Source: Chitinophagaceae bacterium 26-R-25 (GTDB lineage Bacteria; Bacteroidota; Bacteroidia; Chitinophagales; Chitinophagaceae). Taken from it: 64,000 bases of DNA. The DNA lies in NCBI GenBank assembly GCA_029906195.1, contig JARWSJ010000001.1:1736001-1800000 (forward strand), given 5' to 3'. Below, in pieces: positions 1-64,000 of this stretch (position 1 is the first letter of the stretch; the number at the start of each line of letters is the position of its first letter). The position numbers and the translations under genes were made by a program. Under the pieces are notes generated by a model. The model ran no database searches. It was not told where the DNA came from and saw only the letters and a list, made by a program, of their open reading frames with translations.

Positions 1-1
1 A

Positions 2-247
2 TATTACCCTCCTGTAAACTGGAACCCCGGCTACTGGTATCCTTCAGACATCGTGTGTGCCAGTTACAATACAGGTACACTCATGGTAAACATGACAAAC
101 CCCGCACAACCGAAAGGCAACCAGCTGGGCGTTGTTTGGTTGGGTGTTCTTAATGGATTGCTTGAAGGCTCTACCTCCAGCATTGCTACCAGAATTCAGA
201 CAAACATTGGTCAAATGTTTAAACAGTCACCTTATTTAAATCAATAA
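2..247 (+). CDS. C-terminal part of a DUF4136-like protein (cut by window start)
   Basis: The reading frame is open from base 2, so the 5' end lies outside the window. The visible 81 residues begin with an aromatic, proline-rich stretch (YYPPVNWNPGYWYP) and continue with GTLMVNMTNP, VVWLGVLNG and a final IQTNIGQMFKQSP helix. This order, a 'GTL-hydrophobic-D/N' strand followed by 'VWxGvxxG' and a last amphipathic helix ending near a proline, resembles the C-terminus of DUF4136 lipoproteins of Bacteroidota. Function of that family is unknown. It ends 10 bases before the next gene on the same strand, so the two are probably co-transcribed. The family call is a pattern-based inference. Confidence 0.55.
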   Translation, partial: YYPPVNWNPGYWYPSDIVCASYNTGTLMVNMTNPAQPKGNQLGVVWLGVLNGLLEGSTSSIATRIQTNIGQMFKQSPYLNQ

Positions 248-257
248 ACACGACATT

Positions 258-857
258 ATGAAATACCTTTTAACCATAATAGCGGCGTTAACTTTTTATA
301 CGGCAGTAAACGCGCAGCAAGTAGCAGAGTTCAGCTACCAGGTATCGTTTCCGACAGGCAGCTTTAAAGATTTCGTGAGTAAAACTGGTTGGGTAGGATT
401 TAGCGGAGCCTATCTTCACAGACTCAAAAATCCTCAACTATCACTCGGCGGAGCATTCACATGGTTCTATTTCCAGGATAAAAAAGGACATGGAACATAT
501 CCTACAGACAAAGAAAACGCCGCTTTAACAAGTAACCGCAGCAACTATACCAACATTTATCAATTGGTGGCTTTGGTGCAATACGACTTCAAGAACCCCA
601 AAGAACATATGGTGCCTTATGCAAGAATCGGTGTTGGCGGCGCCTACCAGGATCAACGCTCTGACAATGGTCTATACATCATACAGGCAGACGGAGTGCA
701 GTTTGCAGCCCATGCAGATCTTGGCTTGCGATTTAACAGAGACGAAAATCATGGCGTTTATATAGCTGCTACCTATAACACTTTGCCCGCTGCGCAGGCC
801 ATGACCGCGACTACCTTTTTTGGAATAAAGCTTGGCATCAGTGGATGGGGACATTAA
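258..857 (+). CDS. Outer-membrane beta-barrel-like secreted protein, function unknown
   Basis: 199 residues with an N-terminal signal peptide (hydrophobic to about residue 19, cleavage expected after VNA-QQ). The mature part alternates polar and aromatic residues in short strands (GAFTWFYFQD, LVALVQYDF, VPYARIGVGGAY, AHADLGLRF, GVYIAATYN) and ends in a hydrophobic strand FFGIKLGISGWGH, as expected for a small 8-strand porin-like outer-membrane protein. No catalytic motif is visible. It follows the DUF4136-like gene by 10 bases and is probably in the same transcript. The stop is followed by a long AT-rich inverted repeat that may end transcription. Confidence 0.6.
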   Translation: MKYLLTIIAALTFYTAVNAQQVAEFSYQVSFPTGSFKDFVSKTGWVGFSGAYLHRLKNPQLSLGGAFTWFYFQDKKGHGTYPTDKENAALTSNRSNYTNIYQLVALVQYDFKNPKEHMVPYARIGVGGAYQDQRSDNGLYIIQADGVQFAAHADLGLRFNRDENHGVYIAATYNTLPAAQAMTATTFFGIKLGISGWGH

Positions 858-864
858 AGGTGTG

Positions 865-1021
865 ATAATTTGAAAATTTGCGAATTTGAAAATTTGAAAA
901 TTCTTTACGTGCAGCTTATTAGTAATTTAAAAGCAGTCTGCTCCACAAGAATGAATGAAATTAATTGGAAAGATGAACAGAATGCATTTTCAAATTAGCA
1001 TATTTTCAAATTTTCAAATTC
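865..1021. repeat. Paired inverted octamer arms (aatttgaaa type)
   Basis: Arm A at 865-902 repeats (g)aatttgaaa and arm B at 986-1021 carries the reverse complement (tttcaaatt). The spacer between the arms is about 80 bases. The element starts 8 bases after the stop of the barrel gene. No gene is visible in the spacer. Confidence 0.7.
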
Positions 1022-1085
1022 ACTCAGTGCAAACCATCGGTACATTTTTCTCTATAACCATTCATTAAATCTTAATTATTGTTTT

Positions 1086-1631
1086 ATGAAAAAGTCTCTA
1101 TTGATTCTAATTGCTTCTATCTCGTCGCTCAGCATCTTTGCGCAGGATGATGTAGTGATCAAAGGTTCCGGCGCTACTCCTGTTACGGAGCAAATGGCTC
1201 CTAAAAAAGTTGTTGATAGTCTTCACCAAAGATTTCCCGATGCGAAGTCTGTTCAGTATTTCAAAGCAAATCCTGCTAATGTAAAAAAATGGAACATTAC
1301 GCATGAAGACAATTTGCAATCTGGTGAAACCATTGACCACTACACCATTAGTTTCAAACGGGATGACATGCAATATTATGGTTTGTACGATGCAAACGGA
1401 CACTTGCTGGTATCAAGACTTGAACAAAAAGACGCAGAACTTCCCGAAGCGGTAAAAGCTTCTCTTAAAAAAGCAGGTGAAGGAAAAGGATACACTATAG
1501 TAGACAAAACTTATTATAAAACCAGCAACTACGGCAATCACAAAGAATACTACGAAGTAACCGCCACCAACGGTTCTAAGAAGAAGAAAGTGATTGTTGC
1601 GCCGGATGGCACGATTGTAAAAGTTAAATAG
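1086..1631 (+). CDS. Secreted PepSY-like (BLIP-like) protein
   Basis: 181 residues with a signal peptide (MKKSLLILIASISSLSIFAQ, cleavage after FAQ). The mature part holds two similar segments with the pattern 'VVDSLHQRFPDAKSVQY... WNITHE... YTISFKRDDMQYYGLYDANGHLL' and 'LPEAVKASLKKA...YTIVDKTYYKT...YYEVTATNGSKKKKVIVAPDGTIVK'. This is the layout of the putative beta-lactamase-inhibitor-like PepSY fold common in Bacteroidota periplasmic proteins. No enzyme motif is seen; a periplasmic binding or inhibitor role is only a family inference. The TAG stop is the first triplet of a tandem octamer arm (taggaattag...). Confidence 0.65.
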   Translation: MKKSLLILIASISSLSIFAQDDVVIKGSGATPVTEQMAPKKVVDSLHQRFPDAKSVQYFKANPANVKKWNITHEDNLQSGETIDHYTISFKRDDMQYYGLYDANGHLLVSRLEQKDAELPEAVKASLKKAGEGKGYTIVDKTYYKTSNYGNHKEYYEVTATNGSKKKKVIVAPDGTIVKVK

Positions 1632-1723
1632 GAATTAGAAATTAGGAATTAGAAGAAAGCAGCATCCACTAGTAAATGGTGCACTCTTCTAATTCCTAAC
1701 TCCTAATTTCTAATTCCTAATTA
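1629..1723. repeat. Paired inverted octamer arms (aattagga type) between convergent genes
   Basis: Arm A 1629-1655 and arm B 1685-1723 are tandem variants of aattagga and its complement. They sit exactly between two convergent genes; arm A contains the stop of the left gene and arm B the stop of the right gene. A transcript from either side would fold into a long A/U-rich hairpin, so a bidirectional terminator role is plausible. Confidence 0.75.
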
Positions 1724-2692
1724 CTCAACCGCCATTTCCATTCTCCTCTTAACCGCCACTTTCCTCTCCTTCCTTGCCTTGGCTATGTTAATCAGTAACA
1801 CGCTGGTTAAAATGATGGCAAGACCAAGAATTTGAATCCAGCTCATGGGTTCGTTGTTGAAAAATACACCCAGCAACACAGCTACCACAGGGTTTACATA
1901 ACCATAGGTACTTACCTGCGTAGCGGAACGAACCTGCAACAGCCATACATATGCGCTATAGGCTATTAATGAACCAAACACGATAAGATAACCTAAGGAC
2001 ATCCATGCGCCGGTGCTTACTGCAGCAAACGAAAAACTTTTTGTTTCACCTGATAAAAATGCAAAAGGTAAAAATGCAATGCCTGCGGCAAACATTTGCC
2101 ATGCAGTGTTTACAGTGGCGGGATATGCTGAACTTTTTGCTTTTGAATACAATGAACCACCTGCCCAGCTCATTGATCCAACAATTAAGATAAGTAGTCC
2201 CAATACTTGTGCGCCTGTATTGGCAGATGACATTGATTCTGTGATGCGCTGAACAAACAATAGAATTACGCCGGCAAACCCAATGAACAAACCCGTCAGC
2301 GTTTCGCGGCTCTTGAAGTTCTCTGTCCAGTGTGCCCTGTCAAGCATCACGAACCAAATGGGCACTGATGATACAAGCACCGCCACCAGCGAGCTTGGCA
2401 ATGTTTGTTCTGCCCAGATCACCGCACCATTTCCTATCAGCAATAACAAAATACCACTGATGGCTGCATGCTTGATGAGCGTTGGGTTCCAAATCTTTTC
2501 ACCTTTTATAATGCACCAGATCAGCAATATAGATCCGGCAATTAAAAATCTTAATGCCCCCATAATAAAGGGAGGAAATTCTGCTACTGCCTTTTGTATA
2601 AAGAAATAAGTTGATCCCCACACAATGTATACAGTCGCGAAAGCGAGGATCACCATTAGTGGTGACACTTTTTTAGATTGTTCGATGTTCAT
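1721..2692 (-). CDS. EamA/DMT-family exporter
   Basis: 323 residues with about ten hydrophobic segments in two EamA repeats. The first repeat starts with VYIVWGSTYFFIQKAV and the FPPFIMGALRFL motif, the second with GSMSWAGGSLYSK. The layout and length match drug/metabolite-transporter exporters of amino acids or related metabolites. The start lies 7 bases downstream of the stop of an Lrp/AsnC regulator on the same strand, so the pair is very likely one operon in which the regulator senses the exported amino acid. Substrate cannot be read from the sequence. The TAA stop overlaps an aattagga arm. Confidence 0.85.
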   Translation of the reverse strand: MNIEQSKKVSPLMVILAFATVYIVWGSTYFFIQKAVAEFPPFIMGALRFLIAGSILLIWCIIKGEKIWNPTLIKHAAISGILLLLIGNGAVIWAEQTLPSSLVAVLVSSVPIWFVMLDRAHWTENFKSRETLTGLFIGFAGVILLFVQRITESMSSANTGAQVLGLLILIVGSMSWAGGSLYSKAKSSAYPATVNTAWQMFAAGIAFLPFAFLSGETKSFSFAAVSTGAWMSLGYLIVFGSLIAYSAYVWLLQVRSATQVSTYGYVNPVVAVLLGVFFNNEPMSWIQILGLAIILTSVLLINIAKARKERKVAVKRRMEMAVE

Positions 2693-2699
2693 AATGTTG

Positions 2700-3170
2700 T
2701 TACTTTTCAGGGATAATAATCTGTTGCTGTTCTTTCACTGTTTCAAGTACAATCGTTGTTTTCGTAGAGGAAACTTCAGGTATCTTTCGCAATTCATCAC
2801 GCATGAGGCGCATAAGCGAAGCGGAGTCAGCGGTTCTTACCTTAATTAAAAAACAATCTTCACCTGCAATGTGATGTACTTCCTGCACTTCCGGAAGTGC
2901 AGCTAGTAAAGTTGCAGCGTTGGTACTGCATGCAAATCCAACGGAGGTACGAATGAAAATAAATGCGAGCATCGTTTGCTTTACGGCCAAAGGATCAATT
3001 TGGGTTGTGTACCCTTTTATAACTTCCTTTTGCTCCAGCTTGCGAACTCTTTCCAAAACGGCAGAAGGCGCCATCTTCACTTCTTTAGCAAGATCCGCGT
3101 TGGAGATCTTTGCATTCGCCTGGATGATATTCAGGATCTGCAGATCGATCTTGTCTAAAGTAATTTCCAT
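2700..3170 (-). CDS. Lrp/AsnC-family transcriptional regulator
   Basis: 156 residues. Residues 5-55 form the AsnC-type winged helix (IDLQILNIIQANAKIS, NADLAKEVKMAPSAVLERVRKLE, GYTTQIDP). Residues about 65-145 form the RAM/ligand-sensing domain, with VHHIAGEDCFLIKVRT as the typical GxxD-like sensing strand. It is the first gene of a two-gene unit with the EamA exporter. Local control of the exporter in response to an amino acid is the usual arrangement and is inferred here. Effector unknown. Confidence 0.9.
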   Translation of the reverse strand: MEITLDKIDLQILNIIQANAKISNADLAKEVKMAPSAVLERVRKLEQKEVIKGYTTQIDPLAVKQTMLAFIFIRTSVGFACSTNAATLLAALPEVQEVHHIAGEDCFLIKVRTADSASLMRLMRDELRKIPEVSSTKTTIVLETVKEQQQIIIPEK

Positions 3171-3414
3171 TTCGACTAATTTTCTGTAAATCTAAAACCA
3201 TTTAGAATTAAATTCAAGAAAAAATTAAAAAAACGAATATAATTCTGAAATAAGTGGTCACCAGGCACCAGTTGCCGGACGCCGGTGGGCTTAAAGTGAA
3301 GATTTTTTTACAAAAAACAAAAAGGGCGTTTGGCTGAAATGCAGATTAGACGAGCGTTTGGAAACTTTATGCTTATGACCGAATAAAATTCGGTGAAAAT
3401 TGAAAATTTCGCAT

Positions 3415-3543
3415 CCCGTAGAGACAAGGCACTGCCTTGTCTCTTTTGCACAATTATACTGGTAGTACAGACAAGGCACTGCCTTGTCTCTTTTGCACCA
3501 TTAACCTGCTAGCGCAGACAAGGCAGTGCCTTGTCTCTACGGG
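3415..3543. repeat. Cluster of three palindromes (GAGACAAGGCA unit)
   Basis: Within the 3171-3536 gap, three near-identical palindromes lie at 3421-3443, 3469-3490 and 3516-3536. Each is an 11-base arm gagacaaggca facing its complement across a single base. The whole block is itself an inverted repeat: it opens with cccgtagagac (3415) and closes with gtctctacggg (3543). The right edge overlaps the end of folP, and the folP TAG stop (3537-3539) is part of the repeat. The rest of the gap (3171-3414) shows nothing gene-like. The layout resembles REP/REPIN elements; no transposase is nearby. Confidence 0.8.
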
Positions 3544-4373
3544 TGCACCGAATTAATTGCGTCCACCAACTTCACCGCTTCCACCGCTTCCCTCACATCA
3601 TGTACACGCAAAATGTTCGCGCCGTTCATAAGACTCACGGTGTTTAAAACGGTTGTTCCGTTCAATGCTTCTTCCGCTGTTGTCCCGAGTGTCCGATATA
3701 TCATTCCTTTTCTTGAAAGGCCTATTAATAAAGGCTTTTCGAGTATTTTTAAAAGCGAAAGATTCTTCAGGATTTCGAAATTGTGCGCAAATGTTTTGGC
3801 GAAGCCAAGGCCAGGGTCAACAATGACATCATGAATGCCGTTCTTTTTGCAGAGGTCAATTCTTTCAACAAAAAAATCAAGCACTTCCCTCGTCACATTC
3901 TCATAGTGGGCAAACTCGTGCATGTTTTGCGGGGTGCCCCTCATGTGCATGCAGATGTAGGGAACATTCAGCTTGCCGACAGCTGCCAGCATATCATCAT
4001 CAAGCGTGCCGCCGCTTATATCGTTAATGATGCAAGCGCCGTTTTCTACCGTTTCTTTTGCCACTTTACTATAAAAAGTATCCACAGAAATAAACGCTTC
4101 CGGAAAATGCTCATGAAGTGTTTTTACCGGCTCCACTACCCTTTGTAACTCTTCTTCCACCGCAATCAAATCACTGCCCGGACGCGTGCTTTGGCCGCCA
4201 ATGTCAAGAACGGCAGCACCTTCCAGCAACATCTTTTCCGCCTGCCGCAAAATTCCATCGAGCTGTTGCTGGCGGCTACCTGTAAAAAATGAATCCGGTG
4301 TTATATTAATTATGCCCATTACCAAAGGCTTATTTATTTCTAAAATCCGGCCTTTGCAATTGAGTGTGTACAT
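3537..4373 (-). CDS. folP: Dihydropteroate synthase
   Basis: 278 residues, normal family length. It condenses 6-hydroxymethyl-dihydropterin diphosphate with p-aminobenzoate in folate synthesis. All family motifs are present in order: GIINITPDSFF (about 20-30), DIGGQSTRPG (about 57-66), SVDTF, NDISGG, the MHMRGTP loop, DPGLGFAKT, GLSRKG and the final RVHDV. The stop codon is contributed by an adjacent palindromic repeat. It is divergent from the DUF1599-DoxX gene pair; this neighbourhood (folP, DUF1599, BT_3928-type DoxX) recurs in Bacteroidota. Sequence shows no damage. Confidence 0.95.
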   Translation of the reverse strand: MYTLNCKGRILEINKPLVMGIINITPDSFFTGSRQQQLDGILRQAEKMLLEGAAVLDIGGQSTRPGSDLIAVEEELQRVVEPVKTLHEHFPEAFISVDTFYSKVAKETVENGACIINDISGGTLDDDMLAAVGKLNVPYICMHMRGTPQNMHEFAHYENVTREVLDFFVERIDLCKKNGIHDVIVDPGLGFAKTFAHNFEILKNLSLLKILEKPLLIGLSRKGMIYRTLGTTAEEALNGTTVLNTVSLMNGANILRVHDVREAVEAVKLVDAINSVHP

Positions 4374-4386
4374 TGTATTATTTTTG
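4353..4386 (+). promoter_or_regulatory. Bacteroidota-type promoter for the DUF1599 gene
   Basis: TTTG at 4353-4356 and TATTTTTG at 4379-4386 match the -33 TTTG and -7 TAnnTTTG elements with a 22-base spacer. The element overlaps the first codons of divergent folP and points toward the DUF1599 gene. Confidence 0.5.
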
Positions 4387-4512
4387 GCAAAATAAGGGAA
4401 GATCGTGAAACGTCAATCGTCAATCGTGAATTCGCCGGAGGGCATCATTCACGTTCCGCGATTCAACATTCGCGATTGCTCACCAACGATTCACTATTTA
4501 TCACAAACGTTC

Positions 4513-5064
4513 ATGGCAAATACTATTCACCAGTACGATCAGGCAGTTAACAGTTGCAAGGAAATATTTATTAAAAAGACCAAGGACTATGGCACTTCAT
4601 GGCGTGTGCTGCGCACCATTTCCATCGTTGATCAGATCTTCATCAAAGCGAAACGCATTCGCACCATCCAGGAAAACAAGCAACAAAAGATAGACGACAA
4701 TATCCAGTCGGAGTTCATGGGTATTCTCAACTATGGCGTGATTGGCCTTATTCAGCTGGATAAGAAAAATGACGAAATAGATGAAGTACCTGTTGATCTG
4801 GTGGAGAAATTATACAGCGAAAAAATTGAGGCGGCAAAATCCCTCATGCAAAATAAAAATCATGACTACGGCGAAGCATGGCGCGACATGAGCCAGGAAA
4901 GCTTCACCGATCTGATCCTGACCAAACTCTTACGTATCAAACAAATCTTGCTGAACGAAGGCAAAACCCTTATCAGCGAAGGCATTGACGCAAACTATTT
5001 CGACATTATCAATTACGCAGCTTTTGCACTGATCCTGATCGGCGAAGGCAAACACGGTAAATAA
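4513..5064 (+). CDS. DUF1599 domain protein
   Basis: 184 residues from the ATG at 4513. The frame is open back to 4405, but the upstream part encodes a low-complexity stretch made of repeated 'aatcgtgaa'-like DNA, and the family normally starts just before YDQAVNSCKEIF, so I place the start at 4513. The protein holds two copies of the DUF1599 unit: CKEIFIKKTKDYGTSWRVLR...DQIFIKAKRIRTIQE and AKSLMQNKNHDYGEAWRDM...DLILTKLLRIKQI. The 'DYGxxWR' repeats are the family signature. Biochemical role is not known to me. The gene is followed after 116 bases by the DoxX-type gene. The stop overlaps an aattgaaa arm. Confidence 0.85.
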   Translation: MANTIHQYDQAVNSCKEIFIKKTKDYGTSWRVLRTISIVDQIFIKAKRIRTIQENKQQKIDDNIQSEFMGILNYGVIGLIQLDKKNDEIDEVPVDLVEKLYSEKIEAAKSLMQNKNHDYGEAWRDMSQESFTDLILTKLLRIKQILLNEGKTLISEGIDANYFDIINYAAFALILIGEGKHGK

Positions 5065-5157
5065 TTGAAAATTGAAAGTTGAAAATGAACCTAAAAACAT
5101 TTGGCCCGCTATAACAATGTAACACACAAAGCATTTTCAACTTTCAATTTTCAACTA
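5062..5157. repeat. Paired inverted octamer arms (aattgaaa type)
   Basis: Arm A 5062-5087 starts inside the DUF1599 stop codon; arm B 5132-5157 is its inverted copy. The spacer is about 44 bases. The next gene on the same strand starts 23 bases further on. Confidence 0.75.
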
Positions 5158-5180
5158 ACTTCTAACTTCCTGAATTAAAC

Positions 5181-6293
5181 ATGAAAACATTAATCAACAT
5201 CGCAAGAATCATCGTAGGAGTCCTGTTCATTTTTTCGGGGCTCGTAAAGGCAAACGATCCGCTCGGACTTAGTTACAAAATGCAGGAGTTTTTTGAAGTC
5301 TGGGGCTGGAACGGCTTAAACAATTTCACACTCACATTATCTATACTGATGATCGTTTTCGAAATAGTGGCAGGTGTCGCTATTTTGCTGGGCTGGCGAA
5401 TGAAACTCTTTAGCTGGTTGCTGCTGTTGCTGATCATCTTTTTCACATTCCTTACCGGCTATGCTTTATTCTCCGGGAAAATACAAACCTGCGGATGCTT
5501 TGGTGATTGTATTCCGTTAACGGCGCAGCAATCTTTCATGAAAGACTTGTTCCTGCTGGTGTTGATACTGCTGATATTTTTCAACTACAAAAAGATCCAA
5601 CCACTCTTTAGCAGTAAGGTAAGTGTGGCTTTATTGCTCTTGTCGTTTGGTGCAAGCTTTATATTCCAGTGGTATGTGTTGACCTATCTTCCTACGAAAG
5701 ATTGTCTGCCTTACCGCGTTGGGTATAACATTCCGGAAAAAATGAAAATTCCTGCGGGAGCCATTCCCGATAGTACAGTGATTTCTTTTGTCTACAATAA
5801 AGCAGGTAAAGACATTGAATTTACCGCAGATTCATTCCCTGCCGATTTCGATGACTCTTTGTACCATTTCGTAAAACGCTATGACAAAGTTATTCGCAAA
5901 GGAAACGCTGCGCCCGCCATTAAAGACTTTGTCCTGATTACTCCTTCGGGAAATGACAGTACCGAAGCGTTAATGCACAGCCAGGGAAATATGTACCTGT
6001 TCTTTATTCACGATGAAGACAATGCTCCTAACTGGAAAGCGCAGTTGTTTGAAATCTACAAATTGGCCCAACACAAAAACATTCCATTGTTCTTTGTGTC
6101 TGCATTACCAGAAGAAAATATTAAAGCACTAGTAGGCAAACCCATGCAGGACGTGCCTTTACTCAAATGCGATGCCGTGGCCGTTAAAACCGCCTGCCGC
6201 ACAAGCGCTGTATTGTATCTGATCAATAACGGAACCATTGTAAACAAATACAGCTATGCGAAACTTGGAAAGGCGATGGATGAAATGAAGTGA
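5181..6293 (+). CDS. BT_3928-type DoxX/MauE membrane protein with thioredoxin-like C-terminus
   Basis: 370 residues. Residues 1-135 form four transmembrane segments of the DoxX/MauE kind (IIVGVLFIFSGLVKANDPLG at the start, TCGCFGDCIPLT with four closely spaced residues of a Cys motif at about 108-117). A fifth helix follows at about 145-165. The rest is periplasmic and ends in a thioredoxin-like fold (QGNMYLFFIHDEDN, KNIPLFFVSAL, TSAVLYLINNGTIVNKYSY). A role in membrane redox or cytochrome maturation is inferred from the MauE-like Cys motif. It follows DUF1599, as in other Bacteroidota. TGA is the first triplet of an aactgaat arm. Confidence 0.8.
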   Translation: MKTLINIARIIVGVLFIFSGLVKANDPLGLSYKMQEFFEVWGWNGLNNFTLTLSILMIVFEIVAGVAILLGWRMKLFSWLLLLLIIFFTFLTGYALFSGKIQTCGCFGDCIPLTAQQSFMKDLFLLVLILLIFFNYKKIQPLFSSKVSVALLLLSFGASFIFQWYVLTYLPTKDCLPYRVGYNIPEKMKIPAGAIPDSTVISFVYNKAGKDIEFTADSFPADFDDSLYHFVKRYDKVIRKGNAAPAIKDFVLITPSGNDSTEALMHSQGNMYLFFIHDEDNAPNWKAQLFEIYKLAQHKNIPLFFVSALPEENIKALVGKPMQDVPLLKCDAVAVKTACRTSAVLYLINNGTIVNKYSYAKLGKAMDEMK

Positions 6294-6461
6294 CTGAATG
6301 ACTGAGTAACCGAATAACTGAATAACTGAATAACTCGCAAAACGCCTAACGCTGAATGCCAAACGCAAGGCACTCCGTTGGGCGTTTTGCTTTCTGCGTT
6401 AAGCGTTGGGCGTTCAGCTCCCGTGAGTTTATTCAGTCATTCAGTTATTCAGTAACTCAAC
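6291..6461. repeat. Nested inverted repeat: aactgaat arms enclosing aacgcctaacgc arms
   Basis: Outer arms at 6291-6334 and 6426-6461 are tandem aactgaat / agttattc units. Inside them a second class (aacgcctaacgctgaatgcc at 6338 onward, gcgttaagcgttgggcgttc at 6396-6417) forms its own inverted pair. Both flanking convergent genes end in the outer arms. Confidence 0.8.
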
Positions 6462-7763
6462 CGCATACAAATTCCCATCTGCGCTTCCCACATAGAGAAC
6501 ATTCTTTCTTACTACCGGAGAGGACACAATTGAGCCAAGTGTATACAGGTTGCTCATGGCATCAACGGTAGTTTGATAAAAGGCTCGATCTTTTCCTGCA
6601 GCTGCGACATCAAAATCAAGTGTATTGTCTTTTAAAACTTTGTGCGCATTGTTTCTTCTGGCATCAAATGCAAAGACATCCAACTGTTTTCCACTTGCGA
6701 TGTCGATAGCAAATAACTGCCCCGTAAAATCGCCGAAATAAGCAATTTTGCCGTCGATGGCAGGCTTGTTATAGATGTAGCCGTTCGCTTTGATGCGGTA
6801 CAGTTCTTTTCCTGTTTGCTTATTGGCAGCAATAAAACTGTAGGAATCCGAGGTGCTAAAGAAAACTGTATTGTCTTTCAAATTAGCTGCGGCCATTACC
6901 CAGGAACTTTCCGCATCATACTTCCACTCCAATGCACCTGTATTTGCATTTAAAGCATAAAAAAAAGCATCTCTCGTGCCAAAGTATATCGTACTGTCAA
7001 CTGCCACAGGAGCCGCCTGGATTCCTTCCAGCACATGATAAACCGGCTGCTCTCCTGTTTTAAATTTCCATTTTATTGTTCCATCTTTTGCGTCAATGGC
7101 GTAGAGATTAAAATCCCAACTACCAATGTATAAAACACCTTTGTACAATAGAGGAGCCGCATGTATTGGTCCGCCGGTGGTTCGTTTCCAAACCATCGTT
7201 CCCGTTTTGGCATTAAGCGCATACGCATTTCCGTCACTACTGCCGAAGCATACATTTCCAGTTGTACTGTCGATTACAGGAGACGACAGAAAAAAGTCGA
7301 ACGGATCATCCATATACAAACTATCCGGCTTCATAGTCCACAAACCTTTTGCGCCGATATGTTTTTCCCCACCTGTTTTAAACCTCCATATTTCACGACC
7401 ATTTTTTGCATTAAGCGCGTAATAAAATCCATCGTAACTACCGAAAAATACCGTGTTTTTAAACACCGTTGCAGAAGAATTGATGCTTCCTTTTGTAGTG
7501 AATTTCCATTTCAGTTTACCGCTGTTTTGATCGATCGCATAGAAGCAACTGTCCTCACTTCCAATAAATACCATTCCATTTTGTATAGCGGGTGTTGAGA
7601 ATATTTTGCCGTTTGTTTGAAATTGCCATTTAATGGCTTTGAACACCTGAACAGTATCGCGATTTTCCGGCCCTGGGACTCGAATTGTATTGGCTGCACT
7701 CGTTTGTGTGAAAAAATGTAGAAGGGTTATTAGCAGGAATAGAGGAATAGATTTTTTCATCAA
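6441..7763 (-). CDS. Secreted PQQ-like beta-propeller protein
   Basis: 440 residues with a signal peptide (hydrophobic to about residue 23, cleavage near TSA-AN). The mature part is a chain of about eight propeller blades with the pattern 'P-ixxxxVfiGsxDxxfYAldaxtGxxxWkf' (GSEDSCFYAIDQNSGKLKWKF, GSYDGFYYALNAKNGREIWRF, GSSDGNAYALNAKTG and others). This is the BamB/PQQ-dehydrogenase propeller fold. No dehydrogenase cofactor motif is seen, so a structural or scaffold role fits better than an enzyme. The last residues LLNN and the stop are encoded by the aactgaat repeat arm, so the natural C-terminus has been shaped by the repeat. Confidence 0.85.
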   Translation of the reverse strand: MMKKSIPLFLLITLLHFFTQTSAANTIRVPGPENRDTVQVFKAIKWQFQTNGKIFSTPAIQNGMVFIGSEDSCFYAIDQNSGKLKWKFTTKGSINSSATVFKNTVFFGSYDGFYYALNAKNGREIWRFKTGGEKHIGAKGLWTMKPDSLYMDDPFDFFLSSPVIDSTTGNVCFGSSDGNAYALNAKTGTMVWKRTTGGPIHAAPLLYKGVLYIGSWDFNLYAIDAKDGTIKWKFKTGEQPVYHVLEGIQAAPVAVDSTIYFGTRDAFFYALNANTGALEWKYDAESSWVMAAANLKDNTVFFSTSDSYSFIAANKQTGKELYRIKANGYIYNKPAIDGKIAYFGDFTGQLFAIDIASGKQLDVFAFDARRNNAHKVLKDNTLDFDVAAAGKDRAFYQTTVDAMSNLYTLGSIVSSPVVRKNVLYVGSADGNLYAVELLNN

Positions 7764-8282
7764 TAATAATTCTTTAAAAATTTTACCGGACTAGTAAAAG
7801 ATAAACAATATAGGTACTTTAGTGCGACGCTGCAATAAGCAAACGCCTTTAGTGGGCCGTAGTTCGTGAAGACACGATAGCCCGTCAACTTAATGTCTCT
7901 CTGTTCAAAGAACAGATGGCGTTAAACATGTCGACCCTACGGGGCTGGCTCTATATTGTCTAAAATAATTTCTTTTTCTACTAACGTGTCACCCCGATGG
8001 GGCTATTAACCTCGGGAGCACGTTGAATACAGCCCCATCGGGGCGACACGTTAGTAGAAAATATACGATTCAGCGATCCAAATACCAGCCCCGTAGGGGC
8101 GGCATGTTAAATATCGCGAAGCGATAGACGTTCAGCGTGGCTTAAATTGGCGGCAATGTTGACGACACTAACCGTGCATCCGGATATATTAGAATGTTAC
8201 TGCAATAACCTCATTCCATTACTTCCCTCTGTTCGCTAAACCAAATCGAATCAATCATTGTTAACGTATAAAACGAGTTTCC
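7764..8282. other. 519-base gene-free spacer with nested inverted repeats
   Basis: No credible gene. Inner arms: ctactaacgtgtcaccccga (7979 onward) faces tcggggcgacacgttagtag (to about 8060). Outer arms: catgtcgaccctacggggct (7927 onward) faces agccccgtaggggcggcatg (to about 8106). The GC-rich palindromic cores (ccccgatgggg, cctacgggg) differ in composition from the AT-rich octamer arms elsewhere and may be a separate repeat family. It lies between divergent genes, so promoters for the propeller and aldolase genes should also be here, but I could not identify them. Confidence 0.6.
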
Positions 8283-9353
8283 ATGAACGAAAATCTTTTG
8301 TCTTTAATAGGAAAAGAAAATGAAGGTTTACTATCTCATGTTTGCAAAACCATTCCGAAGGAACAACTGCATCTCCCCTCGCCGGATTTTGTAGACAAGA
8401 TATTTTCTATCTCAAATCGCAACCCGCAGGTATTACGCAACCTCCAGTCAATGTATGGCCATGGCCGTTTGGCAAATACAGGATATGTGTCCATACTTCC
8501 TGTCGACCAGGGAATAGAACACAGTGCCGGTGCATCCTTTGCAGCCAATCCAATGTATTTTGACCCTGAGAACATTGTAAAACTTGCTATTGAAGGTGGC
8601 TGTAATGCGGTCGCCACAACTATTGGGGCGCTTGGTATCGTATCCAGAAAATATGCGCACAAAATTCCGTTTATTGTAAAGCTCAATCACAATGAACTAT
8701 TGAGCTATCCCAATAAAGCGGAGCAGATCATGTTTGGTTCCGTGAAAGATGCATGGAACCTGGGCGCCGCAGCTGTCGGGGCCACGGTTTACTTTGGCTC
8801 TGATGATGCAACACGTGAGATCATAGAAGTGGCAAAAGTTTTTGAACAGGCACACGAGCTCGGAATGGCCACCATTCTCTGGTGCTATTTGCGCAACAAC
8901 GCGTTTAAAAAAGACGGCGTGGATTACCATGTATCAGCCGACCTGACCGGGCAGGCGAATCATATTGGAACCACTATCCAGGCGGATATCATCAAACAAA
9001 AATTACCGGAAAACAACGGCGGCTATAAAGCTTTGAACACGGGCAACAGCTCCTACGGCAAACTGGACGAACGTATCTACACGCAACTTACTTCCGATAA
9101 TCCGATCGACCTCTGTCGCTACCAGGTTATCAACTGCTATAACGGACGTGCCGGATTGATCAATTCCGGCGGAGCCTCTTCCGGCGAAAGCGATAAAAAG
9201 CAGGCAGTCCTTACGGCCATCGTCAACAAACGTGCAGGCGGCACCGGTTTGATATCCGGCAGAAAAGCCTTTCAGCGGCCTTTCAATGAAGGCGTAGAAA
9301 TGTTGAACGCCATACAGGATGTGTATTTGAATAAGGACGTAACCATTGCGTGA
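8283..9353 (+). CDS. fbaB: Class I fructose-bisphosphate aldolase (FbaB/DhnA type)
   Basis: 356 residues. It splits fructose 1,6-bisphosphate into dihydroxyacetone phosphate and glyceraldehyde 3-phosphate through a Schiff-base lysine. Family marks: [17 protein letters not shown] (about 68-84), [21 protein letters not shown], the [13 protein letters not shown] segment, [11 protein letters not shown], and the phosphate-binding INSGGASSG and [15 protein letters not shown] near the C-terminus. Length fits the FbaB branch, not the short archaeal branch. It is monocistronic. The TGA stop is the first triplet of an aactgaat arm. Confidence 0.92.
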
Positions 9354-9513
9354 CCGAATAACTGAATAACTGAATAACTGATGGTCGCTAAACGGCGAAC
9401 ACCTGACGCCTAACGCGGGGTCGCTCTGCGTTAGGCGTTAGGCATTCTGCGTTTAGCGTTTGGCACCTTTAGGGTACACCTCAGTTAATCAGTTATTCAG
9501 TTATTCAATTATT
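9351..9513. repeat. Nested inverted repeat: aactgaat arms enclosing aacgcctaacgc arms
   Basis: Outer arms 9351-9382 and 9481-9513; inner arms 9387-9416 and 9428-9457 of the class seen at 6338-6417. The same two repeat classes are nested in the same order at two unrelated sites. They fill most of the 330-base gap between the aldolase and HU genes; the remainder carries the HU promoter. Confidence 0.8.
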
Positions 9514-9623
9514 GCTCTAATGGTTTCCATTTATTGCACAATTTTTCCATATAACCGTTATTGTACTTGATTTTCATCAAAAAAAATATAATCTTGTAAC
9601 TCTGTATGAAAAAGAGAGTGCCA

Positions 9624-9657
9624 TTTGTACAAAACATGCCGGACTCTCTTATATTTG
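9624..9657 (+). promoter_or_regulatory. Bacteroidota-type promoter for the HU gene
   Basis: TTTG at 9624-9627 and TATATTTG at 9650-9657 (exact TAnnTTTG), spacer 22 bases, ending 27 bases before the ATG. The spacer length equals that of the DUF1599 promoter in this window. Confidence 0.65.
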
Positions 9658-9683
9658 TCTTTTAACCATTAAAATCTCAAACG

Positions 9684-9953
9684 ATGAACAAAGCTGATTT
9701 GATCGACAAACTAGCGTCAGACGCAGGTATTAGCAAAAAAGAAGCAGGTGCAGTAATCGATTCTTTTACTGATGCCGTTACTAAAACTTTGAAAAAAGGT
9801 GACAAAGTTACCCTTGTAGGTTTTGGTACTTTCTCTGTTTCTAAACGTGCAGCACGCACTGGTAGAAACCCACAAACTGGCGCTACCATTAAGATCAAAG
9901 CAAAGAAAGTAGCGAAATTTAAAGCTGGTAAAGAGTTGTCTGAGAAAATATAA
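9684..9953 (+). CDS. HU-family DNA-binding protein
   Basis: 89 residues, typical HU length. It binds and bends DNA as a dimer and compacts the nucleoid. Visible marks are MNKADLIDKLASDAGISKKEA at the N-terminus, VTLVGFGTFSVSKRAAR in the body strands, the GRNPQTG arm signature with its intercalating proline, and the lysine-rich end KAKKVAKFKAGKELSEKI. It has its own strong promoter match and a clear intrinsic terminator, as expected for an abundant nucleoid protein. Confidence 0.95.
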   Translation: MNKADLIDKLASDAGISKKEAGAVIDSFTDAVTKTLKKGDKVTLVGFGTFSVSKRAARTGRNPQTGATIKIKAKKVAKFKAGKELSEKI

Positions 9954-9971
9954 ATTAAGTTGCTTGAAAAT

Positions 9972-10003
9972 AAAGGAGGCCCGAAAGGTCTCCTTTATTT
10001 TTT
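9972..10003 (+). terminator. Intrinsic terminator of the HU gene
   Basis: aaaggaggcc-cgaaa-ggtctccttt stem followed by attttttt, 19 bases after the HU stop. Confidence 0.85.
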
Positions 10004-10172
10004 GCCCCCGATCGAGGAATAGGAATTAGGAATTAGAAATTAGAAATTAAGAATTCTCTAATGGCAACATTGGTTTTTGAATTCGTGCTTCCAACGACTT
10101 TACATAAGAGAAATGCTACAACACAAACCCCTCGTAGCACAGAATGCATTTTCAACTTTCAACTTTCAACTT

Positions 10173-10655
10173 TCAATTTTCAACTCTCCTATACTTCTCC
10201 TCAATCACCCGATCCACGCCCAGCGAATCAATCTTCTCAACGCCGCGCTGGATCAAGGTATCGCTGTTTATGGTGAGTGTGAAATGAAAGTCATTGTTCT
10301 CCCAACCCCTGGCATTGCAGTACTCAAGATGTTCTGAATAGTTTTCACCTTCCAGCTTATAGGAGCCGCTGCCCGCGTCGAATACAGCTGTTGAATCTTT
10401 TCCGCCAGAAAGATCATGTTTGAAAAATGCAAAATGACTTTGATTGAACATCTTGATCAGCTGCTGATTTTTTACGGGAAATGTAACAACTGTATCTTGC
10501 TTTGTAATTGACAAAGCGGAGACTAGTTGCCATGTACCCTCAAGCGTTTTGCCCTCAACTGGTTTGTTGTTTGGCGACTTGCAATAAAACAACAAGGCGC
10601 TGCAAAGAAGCGCTACAGCGAAAGAATATTTCATGATTGTAAGAAAGTATTTCAT
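10173..10655 (-). CDS. Small secreted or lipoprotein with lipocalin-like fold
   Basis: 160 residues (a second Met at 10634 is an equally good start). The N-terminal hydrophobic helix ends in LLFYC, a weak lipobox, so a lipoprotein is possible but not certain. The mature part has the 'L-E-G-T-W-Q-L-V' opening (EGKTLEGTWQLVSAL) and the closing DTLIQRG... of lipocalin-like domains found in many small Bacteroidota lipoproteins. Function unknown. The last residues VEN and the TGA are encoded within an aattgaaa repeat arm (10150-10190), here present as a single unpaired arm. Confidence 0.65.
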   Translation of the reverse strand: MKYFLTIMKYSFAVALLCSALLFYCKSPNNKPVEGKTLEGTWQLVSALSITKQDTVVTFPVKNQQLIKMFNQSHFAFFKHDLSGGKDSTAVFDAGSGSYKLEGENYSEHLEYCNARGWENNDFHFTLTINSDTLIQRGVEKIDSLGVDRVIEEKYRRVEN

Positions 10656-10711
10656 CTATAGTGACCTGGGTTTTCATTTTGTAACGATTCTTTGTGTTAG
10701 ACCCGAATCTT

Positions 10712-10807
10712 TACCACTAAGGCACTGAGAGCATTAAGTTTCACTAAGGGTTGTTCAAAATTGAAGCCCTCCTTAGTGAACCTTGTGTCCTTTGTTTCTT
10801 AGTGGTG
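10712..10807. repeat. Paired inverted arms (accactaagg type)
   Basis: Arm A 10712-10750 (ttaccactaaggcactgaga...) faces arm B 10769-10807 (...ccttagtgaaccttgtgtcc...ttagtggt). The loop is about 18 bases. It lies just beyond the 3' end of the rubredoxin-tailed gene. Confidence 0.7.
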
Positions 10808-10817
10808 AAAAAAATCT

Positions 10818-12302
10818 TCAGCGTTCTACATGTCGCAAAGGCAAAGCAAGTTCGACAAAGCCAGTCAAAGGTTCTTCGCACAAAGAGCAGCAATAACTGG
10901 CAGGCAATTTCGAAAAAGCTGTCCCAGCCTCAATTCCCTGGGCCTCATCACCTGAAACTTCATCATATATCGTCATGCATTTGCTGCACTGATGCACTTT
11001 CTGTTCTAAAGGTGCTGCGGGTTGTAGAAGCGGTGTCGACTGGTGGCTCTGTAAAACATTTACAGCACTGGTTTTCTCATAATATAGTTTGCTCAATGAA
11101 ACAAGATAAACACCAAGATGATCTTTCTCCACGTTCTCACGGAACAGTACCACCTCACCGGAATTAGGATTAAAATCTTTCGTGTATAAAATATCATATC
11201 GCTCTAAGGACTTCAAACGACTTGCATTTTTGATATCACATTTTCTGATCACTACAGAACCGAACAAACCAGTTCTTGCTTTTACTTTAATGCTAAAACA
11301 CAAACCATAAGTCCGAACATCTTCCTTGTCAAAATAGCGGATGATGTGACGCTTCAATATCAATGCGTCTTCGCTGTTGTCCTCAACAATCCAGTTCAAT
11401 TCATTGGCAGCGTGGCGCACATTGATCCGGTATTTTCCAAGCACATAATCCCACAAACTACGATGTGCCGCATCAATGTTTTTAATGATAACAGACTTCC
11501 ACGGCGTTGCATAAAACTGCCCCACTTTTGTTTCCATACAGATTGTACAGAGGTCTTTCAGAAAGGGCACAGAAAACTCCTCATCCCTTTTGTAAATGCC
11601 CAGCCAGTAATAGTTTCCCTGCCTATTGAATCCTTCATAGTAGGGCAAATGAAAGGAAGGCAATTGCAAATCTTTCTGCACGTTTCGTCCGATGTAACTT
11701 ATCTGCTTCTTAACCAGATTAAAAAGCTTTTGACCGTCACCTGTTTCGGAGATCATTGCAAATGCATCATCCAAAAGTATCTTCTCTACAGCTTTCGTTA
11801 CTGCCCCAATATCATTTGTGTAAATTTCCTCTGGCCAGCAAAACAATGTGTTTGTCCGGGGAAAACGAATGTACAGAAACCAGTAATGGCGCTGCGTTGT
11901 AGCGATCCAGTTAATATTGCTCGTAAAGAATGGAATGAACGTTTGATTGTAATCACAGATGCTCACTTTCAATTTATGCGATGCATCCAGCATATTGAAT
12001 ACATCTTTGTAAATGCCTTCCGAAAGCCATGTGTCGTTTATAAAAATATCTGCTGCCGGGTAAGAGCTGGTGATATTTGGCGTGGCATCTTTCAGCAGCG
12101 AATAAGCAATCTTATTTTTTTTGCAGGTATCTGCAAACGTTTTGTAATGCTTTACAGGCACGTCTATTATCAACTGCTGGCGCTGACCAAACTTTACTTC
12201 TTTCACCTGTGACAACTCAGCCACAGTAAGCACTTCAAACAAGTGCCCCGGCGAAATAATTCCTCCGGTAAAATTGATAATGATCGTTTCTGTTTTCTTC
12301 AT
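10818..12302 (-). CDS. Rubredoxin-tailed protein with degenerate nitrite/sulfite reductase-like region
   Basis: 494 residues from the Met at 12302; the frame is open 48 bases further up, but the upstream part comes from a repeat arm. The N-terminal segment (TGGIISPGHLFEVLTVAEL, VKEVKFGQRQQLIIDVP) looks like the ferredoxin-like half-domain of siroheme nitrite/sulfite reductases. The cysteine pairs that hold siroheme and [4Fe-4S] in NirB are absent. The last about 55 residues are a rubredoxin: CSKCMTIYDEV...GTAFSKLPASYCCSLC, with the CxxC...CxxC iron ligands. It is the last gene of the minus-strand nitrate cluster. An electron-transfer role to nitrate or nitrite reductase is inferred; the mechanism is unknown. 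Confidence 0.75.
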   Translation of the reverse strand: MKKTETIIINFTGGIISPGHLFEVLTVAELSQVKEVKFGQRQQLIIDVPVKHYKTFADTCKKNKIAYSLLKDATPNITSSYPAADIFINDTWLSEGIYKDVFNMLDASHKLKVSICDYNQTFIPFFTSNINWIATTQRHYWFLYIRFPRTNTLFCWPEEIYTNDIGAVTKAVEKILLDDAFAMISETGDGQKLFNLVKKQISYIGRNVQKDLQLPSFHLPYYEGFNRQGNYYWLGIYKRDEEFSVPFLKDLCTICMETKVGQFYATPWKSVIIKNIDAAHRSLWDYVLGKYRINVRHAANELNWIVEDNSEDALILKRHIIRYFDKEDVRTYGLCFSIKVKARTGLFGSVVIRKCDIKNASRLKSLERYDILYTKDFNPNSGEVVLFRENVEKDHLGVYLVSLSKLYYEKTSAVNVLQSHQSTPLLQPAAPLEQKVHQCSKCMTIYDEVSGDEAQGIEAGTAFSKLPASYCCSLCEEPLTGFVELALPLRHVER

Positions 12303-12324
12303 AATGATGATTTTGGGAGAGAAA

Positions 12325-12450
12325 GAACGCAGATTTTCATGATTGATCAAGATTTTTTGATTTGAGATTTGAGATTTTGACGTTCATCATATTGTCATCG
12401 TCAATTATCAGATCATCACAAATCATGACAATCATGAAAATCTGCGTTCC
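12325..12450. repeat. Paired inverted arms (gaacgcagattttcatga type)
   Basis: Arm A begins at 12325 and runs into tttgagatttgag; arm B ends with tcatgaaaatctgcgttc at 12450. The element lies between the nitrate reductase and rubredoxin genes on the same strand. The nitrate reductase stop is 6 bases from arm B. Confidence 0.75.
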
Positions 12451-12455
12451 TCTTC

Positions 12456-15400
12456 TCATTTTTGGCCAACGGCCTCCAACACGCCATTCACTTCCCGTTC
12501 TAAAATGGCTTGCACTTCAGGTCTGCAGCTGCCGCAGCCCTGCCCTGCACCTGTTGCCTGGCAAAGTCTTCCGAGATCTTTAAATCCTTCTTTTATTTTA
12601 TTGCAAATGTTTCCTTCACCCACACTTCCGCAAGAGCAAACCAATTTTCCTAAAACCGGTTCTGCCTTTTTACCAGAGCGTAACAACTGCAAACGCTTCT
12701 CAGACAACTCAATTTTGTTAGCGATCAAATCCTTAAACTCCAAAAACTCCGAACGATCACCAATCAAAATGGCACCTATCAATCTGTCGTTATGAATCAC
12801 ACATTTCTTATAATAGCGTTTTGCTTTATCAATGAACACAACCTCTTCGTATGCCGGATCTTTGGGCGTTTCAACGGTTCCAAGCGAACAAATATCTGCA
12901 CCATGCAACTTCAAAATATTCATGAAAAGTGAACCTTTATAATAGTTGGAAATATCGCCGCTTAAATGTTTCGCAACTATTTCAGCCTGTTGTTCTGCAG
13001 CAGCAGTGATCCCGTATAGAACACCTTTAAACTCGGCGATCTCGCCGATTGCATACACCGATGGATCATTCGTTTGCAGATACTCATTCACCACAACACC
13101 CCGTACACAGGTCAGCTCACATGCTTTTGCGAGTTCAATGTTCGGCGTGGTTCCTATACTCATCACAACGGCCTGGCACTCGATTGTGCGACCACTTTTC
13201 AATTTTACACCTTCGAGTTTTTTATTACCAAGAAATCTTTCTATTTCATCGTTGAACAAAATATCAATCTTGCGGTCGGCAAGTTCTTCCTGCAGCAAGC
13301 GGCTTCCCAATTCATCCAACTGCCTGTCCATCAACTTCGATGAACGTTGCATTAAGATCACTTCAAAATTCATCTCCGTAAGGGATGCAGCCATTTCAAT
13401 ACCCAACAAACCGCCGCCAACAACAATCACTTTACCATTTACAGGATCAATATGCTTTTTGAAATTGTCAGCATCTACCCTGCTGCGCATGGTGAAAATT
13501 CCTTTCAACGCCGGTGTGTCACGCAGTATGGCAGCGCGACTGCCGGTTGCCATTAAAAGGACATCGTAAGAATGAAATTTACCATTGCTATCCGTCACCA
13601 GCTTATTGACGCGATCAATATGCGTAATGCTTATGCCCTGGAAATACTCAATATCATGTTCGATCACTTCTTCTGTTGTCATCTTCACCAACTGGTTCCA
13701 CTTTTGGGTACCACTTACGTAATCCGGCAACATTACCCGGTTGTAAAACGGCAAGTCTTCCTTACTGAAAACCTTTATTTCATCAGTGTTGTTTACTGCA
13801 CGATAGCTTCTTACAAAGCCATGCGCACCAGCACCGGCGCCAATTACGATGATCTTTTGTTTTGGCTTTTTATATTTCTTAACCTCCACTGCAGTGAACT
13901 TAAAATCAGGTTGCAGCGAAGTTGGATCAAGCAAAGTATGCGTGAGATTATTGGCACGATTCAAATCGCTGTTGAGAATTTTACCCCAATGCATTGGCAG
14001 GAAAACGACACCACGCTTAATGCTCGTTGTCAGTTTTGCTTTTACTCTTACATTACCATTACGGTTGGTTATCTCAACAATATCATCCTCTGAAATGTCT
14101 CTTGTAAATGCATCATCAGGATGAATTTCTAAAAATGCATTTGCAATGTGTTGTTTCAGTTTGTTTACTTTTCCCGTCTTGCTCATCGTGTGCCATTGAT
14201 CGCGAATTCTGCCCGTAGTCAGGATCAGCGGCAGTTCAGGACTCACCGGCTCTGAAGTATTCTCATCATTCACGGCATGAATGATCGCTTTTTTCGAAGG
14301 CGTGTGAAACCGGTGGTCAGTAAACAAACGCTTTGTCCCCTGCTCAGTATCGCCGTTGTATGGCCATTGTACCGTTCTGTTGCGTTTGATAATGTCGTAC
14401 GATAAAGCACTGATATCAATGCTCGTGCCTTTTGTTATCTGGCAATGTTCGTTGTAAATTTCTTCGAACGAATTGTAATCAAAACCGTGATAGCCCATTT
14501 TTTGCGCAAAGCGGCAAATGATCTCTGCATCCGGCAATGCTTCACCCGGCGGCGTTACAAGCTTGGATAAATAACTGATGCGACGTTCTGCATTTGTCAT
14601 CGTACCTTCTTTTTCCGTCCACGCAGCTGCAGGCAAGATCACATCTGCATACTGTATAGTTTCTGGCTTGGAAGAAATTTCCTGCACCACTACAAACTTT
14701 GCTTTCTTTAATGCGGCTTCTGCTTTGCGCACATCAGGCAGGCTCAGCAAAGGGTTGGTACACATGATCCATATTGCTTTCAACTTTCCTGACTCCAATG
14801 CTTCAAACATTTCCGTTGCGGTCAAACCACGTTTGTCAGATATTTTTTTGCCACCCCAAAATTCTTCTACCTCTTTCCTGTGGAGAGGATTGGCGAGGTC
14901 ACGGTGCGCAGGTAAAATATTGGCTAGTCCGCCTACTTCGCGACCGCCCATCGCGTTTGGCTGGCCGGTCAATGAAAGCGGGCCACTGCCTGGTTTTCCT
15001 ATTTTTCCGGTAATCAGATTAAGGTTGATGAGACTTAAGTTTTTATCAACACCAATCACACTCTGGTTCAACCCCATCGTCCACATCGTGATAAAACTTT
15101 TTGATGCACCGATGTATGCCGCAGCTTTTCGAATGTCCTCTGCGGGAACGCCGCAAATGATGGCTGCTTCTTCAATACTCCGTTCCATTACTTTAGCAGC
15201 ATACTTTTCAAAACCCTCAGTGTGATGATGCACAAAGGATGCATCGATATCGCCTTGTTCAACCAGCACTCTTCCAATGGCGTGATGCAACACAATGTCA
15301 GTACCCGGATTCAATTGCAAATGCAAAGTCGCCAGCGAGCAGGTCTGCGTTACACGAGGGTCGCTTACAATGATGACGAGGTTTGGATTTGCAGCTTTTG

Positions 15401-15965
15401 CCGCTTCTACTCTTCTCCACAATATAGGATGGCACCATGCAGGATTTGCGCCGGCAACAAAGATGCAATCTGTCAACTCAATATCATCATAACAAACAGG
15501 AACGGAATCTTCGCCCAATGATTTTTTGTAAGCTGCGACAGCGCTGCTCATGCACAACCTTGAGTTGGTGTCTATATTGTTGCTGCCTATAAAGCCCTTG
15601 ATGAGTTTGTTTACAACATAATATTCTTCTGTTAAGCATTGTCCCGAAGCATAGAACGCAACCGCTTCCGGACCAAACTTTTCTATGATCGTAGAAAATA
15701 CAGCAGCTGTTCTTTCCAATGCCTGATCCCATGAAACACGCTGCCTCGGAAGATTTTTATTGTAGCGCATTTCAGGGTACAACAACCTGTCGGATGTGTC
15801 CATCACGGTGTAATGCAGGTTCATGCCTTTGGAACAAAGCATGCCCTTATTCACCGGATGGTCCTTATCCCCTTCTACATGCAACTTTCCGTCGCGGTCC
15901 TTATGAACGATAATTCCGCAACCTACTCCGCAGTAGCAACAAGTTGTTTTGATAGATTCTGACAT
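12456..15965 (-). CDS. Assimilatory nitrate reductase fused to NAD(P)H-type flavoprotein and BFD domain
   Basis: 1169 residues. Residues 1-about 690 are a bis-MGD molybdoenzyme of the NasC/NapA type, with the N-terminal [4Fe-4S] ligands C9, C12, C16 and C44, and a C-terminal molybdopterin dinucleotide domain (LILTTGRIRDQWHTMSKTG). Residues about 700-1100 are an FAD/NAD-binding domain like NasB or the front of NirB (IIVIGAGAGAHG, MATGSRA, VIVVGGGLLGIE, AIGEIAEF). The end is a BFD-like [2Fe-2S] domain (CSCG...CQATGAGQGCGSC). Reduction of cytoplasmic nitrate to nitrite on one chain is inferred. No twin-arginine or signal peptide is present, which fits a cytoplasmic enzyme. The fusion makes a separate reductase subunit unnecessary. 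Confidence 0.9.
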   Translation of the reverse strand: MSESIKTTCCYCGVGCGIIVHKDRDGKLHVEGDKDHPVNKGMLCSKGMNLHYTVMDTSDRLLYPEMRYNKNLPRQRVSWDQALERTAAVFSTIIEKFGPEAVAFYASGQCLTEEYYVVNKLIKGFIGSNNIDTNSRLCMSSAVAAYKKSLGEDSVPVCYDDIELTDCIFVAGANPAWCHPILWRRVEAAKAANPNLVIIVSDPRVTQTCSLATLHLQLNPGTDIVLHHAIGRVLVEQGDIDASFVHHHTEGFEKYAAKVMERSIEEAAIICGVPAEDIRKAAAYIGASKSFITMWTMGLNQSVIGVDKNLSLINLNLITGKIGKPGSGPLSLTGQPNAMGGREVGGLANILPAHRDLANPLHRKEVEEFWGGKKISDKRGLTATEMFEALESGKLKAIWIMCTNPLLSLPDVRKAEAALKKAKFVVVQEISSKPETIQYADVILPAAAWTEKEGTMTNAERRISYLSKLVTPPGEALPDAEIICRFAQKMGYHGFDYNSFEEIYNEHCQITKGTSIDISALSYDIIKRNRTVQWPYNGDTEQGTKRLFTDHRFHTPSKKAIIHAVNDENTSEPVSPELPLILTTGRIRDQWHTMSKTGKVNKLKQHIANAFLEIHPDDAFTRDISEDDIVEITNRNGNVRVKAKLTTSIKRGVVFLPMHWGKILNSDLNRANNLTHTLLDPTSLQPDFKFTAVEVKKYKKPKQKIIVIGAGAGAHGFVRSYRAVNNTDEIKVFSKEDLPFYNRVMLPDYVSGTQKWNQLVKMTTEEVIEHDIEYFQGISITHIDRVNKLVTDSNGKFHSYDVLLMATGSRAAILRDTPALKGIFTMRSRVDADNFKKHIDPVNGKVIVVGGGLLGIEMAASLTEMNFEVILMQRSSKLMDRQLDELGSRLLQEELADRKIDILFNDEIERFLGNKKLEGVKLKSGRTIECQAVVMSIGTTPNIELAKACELTCVRGVVVNEYLQTNDPSVYAIGEIAEFKGVLYGITAAAEQQAEIVAKHLSGDISNYYKGSLFMNILKLHGADICSLGTVETPKDPAYEEVVFIDKAKRYYKKCVIHNDRLIGAILIGDRSEFLEFKDLIANKIELSEKRLQLLRSGKKAEPVLGKLVCSCGSVGEGNICNKIKEGFKDLGRLCQATGAGQGCGSCRPEVQAILEREVNGVLEAVGQK

Positions 15966-15978
15966 GTAATTTATTTTG

Positions 15979-16150
15979 GCACACAGATGACACTGATTTA
16001 ACTGATTTACACGGATTTTTTCGTTTGGTAAACTATTTTACAGGAAGCCTAAATCTTTCAACAATTCAGCTATTCAGTTACTCAGTTATTCGGTTATTCA
16101 GTTATTCAGTTAAAAAATCCGTGTAGATCAGTCTAATCCGTGTCATCTGC
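15979..16150. repeat. Inverted arms (acacagatgacactgattt type) with an inner aactgaat-class arm
   Basis: Arm A 15979-16022 faces arm B 16112-16150 (aaaaaatccgtgtag...gtgtcatctg). A single, unpaired aactgaat-class arm sits between them at 16060-16111. The block fills the gap upstream of the nitrate reductase gene. Confidence 0.65.
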
Positions 16151-16160
16151 CTGCTATGTT

Positions 16161-17468
16161 TCAAGCTGTCTCCAGTGCCACCTCAAGTTTGCCCACTTCA
16201 ACCTCTTCTTCTTTCTTCCTGAATCTTGTGCACAATATCACAATCGATGCGGCCATTACTATAAAACCAATGTAAGTGAACGCATCTATATAAGTGATCG
16301 ATTTTGATTTGAATAAGAACCCGAACATCATTCCTCCAAGATTTCCACCCGCCCCAACGATGCCACTTATCAACCCGACATTCTTTTCATTGATGAACGG
16401 AACAATGCCGTAAGTCGCGCCATTGGCCATTTTCAGGAACAACGCAAATGTGAGCATCGAAGTGATCGCAACAATCAAAGTACCGGCCTGTGCAAACAAT
16501 ATCAAACCAATTCCTTCCAGCAACAACACGAATGCAAGCAACAACCCTTTACCACGCATCCCGTATTTGGCACCCGTTTTATCAGATACAATGCCGCCCA
16601 ATGCCCTGGCAAAAAGATTCATGAATCCAAAAATTCCTGCCCAAAAACCAGCCGAACTTTGCGATAATTTGAAAGTGTCAACAAAGTGAAGTGACGCCAC
16701 ATTATCAAAAGTTATTTCCATCCCAAAACACATTGCATAGGCAATAGTCAACGCCCATATTCTCCAATCTTTTAAAACCGAGTAATCTGTTTTTCCTTTT
16801 GACACATTGTAACCTACCTCATCGAAGTTGCCGTTGGGCGTGTCTTTCGTGAATTTGTAGTAAAGAAATGCGGCGACCAGCATCATGACGCCGGGCAAAA
16901 TCATCGCATATCTCCATGCCTCACTTTTTGTGTAGCCCGCGCCAACGATAGCGGCGAAAATCAACGGCATTACCATGTTTGTTACACCACCGCCGAGGTT
17001 GCCCCAACCACCGGCAACTGCATTGGCAGTTCCTTTTATTTTTGGCGCAAACATCATGGAAGTGTGAAACTGAGTGATAACAAATGAAGAACCTATAACA
17101 CCAATGGCCAACCGAAACAATAAAAATGTAGTGTAGTCGTGTGCCAGTCCTACCAGGAACACTGGCAATGAACCCACCAAAAGCAGTCTGATTGCTGTTT
17201 TGCGCGGTCCCCAGATATCGCACAGCTTACCTATGATCAACCTCGCGATGATAGTAGATGATACAGAAGCGATGATGATATTCCCAACCTGCGATTTCGT
17301 CAAACCAAGATCTTCACGAATTGTAGGCATCAAAGGCGCAAGACCGAACCATCCGAAAAAACAGACGAAGAACATCAGCCACGTAATGTGGAAGCTGCGC
17401 ATTTGCACCGACTTAATGCTGAATATGTTGAGTTTCTCTAAAGGCTTATTATTAATTGTGGGCTGCAT
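16161..17468 (-). CDS. narK: NarK/NasA-type nitrate/nitrite MFS transporter
   Basis: 435 residues from the Met at 17468; the open frame extends to 17546, but that extension lacks similarity to the family and the MQPTINN start precedes a normal short cytoplasmic tail. Twelve hydrophobic segments. Both nitrate-signature glycine motifs are present: GGWGNLGGGVTN in the first half and GAGGNLGGMMFG in the second. An arginine occurs in transmembrane segment 4-5 context (FLLFRLAIG). It should import nitrate or exchange nitrate and nitrite across the inner membrane for the neighbouring reductases. Confidence 0.9.
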   Translation of the reverse strand: MQPTINNKPLEKLNIFSIKSVQMRSFHITWLMFFVCFFGWFGLAPLMPTIREDLGLTKSQVGNIIIASVSSTIIARLIIGKLCDIWGPRKTAIRLLLVGSLPVFLVGLAHDYTTFLLFRLAIGVIGSSFVITQFHTSMMFAPKIKGTANAVAGGWGNLGGGVTNMVMPLIFAAIVGAGYTKSEAWRYAMILPGVMMLVAAFLYYKFTKDTPNGNFDEVGYNVSKGKTDYSVLKDWRIWALTIAYAMCFGMEITFDNVASLHFVDTFKLSQSSAGFWAGIFGFMNLFARALGGIVSDKTGAKYGMRGKGLLLAFVLLLEGIGLILFAQAGTLIVAITSMLTFALFLKMANGATYGIVPFINEKNVGLISGIVGAGGNLGGMMFGFLFKSKSITYIDAFTYIGFIVMAASIVILCTRFRKKEEEVEVGKLEVALETA

Positions 17469-17546
17469 ACTTAGTAGTTTGAAAAGTGTGTAATAAACAC
17501 ATATGGAAGCAATCGTGCATGGCAGGCAATCGGAAACGCGGAGCAA

Positions 17547-18899
17547 TTACTTAAGAATGAAGTCCGGTTTGATATTGATCATCAGGTACGCCCAGTTGCT
17601 GTTGCTCTTGGCATTCGCAACATTCTTTACAGTTTCAGAAACTAGTGAAGCGGTGCTCCAGTAATGACTGTAGCCGGCTTCAAAAGAAATCACTTTGGTC
17701 AGATTGTAAGTAGCTACGACATCAGCTTCTGTTCCAAAATTTCTGCTATAAGAAACATTGTTGGAAGAAGTAACGTCAGAAGCACTAAGAAACTGGTGAA
17801 CATCGGCGGCAAGCAATAGTTTGCCAGTGGCTTTGAGTTTTGATTTGATATAAAAGTCCTGCAGGCCGTGACCGCCAAATCCGCTTGCTGCATAATAATA
17901 ATCCATCAATCCCCAGAATTTATGCGGTGTTCCGTATAACGGATCAAACGCTTTACTCGTGCTGCCGGATGTTCCACCAGTTGTATAATCCAGGCCAGGT
18001 CCTATAGAAAAAGTCTTATTCAATGCAAACATCGCATTGGCTGTAAGCAAGGCTGCGCTTAGCTTTTGACCAACTGCATTTTTACCGCCCTGGTAGTATG
18101 CCGATGCTGTAAGTGTTGTCTTGTTAAACGTATTGGTGAAAAAGAAACCAGTTGTGAATCTTGTCCACGCACCTGTTTCCCATGTTTTCACGGTATTGTC
18201 TGAATGATATTTGCTGAACTGATCTGACAGGAACAGGAACGATGCATTTCCCTTTTCAAACTTTTTTCCTGCATAAAAAAATTCCATGCTCTTGTACATC
18301 GCACCACCATTGGTGTTTGCAGGATAGTTGCCGGGCGGTGTGGGATTGTAAACTGTTCCCGATGACAGTTCTTTATTCTGATTGAAAGCTGCGCCGAGAT
18401 GTAGCATCCAACTGTTGGCTTCATATTTCAGCAGGGCAGCATCATGGCGGCGGCCTTGTTGCAGCCAGTCAAGATTGCCCAATAAACGTGAATCATCATA
18501 TAGTAATTCTTGCCTGCCCAATTTTATGCTGAACGTTTTGTTTTTTAATGTTGTGTCCGTAAGCATTACTTCCGCCCAAGCTTCGTGTACCATCAGGCCA
18601 TTGTTGTCTTGCGTTGTAGTGCGGTTCACTGTGGAAGCATCTTGTCCCCACACACGAACATCCTGTACGGAAAGGCCCACTTTAAAGCGGTAGCCCGTGA
18701 AACCGGCATTCAATCGTGTTCTTTGCGAAATAAAAGAGGCAGGCTTTGCGCCTTCCGGCAACGGTGCCCCTTGTCCATCCCGCAGTTCTGCGCGGGTTCT
18801 CAATTGTGCGCCGAGGGATAATTGCGCTAGGCTTTTGAAAGGAGAATGCAAAGCCAATGACACCACGGAAAATATCCCTGCGCGGAATAAATTTTTCAT
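17547..18899 (-). CDS. Alginate-export-family outer-membrane porin
   Basis: 450 residues with a signal peptide (cleavage near SLA-QL). The mature sequence opens with LGAQLRTRAELRDGQGAP and continues as alternating strands with RTRLNAGFTGYRFKVGLSVQDVRVWG, KLGRQELLYDDSRLLGNLDWLQQGR and a final aromatic strand WAYLMINIKPDFILK. This matches the alginate_exp porin family. Within a nitrate locus the obvious inference is a channel for nitrate across the outer membrane. It lies 78 bases upstream of the narK start on the same strand and is probably co-transcribed. Confidence 0.85.
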   Translation of the reverse strand: MKNLFRAGIFSVVSLALHSPFKSLAQLSLGAQLRTRAELRDGQGAPLPEGAKPASFISQRTRLNAGFTGYRFKVGLSVQDVRVWGQDASTVNRTTTQDNNGLMVHEAWAEVMLTDTTLKNKTFSIKLGRQELLYDDSRLLGNLDWLQQGRRHDAALLKYEANSWMLHLGAAFNQNKELSSGTVYNPTPPGNYPANTNGGAMYKSMEFFYAGKKFEKGNASFLFLSDQFSKYHSDNTVKTWETGAWTRFTTGFFFTNTFNKTTLTASAYYQGGKNAVGQKLSAALLTANAMFALNKTFSIGPGLDYTTGGTSGSTSKAFDPLYGTPHKFWGLMDYYYAASGFGGHGLQDFYIKSKLKATGKLLLAADVHQFLSASDVTSSNNVSYSRNFGTEADVVATYNLTKVISFEAGYSHYWSTASLVSETVKNVANAKSNSNWAYLMINIKPDFILK

Positions 18900-18988
18900 G
18901 TTAATTTTGGTTTGGTTTTAATTGACGCTATCAGTTAAGATCGAGAAGCCTGGCGAGAGTGCAATCTCCCGGGCTTCGCTTTTATACC

Positions 18989-19044
18989 CTTCGACAAGCT
19001 CAGGATGACAACACTAGACGGATGTCAGGCTGAGCTTGTCGAAG
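18989..19044. repeat. Inverted repeat cttcgacaagctcaggatgaca, partly inside nirD
   Basis: Arm A 18989-19010 and arm B 19023-19044 are inverted copies with two mismatches and a 12-base loop. Arm B is inside the nirD reading frame and encodes the end of that protein. Confidence 0.8.
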
Positions 19045-19403
19045 CCTCCATAGAAGCCTATATACACGCGGTCTTCTTCAATTTTTACAGGGTATGTTTT
19101 CAGTGAGCATTCTGCGTCGTCGGACAAGCAGCGCCCGTCTTCGAGTGAGAAAGTTTTTTTGTGGAAAGGACAAGCCACTTTGGGTTCCCCATTTTGAGTG
19201 CCGATCATACCGCGGCTAAGTGCCATCTGGTGTTTGTGCGGACACATGTTTTGTGTTGCGTACCATTCTTCTCTTCTTGAAAAATGGAAAAGTGCGATTT
19301 GCTCTTCTTTATATTTTACGCAAACACCGCCGTTTAAAGGAACATCATCAGTTTTACAAGCGAAGAACCAGTGGACTTCCGTGAGTGTTGTTGTTGAGGA
19401 CAT
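19014..19403 (-). CDS. nirD: Nitrite reductase small subunit (Rieske)
   Basis: 129 residues. Single Rieske [2Fe-2S] domain with both ligand boxes: CPHKH and CPFHKKTF. NirD partners NirB in NAD(P)H-dependent reduction of nitrite to ammonium in the cytoplasm. The C-terminal nine residues FDKLSLTSV and the stop are encoded by arm B of an intergenic inverted repeat, so the native end was replaced or extended; the protein is somewhat longer than the roughly 105-115 residues I expect for the family. The Rieske core is intact. It lies 110 bases downstream of nirB, separated by another repeat. Confidence 0.92.
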   Translation of the reverse strand: MSSTTTLTEVHWFFACKTDDVPLNGGVCVKYKEEQIALFHFSRREEWYATQNMCPHKHQMALSRGMIGTQNGEPKVACPFHKKTFSLEDGRCLSDDAECSLKTYPVKIEEDRVYIGFYGGFDKLSLTSV

Positions 19404-19431
19404 AGTATTGGTTTTATAAGTTGTTAATAAA

Positions 19432-19517
19432 GAATGCTGAATGCTTAAGGCTGAACGCCAAACGCTCGATGCCGAATGCGGAGCCCCCGCGTTAGGCGTT
19501 AGGCATTAAGCGTTTAG
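19432..19517. repeat. Inverted arms (aacgcctaacgc class) between nirB and nirD
   Basis: Arm A 19432-19478 (gaatgctgaatgcttaagg, then aacgccaaacgc) faces arm B 19490-19517 (gcgttaggcgttaggcatta). Short loop. It could allow different transcript levels for nirB and nirD. Confidence 0.7.
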
Positions 19518-22012
19518 CCCCATCCTGCTGCCTTCTTCTGATCACGCATCATTTCGAATTGAATGCTTGGATCTTTTTCTTCTGGTGCGTTCACGAAATG
19601 GTTGAAGCGTTTGCGTAATTCAGGATTGTCAACCACTTCTTTCCATTCGCATTTGTAGTTGTCAACCAGCGATTGCATTTCTGCTTCGAGTTCTGCATTA
19701 ATGCCCAGGCTATCGTTGATCACCACATTGCGCAGATAATCCATACCGCCTTCCAGTTTGTTGAGCCATGTTGCAGTCCGGGTCAGCGGATCTGCAGTTT
19801 TGATATAAAACATAAGGAAGCGGTCAATGTATTTGATGCATGTTTCGTTGTCGAGGTCAGCCGCCAGCAAAATTGCATGTTGTGGTTTTGATCCGCCATT
19901 GCCTCCCACATATAAATTCCAGCCTCTTTCTGTTGCTATGATCCCGAAGTCTTTCGACTGAGCCTCAGCACATTCGCGAATACAACCCGAAACTGCCGAT
20001 TTAATTTTGTGCGGAGCACGCAAACCTCTGTAGCGTTCTTCAATTTGTATCGCAAAGCTTACACTGTCGTGCAAACCAAAGCGGCACCAGGTAGAGCCTA
20101 CGCAGCTTTTTACAGTACGCAATGCTTTGCCGTATGCGTGGCCGCTTTCAAAACCTGCAGCGATCAGTTCTTCCCAAATGGCAGGCAAATCGCTTACATG
20201 TGCACCAAACAAATCGATGCGTTGGCCGCCGGTTATTTTTGTGTAGAGATTGTATTTCTTTGCCACCTCGCCTATCACGATCAATTTTTCAGGCGTGATT
20301 TCTCCGCCGGGAATTCTTGGCACTACTGAATATGTACCACCTTTTTGAATGTTCGCGAGATAGCGATCATTTGAATCCTGCGCCGTGTCATTACCTTTTA
20401 CCAAAATCATTTCGTTCCACAAGCTCGCAAGAATGGAAGCCACAACAGGTTTACAAACTTCGCAACCATCGCCATGTCCAAGTTCATCGAGCACATCATC
20501 ATACGATTTTATTTTTTTGATCCTGATCAGGTCATACAACTCCTGGCGCGAATAATTGAAGTGTTCGCAAACCACGTTGCGGATGTATTTGCCTTGTGAT
20601 TTCAGCGTATAAGTAATAATATCTTTTACCATTGGTGCACAACCACCACAACAAGTCGCGGCTTTAGTACATTTTTTAACGCTGTCCAACGTTTCATTAC
20701 CTGCTTCCACGGCGGTGCAAATGGCTCCTTTGGTAATTCCTTCGCAGCTACATATAACAGCGTCTGCCGGCAAACCCGCCACGCCAGCGCCTTGCGGAGC
20801 ATCGCCACCTCTGCTGCCGAGTAAAATATCTTCAGGATTTTCCGGCAAGGCAACTTTGTTTTTAGTGGTTTGCAACAACATATTATATGCAGCAGCATCT
20901 CCTATCAATACACCGCCGAGCAGATATTTTCCGTCCGTACTAATGTTGATGCGTTTGTACACACCTTTCATCGTGTCTTCAAAAACAACGGTGCGACAGT
21001 CCGTAGCAGGCACAAAAGGATCACCAAAACTTGCCACATCTACACCAATCAGTTTGAGTTTGGTGCTCATGTCGAAACCGGAAAAAGCTTTTTCAGCGGC
21101 TGAAAGTGTTGCCACCACTACTTCTGCCATTTCATAGCCGGGAGCAACGAGCCCATATATCATACTGTTGAACAAAGCACACTCACCGATAGCGAAAATT
21201 GTTTCATCGGTAGTTTGCATTTTTTCATTCACCACAATACCACCACGTGGACCAGTTTCCAACCCTGCAGCTTTAGCGAGTTCATCGCGAGGCTTAATGC
21301 CTGCAGAAATTACAAGCATATCTACATCTATGGAAGTACCATCGGAAAACTGCATGCCCGTAATACTTTCGTCGCCAGTAATGCAGCTTGTATTTTTATT
21401 CGTGAAGATGGTGAGACCAAGTGTTTCCAGTTTTGATTGCAATATTTTAGAACCACTGTCATCGATTTGACGTGGCATCAGTCTTGGAGCAAATTCAATG
21501 ACATGCGTATCGGTAACGCCAAGATCGATCATTGCTTTTGCAGCTTCAAGACCAAGAAGACCGCCGCCGATAACTGCACCACGTTTTGCTTTCGATGCGT
21601 GCGCCGTCATCATTTCAAGATCTTCTATTGTGCGGTAAAGGAACACGCCTTTCTTGTCGACACCCGGAATTGGAGGAACAAACGCGGCTGAGCCGGTAGC
21701 CAGCACCAGGTAATCGTAGTCAACTATAAGGCCTTTGTGGGAAAGAATTGTTTTTTGTTCGCGGTTGATCTCTTTAACTGGATCGCCGGTGTGCAAGGTA
21801 ATATTGTTATCGGCATACCAGTTTGCCGGAGCCATTAAAAGATCAACGGCAGATTTACCGGAAAAGAATTCGCTAAGATGAACACGGTCGTACGCCGGGC
21901 GAGGCTCCTCTCCAAACACAGTAAGAGAATAAGTGCCCGGTTCGAATTTAGCTACCAGCTTTTCGCAGAATTTGTAGCCAACCATGCCATTTCCAATTAC
22001 AACTACTTTCAT
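19514..22012 (-). CDS. nirB: Nitrite reductase large subunit
   Basis: 832 residues, full length. Order of domains: FAD/NAD-binding reductase (VVIGNGMVGYKF at 4-15, ATGSAAFVPPIPG, AVIGGGLLGLEAAKA, FAIGECA), BFD-like [2Fe-2S] (ICSCEG...CTKAATCCGGCAP), then the siroheme/[4Fe-4S] part. The four cluster cysteines are present in CVGSTWC and CIREC (around residues 635-680). It reduces nitrite to ammonium with six electrons from NAD(P)H. First gene of the minus-strand assimilation run; its start faces cobA across 201 bases that hold two palindromes. Confidence 0.95.
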   Translation of the reverse strand: MKVVVIGNGMVGYKFCEKLVAKFEPGTYSLTVFGEEPRPAYDRVHLSEFFSGKSAVDLLMAPANWYADNNITLHTGDPVKEINREQKTILSHKGLIVDYDYLVLATGSAAFVPPIPGVDKKGVFLYRTIEDLEMMTAHASKAKRGAVIGGGLLGLEAAKAMIDLGVTDTHVIEFAPRLMPRQIDDSGSKILQSKLETLGLTIFTNKNTSCITGDESITGMQFSDGTSIDVDMLVISAGIKPRDELAKAAGLETGPRGGIVVNEKMQTTDETIFAIGECALFNSMIYGLVAPGYEMAEVVVATLSAAEKAFSGFDMSTKLKLIGVDVASFGDPFVPATDCRTVVFEDTMKGVYKRINISTDGKYLLGGVLIGDAAAYNMLLQTTKNKVALPENPEDILLGSRGGDAPQGAGVAGLPADAVICSCEGITKGAICTAVEAGNETLDSVKKCTKAATCCGGCAPMVKDIITYTLKSQGKYIRNVVCEHFNYSRQELYDLIRIKKIKSYDDVLDELGHGDGCEVCKPVVASILASLWNEMILVKGNDTAQDSNDRYLANIQKGGTYSVVPRIPGGEITPEKLIVIGEVAKKYNLYTKITGGQRIDLFGAHVSDLPAIWEELIAAGFESGHAYGKALRTVKSCVGSTWCRFGLHDSVSFAIQIEERYRGLRAPHKIKSAVSGCIRECAEAQSKDFGIIATERGWNLYVGGNGGSKPQHAILLAADLDNETCIKYIDRFLMFYIKTADPLTRTATWLNKLEGGMDYLRNVVINDSLGINAELEAEMQSLVDNYKCEWKEVVDNPELRKRFNHFVNAPEEKDPSIQFEMMRDQKKAAGWG

Positions 22013-22065
22013 GCAGCGTTATTTTTTTGGTTAGAATGGATGGCAAACAATCGTCTTGGTTACAT

Positions 22066-22087
22066 ATTACATTTTATGCTATGTAAT
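22066..22087. promoter_or_regulatory. 22-base palindrome, candidate operator between nirB and cobA
   Basis: ATTACAT-N8-ATGTAAT, perfect in both 7-base arms, centred 64 bases upstream of the nirB start. Size and symmetry fit a dimeric Crp/Fnr-family site, and such a regulator is encoded 1 kb away. The half-site is not the classical FNR or CRP one. Confidence 0.5.
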
Positions 22088-22093
22088 ATTTTT

Positions 22094-22132
22094 AATCATA
22101 AAATCTCATTTTTTGGCAACCGTTTTATGATT
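22094..22132. promoter_or_regulatory. Second inverted repeat in the nirB-cobA spacer
   Basis: AATCATAAAA (22094-22103) faces TTTTATGATT (22123-22132) with a 19-base spacer. It could be a second operator or a leader hairpin; there is no U-run that would make it a terminator. Confidence 0.4.
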
Positions 22133-22213
22133 TCTACTATAAATTTAGGTAATTTACTTTCATATTTCAAACACAAATCATACAAATTAAACATATAATT
22201 ATTATTACAATAT

Positions 22214-22987
22214 ATGAAAACACCAAAACTAACTCTTGTAGGTGCGGGTCCGGGCGACCCAGAGCTGATCACTTTGAAAGCGATCAAAGCTATTAAAAAT
22301 GCCGATGTTATACTATATGATGCATTGGCAAATAATGAACTTTTAGAATACACCTCCCCTCACGCCGTTAAGCAATTTGTAGGTAAACGTTATGGCTGTC
22401 ACGCCCTGTCGCAAAAAGAAATCAACCACCTTATTATTAGCAGTGCGTTGTCGCACGGCAATGTGGTTCGATTAAAAGGCGGAGATCCATTTGTATTTGG
22501 TCGCGCACAGGAAGAAATTGATGCAGCAAGAGAGCACGGCATAGACGTGGAAGTAGTGCCAGGCATATCAAGTGCATTGTCTGTCCCTGCCTCGCAAATG
22601 ATTCCCCTCACCTGTCGCGGTATCAACGAAAGCTTTTGGGTAACGACCGGAACGACGCAATCAGGCAATATTTCAGATGATATTGCTTTGGCTGCGAAAT
22701 CATCTGCGACTGTTGTTATACTAATGGCCATGAGCAAGATGGAAGAAATCATGGATGTGTTTACGACAAACGGCAAGGCTGAAACGCCCGTCGCCATTAT
22801 ACAAAACGGCACATTGCCCAATGAAAAGATAGTTATAGGCAAAGTCAAGGACATCGTTTATAGAGCGCAATATGCGGAAATCACTAACCCTGCGATCATT
22901 ATGATAGGCGAAGTGGTGACGCTGCATCCGTCGTTCGTGAAAACTTTTGCTTTGAAAGGATTGGCTAGTGTGGGGCGTGGCGAATGA
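22214..22987 (+). CDS. cobA: Uroporphyrinogen-III C-methyltransferase
   Basis: 257 residues, single-domain SUMT. It methylates uroporphyrinogen III twice with S-adenosylmethionine to precorrin-2, the siroheme precursor. Motifs: LVGAGPGDPELITLKA at the N-terminus, ADVILYDALAN, VVRLKGGDPFVFGRA, EVVPGISSALSVPA and MAMSKMEEI. Placed divergent to nirB, whose siroheme it serves. No precorrin-2 dehydrogenase/ferrochelatase is fused or seen nearby. The stop is the first part of a single aactgaat-class arm (22985-23015). Confidence 0.95.
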   Translation: MKTPKLTLVGAGPGDPELITLKAIKAIKNADVILYDALANNELLEYTSPHAVKQFVGKRYGCHALSQKEINHLIISSALSHGNVVRLKGGDPFVFGRAQEEIDAAREHGIDVEVVPGISSALSVPASQMIPLTCRGINESFWVTTGTTQSGNISDDIALAAKSSATVVILMAMSKMEEIMDVFTTNGKAETPVAIIQNGTLPNEKIVIGKVKDIVYRAQYAEITNPAIIMIGEVVTLHPSFVKTFALKGLASVGRGE

Positions 22988-23101
22988 CTGAATAACTGAG
23001 TAACTGAATAACTGAGAGGAAGAATTTGAAATTTGTCATGATAGTTCTGCGATAAATATTCAAATTCGTATAACTTAAAGGCAGGAATAATTTTAAAGCG
23101 A

Positions 23102-23800
23102 ATGAAAAAAAGTAAACACGAGTGCGATATTGAAAGCTGTTTTTTGTGCAAATTAAGTATGAAAGAATGGCTTCCGGCCGTAAAAGAACACAAGAAGAAT
23201 TTCGAGTATAAGAAAGGCGAACTGATTTTTAAAGAGGGCGATCCTGTAGTAGGCATTTATTTTATCTACAAAGGAAAAGTGAAAGTACACAAGAAATGGG
23301 GCGAGGATAAAGAATTGATCATTCGCTTTGCCACCGGAGGCGGCATTTTCGGTCACCGTGGTTTGGGTAACGATACCGTGTATCCTATTTCTGCAACGGC
23401 TTTAGAAACTACTACTGTTTGCTTTATAGAAAAGGAATTCCTGCTCGCTTCGTTGAAAGTTAACCACGACCTGATGTTTAACCTGATGATGTTCTACGCA
23501 AACGAACTACAGGAATCGGAAAAGAACATGCGCAATATGGCACACATGTCAGTGAAGGGACGTGTGGCAAACGCACTGCTTTCGCTACACAGCAAATTCG
23601 GAACTGACGACGAGGGCTTTATTGACCTTGTGTTGAGCAGGCAAGATATTGCGTCCTATGCCGGCACAACGTACGAAACAGTGTTTAGAGTATTATCTGA
23701 TTTTACGGAGGATAAGCTGATCAATGCATCAGGAAAAAGCATTGCGATTTTAGAGGTTGAAAGGTTGAGGGCGGTTGTTACCAGCGAAAGCGGAACGTGA
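23102..23800 (+). CDS. Crp/Fnr-family regulator with N-terminal cysteine cluster
   Basis: 232 residues. Residues about 30-125 are a cyclic-nucleotide-binding-type beta roll (GELIFKEGDPVVGIYFIYKGKVKV), followed by a dimer helix and a Crp-type HTH at about 165-220 (LSRQDIASYAGTTYETVFRVLSDF). The N-terminus carries C8, C13 and C16, and C107 lies in the roll, a four-cysteine arrangement like that of oxygen-sensing FNR, though with different spacing. Nitrate-cluster position, between cobA and moeA, suggests it controls this locus. Ligand and Fe-S binding are untested inferences. Confidence 0.85.
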   Translation: MKKSKHECDIESCFLCKLSMKEWLPAVKEHKKNFEYKKGELIFKEGDPVVGIYFIYKGKVKVHKKWGEDKELIIRFATGGGIFGHRGLGNDTVYPISATALETTTVCFIEKEFLLASLKVNHDLMFNLMMFYANELQESEKNMRNMAHMSVKGRVANALLSLHSKFGTDDEGFIDLVLSRQDIASYAGTTYETVFRVLSDFTEDKLINASGKSIAILEVERLRAVVTSESGT

Positions 23801-23951
23801 TGCAGGAATTAAGAATTAAGAATTAGGAATTAAGAATGCGTTGTGTGTAACATTCTTGTGAGCCACCCTCCTTTCCTCTGTGAAAAAAACTCTGTTATCT
23901 CTGTGGTAAAAAACTGCAGCAAACAAATGCGGTTAAAAAAAACAAAAAAGA

Positions 23952-25136
23952 ATGATCTCCGTTGAAGAAGCCAAACAAATTATAACCGATAACGTTCAGC
24001 CGCTACCTTCTGTAACTCTATCATTGACGGAAGCAGCGGGCTTTATAACAGCTACAGATATACTGTCACCCGTGGATGTCCCTTTCTTTAATCAATCCGC
24101 GATGGATGGTTATGCATTTCATTTTGATAGTTGGAAAAACAGTTCACTCGCCATCACAGGCGAAGTAGCCGCCGGTGCCTCAACAATTGAAACACTTGCG
24201 CAAGGCAATGCCGTTCGCATATTTACAGGCGCACCGGTTCCTCCCGGCGCTGACACAGTGGTGATGCAGGAAAAGGTAGTCGCAGAAAATAAATTGCTCA
24301 ACATACAAGACGAGCTTTTACAAAAAGGAGCCAATGTTCGCTTAAAAGGTTCCGAAATTGCGAAAGGTTCTCTTGCGCTGGAAAGCGGTACCCGCCTCAC
24401 TCCCGCCGCCATTGGATTTGTTGCCAATATGGGCATTGCAGCATTTGACGTGTACGGAAAAATTACAGTTGCTATAATCGTTACAGGCAATGAATTGCAA
24501 AAGCCAGGCGCAACACTTATACATGGACAGGTATATGAATCAAACTCGTTTGCTTTGAAAGCTGCGTTGCAGCAACTGCATATCCACAACGTGATTACTT
24601 TTTATGCAAGTGATGATATTATTGATGTCATGAATGCTGTTGAACGGGCTTCGGCACAAGCCGACATTATTTTAATGACAGGTGGCGTAAGCGTAGGCGA
24701 TTATGATTTTGTGACACAAGCGCTAGCAAACTTTGGCGTTGAAAAACTTTTTCATAAGATCAAACAAAAGCCGGGAAAGCCTTTGTTCTTTGGGAAGAAG
24801 GAGAACAAAATTTTCTTTGGATTGCCCGGCAATCCGGCATCTGTACTTACTTGTTTTTATGAGTATGTAACCTTGGCATTGTCAAAATTAACATCGACCT
24901 TCGTTCCGAACCTGTCTACCAAAATGGTAGAATTAATGGAAGATGTACAAAAAAAAGCCGGCCTTACATTTTTTCTGAAAGGAATTTGTACTGATAAAAC
25001 GGTTATTCCCTGTGGCGCGCAGGAGTCTTTCAGAATGTCATCTTTTGCAAAATCCAATTGCCTGATTCGTCTTGCGGAAAACGAAACTGTTTATAAAAAA
25101 GGATCTCTGGTAGAAGTCCATTTGTTACCCATATAG
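23952..25136 (+). CDS. moeA: Molybdopterin molybdenumtransferase
   Basis: 394 residues. It inserts molybdate into adenylylated molybdopterin. Order of features: N-terminal MISVEEAKQIITDN, FFNQSAMDGYAFH, IFTGAPVPPGADTVVMQE, the G-N-E-L strand (VAIIVTGNEL), and the MoCF catalytic loop (ADIILMTGGVSVGDYDFV) followed by KPGKPLFFG and FGLPGNPAS. It opens the molybdenum-cofactor run that continues to 29.2 kb and starts 151 bases after the regulator. Confidence 0.95.
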   Translation: MISVEEAKQIITDNVQPLPSVTLSLTEAAGFITATDILSPVDVPFFNQSAMDGYAFHFDSWKNSSLAITGEVAAGASTIETLAQGNAVRIFTGAPVPPGADTVVMQEKVVAENKLLNIQDELLQKGANVRLKGSEIAKGSLALESGTRLTPAAIGFVANMGIAAFDVYGKITVAIIVTGNELQKPGATLIHGQVYESNSFALKAALQQLHIHNVITFYASDDIIDVMNAVERASAQADIILMTGGVSVGDYDFVTQALANFGVEKLFHKIKQKPGKPLFFGKKENKIFFGLPGNPASVLTCFYEYVTLALSKLTSTFVPNLSTKMVELMEDVQKKAGLTFFLKGICTDKTVIPCGAQESFRMSSFAKSNCLIRLAENETVYKKGSLVEVHLLPI

Positions 25137-25152
25137 TAAAACAAAGAAAAGA

Positions 25153-25896
25153 ATGTCCGAAAGCCTTGTGCTGTTATTTTACAGCTTACTTTTTATCGTT
25201 GCATTTTTATACGCCTCTGTTGGTCATGGAGGAGCCAGTGGGTATCTCGCATTGATGGCAGTGTTTGGCTTCGCTCCTGCTGTTATGAAGCCCACTGCAT
25301 TGTTGCTGAACCTGTTTGTGTCTATGGTTTCATTCATACAGTTCTACCGCGGCGGGCACTTTAAGTGGCGGTTGTTCTGGCCGTTTGCGCTCGCCTCAAT
25401 TCCGCTATCGTATGTGGGTGGTTTGATGTCGGTGGATGGCACTTCCTACAAAAGAATTCTCGGTCTGTTATTACTTATACCCGTTATCAGGTTTACGCTT
25501 TTCAACAAGTTGCAGAACACTGAAACAAAAGAAAACAGCATCGGCCTTTCATTGTTGATCGGCGGTGTTATTGGTTTACTCTCAGGCATGATTGGTATAG
25601 GTGGTGGTATTATTTTATCCCCCGTATTATTGCTGTTGAAATGGGCAGACCAGAAACAAGCCGCTGCAGTCAGTGCCATATTCATTTTCGTAAACTCTGT
25701 CTCCGGATTGATGGGGCAATTTACAAAGGGCATTCAGTTTACACAGGACATGTACCTGTACGTAGCCATTGCGTTTGCGGGCGGCCTCGCAGGCGCATAC
25801 ATGGGTTCAAGGAAATTTGACCAAACAATTTTGCGCGGCATTTTGTCATGTGCGCTGGCGATTGCGGCGTATAAGTTGTTGTTTACAAAAGCGTAG
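25153..25896 (+). CDS. TauE/SafE-family membrane permease
   Basis: 247 residues with seven to eight transmembrane segments and the duplicated family motif: VGHGGASGYLALMAVFG in the first half and GVIGLLSGMIGIGGGIILSPVLLLL in the second. The family exports or imports small anions such as sulfite or sulfoacetate. It starts 16 bases after moeA and so is in the same transcript. In this setting nitrite, sulfite or molybdate is a possible substrate, but nothing in the sequence decides this. Confidence 0.85.
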   Translation: MSESLVLLFYSLLFIVAFLYASVGHGGASGYLALMAVFGFAPAVMKPTALLLNLFVSMVSFIQFYRGGHFKWRLFWPFALASIPLSYVGGLMSVDGTSYKRILGLLLLIPVIRFTLFNKLQNTETKENSIGLSLLIGGVIGLLSGMIGIGGGIILSPVLLLLKWADQKQAAAVSAIFIFVNSVSGLMGQFTKGIQFTQDMYLYVAIAFAGGLAGAYMGSRKFDQTILRGILSCALAIAAYKLLFTKA

Positions 25897-25931
25897 GAAA
25901 TCAATTAAGAATTAATAATTAAGAATTAAGA

Positions 25932-26453
25932 ATGAAGAACCTGATAATCGGATTGACTCTAGCGTTAGCAGCATCGTCAACAAGCCTCGCCCAGAAAAAA
26001 ACATTTGCTACAAGCGACAGCATCGTGGTGAAGGGAAATATAAAAACACCGATGGTTATTACTCCGGCGTCGCTTTCTGCCTATAAGAAAGTAACTTTGG
26101 GAAACGTGGTGATAAAGAACCATGAAGGCAAACCGAAAGACACATGGATGAATGTTCAAGGTGTGTTATTGAAGGACTTGCTGGCGAAGGCGGAACTGGA
26201 TGAAAGTAATTTTAAGAAGTTCAGCGAGTTTTGCATCGTTGTAAAGTGTACCGATGATTATACGGTAGTGTATTCGTGGAACGAATTATTTAATTCGCCC
26301 ACCGGTGATGCCACTTACATCGTTACAGATAAAGATGGACAGCAACTTTCGAGAATGAAAGACAAGATAGCGATCATAACACCGAGTGATTACAACACGG
26401 GACGGCGCTTCACTAAGTCGGTGGCTTCGATCGAGATTAAAAGAGTTCAATAA
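25932..26453 (+). CDS. Small secreted molybdopterin-binding-domain protein
   Basis: 173 residues with a signal peptide (cleavage near SLA-QK). The remainder resembles a stand-alone, shortened sulfite-oxidase-type molybdopterin domain: VVKGNIKTPMVITPASLSAYKK, VQGVLLKDLLAKA, CIVVKCTDDYTVVYSWNELFN and AIITPSDYNTGRR. One cysteine (in VVKCTDDY) sits where the family places its Mo ligand region, but the domain is short and lacks a heme or dimer domain. It may bind cofactor or be a non-catalytic relative. In line with moeA-tauE upstream and moaD 9 bases downstream. Confidence 0.75.
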   Translation: MKNLIIGLTLALAASSTSLAQKKTFATSDSIVVKGNIKTPMVITPASLSAYKKVTLGNVVIKNHEGKPKDTWMNVQGVLLKDLLAKAELDESNFKKFSEFCIVVKCTDDYTVVYSWNELFNSPTGDATYIVTDKDGQQLSRMKDKIAIITPSDYNTGRRFTKSVASIEIKRVQ

Positions 26454-26462
26454 AACGGTTTT

Positions 26463-26693
26463 ATGGGTTTATCAATTTTAGCATTCGGACAAGTAGCGGA
26501 AATCACCGGCATGACATTTTCTTTTGATCATGTATCGGATACCAATGCGCTTAAACTTGCATTGGAGAAGGCTTTCCCGGCACTGCAGCATGTTCGCTAT
26601 ACTATTGCGGTTGATAAGAACACGATAACTACCAACACGATTTTAAACGAAAATTCTGTGGTGGCACTGTTGCCGCCATTTTCCGGGGGATGA
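26463..26693 (+). CDS. moaD: MoaD-type sulfur carrier
   Basis: 76 residues, a ubiquitin-like small subunit of molybdopterin synthase. The C-terminus ends in the obligatory Gly-Gly (LLPPFSGG), which is adenylylated and thiocarboxylated. The preceding strand NENSVVALLPP is typical. It is followed by its activating enzyme and by moaE, its synthase partner. Confidence 0.88.
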   Translation: MGLSILAFGQVAEITGMTFSFDHVSDTNALKLALEKAFPALQHVRYTIAVDKNTITTNTILNENSVVALLPPFSGG

Positions 26694-26697
26694 ATAT

Positions 26698-26771
26698 GTA
26701 GAGACGCATTATCATGCGTCTCCACGTAATTACGCGTCTACGCACAGAGACGCATTATCATGCGTCTCTAC
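26698..26771. repeat. Two palindromes of the GTAGAGACGCAT class
   Basis: gtagagacgcattatcatgc and its complement form the first palindrome (26698-26725); a second copy lies at 26746-26771, opposite in flank, with gcgtctac remnants between. A third relative sits at 43328-43352. They occupy the whole gap between moaD and the MoeB-like gene. Confidence 0.85.
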
Positions 26772-26780
26772 ATTTTATCA

Positions 26781-27875
26781 ATGACAAAAACAACACGATA
26801 CGAACGTCAAACGGCACTAAAAGAACTTGGAGAACAAGGGCAGCAACAACTGTTGCAGGCAAAGGTATTGGTGATTGGTGCCGGCGGCCTGGGCTGCCCC
26901 ATATTGCAGTATTTGACGGCGGCAGGTGTGGGCGAGATCGGCATTGCGGATGATGATGTTGTTGCGCTCAATAATTTACATCGCCAGATTTTATATACCG
27001 AAAATCATGTCGGCAAATTAAAAGTTGAAGCCGCTGCCGATGTATTGCAACGAATGAACTCCACTGTAAAAATCAATCAACACATTGTCAGGCTGGACAA
27101 CAAAAATATTTTGCCCATCATTCGCTTGTATGATGTGGTAGTTGATGCAACAGACAATATTCCGACGCGATACATGGTCAACGACGCTTGTTATCTGCTC
27201 AGCAAACCGATGGTCTACGGAAGTATTTTAAGATTTGAAGGACAGTTGGCAGTTTTCAACTACAACACAAACATCACCTACAGGGACCTGTTTCCGCAAC
27301 AACCAAAAGAAAATGAAATTGCTGATTGCAACGAAGCCGGTGTTATCGGTGTGTTGCCAGGGATTATAGGAAGCTTGCAGGCTGCCGAGACCATCAAAAT
27401 CATAACGGGAATAGGACAAGTTGCTTCGGGCAAATTGCTCACCTACAATATGCTGCACAACAGCTTGTATGAATTCAATATTTCAGCAAATCCCTCGGCA
27501 GCGTCATTTTTGCCTGCCGATGAAAAAGCATTTGAGCATGCAGACTACGGCGAAGTTTGCGATGTATTCACTGTTCGGGAAATTGACATTTCATCTTTCG
27601 ACAAAATACGCAATTTACCAGACACCATTGTTGTAGATGTTCGTGAGGAATATGAGTTGAGTGAAACACCGGCACTTGAAAGCATCCAAATGCCTTTCAG
27701 TGTTTTTGATGAAAATATAGAACTGCCAAATAGCGACACCATTGTGGTGGTTTGCAAATCCGGACACCGGAGCAAAGCTGCAGCGGCACTGCTTTCAAGG
27801 AAATACAAGAATGTTGTTAGCTTACACGGAGGTATCAATAACTGGCTCACCTTAAACAAAATGGACGATGCATAA
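26781..27875 (+). CDS. MoeB/ThiF-family adenylyltransferase with rhodanese domain
   Basis: 364 residues from the ATG at 26781; an upstream in-frame ATG at 26760 lies in the palindrome and is unlikely. N-terminal E1-like domain: RYERQTALKELG, VIGAGGLGCPILQYL, ADDDVVALNNLHRQILY, DATDNIPTRY and the catalytic cysteine in DCNEAGV. The zinc-binding CxxC pairs of E. coli MoeB are not seen (YRDLF stands where YRCLF is usual). C-terminal rhodanese domain with VVVCKSGHRSKAAA. It should activate MoaD and supply its sulfur. Overlaps moaE by 8 bases. Confidence 0.88.
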   Translation: MTKTTRYERQTALKELGEQGQQQLLQAKVLVIGAGGLGCPILQYLTAAGVGEIGIADDDVVALNNLHRQILYTENHVGKLKVEAAADVLQRMNSTVKINQHIVRLDNKNILPIIRLYDVVVDATDNIPTRYMVNDACYLLSKPMVYGSILRFEGQLAVFNYNTNITYRDLFPQQPKENEIADCNEAGVIGVLPGIIGSLQAAETIKIITGIGQVASGKLLTYNMLHNSLYEFNISANPSAASFLPADEKAFEHADYGEVCDVFTVREIDISSFDKIRNLPDTIVVDVREEYELSETPALESIQMPFSVFDENIELPNSDTIVVVCKSGHRSKAAAALLSRKYKNVVSLHGGINNWLTLNKMDDA

Positions 27876-28305
27876 ACCAAAAGATATTTTCATTGAAGGA
27901 GCCATCCCTCCTGCTATGATCGCGGATAGCATTGCTAAGCATCAGACAAAAACGGAGATTGGCGCACACAGTATTTTCCTCGGCCAGGTCAGAAAAGATG
28001 TGATCAACGAGCAACAGGTTGCGGCTATTGAATACACAACATACAAGGACATGGCGCTGGAAAAAATGCATGAGATCCGCGAAGAGATTTTTGGAAAATA
28101 TCCGCTTACCTGCATGCACATTTATCATAGTCTCGGCATTGTAAACGCCGGAGAAATATGTTTATTCGTGTTCACGTCTTCAGCTCATAGAAAAGAAGCC
28201 ATCGAAGCTTGTGAAGAGTTGGTGAACCGCATCAAAGCAGAATTACCGGTGTGGGGAAAAGAAATTTTTGAAAACGAAACCTATCAATGGAAGCAAAATA
28301 AATAA
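27868..28305 (+). CDS. moaE: Molybdopterin synthase catalytic subunit
   Basis: 145 residues. MoaE transfers sulfur from MoaD thiocarboxylate to precursor Z. Family features: HSIFLGQVRKDV, AIEYTTYKDMALEKM, HIYHSLGIVNAGEICLFVFTSSAHRKEAIEAC, and the active-site end LPVWGKEIFENETYQWKQN. The first of two adjacent lysines usual in 'PxWKKE' is glycine, while the second is kept. The start overlaps the end of the MoeB-like gene, a sign of translational coupling. Confidence 0.92.
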   Translation: MHKPKDIFIEGAIPPAMIADSIAKHQTKTEIGAHSIFLGQVRKDVINEQQVAAIEYTTYKDMALEKMHEIREEIFGKYPLTCMHIYHSLGIVNAGEICLFVFTSSAHRKEAIEACEELVNRIKAELPVWGKEIFENETYQWKQNK

Positions 28306-28307
28306 GC

Positions 28308-29222
28308 ATGGTAAACATCACGAACAAAGTTAACAGTCTTCGCAAAGCCATTGCACAAGCCGTTGTGAGCGTATCGCAGCAAGAAACGATCGAGGCCATT
28401 AAGAACAGGCAGGTTCCTAAAGGTGATGTCTTTGAATTTTCCCGCGCCGCAGGTTTACTGGCGATTAAAAAAACAAGTGACCTGATCCCTGACTGTCATC
28501 CTCTACCTGTTGAGTTTGCAAACATCACCTACACGATTGATGGTTTCAATATCATCATTGAAGTGGAGGTGCATACCATTTACAAGACCGGCGTGGAAGT
28601 AGAAGCCATGCACGGGGCCTCTCTGACTGCATTAACAATGTACGACATGCTGAAACCGATTGATAAAGAAATCGAGATCAGTCATATAAAATTATTGAAC
28701 AAGAAAGGCGGCAAGTCAGATTTTAGCGATCGCCTTAACAAACAATTGTTATGTGCCGTGGTAGTCTGCTCAGACAGTATTGCCGCACAGGAAAAGAAAG
28801 ATAGTGCGGGCAAAGCGATCATGCAGATATTGCAGCATCATGGTTTGCAGACAAACTACTACGGCGTTATTCCTGATGAGTTTTCATTGATCCAGGAAAA
28901 AGTTTTACAACTAAGCGACGAAAATTACAACCTCGTTCTTATTACTGGTGGTACGGGTTTATCGCCTCGCGATGTAACGCCCGAAGCCATTACTCCGCTG
29001 CTCGACCGCGCCATTCCCGGCATTATGGAGGCGGCCCGCAGCTATGGCCAACAACGCACTCCTTACGCCATGCTTTCACGTGGTGTTGCAGGCTTTATAA
29101 AAAACACACTCGTCATAACACTACCGGGTTCCACCCGCGGCGCAGAAGAAACCATGCAAGCGCTGTTCCCCTATGTGCTCCATATTTTTAAAGTGGCGGA
29201 GGGAATGAGGCATGACAGCTAG
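28308..29222 (+). CDS. MoaC-MoaB fusion for molybdenum cofactor synthesis
   Basis: 304 residues in two domains. Residues 1-about 145 are MoaC (SLRKAIAQAVVSVS, GDVFEFSRAAGLLAIKKTSDLIPDCHPLP, VEVHTIYKTGVEVEAMHGAS), which rearranges the GTP-derived intermediate to cyclic pyranopterin. Residues about 150-304 are MoaB/Mog (CAVVVCSDSIAAQEKKDSAGK, LITGGTGLSPRDVTPEA, GSTRGAEETMQALFP), which adenylylates molybdopterin. Fused forms are known in bacteria. It ends the cofactor run. MoaA, which acts before MoaC, is not in the window. Confidence 0.93.
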   Translation: MVNITNKVNSLRKAIAQAVVSVSQQETIEAIKNRQVPKGDVFEFSRAAGLLAIKKTSDLIPDCHPLPVEFANITYTIDGFNIIIEVEVHTIYKTGVEVEAMHGASLTALTMYDMLKPIDKEIEISHIKLLNKKGGKSDFSDRLNKQLLCAVVVCSDSIAAQEKKDSAGKAIMQILQHHGLQTNYYGVIPDEFSLIQEKVLQLSDENYNLVLITGGTGLSPRDVTPEAITPLLDRAIPGIMEAARSYGQQRTPYAMLSRGVAGFIKNTLVITLPGSTRGAEETMQALFPYVLHIFKVAEGMRHDS

Positions 29223-29226
29223 AGAG

Positions 29227-29356
29227 GGAACGCAGATTTTCATGATTGTCATGATTAATAAGATTTTTTGATTTGAAATTTCACGACTCTCTCAACTTTT
29301 AGTCTCAATTCTTCATTGATCATCAAAATCATGACAATCATGAAAATCTGCGTTCC
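29227..29356. repeat. Paired inverted arms (gaacgcagattttcatga type)
   Basis: Arm A starts at 29227, arm B ends at 29356 (tcatgaaaatctgcgttc). Near-identical to the arms at 12325-12450, 32371-32488, 36529-36672 and 39439-39602. Begins 5 bases after the moaC-moaB stop. Confidence 0.75.
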
Positions 29357-29376
29357 ATTTTCCGTAAATTAGGAGT

Positions 29377-30312
29377 ATGAAAAAACTGACCGCATTCATC
29401 CTTTTCTGTGCTGTGGCTCTGGGGCTGTATGCACAGAAAACTACCGATAAATCTGCCGCTGCCAAAAGTGAACCTTTGGCCAATTCATTACTTTGGAAGA
29501 TAAGCGGTCATGGGCTCGCCCATCCTTCTTATCTTTTTGGCACCATGCACATTTTGTGCGCCGATGATGCGCAACTGAGCGACTCGCTGGAATTTGTCAT
29601 CAGAACCACCGACAAAGTGTATTTTGAAATTGACATGGACAACATGATGGAAATGATGGGTGCATTGAGATACATCCGCATGAATGGCAATCAGAAACTG
29701 GCGGACTTGCTGAGTGAGGGTGACTACAAAAAAGTGAAGGATTATTTTACGAAGAATCCCTCTATGATTCCATTCAGCATGATGGAGAAATTCAAACCTT
29801 ATTTCATTGCATCGCTTTTATCTGAACAAAAAATGGATTGCCCGCAGAAAGACGGCATGGAGCAAGTGATCATGACCTACGCAAAGAAGAAAAACAAGGA
29901 AATAAAAGGACTTGAAACAGCGGCATACCAGGCAAGTATTTTTGACAGTATCCCTTACAAAAAACAGGCAGACGAACTTGTCAAGATGATTGATAGCATT
30001 GATGTAAAAAGCAATGACGATACCGATCTGGAGGAGGTATACAGAAGCCAGGACCTTGCTAAAATCCAGGAAATGGTCATGAAGGAAGACGACATCAATC
30101 AGTCGCTCGATCTGCTTTTATACAACCGCAATAAAAACTGGGCGGTAAAAATTAATGACATTATTCAATCCACACCATGTCTTTTTGCCGTAGGTGCCGC
30201 ACACCTTCCAGGCGAACTGGGCGTCATCAATCTGTTGAAAAAACAAGGATATATTTTAACGCCGGTTAAGCATGCTCCAACAAACAAAAACACACAGGTA
30301 GCAAAGAAATAA
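29377..30312 (+). CDS. TraB/GumN-family secreted protein
   Basis: 311 residues with a signal peptide (cleavage near LYA-QK). The family opens with a GTMH motif: here HPSYLFGTMHILC. It closes with VGAAHLPGELGVINLLKKQGY, the second conserved box. The TraB/GumN (TIKI-like) fold is a putative metalloprotease in which the histidine and glutamate of these boxes act in metal binding. A periplasmic or surface role is likely; substrate unknown. The stop is flush with an aactgaat arm. Confidence 0.85.
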   Translation: MKKLTAFILFCAVALGLYAQKTTDKSAAAKSEPLANSLLWKISGHGLAHPSYLFGTMHILCADDAQLSDSLEFVIRTTDKVYFEIDMDNMMEMMGALRYIRMNGNQKLADLLSEGDYKKVKDYFTKNPSMIPFSMMEKFKPYFIASLLSEQKMDCPQKDGMEQVIMTYAKKKNKEIKGLETAAYQASIFDSIPYKKQADELVKMIDSIDVKSNDDTDLEEVYRSQDLAKIQEMVMKEDDINQSLDLLLYNRNKNWAVKINDIIQSTPCLFAVGAAHLPGELGVINLLKKQGYILTPVKHAPTNKNTQVAKK

Positions 30313-30409
30313 CTGAGTAACTGAATGACTGAAGTTCAAATGCAGTTACTCAGTACGAATATCAACCACTCAGTTATTCAGTCATTCAATTATTCAGTCA
30401 TTCAGTTAC
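30310..30409. repeat. Paired inverted octamer arms (aactgaat type)
   Basis: Arm A 30310-30330 and arm B 30368-30409 lie between convergent genes, and both stop codons are inside them. Confidence 0.75.
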
Positions 30410-32328
30410 TCCACTACGGCTTCCTCGCCATACATTTGTCCTTTGTACTTCAACGATGGTGATGAAAGAAATGCGCCTAAACCAAGATCGCTCCATTTCT
30501 CATCCACTGACTTGATAGTTTCATCTGCTGCAACAATAATATTCGGCCAGTCACGCTGAAACCCATCAAGTTCCTTGGTTTTACGTGTACCGTCCAGACC
30601 AAGGCAGGCAAAGGTTTTACCGGCTTGCGTAAGCGAATCTTTTTTCACCAGCAACGAATCGCGTTTGGGGTCAAGATTGTTACAGAAGCGCCACAATGCA
30701 GTTGGCAGGTCTTTCGCGTCTACCGTATGTTCGACGTATAAGATCATTTTGATGCCTTCCATTTCAGGAAGTTTGCAAAGCTGCTCATGCAACTCTTTTA
30801 CATGCTGTCTTCTACCCTTTTCAACGGAAACAATAATACAGCCAATACCATCTTGCAGCAGTGCTGTGTTCACGCTTTTTATTTCAGGATACAATTGAAG
30901 AAGCGTGTTTTCATTCAAAGCAAATGCAGCGGGCGCTAACCAATTGCAATCTTCAATTTCTTCTTCCATTTTTTTGGTACCGTCAATGCAAATCTTTCCG
31001 CCAAAACCGAGTTTATTGCAACTATGATCCAGCACGTCCATCGGACCGGTGCTGATGACTACATCGTTTGCCACATCTAAATTGGCGAACACATATTTCG
31101 CCAATGCCTTGTAGTCCTGTATTTTAACATGCTGATCTCCCAGCACCAAAATTTTGTTGAACATCATTTGTCCCGCTCCCCACATGGCATTCATAACTTT
31201 CTGCCCCTGCCCGGCATATGATTTTTCTATTTGTGCAATCACCAGGTTGTGGAACACACCTTCAATCGGCATGTCCATATCAATGATCTCCGGCACCATC
31301 GTCATTTTAATCGGTGCAAGGAAAATTCTTTCTGTTGCCTTTCCTAACCAGGCATCTTCCTGTGGTGGAATCCCAACGATGGTCGCAGGATAGACTGCAT
31401 TTTTTTTGTGCGTAATGGCGGTGATGTGAAAACGCGGATACCAGTCAGGCAGCGAATAATATCCCGTATGATCACCGAACGGTCCTTCCCAGATCAAATC
31501 TTCATCTGGCTCAACATAACCTTCAATGATGAAATCTGCATCTGCGGGCACTTCTATTTCGGGTTGCGTGATACATTTCACCAGCTCCACTTTCTTCTTG
31601 CGTAAGAAGCCGGCCAACATGTATTCATCTACATTTTCCGGTAACGGCGCAGTTGCGCTGTACGCATAAGCCGGATCACCGCCGAGTGCCACTGCCACGG
31701 GCATTCTTTTATTCAACTTTTTATATTCGCTGAAATGTTTCGCACTCACCTTATGCTTGTGCCAGTGCATGCCGGTGAGCGTTGGGCTAAACACCTGCAT
31801 GCGGTACATGCCCACATTTCTTGCATGTGTGTTGGGATCTTTTGTATGAATAACAGGCAGCGTCACAAACGGACCGCCATCCTTCGGCCAGCAGGTAATT
31901 ACCGGCAGTTTAGTAATATCGGGAGTCGCCATTACCACGTCCTGGCACTCGCCCCTTCCGCTTTTTACTTTGGGCATCCAGCTCGCAAACTGACTCAGTT
32001 TTGGTAACAACTTCAGTTTATCGATAATGTTTTCCTTCGGAGCAGAAAGCATTTTAAACAGCCCTTCAATTTCTTTCGCCACATCGTCCAGGTGATTTAC
32101 GCCGAGCGCCATGCACATGCGTTTTTCACTGCCATAAGCATTCATGAGTACGGGAAAATCGTACCCTGTATTTTCGAATAGCAACGCTTTACCTCCATTG
32201 CCACTTTTGCTGATCCTGTCTGTGATTTCTGCTATCTCCAGCGCGGGGTTAACATATTCTTTGATACGCACCAATTCTCCCGCACTTTCAAGCGCCTGTA
32301 TAAATTCCTGCTGATTTTTGTATGCCAT
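30406..32328 (-). CDS. UbiD-family decarboxylase (menaquinone-type)
   Basis: 640 residues, the longer form seen in Bacteroidota menaquinone or aromatic-acid decarboxylases. UbiD enzymes use prenylated FMN. Visible family parts: GNGGKALLFENTGYDFPVLMNAYGSE near the N-terminus, GMYRMQVFSPTLTGMHWHKHK, the EGPFGDHTGYYSLPDWYP segment with the Mn/K-site glutamate, and GLDGTRKTKELDGFQRDWP at the C-terminus. The reaction is inferred as decarboxylation in quinone synthesis. Monocistronic. Confidence 0.88.
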   Translation of the reverse strand: MAYKNQQEFIQALESAGELVRIKEYVNPALEIAEITDRISKSGNGGKALLFENTGYDFPVLMNAYGSEKRMCMALGVNHLDDVAKEIEGLFKMLSAPKENIIDKLKLLPKLSQFASWMPKVKSGRGECQDVVMATPDITKLPVITCWPKDGGPFVTLPVIHTKDPNTHARNVGMYRMQVFSPTLTGMHWHKHKVSAKHFSEYKKLNKRMPVAVALGGDPAYAYSATAPLPENVDEYMLAGFLRKKKVELVKCITQPEIEVPADADFIIEGYVEPDEDLIWEGPFGDHTGYYSLPDWYPRFHITAITHKKNAVYPATIVGIPPQEDAWLGKATERIFLAPIKMTMVPEIIDMDMPIEGVFHNLVIAQIEKSYAGQGQKVMNAMWGAGQMMFNKILVLGDQHVKIQDYKALAKYVFANLDVANDVVISTGPMDVLDHSCNKLGFGGKICIDGTKKMEEEIEDCNWLAPAAFALNENTLLQLYPEIKSVNTALLQDGIGCIIVSVEKGRRQHVKELHEQLCKLPEMEGIKMILYVEHTVDAKDLPTALWRFCNNLDPKRDSLLVKKDSLTQAGKTFACLGLDGTRKTKELDGFQRDWPNIIVAADETIKSVDEKWSDLGLGAFLSSPSLKYKGQMYGEEAVVE

Positions 32329-32344
32329 GGCTGCAAATGTAGAT

Positions 32345-32636
32345 CAATTTGAAAATTTGAAGATGAGGGAGAACGCAGATTTTCATGATTGTCATGATTT
32401 TTATGATCTTTTGATTTGAGGTTGAGGGAACCAGCGACCTCAGATTTAAATCATCACTTATCATGAAAACCATAAAAATCTGCGTTCCGTCTCTCACATT
32501 TCGTTGCCACACCTTAAAGCTTGAACCATACTCTTTTGTTCCAGTGCTTTAACGATCATATAACAAAACCCTCGATTCATTAAAAAAATGTCGCACATTT
32601 CATCTTCAAATTTTCAAATCTTCAAATTTTCAGATT
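32345..32636. repeat. Nested inverted repeat: aatttgaaa arms enclosing gaacgcag arms
   Basis: Outer arms 32345-32363 and 32598-32636; inner gaacgcagattttcatga arms from 32371 and ending at 32488. The element fills the 350-base gap between divergent genes. Apart from a promoter for the right-hand gene I see nothing else in it. Confidence 0.7.
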
Positions 32637-32645
32637 AATAATTTG

Positions 32646-32653
32646 TAAGTTTG
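32646..32653 (+). promoter_or_regulatory. Bacteroidota -7 element of the gliding-domain gene
   Basis: TAAGTTTG matches TAnnTTTG and lies 25 bases before the start codon. No clear TTTG at the -33 position. Confidence 0.4.
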
Positions 32654-32678
32654 TCTATACACCCGACCACATGCTGCC

Positions 32679-34613
32679 ATGAAAAGACTGTTTGTACTGT
32701 GCATTCTTATCGCGTTTTTTAGTCCACAAATTTTTGCCCAACAACTTTGCAACGGCAGCCTTGGCGATCCCGTGGTCAACATTACTTTTGGCAGCGGCAG
32801 CAATCCCGGGCCTCCTCTGGATCCTTCAGTTACTTTTTACAGTTACTATGGCGTTGATGCTTGTCCCAATGATGGATATTACACCATCAGCAACTCCATT
32901 GTAGCATGCTTCGGCGATTCCTGGCATGCCATCCGCAACCATACACCTGGCGATGCCAACGGTTACATGATGGTGGTAAATGCATCTATCCAGCATGGCG
33001 ACTTTTACACCCAAAAGGTTTCAGGATTGTGCGGCAACACCACTTATGAGTTTGCCGCATGGGTCGTAAATATTCTCAAACAATCAGCCTGTGGTGGCCC
33101 CGGCTCCCAACAGGAGCCTAATCTCACGTTTAACATAGAAACAACTACAGGAACTGTGCTGAGCACTTATTCCACAGGAAAAATTCCCTCCACCACTTCA
33201 CCGGTTTGGAAACAATATGGCCTTTTCTTTCAAACGCCTACAAATGTGGACCAGGTTGTGATCCGAATGACAAATAATGCCGATGGCGGTTGCGGAAACG
33301 ACATTGCGCTTGACGATATCACCTTTCGTGCATGCGGCCCGATGCTGAATGCAGGGGATGCGACGACGCACAGTCCCAGCGTGAATCAATGCGAGAATGC
33401 GTTGTCGCCGGTACAGCTGCAGGCAACTGTTACAGCCGGTTATAACAATCCGACTTATCAATGGCAGAACAGCATCGATAATGGCGCTACTTGGTCAGAT
33501 ATTCCCGGCGCCACCACCACGACGCTTAATTTCACGCCAACCGGAAAAGGTGTTGTTCTATACCGTATCGCATCTGCAGAACTGGGAAATATCAATTCAT
33601 CAGCGTGCAGAATTGTGTCAAATACGGTAACGGTTACGGTTAACGCTATTCCGGCGACGGGTATCGGCTCCAACAGTCCGGTCTGTGATAACAATACCAT
33701 AAAACTTTCCGCCAATGCGGGCAAAAGTTTCGCCTGGACGGGGCCAAACAGTTTTACTTCAACTGACCAAAACCCAACATTGACGGCACATGCGGCTGCC
33801 GCTGGAACTTACAAGCTGGCTTATACCGATAATAATAACTGCTCCACGACCGGCGCGGTGGACGTTGTGGTAAATCCGTTACCGGTGATTACTGCAGGCG
33901 AAGATGCTGCTATTTGCAATGGAGAAACGACCAACCTGCAAGCTGCTGGTGGCGCTAACTACGTGTGGTCGCCACCGACAGGATTATCAAGTTCAGGTGT
34001 TGCAAATCCTGTCGCATCGCCGACTCAAACGACGACTTATCATGTTTCGGCATCTGATGCAAATGGATGCACAGGCTCTGACGATGTTGTGGTAACTGTT
34101 TGGAAAAATCCGACTGCCAATGCCGGGCCTGACAGGAAAATTTTAGACGGACAATACATCACTCTAAACGGCGCTGCTTCGGGTGATGATGTCAGTTATA
34201 GCTGGCAACCACTTACCGACATCTCCGGCGAAACCACTTTGCAACCAACTGTGAACCCGGCAAAGGATGCGATTTATACCCTCGTGGTTACGTCGGCACA
34301 TGATTGTCCGACAGCCACTGATGATGTATTTGTCAAAGTGTTCAAAAAACTCATCATACCCAACGCATTTTCTCCAAATGGTGATGGCGCAAATGATTAC
34401 TGGCGCCTCGAATCATTGCAGGTTTATCCAACGTCTACCGTCAATGTCTATAACAGGTTTGGGCAATGTGTTTTTTCGGCTGTAGGCGCCGATTCACCTA
34501 TTTGGGATGGTAAATTTCAAGGCAAACCATGCCCTATGGGCGGTTACTCCTATGTGATTGATCTGAAAAACGGCACGCCCGTATTGTCGGGAATGTTGTT
34601 TATCGTGCTGTAG
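32679..34613 (+). CDS. Large secreted protein with gliding-motility-type C-terminal domain
   Basis: 644 residues. Signal peptide to about residue 20 (FA-QQ). Residues about 30-215 form a jelly-roll-like module (FYTQKVSGLCGNTTYEFAAWVVN, VVIRMTNNADGGCGNDIALDDITF). Residues about 225-545 hold Ig/PKD-like repeats with the pattern 'PSCDGxx-x-LSAN-GxxYxWxxP'. The last about 90 residues are the type-B T9SS sorting domain: IIPNAFSPNGDGANDYW and VYNRFGQCVF...WDGKFQGKPCPMGGYSYVIDL. The protein should be exported by the type IX system and attached to or released from the surface; the adhesive role is inferred. Confidence 0.88.
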   Translation: MKRLFVLCILIAFFSPQIFAQQLCNGSLGDPVVNITFGSGSNPGPPLDPSVTFYSYYGVDACPNDGYYTISNSIVACFGDSWHAIRNHTPGDANGYMMVVNASIQHGDFYTQKVSGLCGNTTYEFAAWVVNILKQSACGGPGSQQEPNLTFNIETTTGTVLSTYSTGKIPSTTSPVWKQYGLFFQTPTNVDQVVIRMTNNADGGCGNDIALDDITFRACGPMLNAGDATTHSPSVNQCENALSPVQLQATVTAGYNNPTYQWQNSIDNGATWSDIPGATTTTLNFTPTGKGVVLYRIASAELGNINSSACRIVSNTVTVTVNAIPATGIGSNSPVCDNNTIKLSANAGKSFAWTGPNSFTSTDQNPTLTAHAAAAGTYKLAYTDNNNCSTTGAVDVVVNPLPVITAGEDAAICNGETTNLQAAGGANYVWSPPTGLSSSGVANPVASPTQTTTYHVSASDANGCTGSDDVVVTVWKNPTANAGPDRKILDGQYITLNGAASGDDVSYSWQPLTDISGETTLQPTVNPAKDAIYTLVVTSAHDCPTATDDVFVKVFKKLIIPNAFSPNGDGANDYWRLESLQVYPTSTVNVYNRFGQCVFSAVGADSPIWDGKFQGKPCPMGGYSYVIDLKNGTPVLSGMLFIVL

Positions 34614-34741
34614 ATTTATGCGGAACGCTTAATGCCCAATGCTTAACGCTAGTTGAAATTCAGATCTTGCCAATAAGTTTTCATATGGCAAGAAAATGCG
34701 AGCTCTGTTGCGTTAGGCGTTAGGCGTCCTGCATATTGCAT

Positions 34742-34779
34742 AAAAAAAGTCAATGAAAAACTTCATTGACTTTTTTTAT
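34742..34779. terminator. Bidirectional intrinsic terminator
   Basis: aaagtcaatgaa-aaac-ttcattgacttt stem with A-run before and T-run after, between two convergent genes. Confidence 0.85.
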
Positions 34780-34802
34780 GATAAGGCTTGATTTAACTAA
34801 AC

Positions 34803-34921
34803 ATTGAAAGTTGAAAATTGAAAATTGTTGGAAAACTGATGGCGAATGTTATTCGATGCGTTGGGCGAATTCGATTCGCCCCTACGACCATTTTCAATTT
34901 TCAATTTTCCATTTTCAATTA
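34803..34921. repeat. Paired inverted octamer arms (aattgaaa type)
   Basis: Arm A 34803-34829, arm B 34890-34921. The spacer holds the palindrome gggcgaattcgattcgccc (34863-34881). The stop of the DUF6089-like gene is flush with arm B. Confidence 0.7.
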
Positions 34922-35764
34922 CTAATAAACTCTTGTCGGGCACCCCAACCCTTTCGGTGCACGGCCGCTATTGCCAATGCCGATGCTCAGCGAGAAGCCT
35001 GAAAAATAGTACCAGTCTTTTCTGGTGGCACCACCTCTTTGCGTGCCATCTACAGGGTATGTTGGATTACCATCTTTTAATTCACCGCCACGATAAGCCA
35101 TTTCAACTGCCAGCGGACCTTTTGCTGCAAGTAATGCATCATGGTCAACGTATGTTTTGCTTACATCATCGAGATAGTCCGTCAATGCTGGTCTGAAGCC
35201 CATTTCATAGCCAAGAACAAGATTGTCTGCCAATTTGAAATGCAAGCCAATACCAAACGGAATGGTGAACTGCGTAAGGTGATAATTTTTTCTGTCAGGA
35301 TATTGCGCTAACCCCTGTCCTTCTGTGCTCAATGGTTGAAGAAAAACTTTTCTGCCCAATGTATCATAGCTGTAAGGATTGAAATGATAAAAACCAATGC
35401 CGGCAAACACATAAGGGCTGAATCTTTTCTCAGAAAGATCAAAGAAATCGTATTGCGCCAAAACATGTCCTTCGGTTATGTTGCTTTGAAAATTAAGGTT
35501 ACGCGCTTTTCTATAGAAGTTGTCGCTGTTCTTATCATCGGCACCAATTTTACCGAACATCATTCCTGCTTTAACCGAAAGGTGATTATTCAAATCATAT
35601 TGTGCACCCAGGCCGAATGCAGCCTTGGAACCACTGAATGTATATCGCTTGTCCTGCAGATCTCCCTGGTAGTTTGCCAACCCACCAAACAACGTAACAT
35701 GAAATGGCTGAGCCATCGATAACAGAGGGAGTACTGTGATTAAAAGGATGAGTAATTTTTTCAT
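34922..35764 (-). CDS. DUF6089-like outer-membrane beta-barrel protein
   Basis: 280 residues with a signal peptide (LLSMA-QP). The mature part opens HVTLFGGLANYQGDLQ and alternates barrel strands (AAFGLGAQYDLNNHLSVKAGMMFGKIGADDK, HVLAQYDFF, PYVFAGIGFYHFNPYS, FTIPFGIGLHFKLADNLVLGYEMGFRPALTDYLDDVS). This matches the DUF6089 family of Bacteroidota outer-membrane proteins. No enzyme motif is visible. The C-terminal part YYFSGFSLSIGIGNS is the closing strand. It has its own terminator, shared with the gliding-domain gene. Confidence 0.8.
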   Translation of the reverse strand: MKKLLILLITVLPLLSMAQPFHVTLFGGLANYQGDLQDKRYTFSGSKAAFGLGAQYDLNNHLSVKAGMMFGKIGADDKNSDNFYRKARNLNFQSNITEGHVLAQYDFFDLSEKRFSPYVFAGIGFYHFNPYSYDTLGRKVFLQPLSTEGQGLAQYPDRKNYHLTQFTIPFGIGLHFKLADNLVLGYEMGFRPALTDYLDDVSKTYVDHDALLAAKGPLAVEMAYRGGELKDGNPTYPVDGTQRGGATRKDWYYFSGFSLSIGIGNSGRAPKGLGCPTRVY

Positions 35765-36024
35765 AATTTATTAACGGTATATCACGCTAAACAATTTTTA
35801 AGCCAGTTTTTTACACAAGGCCCAAACAAACTTTTAAAAACAACTCAGGTAAGCAGCCAGATAGTCTTAATTACGGCTAAAAGGGGAAGGGAAAATTATC
35901 GGGTAATACAGTCAAAAAAAATCACGGTTCTTTTATATGGATATAGGTTTTTAGCCGTTTTCACAACTCAAAACTCACAACTCATACTTAGTGAGGATGT
36001 ACAGGTAACGTAAAAAATGAAATT

Positions 36025-36510
36025 TTATTGTAGATCGGTGGCAGAAAATGATAATGGCAGCAAAATATCCGCATCGGATAGTATGTAAACTTCCCCTGTT
36101 TCGCCTGCGAGGATCAATCGCATGCTTTGTTTTACGCGCAGCTGAAATTCATGCAACGTTTGCCTGCAAACGCCGCAGGGAGTAATGGGATGATCGCTTT
36201 GCAATTCAGTGCTCTTGTAGCTTATGGCCATGGTATTGATGGCCACATTGGGAAATAGCGAAGATGCTGTGGACAACAATGTTCGTTCAGCGCAAATGCC
36301 GACAGGATATGAGGCATTTTCCTGGTTGGCGCCTACTAAAATTTCGCCGTTGACAAGTTTTGCAGCAGCGCCTACATTGAATTTCGAATAAGGAGCATAT
36401 GCCAGACCGGTTGCCTCAATTGCCTTCCTCAACAACAAAGCATCATCCGGCTGCAACTCGTTTATGGAATTGTATTTTTCGAAGACGAGGTTTATGTGTT
36501 TTTGCTCCAT
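36025..36510 (-). CDS. cdd: Cytidine deaminase
   Basis: 161 residues, tetrameric-type length. It deaminates cytidine and deoxycytidine to uridine. Zinc site complete: CAERTLL (H/C-A-E with the catalytic glutamate) and PCGVCRQTLHEF with the PCxxC pair. Substrate loop VGAAAKLVNGEILVGANQENASYP is present. It is monocistronic; the 260-base region downstream of it (35765-36024) holds no gene. Confidence 0.95.
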   Translation of the reverse strand: MEQKHINLVFEKYNSINELQPDDALLLRKAIEATGLAYAPYSKFNVGAAAKLVNGEILVGANQENASYPVGICAERTLLSTASSLFPNVAINTMAISYKSTELQSDHPITPCGVCRQTLHEFQLRVKQSMRLILAGETGEVYILSDADILLPLSFSATDLQ

Positions 36511-36528
36511 GATATTACGTTGAGAACA

Positions 36529-36672
36529 GAACGCAGATTATCAAGATTTTCATGATGAATATGATTTGAGAATTAGTTTTTGTGAATGTTGGTCATGCCT
36601 ACACTCTGACAATCTAAAATCTCAAATTAAAAGATCATGATAATTCATGACGATCAGGAAAATCTGCGTTCC
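36529..36672. repeat. Paired inverted arms (gaacgcag type)
   Basis: Arm A from 36529 (gaacgcagattatcaaga), arm B ends 36672 (aggaaaatctgcgttc). Lies between cdd and lepB; the lepB stop is 9 bases from arm B. Confidence 0.7.
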
Positions 36673-36680
36673 TTGTTCTA

Positions 36681-38237
36681 CTATTTAATCGTTTTAAACA
36701 ATCTCTTCCATCTGATTCCTTTATCCCAGCTCATCCATATCAATGATGCTGAACCCACGACGTGATCTTCCGGAACAAATCCCCAGTAGCGGGAATCCTG
36801 TGAACCGTGACGGTTATCCCCCATCATCCAGTAATAATTCATCTTAAATGTGTACTGGTTGGTCTGTACATCGTTTATGTAGTACTTGCCGTCATGAGCT
36901 TCCAGCTTATTGCCTTCGTAAGTGCGGATGGCTCTCTCATATACCGAATAATTCTGTGGTGTTAACGTAAGGGTTGCTCCCTTTGCCGGTATCCACAGCG
37001 GACCAAAATCATCAACTGTCCACTTGTGCAATGTGTCGTACGGCCAGGTCACTTGTCCCCACATTTGCGCCGGGATATCCGAAGGCTGTTGCAACTGTGG
37101 CTTTACCGTTTTTGCAAGGCCATTCTTTCTCATTTTGTCTACTGCTTCCTGCGTTAGCAACATTGTAAATTTATTGCCACCGTAAGGTTGAAATTCTTCC
37201 GGATTCTCAATGTCAATATTGTATTCTTCCTTCATAATCTGCGGGTCCAGCGGCTGGCCCGAAGTCTCGATCTCGTATGGAATTTCAGATTGCGGTGGAA
37301 TGAAATTTTGTTTACCATTGATGTACACAACACCTTCTTTGATCTCCAGAGTATCGCCTGCGATGGCCACACATCTTTTAATGTAATTCTCTTTTTTGTC
37401 TACCGGACGAATTACAAGCGGATATGTTTCGGGATCGTTCAGAATGATATTTCGGCCAATATTGATGTCGCCATTACCTAAGCGGCGGGCCACATCATAA
37501 TACGGATCTTTCGATTGAAATTCTTCTTTGTTGATCACGGTGTCTCCTGTCGGGAAATTGAAAACGACCACATCGTTTCTGTTAACCGGAGATGCGAACC
37601 AGCGGATGTATGGCAAACTTACAATTTCGGTATACGATTTTCCGTTACCAAACGGCATTGTATGATGCACGAAAGGCACTGCCAGCGGGGTATTCGGAAT
37701 GCGCGGGCCATATTTGAATTTGCTTACAAACAGGAAGTCGTTTATCAGCAATGTTTTTTCCATTGAACCTGTGGGAATGGTATAGGCTTCAAAAACAAAG
37801 GTCCTGATAAGCGTAGCAGCCACCACCGCAAAAATACCGGCGTCGATCCATTCACGTGCCGTTGATTTTCTGTGTTTCTTAACCACTGCAGAACCTAAAA
37901 AGCGATCGTCTTTATTGGCTGCTATGTACGGAAAATAAAGAAACGGCACCAAAGCCGCTGCAGCATGTTCCCAAAATGAAAACTTGCCAAATACTTTTAC
38001 CCACTCTATAAAAATGCCCATGGTGATGAACCAGCCCACGATGGGGATAAATTGCCAGTAAACCCAGTGTACGGGCCTTTCTGCCAACTGCTGCATTACA
38101 TAAGTATTGTAAAAAGGTACATAAGCTTTCCAGGTAGGAACTCCTGCTTTTTTAAACATTCCCGCGATACCAAAGGCGGGCAACATTACCAGTAAAATCG
38201 AAATAAGAAATAGTACAAAAAGCTGATGGGACGACAT
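36681..38237 (-). CDS. lepB: Signal peptidase I, long Bacteroidota form
   Basis: 518 residues, longer than the roughly 320 of E. coli LepB because of an N-terminal membrane region (residues 1-about 110, with WKAYVPFYNTYVMQQLAERP and two to three helices) and an insertion in the catalytic domain. Catalytic serine is in YTIPTGSMEKTLL (about 150-162), the general-base lysine in NYIKRCVAIAGDTLEI, and the third family box is MMGDNRHGSQDSRYWGFV. It cleaves signal peptides from proteins exported by Sec. Sequence intact. Confidence 0.93.
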   Translation of the reverse strand: MSSHQLFVLFLISILLVMLPAFGIAGMFKKAGVPTWKAYVPFYNTYVMQQLAERPVHWVYWQFIPIVGWFITMGIFIEWVKVFGKFSFWEHAAAALVPFLYFPYIAANKDDRFLGSAVVKKHRKSTAREWIDAGIFAVVAATLIRTFVFEAYTIPTGSMEKTLLINDFLFVSKFKYGPRIPNTPLAVPFVHHTMPFGNGKSYTEIVSLPYIRWFASPVNRNDVVVFNFPTGDTVINKEEFQSKDPYYDVARRLGNGDINIGRNIILNDPETYPLVIRPVDKKENYIKRCVAIAGDTLEIKEGVVYINGKQNFIPPQSEIPYEIETSGQPLDPQIMKEEYNIDIENPEEFQPYGGNKFTMLLTQEAVDKMRKNGLAKTVKPQLQQPSDIPAQMWGQVTWPYDTLHKWTVDDFGPLWIPAKGATLTLTPQNYSVYERAIRTYEGNKLEAHDGKYYINDVQTNQYTFKMNYYWMMGDNRHGSQDSRYWGFVPEDHVVGSASLIWMSWDKGIRWKRLFKTIK

Positions 38238-38259
38238 TCAATTGTTTTTTAAAATTGGA

Positions 38260-38267
38260 CAAAAATA
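38260..38267 (-). promoter_or_regulatory. Bacteroidota -7 element of lepB
   Basis: TATTTTTG on the minus strand, about 23 bases before the lepB start codon. No clear -33 element. Confidence 0.35.
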
Positions 38268-38375
38268 CCATTCTGCCTGAAAAGTACAGAAGAAATTGAT
38301 TCCGTGTACTTTATTGGCGCAGAAAATCATTCTTAATGTTTGTAACAGAAGTGGTTGGAATATTACAGGCGCGAC

Positions 38376-38566
38376 AGGAATTAGGAATTAGAAAATAGGA
38401 ATTAGGAATTCTTTATGAGTCAAGCTTCAATACTTGGCGACCATTTTTGTGTTTAAAGTGTTCAGACAGACAGCATACAAACAAAAAGACCCGATCGGTT
38501 TACTAACCTATCAGGTCTTTTGCATTATTTCTAATTCCTAATTTCTAACTCCTAATTCCTAATTAC
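38376..38566. repeat. Paired inverted octamer arms (aattagga type) around a terminator
   Basis: Arm A 38376-38411, arm B 38526-38566. The hairpin at 38484-38523 is between them, so a conventional terminator can lie inside the arms. The stop of the FAH gene is within arm B. Together these fill the 325-base gap between lepB and the FAH gene. Confidence 0.75.
38484..38523 (-). terminator. Intrinsic terminator after the FAH gene
   Basis: aaaagacc-cgat ... atc-aggtcttt stem with T-run on the minus strand (and a shorter one on the plus strand). Confidence 0.65.
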
Positions 38567-39417
38567 TTCGTCCACGCTTTCGCCACTTGTCTCGAAACCC
38601 CCAATCCATCGATTCCCAGCTCCATTACATCTCCCGGCTTAACATATACATTTGGATTCATGCCCAAACCTACGCCGGCAGGTGTTCCGGTAGAAATGAT
38701 ATCACCCGGAAGCAACGTCATGAATTTGCTAACGTAAGCAATTACAACCGCCACATTGAAGATGAAGTTGGCCGTATTTCCATCCTGCATGGATTTACCG
38801 TTGAGCGTTAACCAGAGGCGCAGGTTGTTTACATCTTTGATTTCATCTTTAGTTACAAGGAATGGCCCCATAGGTGCGAAGGTGTCGCAACCTTTACCTT
38901 TATCCCAGGTGCCGTTTCTTTCCAATTGAAATTCTCTTTCGCTGATGTCATTGTGAAGACAATAGCCAGCCACATAATCCATCGCATCTTTCTCTTCCAC
39001 GTAAGAAGCTTTTTTGCCAATAACAACCGCCAGTTCTACTTCCCAGTCTGTTTTTACAGAATTCTTTGGAATCACCACCTCATCGTATGGTCCACACAAT
39101 GCAGTTGTTGATTTCATAAAAATTACAGGCTCAGGAGGCAATGCAGCGCCGGTTTCTTTCGCGTGATCGGCGTAGTTCAATCCGATGCATACAATTTTAG
39201 AAGGTCTTGCCAATGGCGATCCAAGGCGACTTCCCGCAGGAATTTCTTTTAAAGAACCTTTATTTTTTTCTACAAATTCTGCAAGGCGTTTAAGACCATC
39301 TGTTGCGAAAAATTTTTCATTGTAATCTTCACCAAAATCAGATGTATCGTATTGCACACCGTTGATGATAACACCTGTTTTTTCCTGTTCAAAACTACCG
39401 TAACGAATAAGTTTCAT
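38563..39417 (-). CDS. Fumarylacetoacetate-hydrolase-family protein
   Basis: 284 residues. Typical FAH C-terminal domain: KIVCIGLNYADHAKETG (about 77-93), the metal site EPVIFMKSTTALCGP, VELAVVIGKKASYV, YCLHNDISEREFQ and GDIISTGTPAGVGLG. These enzymes cleave C-C bonds in 2,4-diketo acids or hydrate related acyl pyruvates. It is followed (upstream on the strand) by an SDR gene after a spacer; the pair resembles the 2,4-diketo-3-deoxy-L-fuconate hydrolase / 2-keto-3-deoxy-L-fuconate dehydrogenase pair of the non-phosphorylated fucose route. This pathway reading is an inference. Confidence 0.85.
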   Translation of the reverse strand: MKLIRYGSFEQEKTGVIINGVQYDTSDFGEDYNEKFFATDGLKRLAEFVEKNKGSLKEIPAGSRLGSPLARPSKIVCIGLNYADHAKETGAALPPEPVIFMKSTTALCGPYDEVVIPKNSVKTDWEVELAVVIGKKASYVEEKDAMDYVAGYCLHNDISEREFQLERNGTWDKGKGCDTFAPMGPFLVTKDEIKDVNNLRLWLTLNGKSMQDGNTANFIFNVAVVIAYVSKFMTLLPGDIISTGTPAGVGLGMNPNVYVKPGDVMELGIDGLGVSRQVAKAWTK

Positions 39418-39438
39418 TGAATGTTTTTTTGAGAGAGA

Positions 39439-39602
39439 GAACGCAGATTTTCAAGATTGTCATGATTTGTCATGATTCTTCTTTTTATACTCCGTTCTAA
39501 ATTTTATTATTGAATCGAACACAAATTTAAAGAGTCTGACCCGTGCAATGATTCTTTAAAAAAAATCATAACAAATCATGACAATCTTGAAAATCTGCGT
39601 CC
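39439..39602. repeat. Paired inverted arms (gaacgcag type)
   Basis: Arm A from 39439, arm B ends 39602. Lies between the FAH and SDR genes. A -7-like TAAATTTG on the minus strand (39522-39529) sits in the spacer and may drive the FAH gene. Confidence 0.65.
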
Positions 39603-39606
39603 CGTC

Positions 39607-40371
39607 TTATGTATTTAGTTTTATAAAACCACCATCTATCGGATAATCGCAACCTGTGATGAAACCTGCTTCATCGCTGCAAAGGAACAAAATAAGATTA
39701 GCAATCTCATCTGGTTTGCCCATGCGGCCGATCGGTTGTGTTTTAGATAGCTTTTCGTACATTTCTTTTTCCTGGCCGGGATAATTTTTTTGCAAAAATC
39801 CATCGACAAATGGTGTGTGCACCCTGGCTGGAGCAATGGAGTTACAACGGATATTGTCTGCAAGATAATCCTTTGCAACAGACATAGTCATTGCATACAC
39901 AGCGCCTTTGCTCATGGAATAAGCAAATCTGTCGGCAAGGCCAACAACTGCTGCGATGGAAGACATGTTCAGGATCACTCCGCCCTTTTGCGCTTTCATT
40001 CGCGGAATAGCCGCATAAAGACAGTTGTAAACACCTTTCACGTTCACCGAATACACTTTGTCAAAATCACTCTCGCTTGTGGTATCAGCGCGTCCGATGT
40101 GGGAGATACCGGCACTGTTTACAAGGATGTCCACCTTATCAATTGCATTGAATAACGCAGTTACCTGTTGTTGATTGGTCACGTCGCATACATGCGCCTG
40201 TGCCCTTCCTCCGGCAGATGTAATTTCATTTACTGTTTGCTGTGCTGCATTTTCCTGCACATCCAGCACGTGCACAATGGCGCCCTGTTTGGCAAATACC
40301 AATGCTACTGCTTTTCCGATCCCGCTTCCTGCTCCTGTTATAACGGCATGTTTATCGTCTATTCGAAACAT
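39607..40371 (-). CDS. Short-chain dehydrogenase/reductase
   Basis: 254 residues from the Met at 40371; the frame is open to 40491 but the extra 40 residues derive from AT-rich repeat DNA. SDR classical features: TGAGSGIGKAVAL cofactor loop (about 11-23), NSAGIS, the NMSSIAA serine, the YSMSK active-site pair (catalytic Tyr and Lys), and GGF closing strand. D38-type acidic residue after strand 2 (VLDVQEN) indicates NAD preference. Possibly 2-keto-3-deoxy-L-fuconate dehydrogenase, given the FAH neighbour; moderate support. Confidence 0.85.
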   Translation of the reverse strand: MFRIDDKHAVITGAGSGIGKAVALVFAKQGAIVHVLDVQENAAQQTVNEITSAGGRAQAHVCDVTNQQQVTALFNAIDKVDILVNSAGISHIGRADTTSESDFDKVYSVNVKGVYNCLYAAIPRMKAQKGGVILNMSSIAAVVGLADRFAYSMSKGAVYAMTMSVAKDYLADNIRCNSIAPARVHTPFVDGFLQKNYPGQEKEMYEKLSKTQPIGRMGKPDEIANLILFLCSDEAGFITGCDYPIDGGFIKLNT

Positions 40372-40415
40372 AGGAATGTATTTTTTCGATTCTATTATTA
40401 AAACTCTGAAAAGCG

Positions 40416-40560
40416 AATTAATAATTAATAATTGATAATTAATATTTCGGCTCGCTAAAACTTTGACCTTTCTGTAATCGGACCGAATCAAAGATCACGG
40501 GAATGTCCCATTTTCTAATGACTGCAGCCCTATTAATTACTAATTATTAATTATTAATTG
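40416..40560. repeat. Paired inverted arms (aattaataattaa type); rest of gap empty
   Basis: Arm A 40416-40446, arm B 40532-40560, in the 460-base gap 40372-40831 between the divergent SDR and pyrophosphatase genes. The remaining sequence (to 40831) is AT-rich with a TATATTTA near 40788, one mismatch from the -7 consensus, as a possible promoter of the pyrophosphatase. Confidence 0.55.
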
Positions 40561-40831
40561 AATACAGCACGGTGCTCAAACTCAAACTTGTTATTTTCTG
40601 ATCAGATTTTGCCGGGGCAAACTTAGGGATAAACCAAATTCGCAGTACGAAATATAATGTAATATGATGAGAATAGATGCCAATATATTGACTTCATAAT
40701 AATTTTTGCCGGAAATAAAACTGATAAAAATCCCCAAACAAAATTGCCCCCCGGTTTCTCAACTTAATCGGCAAAGCCTATATTTATAGAATTATTTCAT
40801 TACAACCACATTAAAACAACGATTAACTTGT

Positions 40832-43057
40832 ATGGACAAACTGATTTATCTGGTTCCTGCCATGGGCGTAATAGGACTACTGTACACTTTCGTAAAATTC
40901 GCCTGGGTTTCAAAGCAGGATGCCGGTTCTGACCGAATGAAGGAAATCAGCAAATACATTGCTGAGGGTGCAATGGCCTTTCTGAAGGCAGAATATAAGA
41001 TACTGGCTTACTTTGTGGTAATCGCTGCATGTTTGCTCGGCTTTATGGGAAGCCGTAACCCCGAATCCCACTGGTCCATTTGTATTGCGTTTGTTTTGGG
41101 CGCTATTTTCAGCGCGCTGGCCGGCTTTATCGGTATGCGTGTTGCCACCAAAGCCAACGTACGTACGGCACAGGCCGCAAGAACCAGCCTGGCTAAAGCA
41201 TTGAACGTTTCTTTCACCGGCGGTTCTGTAATGGGTCTTGGCGTTGCCGGCCTCGCAGTTCTTGGCCTCGGAAGTTTGTTTATTATCCTTGTACACATAT
41301 TTGCTCCGGACGCAATGGCAAACGACCACATGGTGACGCGTGCCATTGAAGTGCTGACCGGATTTTCGCTCGGTGCGGAATCTATTGCCCTGTTTGCCCG
41401 TGTAGGTGGCGGTATCTACACCAAGGCTGCCGACGTAGGTGCTGACCTTGTTGGTAAAGTAGAAGCCGGTATTCCGGAAGATGATCCGCGCAACCCTGCT
41501 ACCATTGCAGATAACGTGGGTGATAACGTAGGTGACGTTGCCGGCATGGGTGCCGATCTTTTCGGTTCTTATGTGGCAACTGTTTTGGCAACAATGGTAT
41601 TGGGTCAGGAAACCATTGCACAAGATGCTTATAACGGATATTCTCCTATCCTGCTGCCAATGGTGATCGCTGGTGTTGGTATTTTGTTCTCCATCATCGG
41701 AACATTCTTTGTTAGAATTTCTGACTCTGCCGGAATCAGTACCAGTGCTGTGCAGAGAGCATTGAACATGGGCAACTGGGGATCCATTGTTCTTACCGCT
41801 ATCGCTGCTTACTTCCTAACCAAAAATATTCTTCCTGATACTCCAATGACATTGAGAGGCTTTGAGTTCACCAGCAATGCTGTGTTCGGCGCCATCGTTG
41901 TCGGTTTGGTCGTAGGTACGCTAATGAGCATCATCACTGAATATTACACAGCGATGGGTAAAAAACCAGTGTTGAGCATTGTAAAACAATCAGGTACAGG
42001 CCACGCGACCAACGTTATCGGCGGTCTTGCGGTGGGTATGGAATCTACTTTCCTTCCGATCCTTGTTTTGGCGGGCGGTATTTATGGTTCTTATGCTTTT
42101 GCCGGATTATACGGTGTAGCAATCGCCGCTGCGGGTATGATGGCAACAACTGCAATGCAATTGGCTATCGATGCTTTCGGACCGATTGCAGATAACGCCG
42201 GTGGTATTGCTGAAATGAGCGAATTGCCTAAAGAAGTGCGTGAAAAAACCGACGTACTGGATGCTGTTGGTAACACGACGGCTGCGACTGGTAAAGGTTT
42301 TGCGATCGCTTCTGCTGCATTAACGGCGCTGGCATTGTTTGCCGCTTTCGTTGGTGTTGCGGGAATCAAGGGTATTGATATCTACAAAGCCGATGTATTG
42401 GCTTCGTTATTTATAGGCGGTATGATTCCGTTTGTATTTTCTTCTCTCGCCATCCGTGCGGTTGGCCAGGCTGCCATGAGCATGGTGGAAGAAGTTCGTC
42501 GCCAGTTCCGTACTATTCCGGGCATTATGGAAGGTACAGGAAAACCTGAGTACGAAAAATGCGTTGCCATTTCTACTGACGCGTCTATCAAAAAAATGAT
42601 GTTGCCAGGTGCGATAGCATTGATCTCTCCTTTGCTGATGGGTTTTATTTTAGGACCTGAAGCATTGGGTGGTTTCCTTGCCGGCGCTACTGTGAGCGGT
42701 GTTTTGATGGGTATGTTCCAAAACAATGCAGGTGGCGCATGGGACAACGCAAAAAAATCTTTTGAAAAAGGTGTAGAAATTAACGGTGAAACTTATTACA
42801 AAAAATCTGAGCCGCATAAAGCTTCTGTAACTGGTGATACGGTGGGTGATCCATTTAAAGATACTTCTGGTCCATCAATGAACATCTTGATCAAGTTGAT
42901 GTCCATTGTGTCTCTGGTAATTGCACCTACGCTGGCTCAGGTGTTCCACACAAAGGACCATGTGAATGCTAACAACAAGTTAAATGTAAAGAAAGAATTA
43001 TCTGTTGTAAATACGAACGGAAATTTACCAGCTAATACGTATATTCTGAAAAATTAA
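40832..43057 (+). CDS. hppA: Membrane-bound ion-pumping pyrophosphatase
   Basis: 741 residues with about 16 transmembrane segments. It hydrolyses pyrophosphate and pumps H+ or Na+. Signature [11 protein letters not shown] carries the PPi-binding loop; [19 protein letters not shown] has the Mg2+ and PPi aspartates; [15 protein letters not shown] is the third acidic cluster near the C-terminus. The potassium-dependence switch reads [10 protein letters not shown], with alanine where K+-independent enzymes have lysine, so a K+-dependent type is predicted. Na+ versus H+ specificity is not decided by what I can see. Monocistronic with its own terminator. Confidence 0.95.
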
Positions 43058-43090
43058 CTTTGGTAGAATTTCTAAAGTCGATTTTTTACC

Positions 43091-43098
43091 TATATTTG
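43091..43098 (+). promoter_or_regulatory. -7 element TATATTTG just upstream of a terminator
   Basis: TATATTTG is an exact TAnnTTTG match, 34 bases after the pyrophosphatase stop and only 32 bases before a strong terminator. It could start a roughly 60-base RNA or be a chance match. No -33 TTTG at the right spacing. Confidence 0.3.
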
Positions 43099-43129
43099 CT
43101 TCAGAAACTAATCAATTCCAAATACCAAA

Positions 43130-43162
43130 AGTCCCGATGTGTCTACATCGGGGCTTTTTTTA
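43130..43162 (+). terminator. Intrinsic terminator after hppA
   Basis: agtcccgatgt-gtct-acatcggggct stem followed by ttttttt. Confidence 0.88.
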
Positions 43163-43327
43163 TGTGACGAAGTCAAAAATCAAAAGGAAAAATTAAAAAA
43201 GGTCGCTGTGCGGCGACCTAAATATTTTAAGGACAGTTTTACAGACGGAATTCTCCTTTTCTCTGTGAAAAAAAATCTTCTTACCTCTGTGGTTGAAAAA
43301 AATGTTGCGCAAACAGGGTGCAACACC

Positions 43328-43352
43328 GGAGACGCATGCAATGCGTCTCTAC
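43328..43352. repeat. Palindrome of the GAGACGCAT class at the end of the HAD gene
   Basis: gagacgcat-gca-atgcgtctc. Its flanking ctac provides the TAG stop of the HAD gene (43349-43351, minus strand). Between hppA terminator and this element (43163-43327) I see no gene. Confidence 0.85.
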
Positions 43353-44014
43353 AGCAGCGAAATTAAATGTGGGTCCGTATAATCCTTAATGAATCCTTTA
43401 ATGCTGGTATACTGTGCAAACTCTTCTTTTTCATGCATCGTGGTTAACACGATTGATTGCATGCCTGCGTTTTGGGCAGCTTCGACGCCTTTTGGCGCAT
43501 CTTCAAACACGATACAATCCCCCGGCGCTACGCCCAACAGTTCCGCTGCTTTTGTGAATGTTTCAGGATGGGGCTTGCTGATGGCCACATCATCTGCACT
43601 TACAATTACAGGAAAATATTCGCGAATGTGCAAGTTGTCCAGCACAAAATCAATGTTAAAAGGAATCGCCGCAGAACCGATCGCCATTTTTACGCCCTGC
43701 GATTTTGCCGTTGCCAGCAGTTCCTTTAAACCATCTATCAATTTCAAGAAAGGAAGATATTCCTGCTGATAACGTTTTTCTTTTTCTATGGAAAGCGCCG
43801 TCATTTGTTCCTCGCTGAATTTTGAAGGCCCGAAAATTCTCACCAGCACTTCGTCATTCTTACCATACATTTCTTTCTTCACCTCGTCATAACTGAGCCC
43901 GGCCTGCAGATCATCATTCAGTATATTATACCAGGCTTTGGCGTGATATGCCATATCATCGATCATTGTTCCATTCATGTCAAACAATAATGCTTTTGCT
44001 CTTATCATTGCCAT
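43349..44014 (-). CDS. HAD-family phosphatase / beta-phosphoglucomutase-like
   Basis: 221 residues with cap type C1 helices. Motif I is FDMNGTMID: the nucleophile Asp is kept, but the usual second Asp (DxD) is Asn. Motif II is IGSA (SxxP region AIPFNIDF), motif III lysine in SKPHPETF and motif IV in CIVFEDAPKGVEAA. Overall closest to beta-phosphoglucomutase-type phosphatases. Because the second Asp is the acid/base in phosphomutases, the Asn suggests altered or reduced chemistry. The stop codon is donated by a palindromic repeat. Substrate unknown. Confidence 0.85.
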   Translation of the reverse strand: MAMIRAKALLFDMNGTMIDDMAYHAKAWYNILNDDLQAGLSYDEVKKEMYGKNDEVLVRIFGPSKFSEEQMTALSIEKEKRYQQEYLPFLKLIDGLKELLATAKSQGVKMAIGSAAIPFNIDFVLDNLHIREYFPVIVSADDVAISKPHPETFTKAAELLGVAPGDCIVFEDAPKGVEAAQNAGMQSIVLTTMHEKEEFAQYTSIKGFIKDYTDPHLISLL

Positions 44015-44031
44015 TGCGTTTTATTTTGCCG

Positions 44032-44039
44032 CAAAAATA
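44032..44039 (-). promoter_or_regulatory. -7 element of the HAD gene
   Basis: TATTTTTG on the minus strand, ending about 18 bases before the HAD start. Confidence 0.35.
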
Positions 44040-44099
44040 AAGCATTCGGAGAGAAGAAATAAGTGTCAGATTGATATTTATTAGTTGAGAGTGGAGAAT

Positions 44100-44246
44100 A
44101 ATTGAAAATTGAAAGTTGAAAGTTGAAAATGGCAGGGGCGAATCGTATTCGCGCAAAACGTAGCATAATTGAAAGTTAATATACTAGCAAACGCAAATAT
44201 GATCCGACGAACATCATTTTCAACTTTCAATTTTCAATTTTCAATT
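44100..44246. repeat. Paired inverted octamer arms (aattgaaa type)
   Basis: Arm A 44100-44131, arm B 44214-44246. Arm B encodes the last residues (LKIEN) and stop of the 165-residue protein. Spacer holds ggggcgaatcgtattcgcg, another small palindrome. Confidence 0.7.
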
Positions 44247-44724
44247 GTGCTAAAACCTCTTCCAGCTCTTCCGGCCTTTGCGTGCCGAAAATTATTTTTC
44301 TGCCAGATTTTAACACAATCTTTAGTCCTGTATTTCCACCGGCTGTGTAAACCAATCCATGTGAGGTAATGCGCAATCCATAGCCAACAAAACCATAGTG
44401 AACGATCTCTGCTTTTGCGATGTCGCTCCAGCTAAATTGTTTGACTTTGTTTTGAAAAGGCCTCCAGCGAAAGGTTACGCCTTTATTTGTTACCGAAGTT
44501 TCTAATGTCGTGGATGCGAGGGCGAAAAATAAAAATGACAGGAACAGTGTCGCTATAATCAACACAGCGTTTGGCACTGACTTTTCACCAAAGGGCCTGT
44601 CCAGAATCAATTGCTGTACATCTGCATAAATAAACAGCGCAAGAATGCTTCCTAAAAGCATAAAGACAAAGTACATTAACCTGCCTTTGAACTTCTGCGT
44701 TTCTATAAATACCTGCTGTGTCAT
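44227..44724 (-). CDS. Two-helix membrane protein with PH-like domain
   Basis: 165 residues. Two transmembrane helices near the N-terminus (LMYFVFMLLGSILALFIYAD and VLIIATLFLSFLFFALAST) are followed by a short beta-rich domain (TNKGVTFRWRPFQNKVKQFSWSDIAKAEIVHYGFVGYGLRI). This layout resembles bacterial membrane PH-domain (bPH) proteins. No function can be assigned. The end of the frame is within an aattgaaa repeat arm, so the last five residues LKIEN are repeat-derived. Monocistronic by spacing. Confidence 0.65.
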   Translation of the reverse strand: MTQQVFIETQKFKGRLMYFVFMLLGSILALFIYADVQQLILDRPFGEKSVPNAVLIIATLFLSFLFFALASTTLETSVTNKGVTFRWRPFQNKVKQFSWSDIAKAEIVHYGFVGYGLRITSHGLVYTAGGNTGLKIVLKSGRKIIFGTQRPEELEEVLAQLKIEN

Positions 44725-44790
44725 AGGGGCTTTGAGGTTGTGCTATTAAAAGTAACTACCGCATCGTTAAGCTGATGTGAAAAGTTTTGG

Positions 44791-44883
44791 GAATTGAAAA
44801 TTGAAAGTTGAAAATTGAAAATGGTAAGACTGTTTATTTTTAGCATCAACCATTTTCAATTTTCAACTTTCAATTTTCAATTA
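44791..44883. repeat. Paired inverted octamer arms (aattgaaa type)
   Basis: Arm A 44791-44823, arm B 44851-44883. Arm B meets the rhomboid stop. Confidence 0.75.
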
Positions 44884-45717
44884 CTTCGAGTATTCCTTCA
44901 GCGTGTCCCTCTCCTTCTTTGTCAAACTCTTCATTCCACGGGAGCTTATTTTGTCGAGAATGCGGTCAACTTCCTGCTGGCGGTTGAACCTTTCTGCATT
45001 GTATTTATGATCTATCGAACGATAATTTTTATGCGTATCGTAAAACAAATTGCTGACCATTAAGAGGTGTGGCTTTTTTGCGATGATGTAAATAAACGCG
45101 GTGGTAGGAACCGCTACTGCAAGGATGGCGAAATAGTTATGCGGGACAACTGACGGCTTCAATAAAATGGCCGTGATCATGCCCACCAATGCACCACCAA
45201 GGTGAGCCTCATAACCGATGTTGTCCTTACCCGATCTGATACCATACACCGAAATGCCAACAAAGAGCAAACCATACAGCCACGCCGGAACGGAGATCGG
45301 CAAAGGGAAAAGCATAATGCTCATGCCGGGAAACAATGCGACTGCCGCAAACAAAATTCCGCATGTAGCACCTGAAGCTCCAACACTGCTATAGTCTGGA
45401 TGATTGCGATGCACATACAATGCGAACAGATTGCCGCCAATTAATCCTCCGAAATAGATGAGTAAAAATTGTAAAGGGCCAAGCTCGTTTTCAATGCTTT
45501 TGCTAAAGAAAAACAATGAAAGCATATTAAAGAAAAGGTGCAGCCAGCTTACATGCAAAAAGCCGCCGGTTACAATCCGTTTATAGTCTTTATAGAGCAG
45601 TACCTTTTCAACTTCAAACTTATACTTTTCATAAAACGAATTGCTCTTTAATCCTAAATAAGTAACAAATATATTGGCTATTATAAGCAGTAAACCAACA
45701 AGTCCGATGCCTAACAT
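44881..45717 (-). CDS. Rhomboid-family intramembrane serine protease
   Basis: About 278 residues if the Met at 45717 (MLGIGLVGL) is the start; the frame is open to 45900 (339 residues), and the upstream part is basic and contains no membrane segment. Six to seven helices. Conserved parts: HLFFNMLSL (the HxxxN of helix 2), GASGATCGILFA with the catalytic serine, and YEAHLGGALVG with the catalytic histidine. It cuts membrane proteins within the bilayer. The C-terminal 60 residues are hydrophilic and basic (RIDHKYNAERFNRQQEVDRIL-type). Substrate unknown. Confidence 0.85.
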   Translation of the reverse strand: MLGIGLVGLLLIIANIFVTYLGLKSNSFYEKYKFEVEKVLLYKDYKRIVTGGFLHVSWLHLFFNMLSLFFFSKSIENELGPLQFLLIYFGGLIGGNLFALYVHRNHPDYSSVGASGATCGILFAAVALFPGMSIMLFPLPISVPAWLYGLLFVGISVYGIRSGKDNIGYEAHLGGALVGMITAILLKPSVVPHNYFAILAVAVPTTAFIYIIAKKPHLLMVSNLFYDTHKNYRSIDHKYNAERFNRQQEVDRILDKISSRGMKSLTKKERDTLKEYSK

Positions 45718-45904
45718 TCCAGGGTAGTTTTTAAAATTATAATTGATCTGCCATATCAATCGCTGATGGCTTCTTAAAAATACAAAAGTTGCCATTAAAA
45801 ACGATCTCCGGCTTATTTTTAACGACCGGTTTTGGAAAATAGCAAAATCACGATTGGGTATCAAATGTTTAAAAAGACCGGCAACGATGATTGATCCCAC
45901 AATA

Positions 45905-46014
45905 GCCGAATAACTGAATAACTGAATGGACTGAATAACTGAATGGTTGGTAGTCGAAGTACAAAACCGAAAATGAACAACTCAGTTATTCAGTCATTCA
46001 GTTATTCAGTTATT
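45905..46014. repeat. Paired inverted octamer arms (aactgaat type)
   Basis: Arm A 45905-45946, arm B 45980-46014; arm B touches the stop of the GT39 gene. Located in the tandem gap between GT39 and rhomboid genes. Confidence 0.75.
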
Positions 46015-47518
46015 ACTTCTTCCCCGGCTTATAATTCATGCATTCGTAAACCAAAAATTTCCGGATGGCTTTGCCATTTTTATCAGTGATTATAATGGGA
46101 TCTAGTTCTTTAACGCCGTCAAAATATTGCAGCAAAAAGCCCGGTTGATCATTCGCTTTTCCCAGATTTTTAAAGCGCGGATCGGAACGGAAAAACAGTG
46201 CGTTTTTTCCTTTCAATGCGTCAAAGTCGTTGTTTACAAAATCAAATTGTAATCCCTCCTGCCCAACAATGTTACTGCTGTACACCATTTCATCCATGTA
46301 AAAGTTAAGCACGGCAGAAGTCTTGTATCCGTCTGCGGAAAAAATAAAATCCCGGGGATAAGCACTTCTTACTGTTTTCACTTTCTGAGCAAATTGCTTC
46401 CACCCTACCCATGTGTCATTTGAATTTACAGGAACGAGATAAAAAATAACTTCCAGCGCCAACACCATATGAAGAACCAATGCAAAAACGACCTGCACCT
46501 TTAACCATTTTTTATTGAAGAATTTGGTGACCCAAATAATACCGGTGATGTAAGCCGGCATTATCCAGTTGAGTTTTATCCAATACACAAATGAAATCAA
46601 AATAAATCCGCCAAACAATGGCAGAAAGAAACACAAGAGGAACAATTCTTCTGCCGGAATACTGGCGATGCGTAGCTTATACTGTTTAAAAGTTTTGTAC
46701 AACAAGATGAAAAAGGCCGTCAACAACACAGGCATTAATATAGCAGCCTGGTGCCCTATTAACCCAAAAAAGTAGACGATGTTTATACGCGATGTTTCGG
46801 GATCGCTCATCCTCTCTTCTGATTGAAAACGGAAAGAAGCAAAATCATGCTGTACGTTCCAAATAATGACAGGACTGATCGTAAGTACAAAGAGCACCGC
46901 CCCGATCCACAACCAGGGTGAAAGCAATTGTTTGCGATGCACAGGTGATAAAATCAAAAACAAGAAAACGCCCGCAGGTAAAAAAACAGCGGTGTACTTA
47001 CTGTCAAACGTAAGTCCCATGCAGATTCCAGACCATAGCCAATAATATTTCTTTTCTCTAAAAATGGCATTGTACAATGCGAGCAATGACAAGGTCCAAA
47101 ATAACAACAGTGGCACATCCGGCGTTGAGATAAGCGATAAAATGGTAACCATGAATGTGCTCAGCAATAAGATCATTGCCGTCTGCACTTTTTCCTTGTC
47201 GAGAAAAAGCGACGCTAATTTATAAAAGGATACAATGGTGAGCAGGGTAACTACCGTGTCGGCGAGCTTTAAAACAAATACATGTCGACCGAAAATCGTC
47301 ATGGACAACCTCAGTATGTATGCAATTGCGGGTGGATGATCAAAATAAGAAAGTGCGAGATGGTCGGAATAAAAACTGTAGTATGCATCTTGTGGCATCA
47401 TACCCATTTCCCCAATAAAAAACAATCTTAGTAAACAAATAAACACAATCGCCGCTACGATAAATTTACCATAACGATCTTTAAAAGGCTCCAACATTGA
47501 CTGCATACGCATTTGCAA
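46013..47518 (-). CDS. Glycosyltransferase family 39-like membrane protein
   Basis: 501 residues with ten or more transmembrane helices and a short periplasmic end. The first periplasmic loop has PQDAYYSFYSDHLALSYFDHPPAIAYIL, the 'D-A-Y-Y...DHPP' motif of ArnT/PMT-type GT39 transferases, with the catalytic Asp expected there. It would use a polyprenyl-linked sugar. The C-terminal soluble part is about 90 residues. Substrate is unknown. Both this gene and its neighbours are single-gene units separated by hairpins. Confidence 0.8.
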   Translation of the reverse strand: MQMRMQSMLEPFKDRYGKFIVAAIVFICLLRLFFIGEMGMMPQDAYYSFYSDHLALSYFDHPPAIAYILRLSMTIFGRHVFVLKLADTVVTLLTIVSFYKLASLFLDKEKVQTAMILLLSTFMVTILSLISTPDVPLLLFWTLSLLALYNAIFREKKYYWLWSGICMGLTFDSKYTAVFLPAGVFLFLILSPVHRKQLLSPWLWIGAVLFVLTISPVIIWNVQHDFASFRFQSEERMSDPETSRINIVYFFGLIGHQAAILMPVLLTAFFILLYKTFKQYKLRIASIPAEELFLLCFFLPLFGGFILISFVYWIKLNWIMPAYITGIIWVTKFFNKKWLKVQVVFALVLHMVLALEVIFYLVPVNSNDTWVGWKQFAQKVKTVRSAYPRDFIFSADGYKTSAVLNFYMDEMVYSSNIVGQEGLQFDFVNNDFDALKGKNALFFRSDPRFKNLGKANDQPGFLLQYFDGVKELDPIIITDKNGKAIRKFLVYECMNYKPGKK

Positions 47519-47663
47519 ATTGAAATGTTTTTAAAACATGGCACGGAAGCGGGCGATATTTCTGGACGAGCAAAGACTTATGGAGATAAGATACAAGCCT
47601 TTAACTGAATATGCTAGTGAATCATAAATAAAAACTGGAGAAAGATGGGATTTTACCGTGAAG

Positions 47664-47772
47664 GCCAATAACTGAATAACTGAATGACTGAATAACTGAG
47701 TGGTTCATTTTCGATTTTGCGCTTCGGCTATCAACCACTCAGTTATTCAGTCATTCAGTTATTCGGTTATTC
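47664..47772. repeat. Paired inverted octamer arms (aactgaat type)
   Basis: Arm A 47664-47706, arm B 47732-47772, in the gap 47519-47773 downstream of the TonB receptor. The rest of this gap shows nothing gene-like. Confidence 0.75.
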
Positions 47773-47773
47773 C

Positions 47774-49960
47774 TTAGAGGGAAAACTTCACACTTAAATT
47801 CACCGCTCTTCCATCAATCGGTCCCCAGAGAGGCTTGAACTGCGGGTCGGACATGGGGCCGGTATAGAGAGGTTCGTTTTTACCCTGGCGGGCATCGAAA
47901 ATATTTTCGCAGTTTAACACTACGCTGAAGTGCTCGCCAAAGTTGTGCTGCACCATTGCAGCCCAGAACCAATAGTTCGGAGCTTTTGTATTGTCTGGCA
48001 AATATTGGCTACCCACCCAGCTGTTTTCAATACCCATGCGCCATTTCCCTTCAATGCTGTAGGCAAGTGTAGATGCAAATTTATCGCGTGGTGCAAACGG
48101 GAAGTTGGTATTGGCGTCATCCCTGTATTTTGAAACGGTATGGTTGTAGCCAACATAAAGCTCCCAGCTGTTCCATTCCGATTGTATATAGGTATCTGTT
48201 CCCAGGCTATGGGCATTGAATGGTGCACTCTGCAAACTATAGTATCCATCTGCATGAACAACAGGAATAATGGCATGTTGAATGTCCGTATAATATAATG
48301 CCTGGTTAACTGTTAGTTTAACCTCTCCTACTTTAAACTCGTAATTCGCGTCGAAGTTGATGCCATAGCTTTTTTCAGATTGCACATTGTCGGCGAGAGG
48401 CAACAATTTTTGATAGCCCATCATTTGTGTTTGAGAAGTAAATACTTCTGGCACTTTATACCCTGTTCCAGATGAAAGGCGGATGCTCATTCCATCGATT
48501 GGTTTGTACACAAAAGCAATGCGTGGTAACACGAACCAATTGTAGCGATTGTGATAGTCTACGCGAATACCAAGCTCCGTGATGAACTTGTCGGAAAAAT
48601 GAATACCATCCTGTGCAAACAAACCTGTGGTGTTATAGAAATAATTATGCACCAGCGTACTGTCGTCGGGCTTGCGCGAATAGTTTTCACTTGTATTGTT
48701 CAGCCCGATTACAAGGTCGTTTTTGCCAACAACTTTATTGTAGGATAATTCGGCGTAGCTATTTACCTGTTGTCCATGTGTAAGAAAATATTTCTCGTTC
48801 TCATTCACATTGAAAATACTTCCAACCGCTTTTGCTGTAAACTTTCCACCGTCAACACCTCTTTGCGTGTACTGCACATCTACGCTGTGTCGACTGTTTG
48901 TGTTGTTGTCAAAATATTTGCTAACACCATCTTCTTTGGTACCAATTGCATGCATATCGCCGCCATTGCGGGTTTCAAATGTTCCGGTATAACCGGCAGT
49001 TAACGTTGCCCGCGGGTTGATGTAATAGAAGAACTTCGGATGAATAATGTACTGATGTATCTGCGGCACATCGCTAAAGCCGTCTTTGTTTACGTCAACC
49101 GCTTTTTGTTGCGTGGTGCCGGCAAAGAAGGTAAGCCCGGTTTTGGTCCAACGTTGCGCATAATAAACATTGGCATTGCTTTCTTTCAGCGTTGAATGAT
49201 TCAGCAATACGGTCAGCTCAGGTTTCTTTGCTGGTGTTTTTGAAACAAAGTTGATCATACCGGCTATCGCGCCGCCGCCATACAAAGTAGAAATTGAACC
49301 TTTAATAATTTCGATTTGTTTCAGGTCCAGCGGTGGAATGGCCAGCACGCCAAAGTTGCCGCTGATGCCTTCATACACCGGAACTCCATCTCTTAACAAT
49401 TGTGTGTATTTGCCATCAAGCCCCTGCATACGAATGGCATTGCTTCCGCTTACTGCGGATGTATTTTGAATATGGATAACAGAAAGATCACCTAACAAAC
49501 TTGCCACATTGCCGGGCTTGATACCGCTCTCCTCTGTTGTTTCTTCCTGGCCCAACACTTCTACCTTCATCGGCAGGTCCTCGATTCTGTTGGCGGAAGA
49601 TCTTGTACTGGTAACAACTACTTCGGCCATTTCACCTTCCTTTCTGCTTAACAACACATTTAAGGTATCTGAAGAAAACGGCAGGGTAATATTTACAGTT
49701 TTCCCGCTGTAGCCGGTGGATGAAAACTGCAAAGTTTTGTTTCCAATTTCGGAAGTATTCAGGACGTAGAAACCGTTGCCGTTGGTTGTGCCCCCTTTTT
49801 TTGTAGTCCCTTCTATTATTGAAACGCCTTCCAATGTCTTCTGGGATGCGCTGTCCTTCACCACAATTACCAGTCTTGATGATTGTTGCGCCTCAGCCGC
49901 AATCACAAAAAACATTAAAACTATTGCTGAAAACAATTTCATACTCCGAATATATTTCAC
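47774..49960 (-). CDS. TonB-dependent outer-membrane receptor
   Basis: 728 residues. Signal peptide (AEAQQ end), then a CarboxypepD_reg-like domain at about 28-110 (KTLEGVSIIEGTTKKGGTTNGNGFYVLNT), then plug at about 110-235 (VVVTSTRSSANRIEDLPMKVEVLGQEE, IHIQNTSAVSGSNAIRMQGLDG, GGGAIAGMINFVSK), then a 22-strand barrel ending FDARQGKNEP...VNLSVKFSL. It uses TonB energy to import a bound ligand, with none readable from sequence. No partner SusD or lipoprotein is adjacent, so vitamin, metal or siderophore uptake is more likely than polysaccharide. Confidence 0.9.
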   Translation of the reverse strand: MKYIRSMKLFSAIVLMFFVIAAEAQQSSRLVIVVKDSASQKTLEGVSIIEGTTKKGGTTNGNGFYVLNTSEIGNKTLQFSSTGYSGKTVNITLPFSSDTLNVLLSRKEGEMAEVVVTSTRSSANRIEDLPMKVEVLGQEETTEESGIKPGNVASLLGDLSVIHIQNTSAVSGSNAIRMQGLDGKYTQLLRDGVPVYEGISGNFGVLAIPPLDLKQIEIIKGSISTLYGGGAIAGMINFVSKTPAKKPELTVLLNHSTLKESNANVYYAQRWTKTGLTFFAGTTQQKAVDVNKDGFSDVPQIHQYIIHPKFFYYINPRATLTAGYTGTFETRNGGDMHAIGTKEDGVSKYFDNNTNSRHSVDVQYTQRGVDGGKFTAKAVGSIFNVNENEKYFLTHGQQVNSYAELSYNKVVGKNDLVIGLNNTSENYSRKPDDSTLVHNYFYNTTGLFAQDGIHFSDKFITELGIRVDYHNRYNWFVLPRIAFVYKPIDGMSIRLSSGTGYKVPEVFTSQTQMMGYQKLLPLADNVQSEKSYGINFDANYEFKVGEVKLTVNQALYYTDIQHAIIPVVHADGYYSLQSAPFNAHSLGTDTYIQSEWNSWELYVGYNHTVSKYRDDANTNFPFAPRDKFASTLAYSIEGKWRMGIENSWVGSQYLPDNTKAPNYWFWAAMVQHNFGEHFSVVLNCENIFDARQGKNEPLYTGPMSDPQFKPLWGPIDGRAVNLSVKFSL

Positions 49961-50011
49961 GCAAATAAAAACAGCAAATTTGCAGTAATTCTGTAGCGAA
50001 TGTTAAGTCTA

Positions 50012-50245
50012 TTTCACCACTAAGATACTAAGGGCACTGAGGTTCACTAAGAAGTTGTTGAGGCGTCTTTTTTAACCACAGAGGACATAGAGTAGTTATC
50101 CGCGAAATTGATTGCTACTCCCGGGAGCACAGAGTCAAGGAGGAGTGGTTCACAAATCTCCTTTCCTCTGTGAAAAAAAACTTTGTGCACTCTGTGGTTA
50201 AAAAACTTAGTGGAACTTTGTGTCCTTAGTGTCTTAGTGGTGAAC
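50012..50245. repeat. Nested inverted repeat: accactaag arms enclosing ccacagagg arms
   Basis: Outer arms 50012-50053 and 50206-50245; inner arms about 50070-50094 (ttaaccacagaggacatag) and 50161-50206 (cctctgtg ... tctgtggttaaaa). Nearly the whole 300-base gap is this element. A 73-codon frame in it is an artefact of the repeats. Confidence 0.75.
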
Positions 50246-50260
50246 CGGCAACACCAACCA

Positions 50261-50914
50261 TCAAACATTCCATTTTCTCAACTTGTAAGCAGCATCCCAG
50301 AAATCGAATTCAAGACGACTGGCCGTTACAAAAGCCTCGATCATTTTTTGCTGCTGTGCTTCGGTACAGGTTATTGCCGCTTTATCACAAATACTAATTG
50401 CGCGATTCACCAGCTCACCAAACTCTTCACCGGCGTAAGTGTCGATCCATTTTTTATAGGGATTTGTTTCGCTTGTTTGATTACGATAAATATGATCACC
50501 TACTTTTTTGTATATCCAGAAACATGGTAAAACCGCAGCCATTGCCACTTCTACAGCATCCAATGCGGCGGCGCTTTTGAGAAAATGAATATAATGATGG
50601 CAGGCGGGCTCAATACTACCGGCGCCGGTTATGCCAAACATTTCGAAATAAGAACCATGCAACGCATTTTCAACTACCACGGCGCCTTCGGCAAAACGGA
50701 TGAAGGCCAATGCATCCTGCAAGTCGTTTGCCCGCGCACCAATCAATGACAACGTCCTTCCGAAATGATCGAGATAGCGTGAATCCTGGGTTATGTAAAA
50801 CTGAAATTTTTCCAGCGGCAGTGAGCCTTCTGTTAATTCTGTAATGAAGGGCATGCCGATGATGTTCGCATAAATATCATCAATTGCGTTCCATGCCTTA
50901 GCTGACCAATTCAT
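50261..50914 (-). CDS. tenA: TenA/thiaminase II-family protein
   Basis: 217 residues from the Met at 50914, which overlaps thiD by 17 bases; the upstream Met gives an 8-residue extension only. TenA enzymes hydrolyse amino-pyrimidine thiamine breakdown products for salvage. Key marks are MPFITELTEGSLPLEKFQFYITQDSRYL (conserved Asp/Tyr pocket), SYFEMFGI near the catalytic region, and FVTASRLEFDFWDAAYK with the C-terminal glutamate. The usual catalytic cysteine of thiaminase II is not obvious in this alignment by eye. Last gene of the thiamine salvage operon. Confidence 0.85.
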   Translation of the reverse strand: MNWSAKAWNAIDDIYANIIGMPFITELTEGSLPLEKFQFYITQDSRYLDHFGRTLSLIGARANDLQDALAFIRFAEGAVVVENALHGSYFEMFGITGAGSIEPACHHYIHFLKSAAALDAVEVAMAAVLPCFWIYKKVGDHIYRNQTSETNPYKKWIDTYAGEEFGELVNRAISICDKAAITCTEAQQQKMIEAFVTASRLEFDFWDAAYKLRKWNV

Positions 50915-51734
50915 AGGTAATAAGTTTTTGCGGATCAAAAAAATGATTCAAAGGGCCATTGCCTTTTCCTATTTGCAAATCTTTGCCATAATAAATGGCC
51001 TGATGTACATAATCCTGTGCCATTGCAACACTATCTGTTAATGACCTGCTTTGTGCAATGTAGCTGGCAATTGCAGAGGACAAAGTACAACCCGAGCCGT
51101 GTGTGTTATTGGTTTCAAATTTATCGTAGTGATATTCGTGCACTTTGCCGTCTTCCGAAAAATAAAGCGATGTAAGTACACTGGCTTTTAAATGTCCTCC
51201 TTTCAATAATAAAGTGCGGCAACCGAGTGCCTTTATTTTTTCTCCGGCAACATACATCTCATCTACTGTTTGAATCTTCATGCCGGCAAGTATTTCCGCT
51301 TCATCAAGATTGGGTGTGATAACCGCCGCGACAGGAATAAGTTTGTCGATAATTCTCTTGATGGTTTGCTCTTCAATTAAGCGATGGCCGCTTGTTGCCA
51401 CCATAACCGGATCAAACACCAGCGGCACTCCGGGATACTGTTGCAGCGTGTTTACAATTGTATTCACCAACTCACTGGTGTGCACCATGCCTATTTTAAT
51501 GGCGTCCGGAAAAATATCATCCATTACTGCCCTGATCTGTTCTTCAACAGCTGCTGTTGGAATAGGATAAATGGAACGAACGCCCATGGTATTTTGTACC
51601 GGCAGGGCCGTTAGCACAGAAGTCGCGTAACAACCAAGTGCAGAGATTGTTTTTATATCGGCCTGTATGCCCGCTCCGCCGCTTCCATCAAAGCCGGCGA
51701 TGGTTAGCACGGAGGGGACTTTGTATTTTTTCAT
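50898..51734 (-). CDS. thiD: Hydroxymethylpyrimidine/phosphomethylpyrimidine kinase
   Basis: 278 residues, PfkB-type fold. It phosphorylates HMP and then HMP-P for thiamine synthesis. Features: TIAGFDGSGGAGIQADIKTISALG (N-terminal family box), SVLTALPVQNT, VFDPVMVATSGHRL, and NNTHGSGCTLSSAIAS with the catalytic Asp/anion-hole glycine run. Third gene of the riboswitch operon; its end overlaps tenA. Confidence 0.95.
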   Translation of the reverse strand: MKKYKVPSVLTIAGFDGSGGAGIQADIKTISALGCYATSVLTALPVQNTMGVRSIYPIPTAAVEEQIRAVMDDIFPDAIKIGMVHTSELVNTIVNTLQQYPGVPLVFDPVMVATSGHRLIEEQTIKRIIDKLIPVAAVITPNLDEAEILAGMKIQTVDEMYVAGEKIKALGCRTLLLKGGHLKASVLTSLYFSEDGKVHEYHYDKFETNNTHGSGCTLSSAIASYIAQSRSLTDSVAMAQDYVHQAIYYGKDLQIGKGNGPLNHFFDPQKLITYELVS

Positions 51735-51766
51735 CGGTCCTTTTTTTAAAATTATCAGTGGGGAGT

Positions 51767-51899
51767 TAATTGAAAATTGAAAGTTGAAAATTGAAAATGC
51801 TTTACTAGTTGAAAGTTCTTTGTACCATCAATCTGGCCACTATTTCGAAAAGCTTTTGCCGGGGCTTCATTTTCAATTTTCAACTTTCAATTTTCAATT
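51767..51899. repeat. Paired inverted octamer arms (aattgaaa type) between thiE and thiD
   Basis: Arm A 51767-51799, arm B 51868-51899, inside the operon. If it stops part of the transcripts, thiD-tenA would be expressed less than thiM-thiE. Confidence 0.7.
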
Positions 51900-51901
51900 C
51901 C

Positions 51902-52537
51902 CTAAATCGCTCTTTCAATATTACTCCGTATTTCATGCGCCGCTTTTTCCGGATCGGCAGCACCGCATATTGCAGAAACAACGGCAAGGCAATCCGCGCC
52001 AGCCTTGATCACATCATAGGCGTTCTGCGCGTTCATGTTGCCAATGGCCACCAATGGCTTTTCTGTGATGCCCCGTATTTGCCGCAGCCCCGCCAATCCC
52101 CATTGCGTCACGGTATCCTGTTTGGTTAAGGTATCGAATATCGGGCTGATGCCTAAATAGTCGGACGTTAGCGTTTCTTTGCTAACCAATTGTTCCAAAT
52201 ACTCTATTGAATAACCGAGACATTGACATTGTGGCCAGGCTTCTCTTATTACAGTGGGTGGCAAATCACTGTTGCCGACATGCATGCCGTAGGCCTGACT
52301 GCGCATCGCCACTTGCAGATTGTCGTTGATGAGCAGCGGCACATTGTATTTGCTCAATACATTTTGCAGCGACAGTGCTTTTTGCAGAAACGCTTCTGTA
52401 TCGTCAAACTTTTCTCTGAGCTGAACAATATCAACGCCACCCCGGATAGCCATTTCAGCTACGTCGTTGAGTGGTCGCCCGTTGCAGGCTTCTTCAGAAA
52501 TCACAAGGTACAATCTGTATGGAAATACATGCTTCAT
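51902..52537 (-). CDS. thiE: Thiamine phosphate synthase
   Basis: 211 residues, TIM-barrel. It joins HMP-PP and thiazole phosphate to thiamine phosphate. Motifs: IRGGVDIVQLREKFDD (pyrophosphate side), PLLINDNLQVAM, GMHVGNSDLPP, GISPIFDTLTKQDT (the T-K loop) and VAIGNMNAQN. It starts 2 bases downstream of thiM, so translational coupling is likely. Confidence 0.92.
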   Translation of the reverse strand: MKHVFPYRLYLVISEEACNGRPLNDVAEMAIRGGVDIVQLREKFDDTEAFLQKALSLQNVLSKYNVPLLINDNLQVAMRSQAYGMHVGNSDLPPTVIREAWPQCQCLGYSIEYLEQLVSKETLTSDYLGISPIFDTLTKQDTVTQWGLAGLRQIRGITEKPLVAIGNMNAQNAYDVIKAGADCLAVVSAICGAADPEKAAHEIRSNIERAI

Positions 52538-52539
52538 TG

Positions 52540-53334
52540 CTAGGCCGACAACTTAATGTGTTGAATAAATTCTGTTTCGGTAAGGTTGTACAATTTATCA
52601 AGCAAATGCATTTGCAAACTTCCCGGTCCTTCCACATTTTTTGCAACAATTTCACCTGAAATATTTAATAGAGAGATGGCTGCTGCAGCAGCTTCCGAAA
52701 CGTTTTCTGTCACCGCAATAAACGCACCGATGATTGCCGTTGCTGTACAACCGAGACCTGTAACCTTTGTCATCAAAGCGTTTCCATTGAACAGGCGCAT
52801 TTCTTTTCCTGCAGCAACAACGATATCTGTTTCGCCGGAAATACAAACAGTTGAGCCAAATTGCTTGTGAAGATATTGCGCAGCCTGTACCGCGTCATTG
52901 CTTTGCGCAGTGCTGTCAACGCCTTTTGTTTTTTCCTGGTTAAGCTTTGCCAATGCCAGTATTTCTGATGCATTGCCTCTGATAACGGTTGGTTTAAAAG
53001 ATAACAGATACTCGAGTGTAGCATCTCTGTACGAGGTGGCCCCGGCACCAACAGGATCCAATATCCACGGTTTGTTCAGGCGATTTGCCGCTTTTGCAGC
53101 TTGAATCATTGACACCGTCCAGTACTCATCCAGTGTGCCGATATTAATTACCAAAGCCTGGCAAATGTTTACCATTTCCTCCACTTCCTGGTGGGCATGC
53201 GCCATAATGGGCGACGCACCAATGGCAAGCAGCGCATTTGCCGTATTGTTCATTACTACATAATTCGTGATGTTGTGTACAAGCGGTGATTTTGTTCTTA
53301 CGTTTTGAATGTGCTTCCAGAGCAATTGTTCCAT
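52540..53334 (-). CDS. thiM: Hydroxyethylthiazole kinase
   Basis: 264 residues from the Met at 53334 (MEQLLWKH). A longer frame reaches 53409, but it would run into the TPP riboswitch, so the shorter start is used. It phosphorylates hydroxyethylthiazole for salvage. Family marks: SPLVHNITNYVVMNNTAN, GASPIMAHA, DPVGAGATSYRDAT, VIRGNASEILAL and the VTGLGCTATAIIGAF catalytic segment with its cysteine. First gene of the thi operon and directly behind the riboswitch. Confidence 0.93.
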   Translation of the reverse strand: MEQLLWKHIQNVRTKSPLVHNITNYVVMNNTANALLAIGASPIMAHAHQEVEEMVNICQALVINIGTLDEYWTVSMIQAAKAANRLNKPWILDPVGAGATSYRDATLEYLLSFKPTVIRGNASEILALAKLNQEKTKGVDSTAQSNDAVQAAQYLHKQFGSTVCISGETDIVVAAGKEMRLFNGNALMTKVTGLGCTATAIIGAFIAVTENVSEAAAAAISLLNISGEIVAKNVEGPGSLQMHLLDKLYNLTETEFIQHIKLSA

Positions 53335-53404
53335 AATCTTGATGTGTTGAATAATAATTATGGCTTTAGAACCTCTGGTGAGAGAAGAAAAATAGATGCA
53401 GTAT

Positions 53405-53492
53405 GTCATCTGACTTTTCCCTACGCCGGTATCAACCGAATCAGGTTCAAAGGGACTATCTCAATTCTTTTCAGAATACCCCTAAAGCCGGT
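53405..53492 (-). promoter_or_regulatory. TPP (thiamine pyrophosphate) riboswitch, THI element
   Basis: On the minus strand the leader runs ccggctttaggggtattctg..., then ctgaa, then the pyrophosphate sensor ccctttgaacctgattcgg, then ttgataccggcgtagggaa. The conserved THI-box blocks GGGGT, CCCTTTGAACCTGAT and GCGTAGGGAA are all in order. It precedes thiM and should turn down thiM-thiE-thiD-tenA when TPP is high. Confidence 0.93.
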
Positions 53493-53496
53493 TAAA

Positions 53497-53805
53497 ATTA
53501 GGAATTTTTAATTAGGAATTAGAAACTAGGAATTAGGAATTAGAAGTTTCGGGCGCAAAATGCATTAAATATGCGACTTTTAAAGAACAAATAAATTATG
53601 GCTACACAGAATTGTCAACCTAATTTAGTGATATTAGTCTATCCAAAGGAACGCAAGAAACAATTAATAAGCGCGTTAGACTTTCGCGAGAACAATTCAT
53701 AATTCACAATTGTTAGTGTTATTGTTAGTCTTACAATATTCTGCTACGCCTATCAATTCCTAATTCCTAATCCCTAATTCCTAATTCCTAATTCCTAATT
53801 CCTAT
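53497..53805. repeat. Longest paired inverted octamer arms (aattagga type), rest of gap empty
   Basis: Arm A 53497-53546, arm B 53754-53805, each about 50 bases. They separate the thi operon from the SIR2 gene. Between the arms (53547-53753) nothing gene-like is seen. Confidence 0.7.
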
Positions 53806-53809
53806 CTCC

Positions 53810-55618
53810 ATGGCCCCGTCAACAAAGATCTTCCCCGAAAAGATCAGAGAAAAATCTTACCTGCAATATAAGATCCAGCAAAAGCATGAATACTGGAAAA
53901 CGCCGAAAAGTGCGCTGTTGCTAGGTGCCGGCTGTTCTTATCCTGTAGTGCCACTGGGTTCTGGCATTATAAAGTATTGTCAGCAGCTGAGTTTTATAAG
54001 AGACAAGTTTCCCTTGTTTGCAGCGGAACTGCATGCCAATTTCCTGGCAAAACCAGGCACGGAACTGATCGACAAATTCTTCCAGGAAAAGTTAATCAAC
54101 CAACAAAATTTTGAAGATTATGTAACAGAAAAAGAAAAAATAATTGCGCAGAATATCTTGAAGGTTAAAACGGAAGAACTGAAAAAGCTGCGGAGCTTTG
54201 TGCCGGATGCAGAATGGGACGATTATGAAAAACATCTTGTATCTGATGCCAGGTATGGCTTTTGGATGGATGCATATAGCAGCAGCCCAAGAGAACGACA
54301 ACGGCTGGTAGAGGCATTGATTGAAGAATGTAATCCCGGGGGTGCCTATGTTATACTTGCCCACATGATCGAGAAGGGATATTTCAACAATATACTTACC
54401 ACGAACTTCGACGACTTCATTAATGAAACGATGGCTTATTATACGTCCAAACGTGTAAGGTTCTTTGCCGACGATGAGATCAGCCAGTTTATTTCCATCT
54501 ACGGCAATAAGCCAAACATTATTAAGCTGCATGGCGACTATCGCTATGCGAACATTAAAAACACCACTGACGAGACGCTTCGACTATCAAAAAGCATGGA
54601 AGAAAAATTACGGGAACTATTGGTTAATCTTGATCTCATCGTAATTGGTTACAACGGTTCCGACTATTCCATCATGAATGTTCTACAACAAATGAAATCG
54701 CCCAACTGTGAATTGCTTTGGTGTGGGCTCGACGAAAACGATGTACACTGGCGGGTAGCCAATCTCATCAACACCACCTCAAACAGCTGGTTCATCAAGA
54801 TCAAGGACTTCGATGATGTGATCAGCGATTTCTATTACCAGTTCCTTGAAAAGTCGCTCGCCCCCATCGAAAGAGCGAAAAAACGTGAGGATGAGTTTAA
54901 TCGCTATATACTGGAGATCTCCAAAAAGGTAAAAGAAAATGCGTCTCAATCTGAGATCAATAAACTGGAAAAACAGGAATTGGTTTGGGACCTTATCAAT
55001 AAAACAAACAAGGAAACAGATCAGGAAAAACGTTTCTACCTGCTTTCAGAAATACTTATACACGATCCTGGTTTTGCCGACGCTTATATGCATCGCGGCT
55101 TTATTTACGTGGATGATAAAAGAGATTATGACAATGCAATAAAAGACTTTACGAGTGCCATTGGGCTGGATGATAAAAACGCGTCTGCCTACCGCGGTCG
55201 TGGCTGGGCCTATACAGAAAAGGGGAACTTTGAACTTGCTTTGAAAGACCTGGATATTGCTGTCAACCTTGTAGAAGCAAGCAGCATCTCAAACTTTGAA
55301 AAATCGGTGTTCTACAATACCCGCGGCTTTTATTTTCTACAAACAAAACAATATGCAGAAGCAATTGCCGATCTCGAGAAAGCACTGCAGCTGGATCCTT
55401 CTTACGAGTACCCCTACAAGCATTTGGCAGAGGTTTATTACAGACAGGAGAACTACAGCATTGCTTTGGAGATGGCAAACAAAGCTATCGATCTTGACAA
55501 AAATTATCGTGCAGCCTACCAGGTAAGGAGCAGGATATACAAAGCGTTAAACCTTCCCGATCTTGCCGTGCAAGACGAGGAAACAGCAAAGACGCTAGAA
55601 AAAGGTCAAACAAACTAA
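53810..55618 (+). CDS. SIR2-TPR protein, candidate anti-phage NADase
   Basis: 602 residues, no signal peptide. Residues about 30-350 are a SIR2-type NAD-binding domain: GAGCS at 39-43, TTNFDD at 197-202, KLHGDYR at 239-245 (catalytic His in LHG) and GYNGSDYS at 280-287. The Asn and His of these motifs are the NADase residues in SIR2-type phage-defence proteins. Residues about 405-600 contain about five TPR units (for example AYMHRGFIYVDDKRDYDNAI, AYRGRGWAYTEKGNFELAL, AIADLEKALQLDPSYEYPY). It is a single-gene unit between hairpins. A defence role is inferred from family behaviour; its trigger is unknown. Confidence 0.8.
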   Translation: MAPSTKIFPEKIREKSYLQYKIQQKHEYWKTPKSALLLGAGCSYPVVPLGSGIIKYCQQLSFIRDKFPLFAAELHANFLAKPGTELIDKFFQEKLINQQNFEDYVTEKEKIIAQNILKVKTEELKKLRSFVPDAEWDDYEKHLVSDARYGFWMDAYSSSPRERQRLVEALIEECNPGGAYVILAHMIEKGYFNNILTTNFDDFINETMAYYTSKRVRFFADDEISQFISIYGNKPNIIKLHGDYRYANIKNTTDETLRLSKSMEEKLRELLVNLDLIVIGYNGSDYSIMNVLQQMKSPNCELLWCGLDENDVHWRVANLINTTSNSWFIKIKDFDDVISDFYYQFLEKSLAPIERAKKREDEFNRYILEISKKVKENASQSEINKLEKQELVWDLINKTNKETDQEKRFYLLSEILIHDPGFADAYMHRGFIYVDDKRDYDNAIKDFTSAIGLDDKNASAYRGRGWAYTEKGNFELALKDLDIAVNLVEASSISNFEKSVFYNTRGFYFLQTKQYAEAIADLEKALQLDPSYEYPYKHLAEVYYRQENYSIALEMANKAIDLDKNYRAAYQVRSRIYKALNLPDLAVQDEETAKTLEKGQTN

Positions 55619-55621
55619 ATG

Positions 55622-55652
55622 GCACTGTTGACCTTTTAGAGGTCAACAGTGC
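55622..55652 (+). other. Perfect 12-bp hairpin directly after the SIR2-TPR stop
   Basis: GCACTGTTGACC-ttttaga-GGTCAACAGTGC, stable but without the U-run of a classical terminator. It begins 3 bases after the stop codon. Confidence 0.75.
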
Positions 55653-55664
55653 TAAAGAAAGACT

Positions 55665-55757
55665 GCTTGTCATCCCGACGAAGGAGGGATCTGAGTGCTT
55701 ACTTAAACAGCGGGTTATGTGGTAGATCCAGATCCCTCCTTCGTCGGGATGACAAGC
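55665..55757. repeat. 28-bp perfect inverted repeat
   Basis: gcttgtcatcccgacgaagg (55665 onward, 28 bases) faces its complement at 55730-55757 across 37 bases. The remainder of the 442-base gap to 56060 carries a lone aattagga-type arm near 55796-55813 and a terminator, but no gene. Confidence 0.85.
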
Positions 55758-55952
55758 AACATTCTTTTAATTTTTCAAACAGCCTTCTCAGGCAATCGCC
55801 TAACTCCTAATTCCTGAAAATGTGTACAGCACACCCCACTCATTTTCAGAAAATCAAAATCCCCTTTGCAAATCCCACTACCAAAGGAGGGAACATTTTT
55901 TGCAAGGATTAATTTGCGCGGTTGACGCGCTCATCATTTCAGCTATTGACAT

Positions 55953-55985
55953 AAAGAGGGTCCCGTTTTGCGGGACTCTTTTTTT
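55953..55985 (+). terminator. Intrinsic terminator
   Basis: aaagaggGTCCCG-ttttg-CGGGACtcttt followed by ttttt. Located 330 bases after the SIR2-TPR stop, with no gene between, so it may close a short untranslated RNA or serve read-through transcripts. Confidence 0.75.
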
Positions 55986-56060
55986 ATGTTTTTCACCGTA
56001 TTTTTTTCGATTAGGAATAATTTGGCATGAATTTCGAACAGGCTGAGGAAACGTAACTCG

Positions 56061-56861
56061 ATGAAAAAGAATATCCTTCAATTTTTGACCCTGTGCCTGG
56101 TTGTCCTCGCAATCAGCTTTACGGCATGTAACAAAAATGATAAAAGTGCTTCCGGCGGTACAGCCAAACTCGAGCTAAGGCTTACCGACGCTCCGGGCAA
56201 CTATGATGCAGTGTACATCGACATTCAAAGTGTGAAAATCAACGCAACTACAGACTCTACAAACGGCTGGACAGATGTGCCATTAATTAAACCGGGCGTA
56301 TACAATTTACTTGACTTTAGAAATGGCATCGATACACTGCTTGCCTCAGTAGATATTCCTGCGGGAAAAATAAGCCAGATAAGATTGGTGCTGGGCAGCA
56401 ATAACAGTGTGGTGGTAGACGGAGCATCTTATCCATTAAACACACCTTCTGCACAACAAAGTGGTTTAAAACTGAACCTCCATGCAGATCTGACTGCAGG
56501 AATTGTTTATCGCTTGTGGATCGATTTTGATGCAAATAAATCAGTTGTTGCAACAGGCAGTGGCAAATTCAATCTTAAGCCGGTTATCAGAACTTATTCT
56601 GAAGCAACCGGTGGTACAATGCAGGGAACAGTTTTGCCTCCTGATGCAAAAGCCACAGTAATGGCCATCAATGGAACTGACACATTGTATGCAGTTCCTT
56701 CCCTTTTAGGTTTCTATCGTTTTGCAGGCGTTACTGCCGGAAGCTGGAACCTATATTTTGTAGCGGATACATTAACAGGCTATCAAAACTTCAACGTTGC
56801 GAATGTATCGGTGCAAACAGGCGTTGTTACGACTGTGCCTACTGTTACATTGATCAAATAA
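56061..56861 (+). CDS. DUF4382 lipoprotein
   Basis: 266 residues. N-terminal hydrophobic stretch ends in the lipobox FTAC at residues 20-23, so the mature protein is lipid-anchored at the membrane. The first domain (about 35-165) has LELRLTDAPGNYDAVYIDIQSVKIN, the DUF4382 opening, followed by LLDFRNGIDTLLASVDIPAGKISQIRLVLG. A second, carboxypeptidase-regulatory-like domain (about 180-266) ends the protein. Function unknown. The TAA is close to an aattgaaa arm. Confidence 0.88.
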   Translation: MKKNILQFLTLCLVVLAISFTACNKNDKSASGGTAKLELRLTDAPGNYDAVYIDIQSVKINATTDSTNGWTDVPLIKPGVYNLLDFRNGIDTLLASVDIPAGKISQIRLVLGSNNSVVVDGASYPLNTPSAQQSGLKLNLHADLTAGIVYRLWIDFDANKSVVATGSGKFNLKPVIRTYSEATGGTMQGTVLPPDAKATVMAINGTDTLYAVPSLLGFYRFAGVTAGSWNLYFVADTLTGYQNFNVANVSVQTGVVTTVPTVTLIK

Positions 56862-56866
56862 TTAAA

Positions 56867-56971
56867 TAATTGAAAGTTGAAAGTTGAAAATTGAAAATGA
56901 TTGGCTTTAATTACTATTATTCAAAATTGAACCCATCATTTTCAACTTTCAACTTTCAATTTTCAATTTAT
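56867..56971. repeat. Paired inverted octamer arms (aattgaaa type) between convergent genes
   Basis: Arm A 56867-56899, arm B 56937-56971; arm B contains the stop of the metallopeptidase gene. Confidence 0.75.
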
Positions 56972-58164
56972 TGACTAACTATCGTTGGCAACTGCGCATC
57001 AAACAAAGCAATAAACTCAGCAGAACTCATAATGTGACCTTGTTTTTGTGCATTGTTAGCTACCTGATAGCCCCATTCTGCTGCGGCCATTCTTTGAGTT
57101 GGCGTACCATGGTGATTGATGCTGGTAAATGAACAGTCGCCTATGTTAAAGAAGACCTGCAAAAATTCCTTCACTCTTTTCCACTGCATGGATGCACCTC
57201 GTGCGCTAGAGAGAAAGTATGCAGACATTGCATCAGCCATCAACTCCGTTCTGCGAGTAGCCTCAGGTGAAGATTCATTGCCAAATACATTTCTTTGAAA
57301 CTGAACATGGTGCCCAAACTCATGTGCAAGCACTGCTTGAGGAGCAACATCGCCAAACCCAATCGCAGCATAAGCATCAAGGATACCATCTCCCATTACA
57401 ATTTTATCTGGTACTACACCAAAGGGCGGAAAATCAAATGTCGACTGCGCAAATGCGTTGAACGTAAAAATTGGATGATTACCATTTCTATACTGAGGAA
57501 CGCCTTGCAGCAATGCTGAAATTACATCAGCCCAGTATTCTGCACCAATTTGTGAATCGCCGTAAAGAATCATATCTATCCTGATCACTTTGTTTCTATC
57601 CTGCAGCATGCTACCATGCATAGGCACTACAATAATTTGAGAAGATTGTATGTCCCAGAAACGTTGCAGGTCCTTCATTGTTTTTGTAATGCGCTGCGTG
57701 TACTCTCCGTTAACGCCAAATTGCTGACCACTCTCACTGTTTGAAAAAAGCAATGCATCATACGTTGGAAAATCGAGCATTCCTGTGAGGGATGCATAGA
57801 AAATGACATCAAAAGACCAGTCAGACAGTTGAAGATTCAGCCACTGTGTAACCAAGGTGTTGTCATCGCATGTTGTTTCGGTAAGTTTGAGCGCATTCAA
57901 CACTGCATATTTATACTCAGGGTTAACTTTCGCAAGCAGGTCGGCTTTTATACTATTCGATCTGCTTTCGAAATTGCCAGGCAGTGTTGCCCTGAGTTTT
58001 GCGAATGTTGCGGCTACATCGACCGGAGTTGTTGCATTTGTTTTGGAAGCGGCATTGCTTTGATTGGGTTGGGCAGATCCTTCTCTATTGTAGTCTTTCT
58101 GACAGCCCGTAGCAAAGAATGCGCAGATCACAATGGCAAACATTGATGAATAAAGAGTTCTCAT
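56968..58164 (-). CDS. Lipoprotein metallopeptidase (HExxH)
   Basis: 398 residues from the Met at 58164; the frame is open to 58206. N-terminal helix followed by ATGC lipobox (Cys 21), so a lipoprotein. The zinc site is HEFGHH at residues 281-286, with a likely third ligand in RRTELMAD (glutamate about 20 residues on). This gives the gluzincin plan HExxH-x(20)-E. Substrate and family name are not clear. It has no neighbour in the same direction within 700 bases. Confidence 0.8.
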   Translation of the reverse strand: MRTLYSSMFAIVICAFFATGCQKDYNREGSAQPNQSNAASKTNATTPVDVAATFAKLRATLPGNFESRSNSIKADLLAKVNPEYKYAVLNALKLTETTCDDNTLVTQWLNLQLSDWSFDVIFYASLTGMLDFPTYDALLFSNSESGQQFGVNGEYTQRITKTMKDLQRFWDIQSSQIIVVPMHGSMLQDRNKVIRIDMILYGDSQIGAEYWADVISALLQGVPQYRNGNHPIFTFNAFAQSTFDFPPFGVVPDKIVMGDGILDAYAAIGFGDVAPQAVLAHEFGHHVQFQRNVFGNESSPEATRRTELMADAMSAYFLSSARGASMQWKRVKEFLQVFFNIGDCSFTSINHHGTPTQRMAAAEWGYQVANNAQKQGHIMSSAEFIALFDAQLPTIVSQ

Positions 58165-58907
58165 AATTAAAGGTTTTTGATTTGTTTTTAATAACACGTG
58201 TTTCATACTATATGTTTAAATAGTTGCATAGCGATCACGTCACAGAATGTCAATGATTGAAGAATGCGGATAAGACTTTGCTTACAGCATTTTCCATAGA
58301 TAGACCTTCTGCCTTCAGTTAATAATCTTGTGTAGAAGTGAATATGCTTTGTGATTGCAGATTTCAGCATTGCGCGCCATCAGCGGCTTTAATGAATCTT
58401 TTAATTAAAGCACTTTTCCTCATCGTCGATTAAAGAAGATGCAGTCAAATTATTGGTTAACACGGTACGAAAAGAAATCAAATACATCATTGAATGATGC
58501 CTCTTGCCTGATTGATCAACTACATTCTTTGTGCCGCACCTGTGGCGCACAAAGAGGCGTGATCGGAGAAATTATTTCCACAATGGTGTTGTGTATTCTG
58601 CGCTGGAGTCCGGCAATGAAGATAAATTGGGGAAGCCGCAATCGGCGGCTCTGCCGGGGTTAAGCACTAACAAGTTAATTAAAAAAAACTTTCTTATTAC
58701 TTTCTGACCCAAGTATTTTTTAAGAAAAAATCCTCTTTAAAAACCCGCTTTTTTTTTTACATTACCTGTTTGTCAGCGGCATTTGCAGCTCCGGTTAAAC
58801 ATCGGTGCCTGCCCGAATTGATTCATTCAGGCTGGCGTCGCATTACGTTCGTCAACAGTAATACTATTAAGCGAAGGTTTCCTATTTAAACTCCTCATTT
58901 ATTTGGA
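58165..58907. other. 743-base region without a recognisable gene
   Basis: Low GC with long A and T runs at 58680-58760. A hairpin ctttgtgcc ... ggcgcacaaag lies near 58528-58555. A 74-codon frame at 58439-58663 has no signal peptide, no motif and unlike-neighbour composition, and I do not call it. No RNA gene recognised. Confidence 0.5.
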
Positions 58908-60578
58908 CTAACTCCAATCAAATTGCATTGTACGATTGTTTAGTTTCCAAACAGCCGGTTCGGTGTTCGTCATCCAGTCAACAGGTTCACCTAAGGGCTG
59001 TTGTTTTGCCGCCTGAGCAAATGCCTTGCGTATAGCATCTTTTTGTTCTGCGCCAATAGCTTCCGGTTGTGCAGAAATAAATAATGGCGCGCCGCTCTCG
59101 GCCAGCAGTTGCAGCCACTGTTTGTTTTTCGCCCATGGAATGTCTTTTGTAATCCCCACACAATCTCCGTCTGCTGCATAAAACGCATTGTGCTGTGGCA
59201 AACGGAAAGCCAATGTATTCACTCCCATTTTAGTTACACGGCTCCATTCCTTTCCACTTGTATCGTCACCAATACGACACAATTCGAACAGACCTGCACT
59301 CAGGTGGCTCAAGGTATTGCAGCCAATGATGTAAATGTTATCACCGGCAGCGCCTCTTATGGTTTTGTATAGATCACCAATGATCTCCGCGTTTGTTCTC
59401 GATCGATCGTTAAAGTTCCAACCTTCAGAAGTAAAAGCGTCCTTCATGCCAGGCCCCCAACGACCAGTAATATCATAAGTAGTGAAATCGTGTTTTACCA
59501 TTTCATATCCCCACGATTTATAAATACTGAAATAGTTCTTGATGCGTTCAATATTTTCGTTAATAGTAGGATCTAATACGGGATTCTTAGGACTGTCCCT
59601 GCCCGGAATGGATGGAGCAAGTAAGATCTTTTTCTCATCATGTCGAGCACATAGCGGGCGCATCCACAAACCCGGCCGCATACCAAGTTTCTTTATCTCG
59701 TCTGCCAACAGGTGCATGTCCTTAAACTTATCGTTTGGCTTGCCGAAATCTTCGTTCCATCCGCCATCACCCGGCAATAGCGGCGAGTACTCGGCCCAAC
59801 CCGCATCGATAACAGAGAACGGCTTGTTGGAATGATCTGTCACCAGCTCGGCCATCATCGCCGTTGTTTTTTTAATAAGGTCAAATGAATTCTCGCCGTA
59901 GGCAAAATACCAGTCATTGATACCGTAAACCGGTTGCTTTGGCAATCGCGGTTTCGTGCACATTTTTTTGCAAAACAAATGATCTGTTTGAAAAACACTC
60001 TTCACGTTTGCATCATTCATGGTGATAACATCTGCCGCATGCAGTTTCCTGCCACCTAACAAAACACCTCTTCCTCCAGAATTAGTGTCGAGCATCAGCT
60101 CTAAAGAATGTTCTCCCAAAACCCACCAGCAAATAGCACTTGCGCCGGTCTTCACACCAAAGCATTCTGCACTTTTCCCGTCAGTAATGATAATGTACCA
60201 TGGATTTTTTACGGCGGTGTAATCTGTTTTCCATTGCAGGTCACCATAAGAGCGCTCCCAATGATCTCCTAAAAATTTTGAATTGGCGGGCTTGTCATAC
60301 TTCCATTTTATACGAACCGCACTCAACTCCTTTGTCGGTGAACTTACATAGATACTATCTGCATCGATGCTTCTTTTTATCTCTACTGTAAAATTTTCAC
60401 GCGCATATAAACTGCCATTGCTTCCGGTAAGCTTGAACCATTCGTTCATTGATTGCACCCAAACCTCGTCAGGATATTTCATTGAAGTATCGTTGTTCCC
60501 TAATCCGTACGTTAGTTTAGTTAACGCACCTGTAAGTACTGCCGTACCTGATATTTTTACAAAATCCCTTCTTTTCAT
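58908..60578 (-). CDS. Clan GH-D (melibiase-like) glycoside hydrolase, Tat-exported
   Basis: 556 residues from the Met at 60578, which starts a twin-arginine signal (MKRRDFVKISGTAVLTGALT). The frame is open further to 60638, without signal character. After an N-terminal beta domain (residues about 30-210) comes a TIM barrel with FSVIDAGWAEYSP, LGMRPGLWMRPLCA and the nucleophile strand VKHDFTTYDITGRWG; the second acid is expected in CRIGDDTSG. Layout and the 'GLWxxP...K-x-D' motifs fit alpha-galactosidase-type GH27/GH36 enzymes. The exact sugar is not decided. Confidence 0.78.
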   Translation of the reverse strand: MKRRDFVKISGTAVLTGALTKLTYGLGNNDTSMKYPDEVWVQSMNEWFKLTGSNGSLYARENFTVEIKRSIDADSIYVSSPTKELSAVRIKWKYDKPANSKFLGDHWERSYGDLQWKTDYTAVKNPWYIIITDGKSAECFGVKTGASAICWWVLGEHSLELMLDTNSGGRGVLLGGRKLHAADVITMNDANVKSVFQTDHLFCKKMCTKPRLPKQPVYGINDWYFAYGENSFDLIKKTTAMMAELVTDHSNKPFSVIDAGWAEYSPLLPGDGGWNEDFGKPNDKFKDMHLLADEIKKLGMRPGLWMRPLCARHDEKKILLAPSIPGRDSPKNPVLDPTINENIERIKNYFSIYKSWGYEMVKHDFTTYDITGRWGPGMKDAFTSEGWNFNDRSRTNAEIIGDLYKTIRGAAGDNIYIIGCNTLSHLSAGLFELCRIGDDTSGKEWSRVTKMGVNTLAFRLPQHNAFYAADGDCVGITKDIPWAKNKQWLQLLAESGAPLFISAQPEAIGAEQKDAIRKAFAQAAKQQPLGEPVDWMTNTEPAVWKLNNRTMQFDWS

Positions 60579-60762
60579 TTGGTCAAGTTTGTTGTTTTTA
60601 AAAGCGTGGCAGCAAAAGATAGTAAGATTATCAGACAATAACGAGCAAGATTTTCCCCAAGCAGTTCAATAAAAAAAAATCTTTCCAATTTTCTAAAAAA
60701 TATAAATCTAAAGTGATTTCCTTTCTCGTAGCTGAACTTAATTACTCACTAAAAAAATTGTT

Positions 60763-61476
60763 ATGAAAGAAACGAACGATGAAGGCACCGTGCAAAAGAT
60801 TCTAACTGCTCAGTTCAACAGAAAGACTTTTCTAAAATACTCTGCCATTGCCGGATCGACAATGGCAATAGGCCTGGAAGCTTGTCATAAAGACGACAAT
60901 CCATCTATGTCAAATGGCACAGTCGATGTAGGAAGCGGCGATACGGGCATTTTAAATTTTGCTTACGCGCTTGAGCAACTGGAAGCGGCATTTTATATAC
61001 AGGTAAATGCATCGATGTACAGCGGTGCCACCAATGAAGAAAAGCAAATACTGGCTGATATCATGAACCATGAAATTGCACACCGCGATTTCTTCAAAGC
61101 GGCACTGGGTTCTTCTGCCATCATGCAGCTCCAGGTTGATTTTTCAAAAATTGATTTTACCAGTCGTGCCAGTGTATTAGGGACTGCGAAAGCGCTTGAA
61201 GATACTGGTGTTTCTGCGTACAATGGCGCGGGACAATACATCATGAAAGGCGATTATCTGACGCTTGCTGGGAAGATTGTTTCCGTAGAAGCAAGACATG
61301 CTGCTGCTATACGTGATCTGCTGAATCCAAAGTCCGCATCTTTTGCAGGTGACGACGTCGTTGACCCAACCACCGGCCTTGATTTCTCCAGAACTCCAAA
61401 TGCAGGCAGCCCAAGTATTGTAGCCACTGCGAACACGTTTCTCAAAACAAAAATATCCGCCACCAAACTACCATAA
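60763..61476 (+). CDS. Ferritin-like (Ferritin_2-type) protein 1, Tat-type signal
   Basis: 237 residues. The N-terminus has a short twin-arginine-like stretch (FNRKTFLKYSAIAGSTMAIGLEAC) ending in a Cys that could be a lipobox (LEAC). Residues about 65-220 are a four-helix bundle of the ferritin-like 2 type: FAYALEQLEAAFYIQ, NHEIAHRDFFKAAL, EDTGVSAYNGAGQY and VEARHAAAIRDLL. The four helices carry E and ExxH residues expected for a di-metal site. The role is unproven in this family. It is 11 bases before its paralogue. Confidence 0.85.
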   Translation: MKETNDEGTVQKILTAQFNRKTFLKYSAIAGSTMAIGLEACHKDDNPSMSNGTVDVGSGDTGILNFAYALEQLEAAFYIQVNASMYSGATNEEKQILADIMNHEIAHRDFFKAALGSSAIMQLQVDFSKIDFTSRASVLGTAKALEDTGVSAYNGAGQYIMKGDYLTLAGKIVSVEARHAAAIRDLLNPKSASFAGDDVVDPTTGLDFSRTPNAGSPSIVATANTFLKTKISATKLP

Positions 61477-61487
61477 AACTTATTGTC

Positions 61488-62285
61488 ATGAATACTACGA
61501 AAATATTTGAAGCACTTGCTAATGAAAAAAACGAAACGGATCTTTCGAGGCGCGACGCGTTGAACAAGACTTTGAAGCTCGGCCTTAAAGCAGTAATCGC
61601 GGCAATACCGCTCGGGCTTTCAAGCATCATGAGCAATCGCGCATTCGCACAAACCTCCACTCCGGGCGTTGTTGATATTTTAAACTATGCTCTTACGCTG
61701 GAATACCTGGAATCAGAATTCTATCAAATGGGACTTGCTTCCCCAGGTCTTGTTCCTTCCAGCGATATGAACATTATTGCGCAGATCAGTAAGCATGAAG
61801 ACGCACACGTTGCATTGTTGAAATCAACCATCGCCTCATTGCAGGGCACACCCGTAAACAAACCTAACTTTGATTTTACCGCCGGTGGCACATTTGCAGA
61901 TGTATTCATTAACTATCAAACTTTTCTCGCGTTGTCAAATGCATTTGAAGACACAGGTGTTCGCGCTTACAAAGGACAAGCTGCCAATTTACTCGCCGAT
62001 AAAGCAGCCGGAGCCGTGATTACCGCCGCACTCGACATACATTCAGTTGAGGCAAGACATGCTTCTGAAATAAGGCGATTACGAGGCTTTAAAGGCTGGA
62101 TCACACAAACACAGGCAAATGGTTTGCCGGCTGCGATCTATGCAGGAGAAGACAATACTATGCAAGGAGGAAAAGACGTGAAGACTGTCACCGCAGTACC
62201 CGCAGATGCCATCACGGAGGCATTCGACGAACCACTGAGCATGGCGCAGGTGCTGGCGATTGCTGGACCGTTTATTAAAGCGTGA
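61488..62285 (+). CDS. Ferritin-like (Ferritin_2-type) protein 2, Tat signal
   Basis: 265 residues. Clear twin-arginine signal SRRDALNKTLKLGLKAVIAA with cleavage near AFA-QT. The helix pairs repeat those of its neighbour: YALTLEYLESEFYQ, KHEDAHVALLKSTI, EDTGVRAYKGQAAN and HSVEARHASEIRRLRG. The two genes are a tandem duplication with divergent C-termini. The folded export route suggests a cofactor loaded in the cytoplasm. Metal content and function are inferred. Stop is 6 bases from an aattaagaatt-type arm. Confidence 0.87.
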   Translation: MNTTKIFEALANEKNETDLSRRDALNKTLKLGLKAVIAAIPLGLSSIMSNRAFAQTSTPGVVDILNYALTLEYLESEFYQMGLASPGLVPSSDMNIIAQISKHEDAHVALLKSTIASLQGTPVNKPNFDFTAGGTFADVFINYQTFLALSNAFEDTGVRAYKGQAANLLADKAAGAVITAALDIHSVEARHASEIRRLRGFKGWITQTQANGLPAAIYAGEDNTMQGGKDVKTVTAVPADAITEAFDEPLSMAQVLAIAGPFIKA

Positions 62286-62416
62286 GGACAATTAAGAATT
62301 AAGAATTGCCTAGGTGCAGCATTCAATACCAACAATAACTTCAAGATTGTTTGCCGGTAATGAGAAAAATTGCACTGTGAAGAATTCTTAATTCTTAATT
62401 CCTAATTCTTAATTCG
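62286..62416. repeat. Paired inverted arms (aattaagaatt type) between convergent genes
   Basis: Arm A 62286-62308, arm B 62381-62416. Confidence 0.7.
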
Positions 62417-62419
62417 CCC

Positions 62420-64000
62420 CTACTCTCTCCTCAAACTCTTCACCGGATTTGCAACAGCTGCTTTAATCGCTTGTGAACACGCTGTTACTACCGCTATTAT
62501 AATGGCCAACGCGCCAGCAAATACAAGGAACCACGCAGACATATTGATGCGATAAGAAAAGCCCTGCAACCATTTCACCATCATCCACCATGCGAGTGGA
62601 GCGGCGATGACAATGGCGATCAATACAAGTTTTACAAAGTCAGACGTCAGCATTACCACAATGTTTTTAGCCGACGCTCCCAGTATTTTGCGAACGCCAA
62701 TTTCTTTAGAACGTTGTTCCGCTGCATAGGTGACTAATCCAAACAAACCCAGACATGCAACAATGATAGCAAGTGCGGCGAAGTAAATGAAAATACTTCC
62801 AGTGCGTTGTTCTGCATTGTATATCCTGTTGAAATCATCGTCCATAAATGAATATGAGAAAGGCTGTCCCGGCTGCATTCTGCTCCACGCTTGTTTTACC
62901 TGCGTGATCAAACCCGGAATATCAGCGGTTTTTATTCGAATACCGGTAGTACCTGGTGAAGCTCCGAGGAATAGAGCGAGCGGTGAGACTTTTTGCCGCA
63001 GGGAACTGTAGTTGAAATTCTTTACGATCCCGATAATATGAAAGGTCAAAATGTTATCAGCCGAATTACCTGCACGAAAATCCTTCGGAATATAGAGGTA
63101 CTTATTCAACGGATCTTTATAACCAAGCTGCGCCGCCGCCGCCTCATTCAATATAACGCCCGATGCATCGGTACTCATTTCTTCAGAGAAATTTCTGCCT
63201 TTCAATATTGTCATGCCAAGCGTTGGAATATAATGTTCATCCACGTTCCAGAGCTGTGTTGATATAGCTGACTTCTGATCGAACGATGCATCACGAAACA
63301 ACGGTGCATCACTAAGCTTTCCACTGGTTGGAAGAAATTTTGTCATCGTAACATCTTCCACTCCTTTTATCCGCTTTAGTTCTGCGCGAAATGTTTTTGT
63401 GCTATTGCCTAGCTTATCTGTGTTTTGCAATACCAAAACCTGCTCCCTGTTAAAGCCAATATCCTTATGGCGAATGTATCGCAACTGACTGTAAATAACG
63501 ATCGTGCTGACGATAAGAAGTATGGATATACAAAATTGAAAAATCACCAAAGCACTTCTTAACGTGCTGCTTCGAAAACCTGATGCCACTTCTCCTTTCA
63601 AAACTTTTACAGGCCTGAATGCAGAAAGATAAAAGGCCGGATAGGAACCAGCCAGAAAGCCCACCAACAATGTTAAACCAATAATAGAAGCAATCAGCCA
63701 TGGCATTTCAAAAAAATGCACGTCAATATTTTTACCTGACAAATCATTGAAGTAAGGAAGACAAATCAATACGATCATCACAGCAAGTGTCATTGAAATG
63801 GCTGCCACCACTACAGATTCAGTAATGAACTGCCTGACCAGATTATTGCGCAATGAACCAAGCACTTTTCTTACACCCACTTCCTTTGCTCGGTTGGCGG
63901 AGCGTGCCGTAGAAAGATTCATAAAGTTTACGCAGGCAATCAGCAAAATAAAAATAGCTGCTGCAGAAAAAATATAAACGTATTGAATGTCACTATTCAC
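62420..64000 (-). CDS. MacB/FtsX-family ABC transporter permease (5' end outside window)
   Basis: At least 526 residues; the frame runs through the window end, so the N-terminus is missing. It has the typical arrangement of two FtsX-like membrane blocks. The first has ARSANRAKEVGVRKVLGSLRNNL, the second YAAEQRSKEIGVRKILGASAKNIV, each 'EIGVRKxLGA'-type coupling motif followed by membrane helices. A large periplasmic domain lies between. Such Bacteroidota permeases work with a separate ATPase in export or signalling; substrate unknown. Sequence intact where visible. Confidence 0.88.
   Translation of the reverse strand: MNSDIQYVYIFSAAAIFILLIACVNFMNLSTARSANRAKEVGVRKVLGSLRNNLVRQFITESVVVAAISMTLAVMIVLICLPYFNDLSGKNIDVHFFEMPWLIASIIGLTLLVGFLAGSYPAFYLSAFRPVKVLKGEVASGFRSSTLRSALVIFQFCISILLIVSTIVIYSQLRYIRHKDIGFNREQVLVLQNTDKLGNSTKTFRAELKRIKGVEDVTMTKFLPTSGKLSDAPLFRDASFDQKSAISTQLWNVDEHYIPTLGMTILKGRNFSEEMSTDASGVILNEAAAAQLGYKDPLNKYLYIPKDFRAGNSADNILTFHIIGIVKNFNYSSLRQKVSPLALFLGASPGTTGIRIKTADIPGLITQVKQAWSRMQPGQPFSYSFMDDDFNRIYNAEQRTGSIFIYFAALAIIVACLGLFGLVTYAAEQRSKEIGVRKILGASAKNIVVMLTSDFVKLVLIAIVIAAPLAWWMMVKWLQGFSYRINMSAWFLVFAGALAIIIAVVTACSQAIKAAVANPVKSLRRE

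Follow-up and report, generated by a model that had tools for sequence, protein, structure and literature searches.

A solitary SIR2-TPR gene of the genus Pinibacter as a candidate one-gene immune NADase

In the present study, a gene coding for a protein with a SIR2 domain and tetratricopeptide repeats (TPRs) was analysed in a 64,000-nucleotide stretch of Chitinophagaceae bacterium 26-R-25 (contig JARWSJ010000001.1), and this whole stretch is called the window here. The gene is flanked by a divergent TPP riboswitch and thiM cluster upstream and by a DUF4382 gene downstream. The features of the locus are as follows:

53401-53493, minus strand: TPP riboswitch of the divergent thiM cluster, a neighbour outside the system (Rfam RF00059, 71.9 bits)
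53496-53804 (53496-53548 and 53755-53804), no strand: inverted AATTCCT-type arrays upstream of the gene (repeat scan)
53810-55618, plus strand: SIR2-TPR gene, 602 aa, ATG start, an intact single open reading frame with orthologues at L004 and L005
53846-54877, plus strand: predicted SIR2 NADase domain, residues 13-356 (VIA-align to the SPARSA Sir2 chain 8y80_E, alignment A1, pLDDT)
53924-53938, plus strand: GAGCS, residues 39-43, glycine-rich NAD-binding loop (NAD-contact role according to PMC10781750)
54398-54415, plus strand: TTNFDD, residues 197-202, with N199, F200 and D201 (aligned to N142, F143 and D144 of SPARSA)
54524-54541, plus strand: KLHGDY, residues 239-244, with H241 (aligned to the catalytic H186 of SPARSA)
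54647-54664, plus strand: GYNGSD, residues 280-285, with Y281 (Y226) and D285 (D230; SPARSA counterparts by alignment)
54947-55612, plus strand: C-terminal TPR helical array, residues 380-601, presumed sensor (Pfam TPR, pLDDT, VIA matches to TPR structures)
55622-55652, no strand: perfect 13-bp hairpin right after the stop codon, terminator-like on the minus strand in the scan
55653-55769, no strand: 41-nt inverted repeat, 88% complementary, a copy of a genome-wide hairpin family

The open reading frame of 602 aa is far beyond chance, since orthologues with a dN/dS of 0.063-0.072 exist in two other Pinibacter species. A sequence-only reading of this DNA had stated that the SIR2 motifs are intact and that TPRs follow where a sensor would be, and both statements were borne out. 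The motifs GAGCS, TTNFDD, KLHGDY and GYNGSD are all complete, and the Pfam model SIR2_2 (PF13289) was found at residues 194-297 with 40.9 bits against a gathering cut-off of 24.5. Several TPR models of Pfam exceeded their cut-offs, with the best stretches within residues 436-574, and TPR_1 reached 66.2 bits against a cut-off of 27.8, which identifies a TPR protein. In the AlphaFold2 model (31-row alignment, mean pLDDT 75.3, pTM 0.52), strands and helices alternate to about residue 346 and helices alone are seen thereafter. Residues 391-600 were modelled with a mean pLDDT of 79-98 per ten-residue block, with 83-98 for the blocks of residues 401-600, and by Pfam, predicted model and fold matches the C-terminal half is an ordinary TPR superhelix. 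Residues 45-140 and about 341-380 are low-confidence regions, therefore the arrangement of the SIR2 and TPR parts in the model is not to be trusted. The first of these regions corresponds to a helical insertion in the SIR2 domain, at about residues 45-140, that is absent or shorter in the relatives of alignment A1.

The gene had also been described as lying between long hairpins. The hairpins are present, but they are not specific to the locus. The downstream hairpin arm CATCCCGACGAAGGAGGGATCT, searched as a 22-mer with at most one mismatch, had 98 matches in the 6.5-Mb genome, many of them paired about 60 bases apart, against 0 matches for a reversed-pattern control, and the family to which 55653-55769 belongs is REP- or MITE-like. 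The seven-base AATTCCT arrays recur at five more sites of the window (1626-1722, 10017-10055, 23807-23838, 38379-38564 and 62290-62414), several as inverted pairs. Since these are genome-wide repeats, the hairpins were rejected as attachment ends or as a part of the system. A Bacteroidota-type promoter pattern had no match in the window (0.58 expected), and sigma-70-like sites were not above shuffles (4 found, 5.4 expected). In agreement with the description of a solitary gene without recognisable partner or mobile element, the seven proteins encoded around it in the window had no PADLOC match at E<=1e-5, and mobile-element genes were not found among the neighbours scanned with Pfam and PADLOC. 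PIWI (PF02171) was not found in the genome at E<=1e-3 with a Pfam model that may miss divergent short pAgos; the control search was positive in one of 14 genomes. A hidden partner was rejected as far as tested, as there was no PADLOC match in the neighbours and no genomic PIWI.

With respect to the enzyme half, the nearest solved relatives by sequence (HMMER) were GsSir2 of SPARSA (E 1.7e-10; reference structures PDB 8in8, 8jkz and 8y80) and then KomC (E 5.6e-5). When residues were counted by eye on the HMMER alignment, N199 fell on N142 and H241 on H186 of GsSir2. In addition, F200, D201 and Y281 match F143, D144 and Y226, and Y149 and R245 match Y89 and R190. According to PMC10781750, the NADase activity of GsSir2 is lost in N142A and H186A, F143A, D144A and Y226A likewise fail, and the double mutant Y89A/R190A is inactive. 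The residues N199, F200, D201, H241 and W304 are invariant in 57 of the 57 aligned SIR2 domains. The VIA fold comparison, in which the best 1000 Foldseek chains were re-examined, gave the SPARSA Sir2 chain 8y80_E as the best SIR2 fold match (Z 24.0, rmsd 2.9, 268 residues aligned), and other matches were the defence NADases KomC (Z 19.1) and SeThsA (7uxt, Z 18.3). In the ranking of Foldseek itself, TPR chains were on top and 8y80_E was eighth (E 8.1e-8). From the catalytic-residue alignment, the invariance over 57 domains and the fold matches, we infer that the SIR2 domain is very probably a competent NADase, which would hydrolyse NAD. The Asn-His pair is also common to eukaryotic sirtuin deacetylases, as stated in PMC10781750, and this would also suit a classical sirtuin-type deacylase or ADP-ribosyltransferase whose TPRs select the substrate. 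However, the NCBIfam deacylase model reached no more than 10.6 bits (E 0.2), where the cut-off is 243, the sequence and fold matches go to NADases of the SIR2_2 group, and a Pfam scan of four neighbours showed no macrodomain; this reading is improbable in our judgement. Apart from this, HRD replaces HGD in some SIR2-TPR proteins (L133, L140, L141, L147, L048 and others), and R follows the catalytic His in 11 of the 57 SIR2 rows.

Among the known systems, SPARSA has the nearest SIR2 by sequence, PADLOC and fold, with the catalytic pair in common. SPARSA carries APAZ C-terminal to SIR2, whereas the window protein has no APAZ match and has TPRs instead; the best PADLOC match, to the SPARSA SIR2 part, stops at residue 368, which is position 315 of the 1010 positions of the model. 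SPARSA also has a short pAgo partner, but the neighbours here are thiM and the DUF4382 gene, and the PIWI search of the genome (E<=1e-3) was negative as given above. The closest mechanistic model is DSR2, likewise one chain with an N-terminal SIR2 effector and a C-terminal sensor, in which binding of the phage tail tube protein by the sensor activates the SIR2 NADase (PMC10981675). Unlike DSR2, whose model has 1222 positions, the window protein has 602 aa with TPRs in the place of the sensor, and no Dsr2 model was among its PADLOC matches listed at E<=1. ThsA of Thoeris has the SIR2 NADase fold in common (Z 18.3 to 7uxt), but Thoeris consists of a SIR2-SLOG ThsA and ThsB, and here no SLOG was found by Pfam, no ThsB in the seven neighbours and no ThsA model among the PADLOC matches listed for the protein. 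Avs5 (AVAST type 5) also has a SIR2 effector and C-terminal repeats, of TPR type in PaAvs5-1 and PaAvs5-2, with a STAND NTPase between them (PMC12931631). The window protein, in contrast, has no NTPase match in Pfam, and in the AlphaFold2 model helices run from residue 353 straight into the repeats with no STAND NTPase between. SIR2-HerA (Nezha) has an adjacent HerA ATPase, whereas none is among the scanned neighbours. The SIR2 part also matches PDC-S65, a phage-defence candidate of PADLOC (E 6.4e-19), over residues 138-403 only, and no paper on PDC-S65 by name was found in the literature search. Membership in SPARSA, DSR2, Thoeris, Avs5 and SIR2-HerA was thus rejected feature by feature, and the product is a SIR2_2 protein without the extra features tested as defining these five systems. 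A tested two-domain SIR2-TPR defence was not found in a literature search outside which most subscription papers lay, and this is no proof of absence.

The history of the gene was followed in Pinibacter, where orthologues have 92-93% and 81% amino-acid identity in two other species. The gene and its synteny were found in all three Pinibacter genomes examined. The gene order at the locus is shared by Pinibacter aurantiacus (L004) and by P. soli (L005), of whose DNA L007 and L008 are second copies. The window was assigned to Pinibacter because these two species are the ones classed in its genus among the matched genomes. Whole-gene dN/dS was in the above range in all three comparisons, with 0.030-0.107 for the seven neighbours. 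The catalytic block (residues 131-365) was the most constrained (dN/dS 0.016 and 0.027) and the TPR part the fastest-changing half (0.127 and 0.124, residues 400-602). Between the window and P. soli, identity was 68.5% in the TPR part and 91.1% in residues 131-365, and it was 85.8-93.9% in the neighbours. At four-fold sites, the divergence of the gene equals that of the seven neighbours within error, and the gene has therefore been inherited vertically with its surroundings. A recombined P. soli allele was considered on the NG86 dS of 1.86 against 0.69-1.43 for the neighbours, yet it was rejected because the four-fold sites of the gene (0.549, 0.469-0.630) and of the pooled neighbours (0.487, 0.457-0.520) do not differ beyond error. 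The reading frame of the P. soli orthologue is interrupted by an in-frame stop just past the GAG loop, at codon 60 of the alignment (L005 8172-8174), and the frame beyond it is open and conserved. This stop codon rests on one assembly, in which it was seen twice, and it is either a recent loss or an assembly error.

Outside the genus, SIR2-part queries were used for the counts, because searches with the whole protein were swamped by TPR matches. At E<=1e-5 the distribution was patchy, with matches in 10 of the 294 family genomes, three of which are Pinibacter. At E<=1e-8, 14 of 395 genomes were matched phylum-wide and 14 of 396 order-wide, the own genome being included in each. Nothing close was found beyond the genus, where identity in the matched part was at most 33%. 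Because it is rare in the family and broken in P. soli, the gene looks dispensable; because of its low dN/dS and the tightest values in the catalytic block, it has been under selection, so that the gene is selected yet apparently dispensable. The three Pinibacter rows stand together in the tree on an isolated, weakly placed long branch of 2.04 changes per column, and function was transferred by analogy because of this long isolated stem. Rows with TPRs stand at four places of the tree, and independent TPR fusions were not claimed since the deep branches are weak and long. Two other relatives (L134 9436-11976 and L143 9404-12157) have SIR2 and a long C-terminal part, Schlafen/AlbA-like by eye, with another gene close behind each SIR2 gene.

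A search for homologues in defence islands, which had been proposed as a check, was carried out on eight Bacteroidota relatives in 20-kb stretches, six with TPRs and two with helical repeats without Pfam TPR. From 20 stretches taken, one (L150) had no complete SIR2 ORF, and 11 of the remaining 19 belonged to the TPR or helical-repeat class, assigned by eye except for L131, L132, L145, L146 and L147, which were scanned with Pfam; the APAZ and Schlafen-like classes were excluded. A same-contig control was available for eight of these 11 (L137, L141 and L147 were left out), and six of the 14 control stretches were unused. After removal of the SIR2 ORFs, 103 proteins of at least 150 aa, taken as mechanical non-overlapping longest ORFs and not as annotations, were compared with 103 from other 20-kb parts of the eight contigs. 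At E<=1e-15, PADLOC, which includes generic models, found eight families in the test set and seven in the control set with one member each, so in this small sample there was no excess. Restriction-type and PDC-S60 matches were obtained in the test set, whereas ThsB and two components of Mads were matched in the control set. For these eight relatives a location in islands is thus not evident, and neither they nor the seven window neighbours indicated a defence island. The window gene, which is solitary and has core genes around it, fits this result. The sequence-only reading had further set a defence role against homologues that lie mainly in housekeeping operons. This description, as worded, does not apply, because the gene points away from one neighbour, has hairpins between itself and the other, and is broken in one species; yet the Pfam families around the eight relatives look largely housekeeping (best 25 of 141 families).

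An alternative is an endogenous stress or developmental effector, whose TPRs would bind a host protein or a signalling peptide in the manner of Rap or NprR, and whose SIR2 domain would lower NAD or ADP-ribosylate a host target, in the service of growth regulation and not primarily against viruses. TPRs are binders of proteins or peptides, and Rap, NprR and TPR scaffolds are among the structures matching the TPR half (VIA). The genus-wide synteny, a purifying selection of nearly the same strength as on the neighbours, the seven neighbours free of defence matches and the missing excess near relatives are in line with such an effector as well. On the other hand, the gene looks dispensable, as it is rare (10 of 294 family genomes, three of them of the genus) and broken in P. 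soli, the SIR2 half best matches immune NADases, and the TPR-half matches are unspecific because TPRs resemble one another. We hold such an effector to be unlikely.

Relatives in viruses were examined in two collections. Among 50,697 phage records, four match the protein. One is HfxHg1_085 (QRG24194.1) of Haloferax virus Halfgib1, with SIR2 and TPR, which has 27% identity over 73% of the query (residues 121-561) and is located three genes from the integrase, i.e. with two genes between. It has the same architecture as the window protein but lacks the N-terminal insertion, and it is viral, whereas the gene here has a fixed chromosomal site. A sirtuin in Halfgib1 was already noted in PMC9503650. 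In a P2-like Vibrio phage the SIR2 gene lies between a CI-type repressor and the integrase, and in a PM2-like Vibrio phage it adjoins the integrase and was labelled 'SIR2APAZ' by the depositors. In IMG/VR, 55 loci were found, with 20-36% identity in the matched part; since this collection consists of viral contigs alone, it indicates that phages carry relatives, but not that most relatives are located in phages. These loci yielded 53 ORFs (none for L104 and L105) in 31 clusters at 70%, and 30 clusters were used in the neighbour scan and the tree, with L063 left out as it runs off its contig. Alignment A5 has 31 rows, including the window, and takes in 29 of the 53 viral ORFs. Of its 31 rows, the commonest TPR models each match nine, the window among them, and Pfam TPRs were found in two (L094 and L095) of eight viral proteins scanned, L051 and L055 being among those without. 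L089, L093 and L096 probably represent SPARSA pairs instead of solitary genes, because they cluster with SIR2-APAZ proteins in the tree and have a gene of 481-484 aa directly downstream.

In the 113 neighbours of the 30 viral loci, the best 25 of 167 PHROGs families included portal (4), gpA-type nicking protein (4), repressor (4), terminase (3) and two tail families (3 each). At L051, the upstream gene of 589 aa is a terminase by PHROGs, and from gene sizes and from the way in which the matching stretch is annotated in E. coli it follows that the SIR2 gene sits between a portal gene upstream and a gpA-type replication endonuclease gene downstream. In the best eight of 1776 E. coli records, phage genes were seen at the ends of this interval with other cargo inside, e.g. 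genes for a reverse transcriptase, an AAA ATPase or a DUF262 protein. In none of the E. coli records was the L051 stretch covered to 80%, and SIR2 cargo of the L051 type was in none of those seen. The interval between portal and gpA has been tested and described as a hotspot of anti-phage genes, and SIR2 is among the domains named in one of the figure legends (PMC9122126). The occurrence of relatives on plasmids and integrative viruses, together with one broken copy among three in Pinibacter, could also mean defence against plasmids or between elements, or the remnant of mobile-element cargo that is now little used and in decay. Against this stand the low whole-gene dN/dS with the catalytic block tightest, which shows past selection, and the scanned neighbours, which held no mobile-element gene, and it is highly improbable in our opinion.

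Taken together, the gene rather probably encodes a self-contained, one-gene abortive-infection NADase of immunity that is triggered through its TPRs. At rest, the active site of SIR2 would be held inactive. The TPR groove may then bind a protein that is made or changed during infection, and candidate triggers are a structural or early protein of the phage or a host protein altered by the phage. Binding of the trigger would change the oligomer, and the SIR2 domains would then hydrolyse NAD+ to ADP-ribose and nicotinamide, so that growth of the cell would stop or the cell would die ahead of phage release. The working is likened to that of DSR2, with TPRs as the putative sensor and the second gene absent. 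An immune NADase is supported by the SPARSA-type catalytic residues and a SIR2 fold near the defence NADases, by relatives that are cargo of integrative viruses, some of them in the portal/gpA interval, by the patchy distribution, by the constrained catalytic block beside a fast-changing TPR half and by the precedent of DSR2. It is weakened by the lack of a defence excess near the eight relatives and by a gene that is fixed and syntenic in the genus. Fast turnover is usual for defence genes. It is also weakened by viral relatives that are remote, have TPRs in part of them only and include some probable SPARSA pairs, and by the isolated Pinibacter branch, the poorly modelled residues 45-140 and the absence of L051-type cargo from the E. 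coli records seen. In the proposal of a self-contained defence system made earlier, the immune-type SIR2, the lack of a partner in the searches and the viral-cargo relatives thus spoke for it, but the locus is no defence island. As a narrower and more doubtful suggestion, the gene may code for a minimal immune receptor made of a SIR2 NADase and a TPR sensor, free of NTPase, messenger and Argonaute. It would have come off mobile elements and would now be a vertically inherited, genus-core gene of innate immunity that is fixed at a site outside islands, and its enzyme half would be conserved while its TPR recognition half evolves fast.

In bacterial immunity, SIR2 NADase effectors are met repeatedly, in combination with many sensors. 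If the immune NADase reading is true, a SIR2-TPR protein with neither NTPase nor partner would belong to the smallest sensor-effector receptors of this kind. Discovery based on islands would tend to miss such a gene because its site is outside islands, and the clean TPR arm would make screens for the trigger simple. Two further SIR2 loci were observed in the own genome. At L001 3-2505 (C1, about 271 kb) a SIR2 gene is followed by a gene for a HerA-type ATPase, and the PADLOC matches (SIR2 E 6.9e-86, HerA E 7.4e-103) suggest a probable SIR2-HerA defence pair. At L003 568-3267 (C6, about 47 kb) there is a long SIR2 protein with an open frame of 1306 aa, the first 900 aa of which matched Dsr2 (E 7.5e-32) and ThsA (E 4.3e-20) in PADLOC. 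Together with the window gene, the genome therefore has at least three SIR2_2 proteins.
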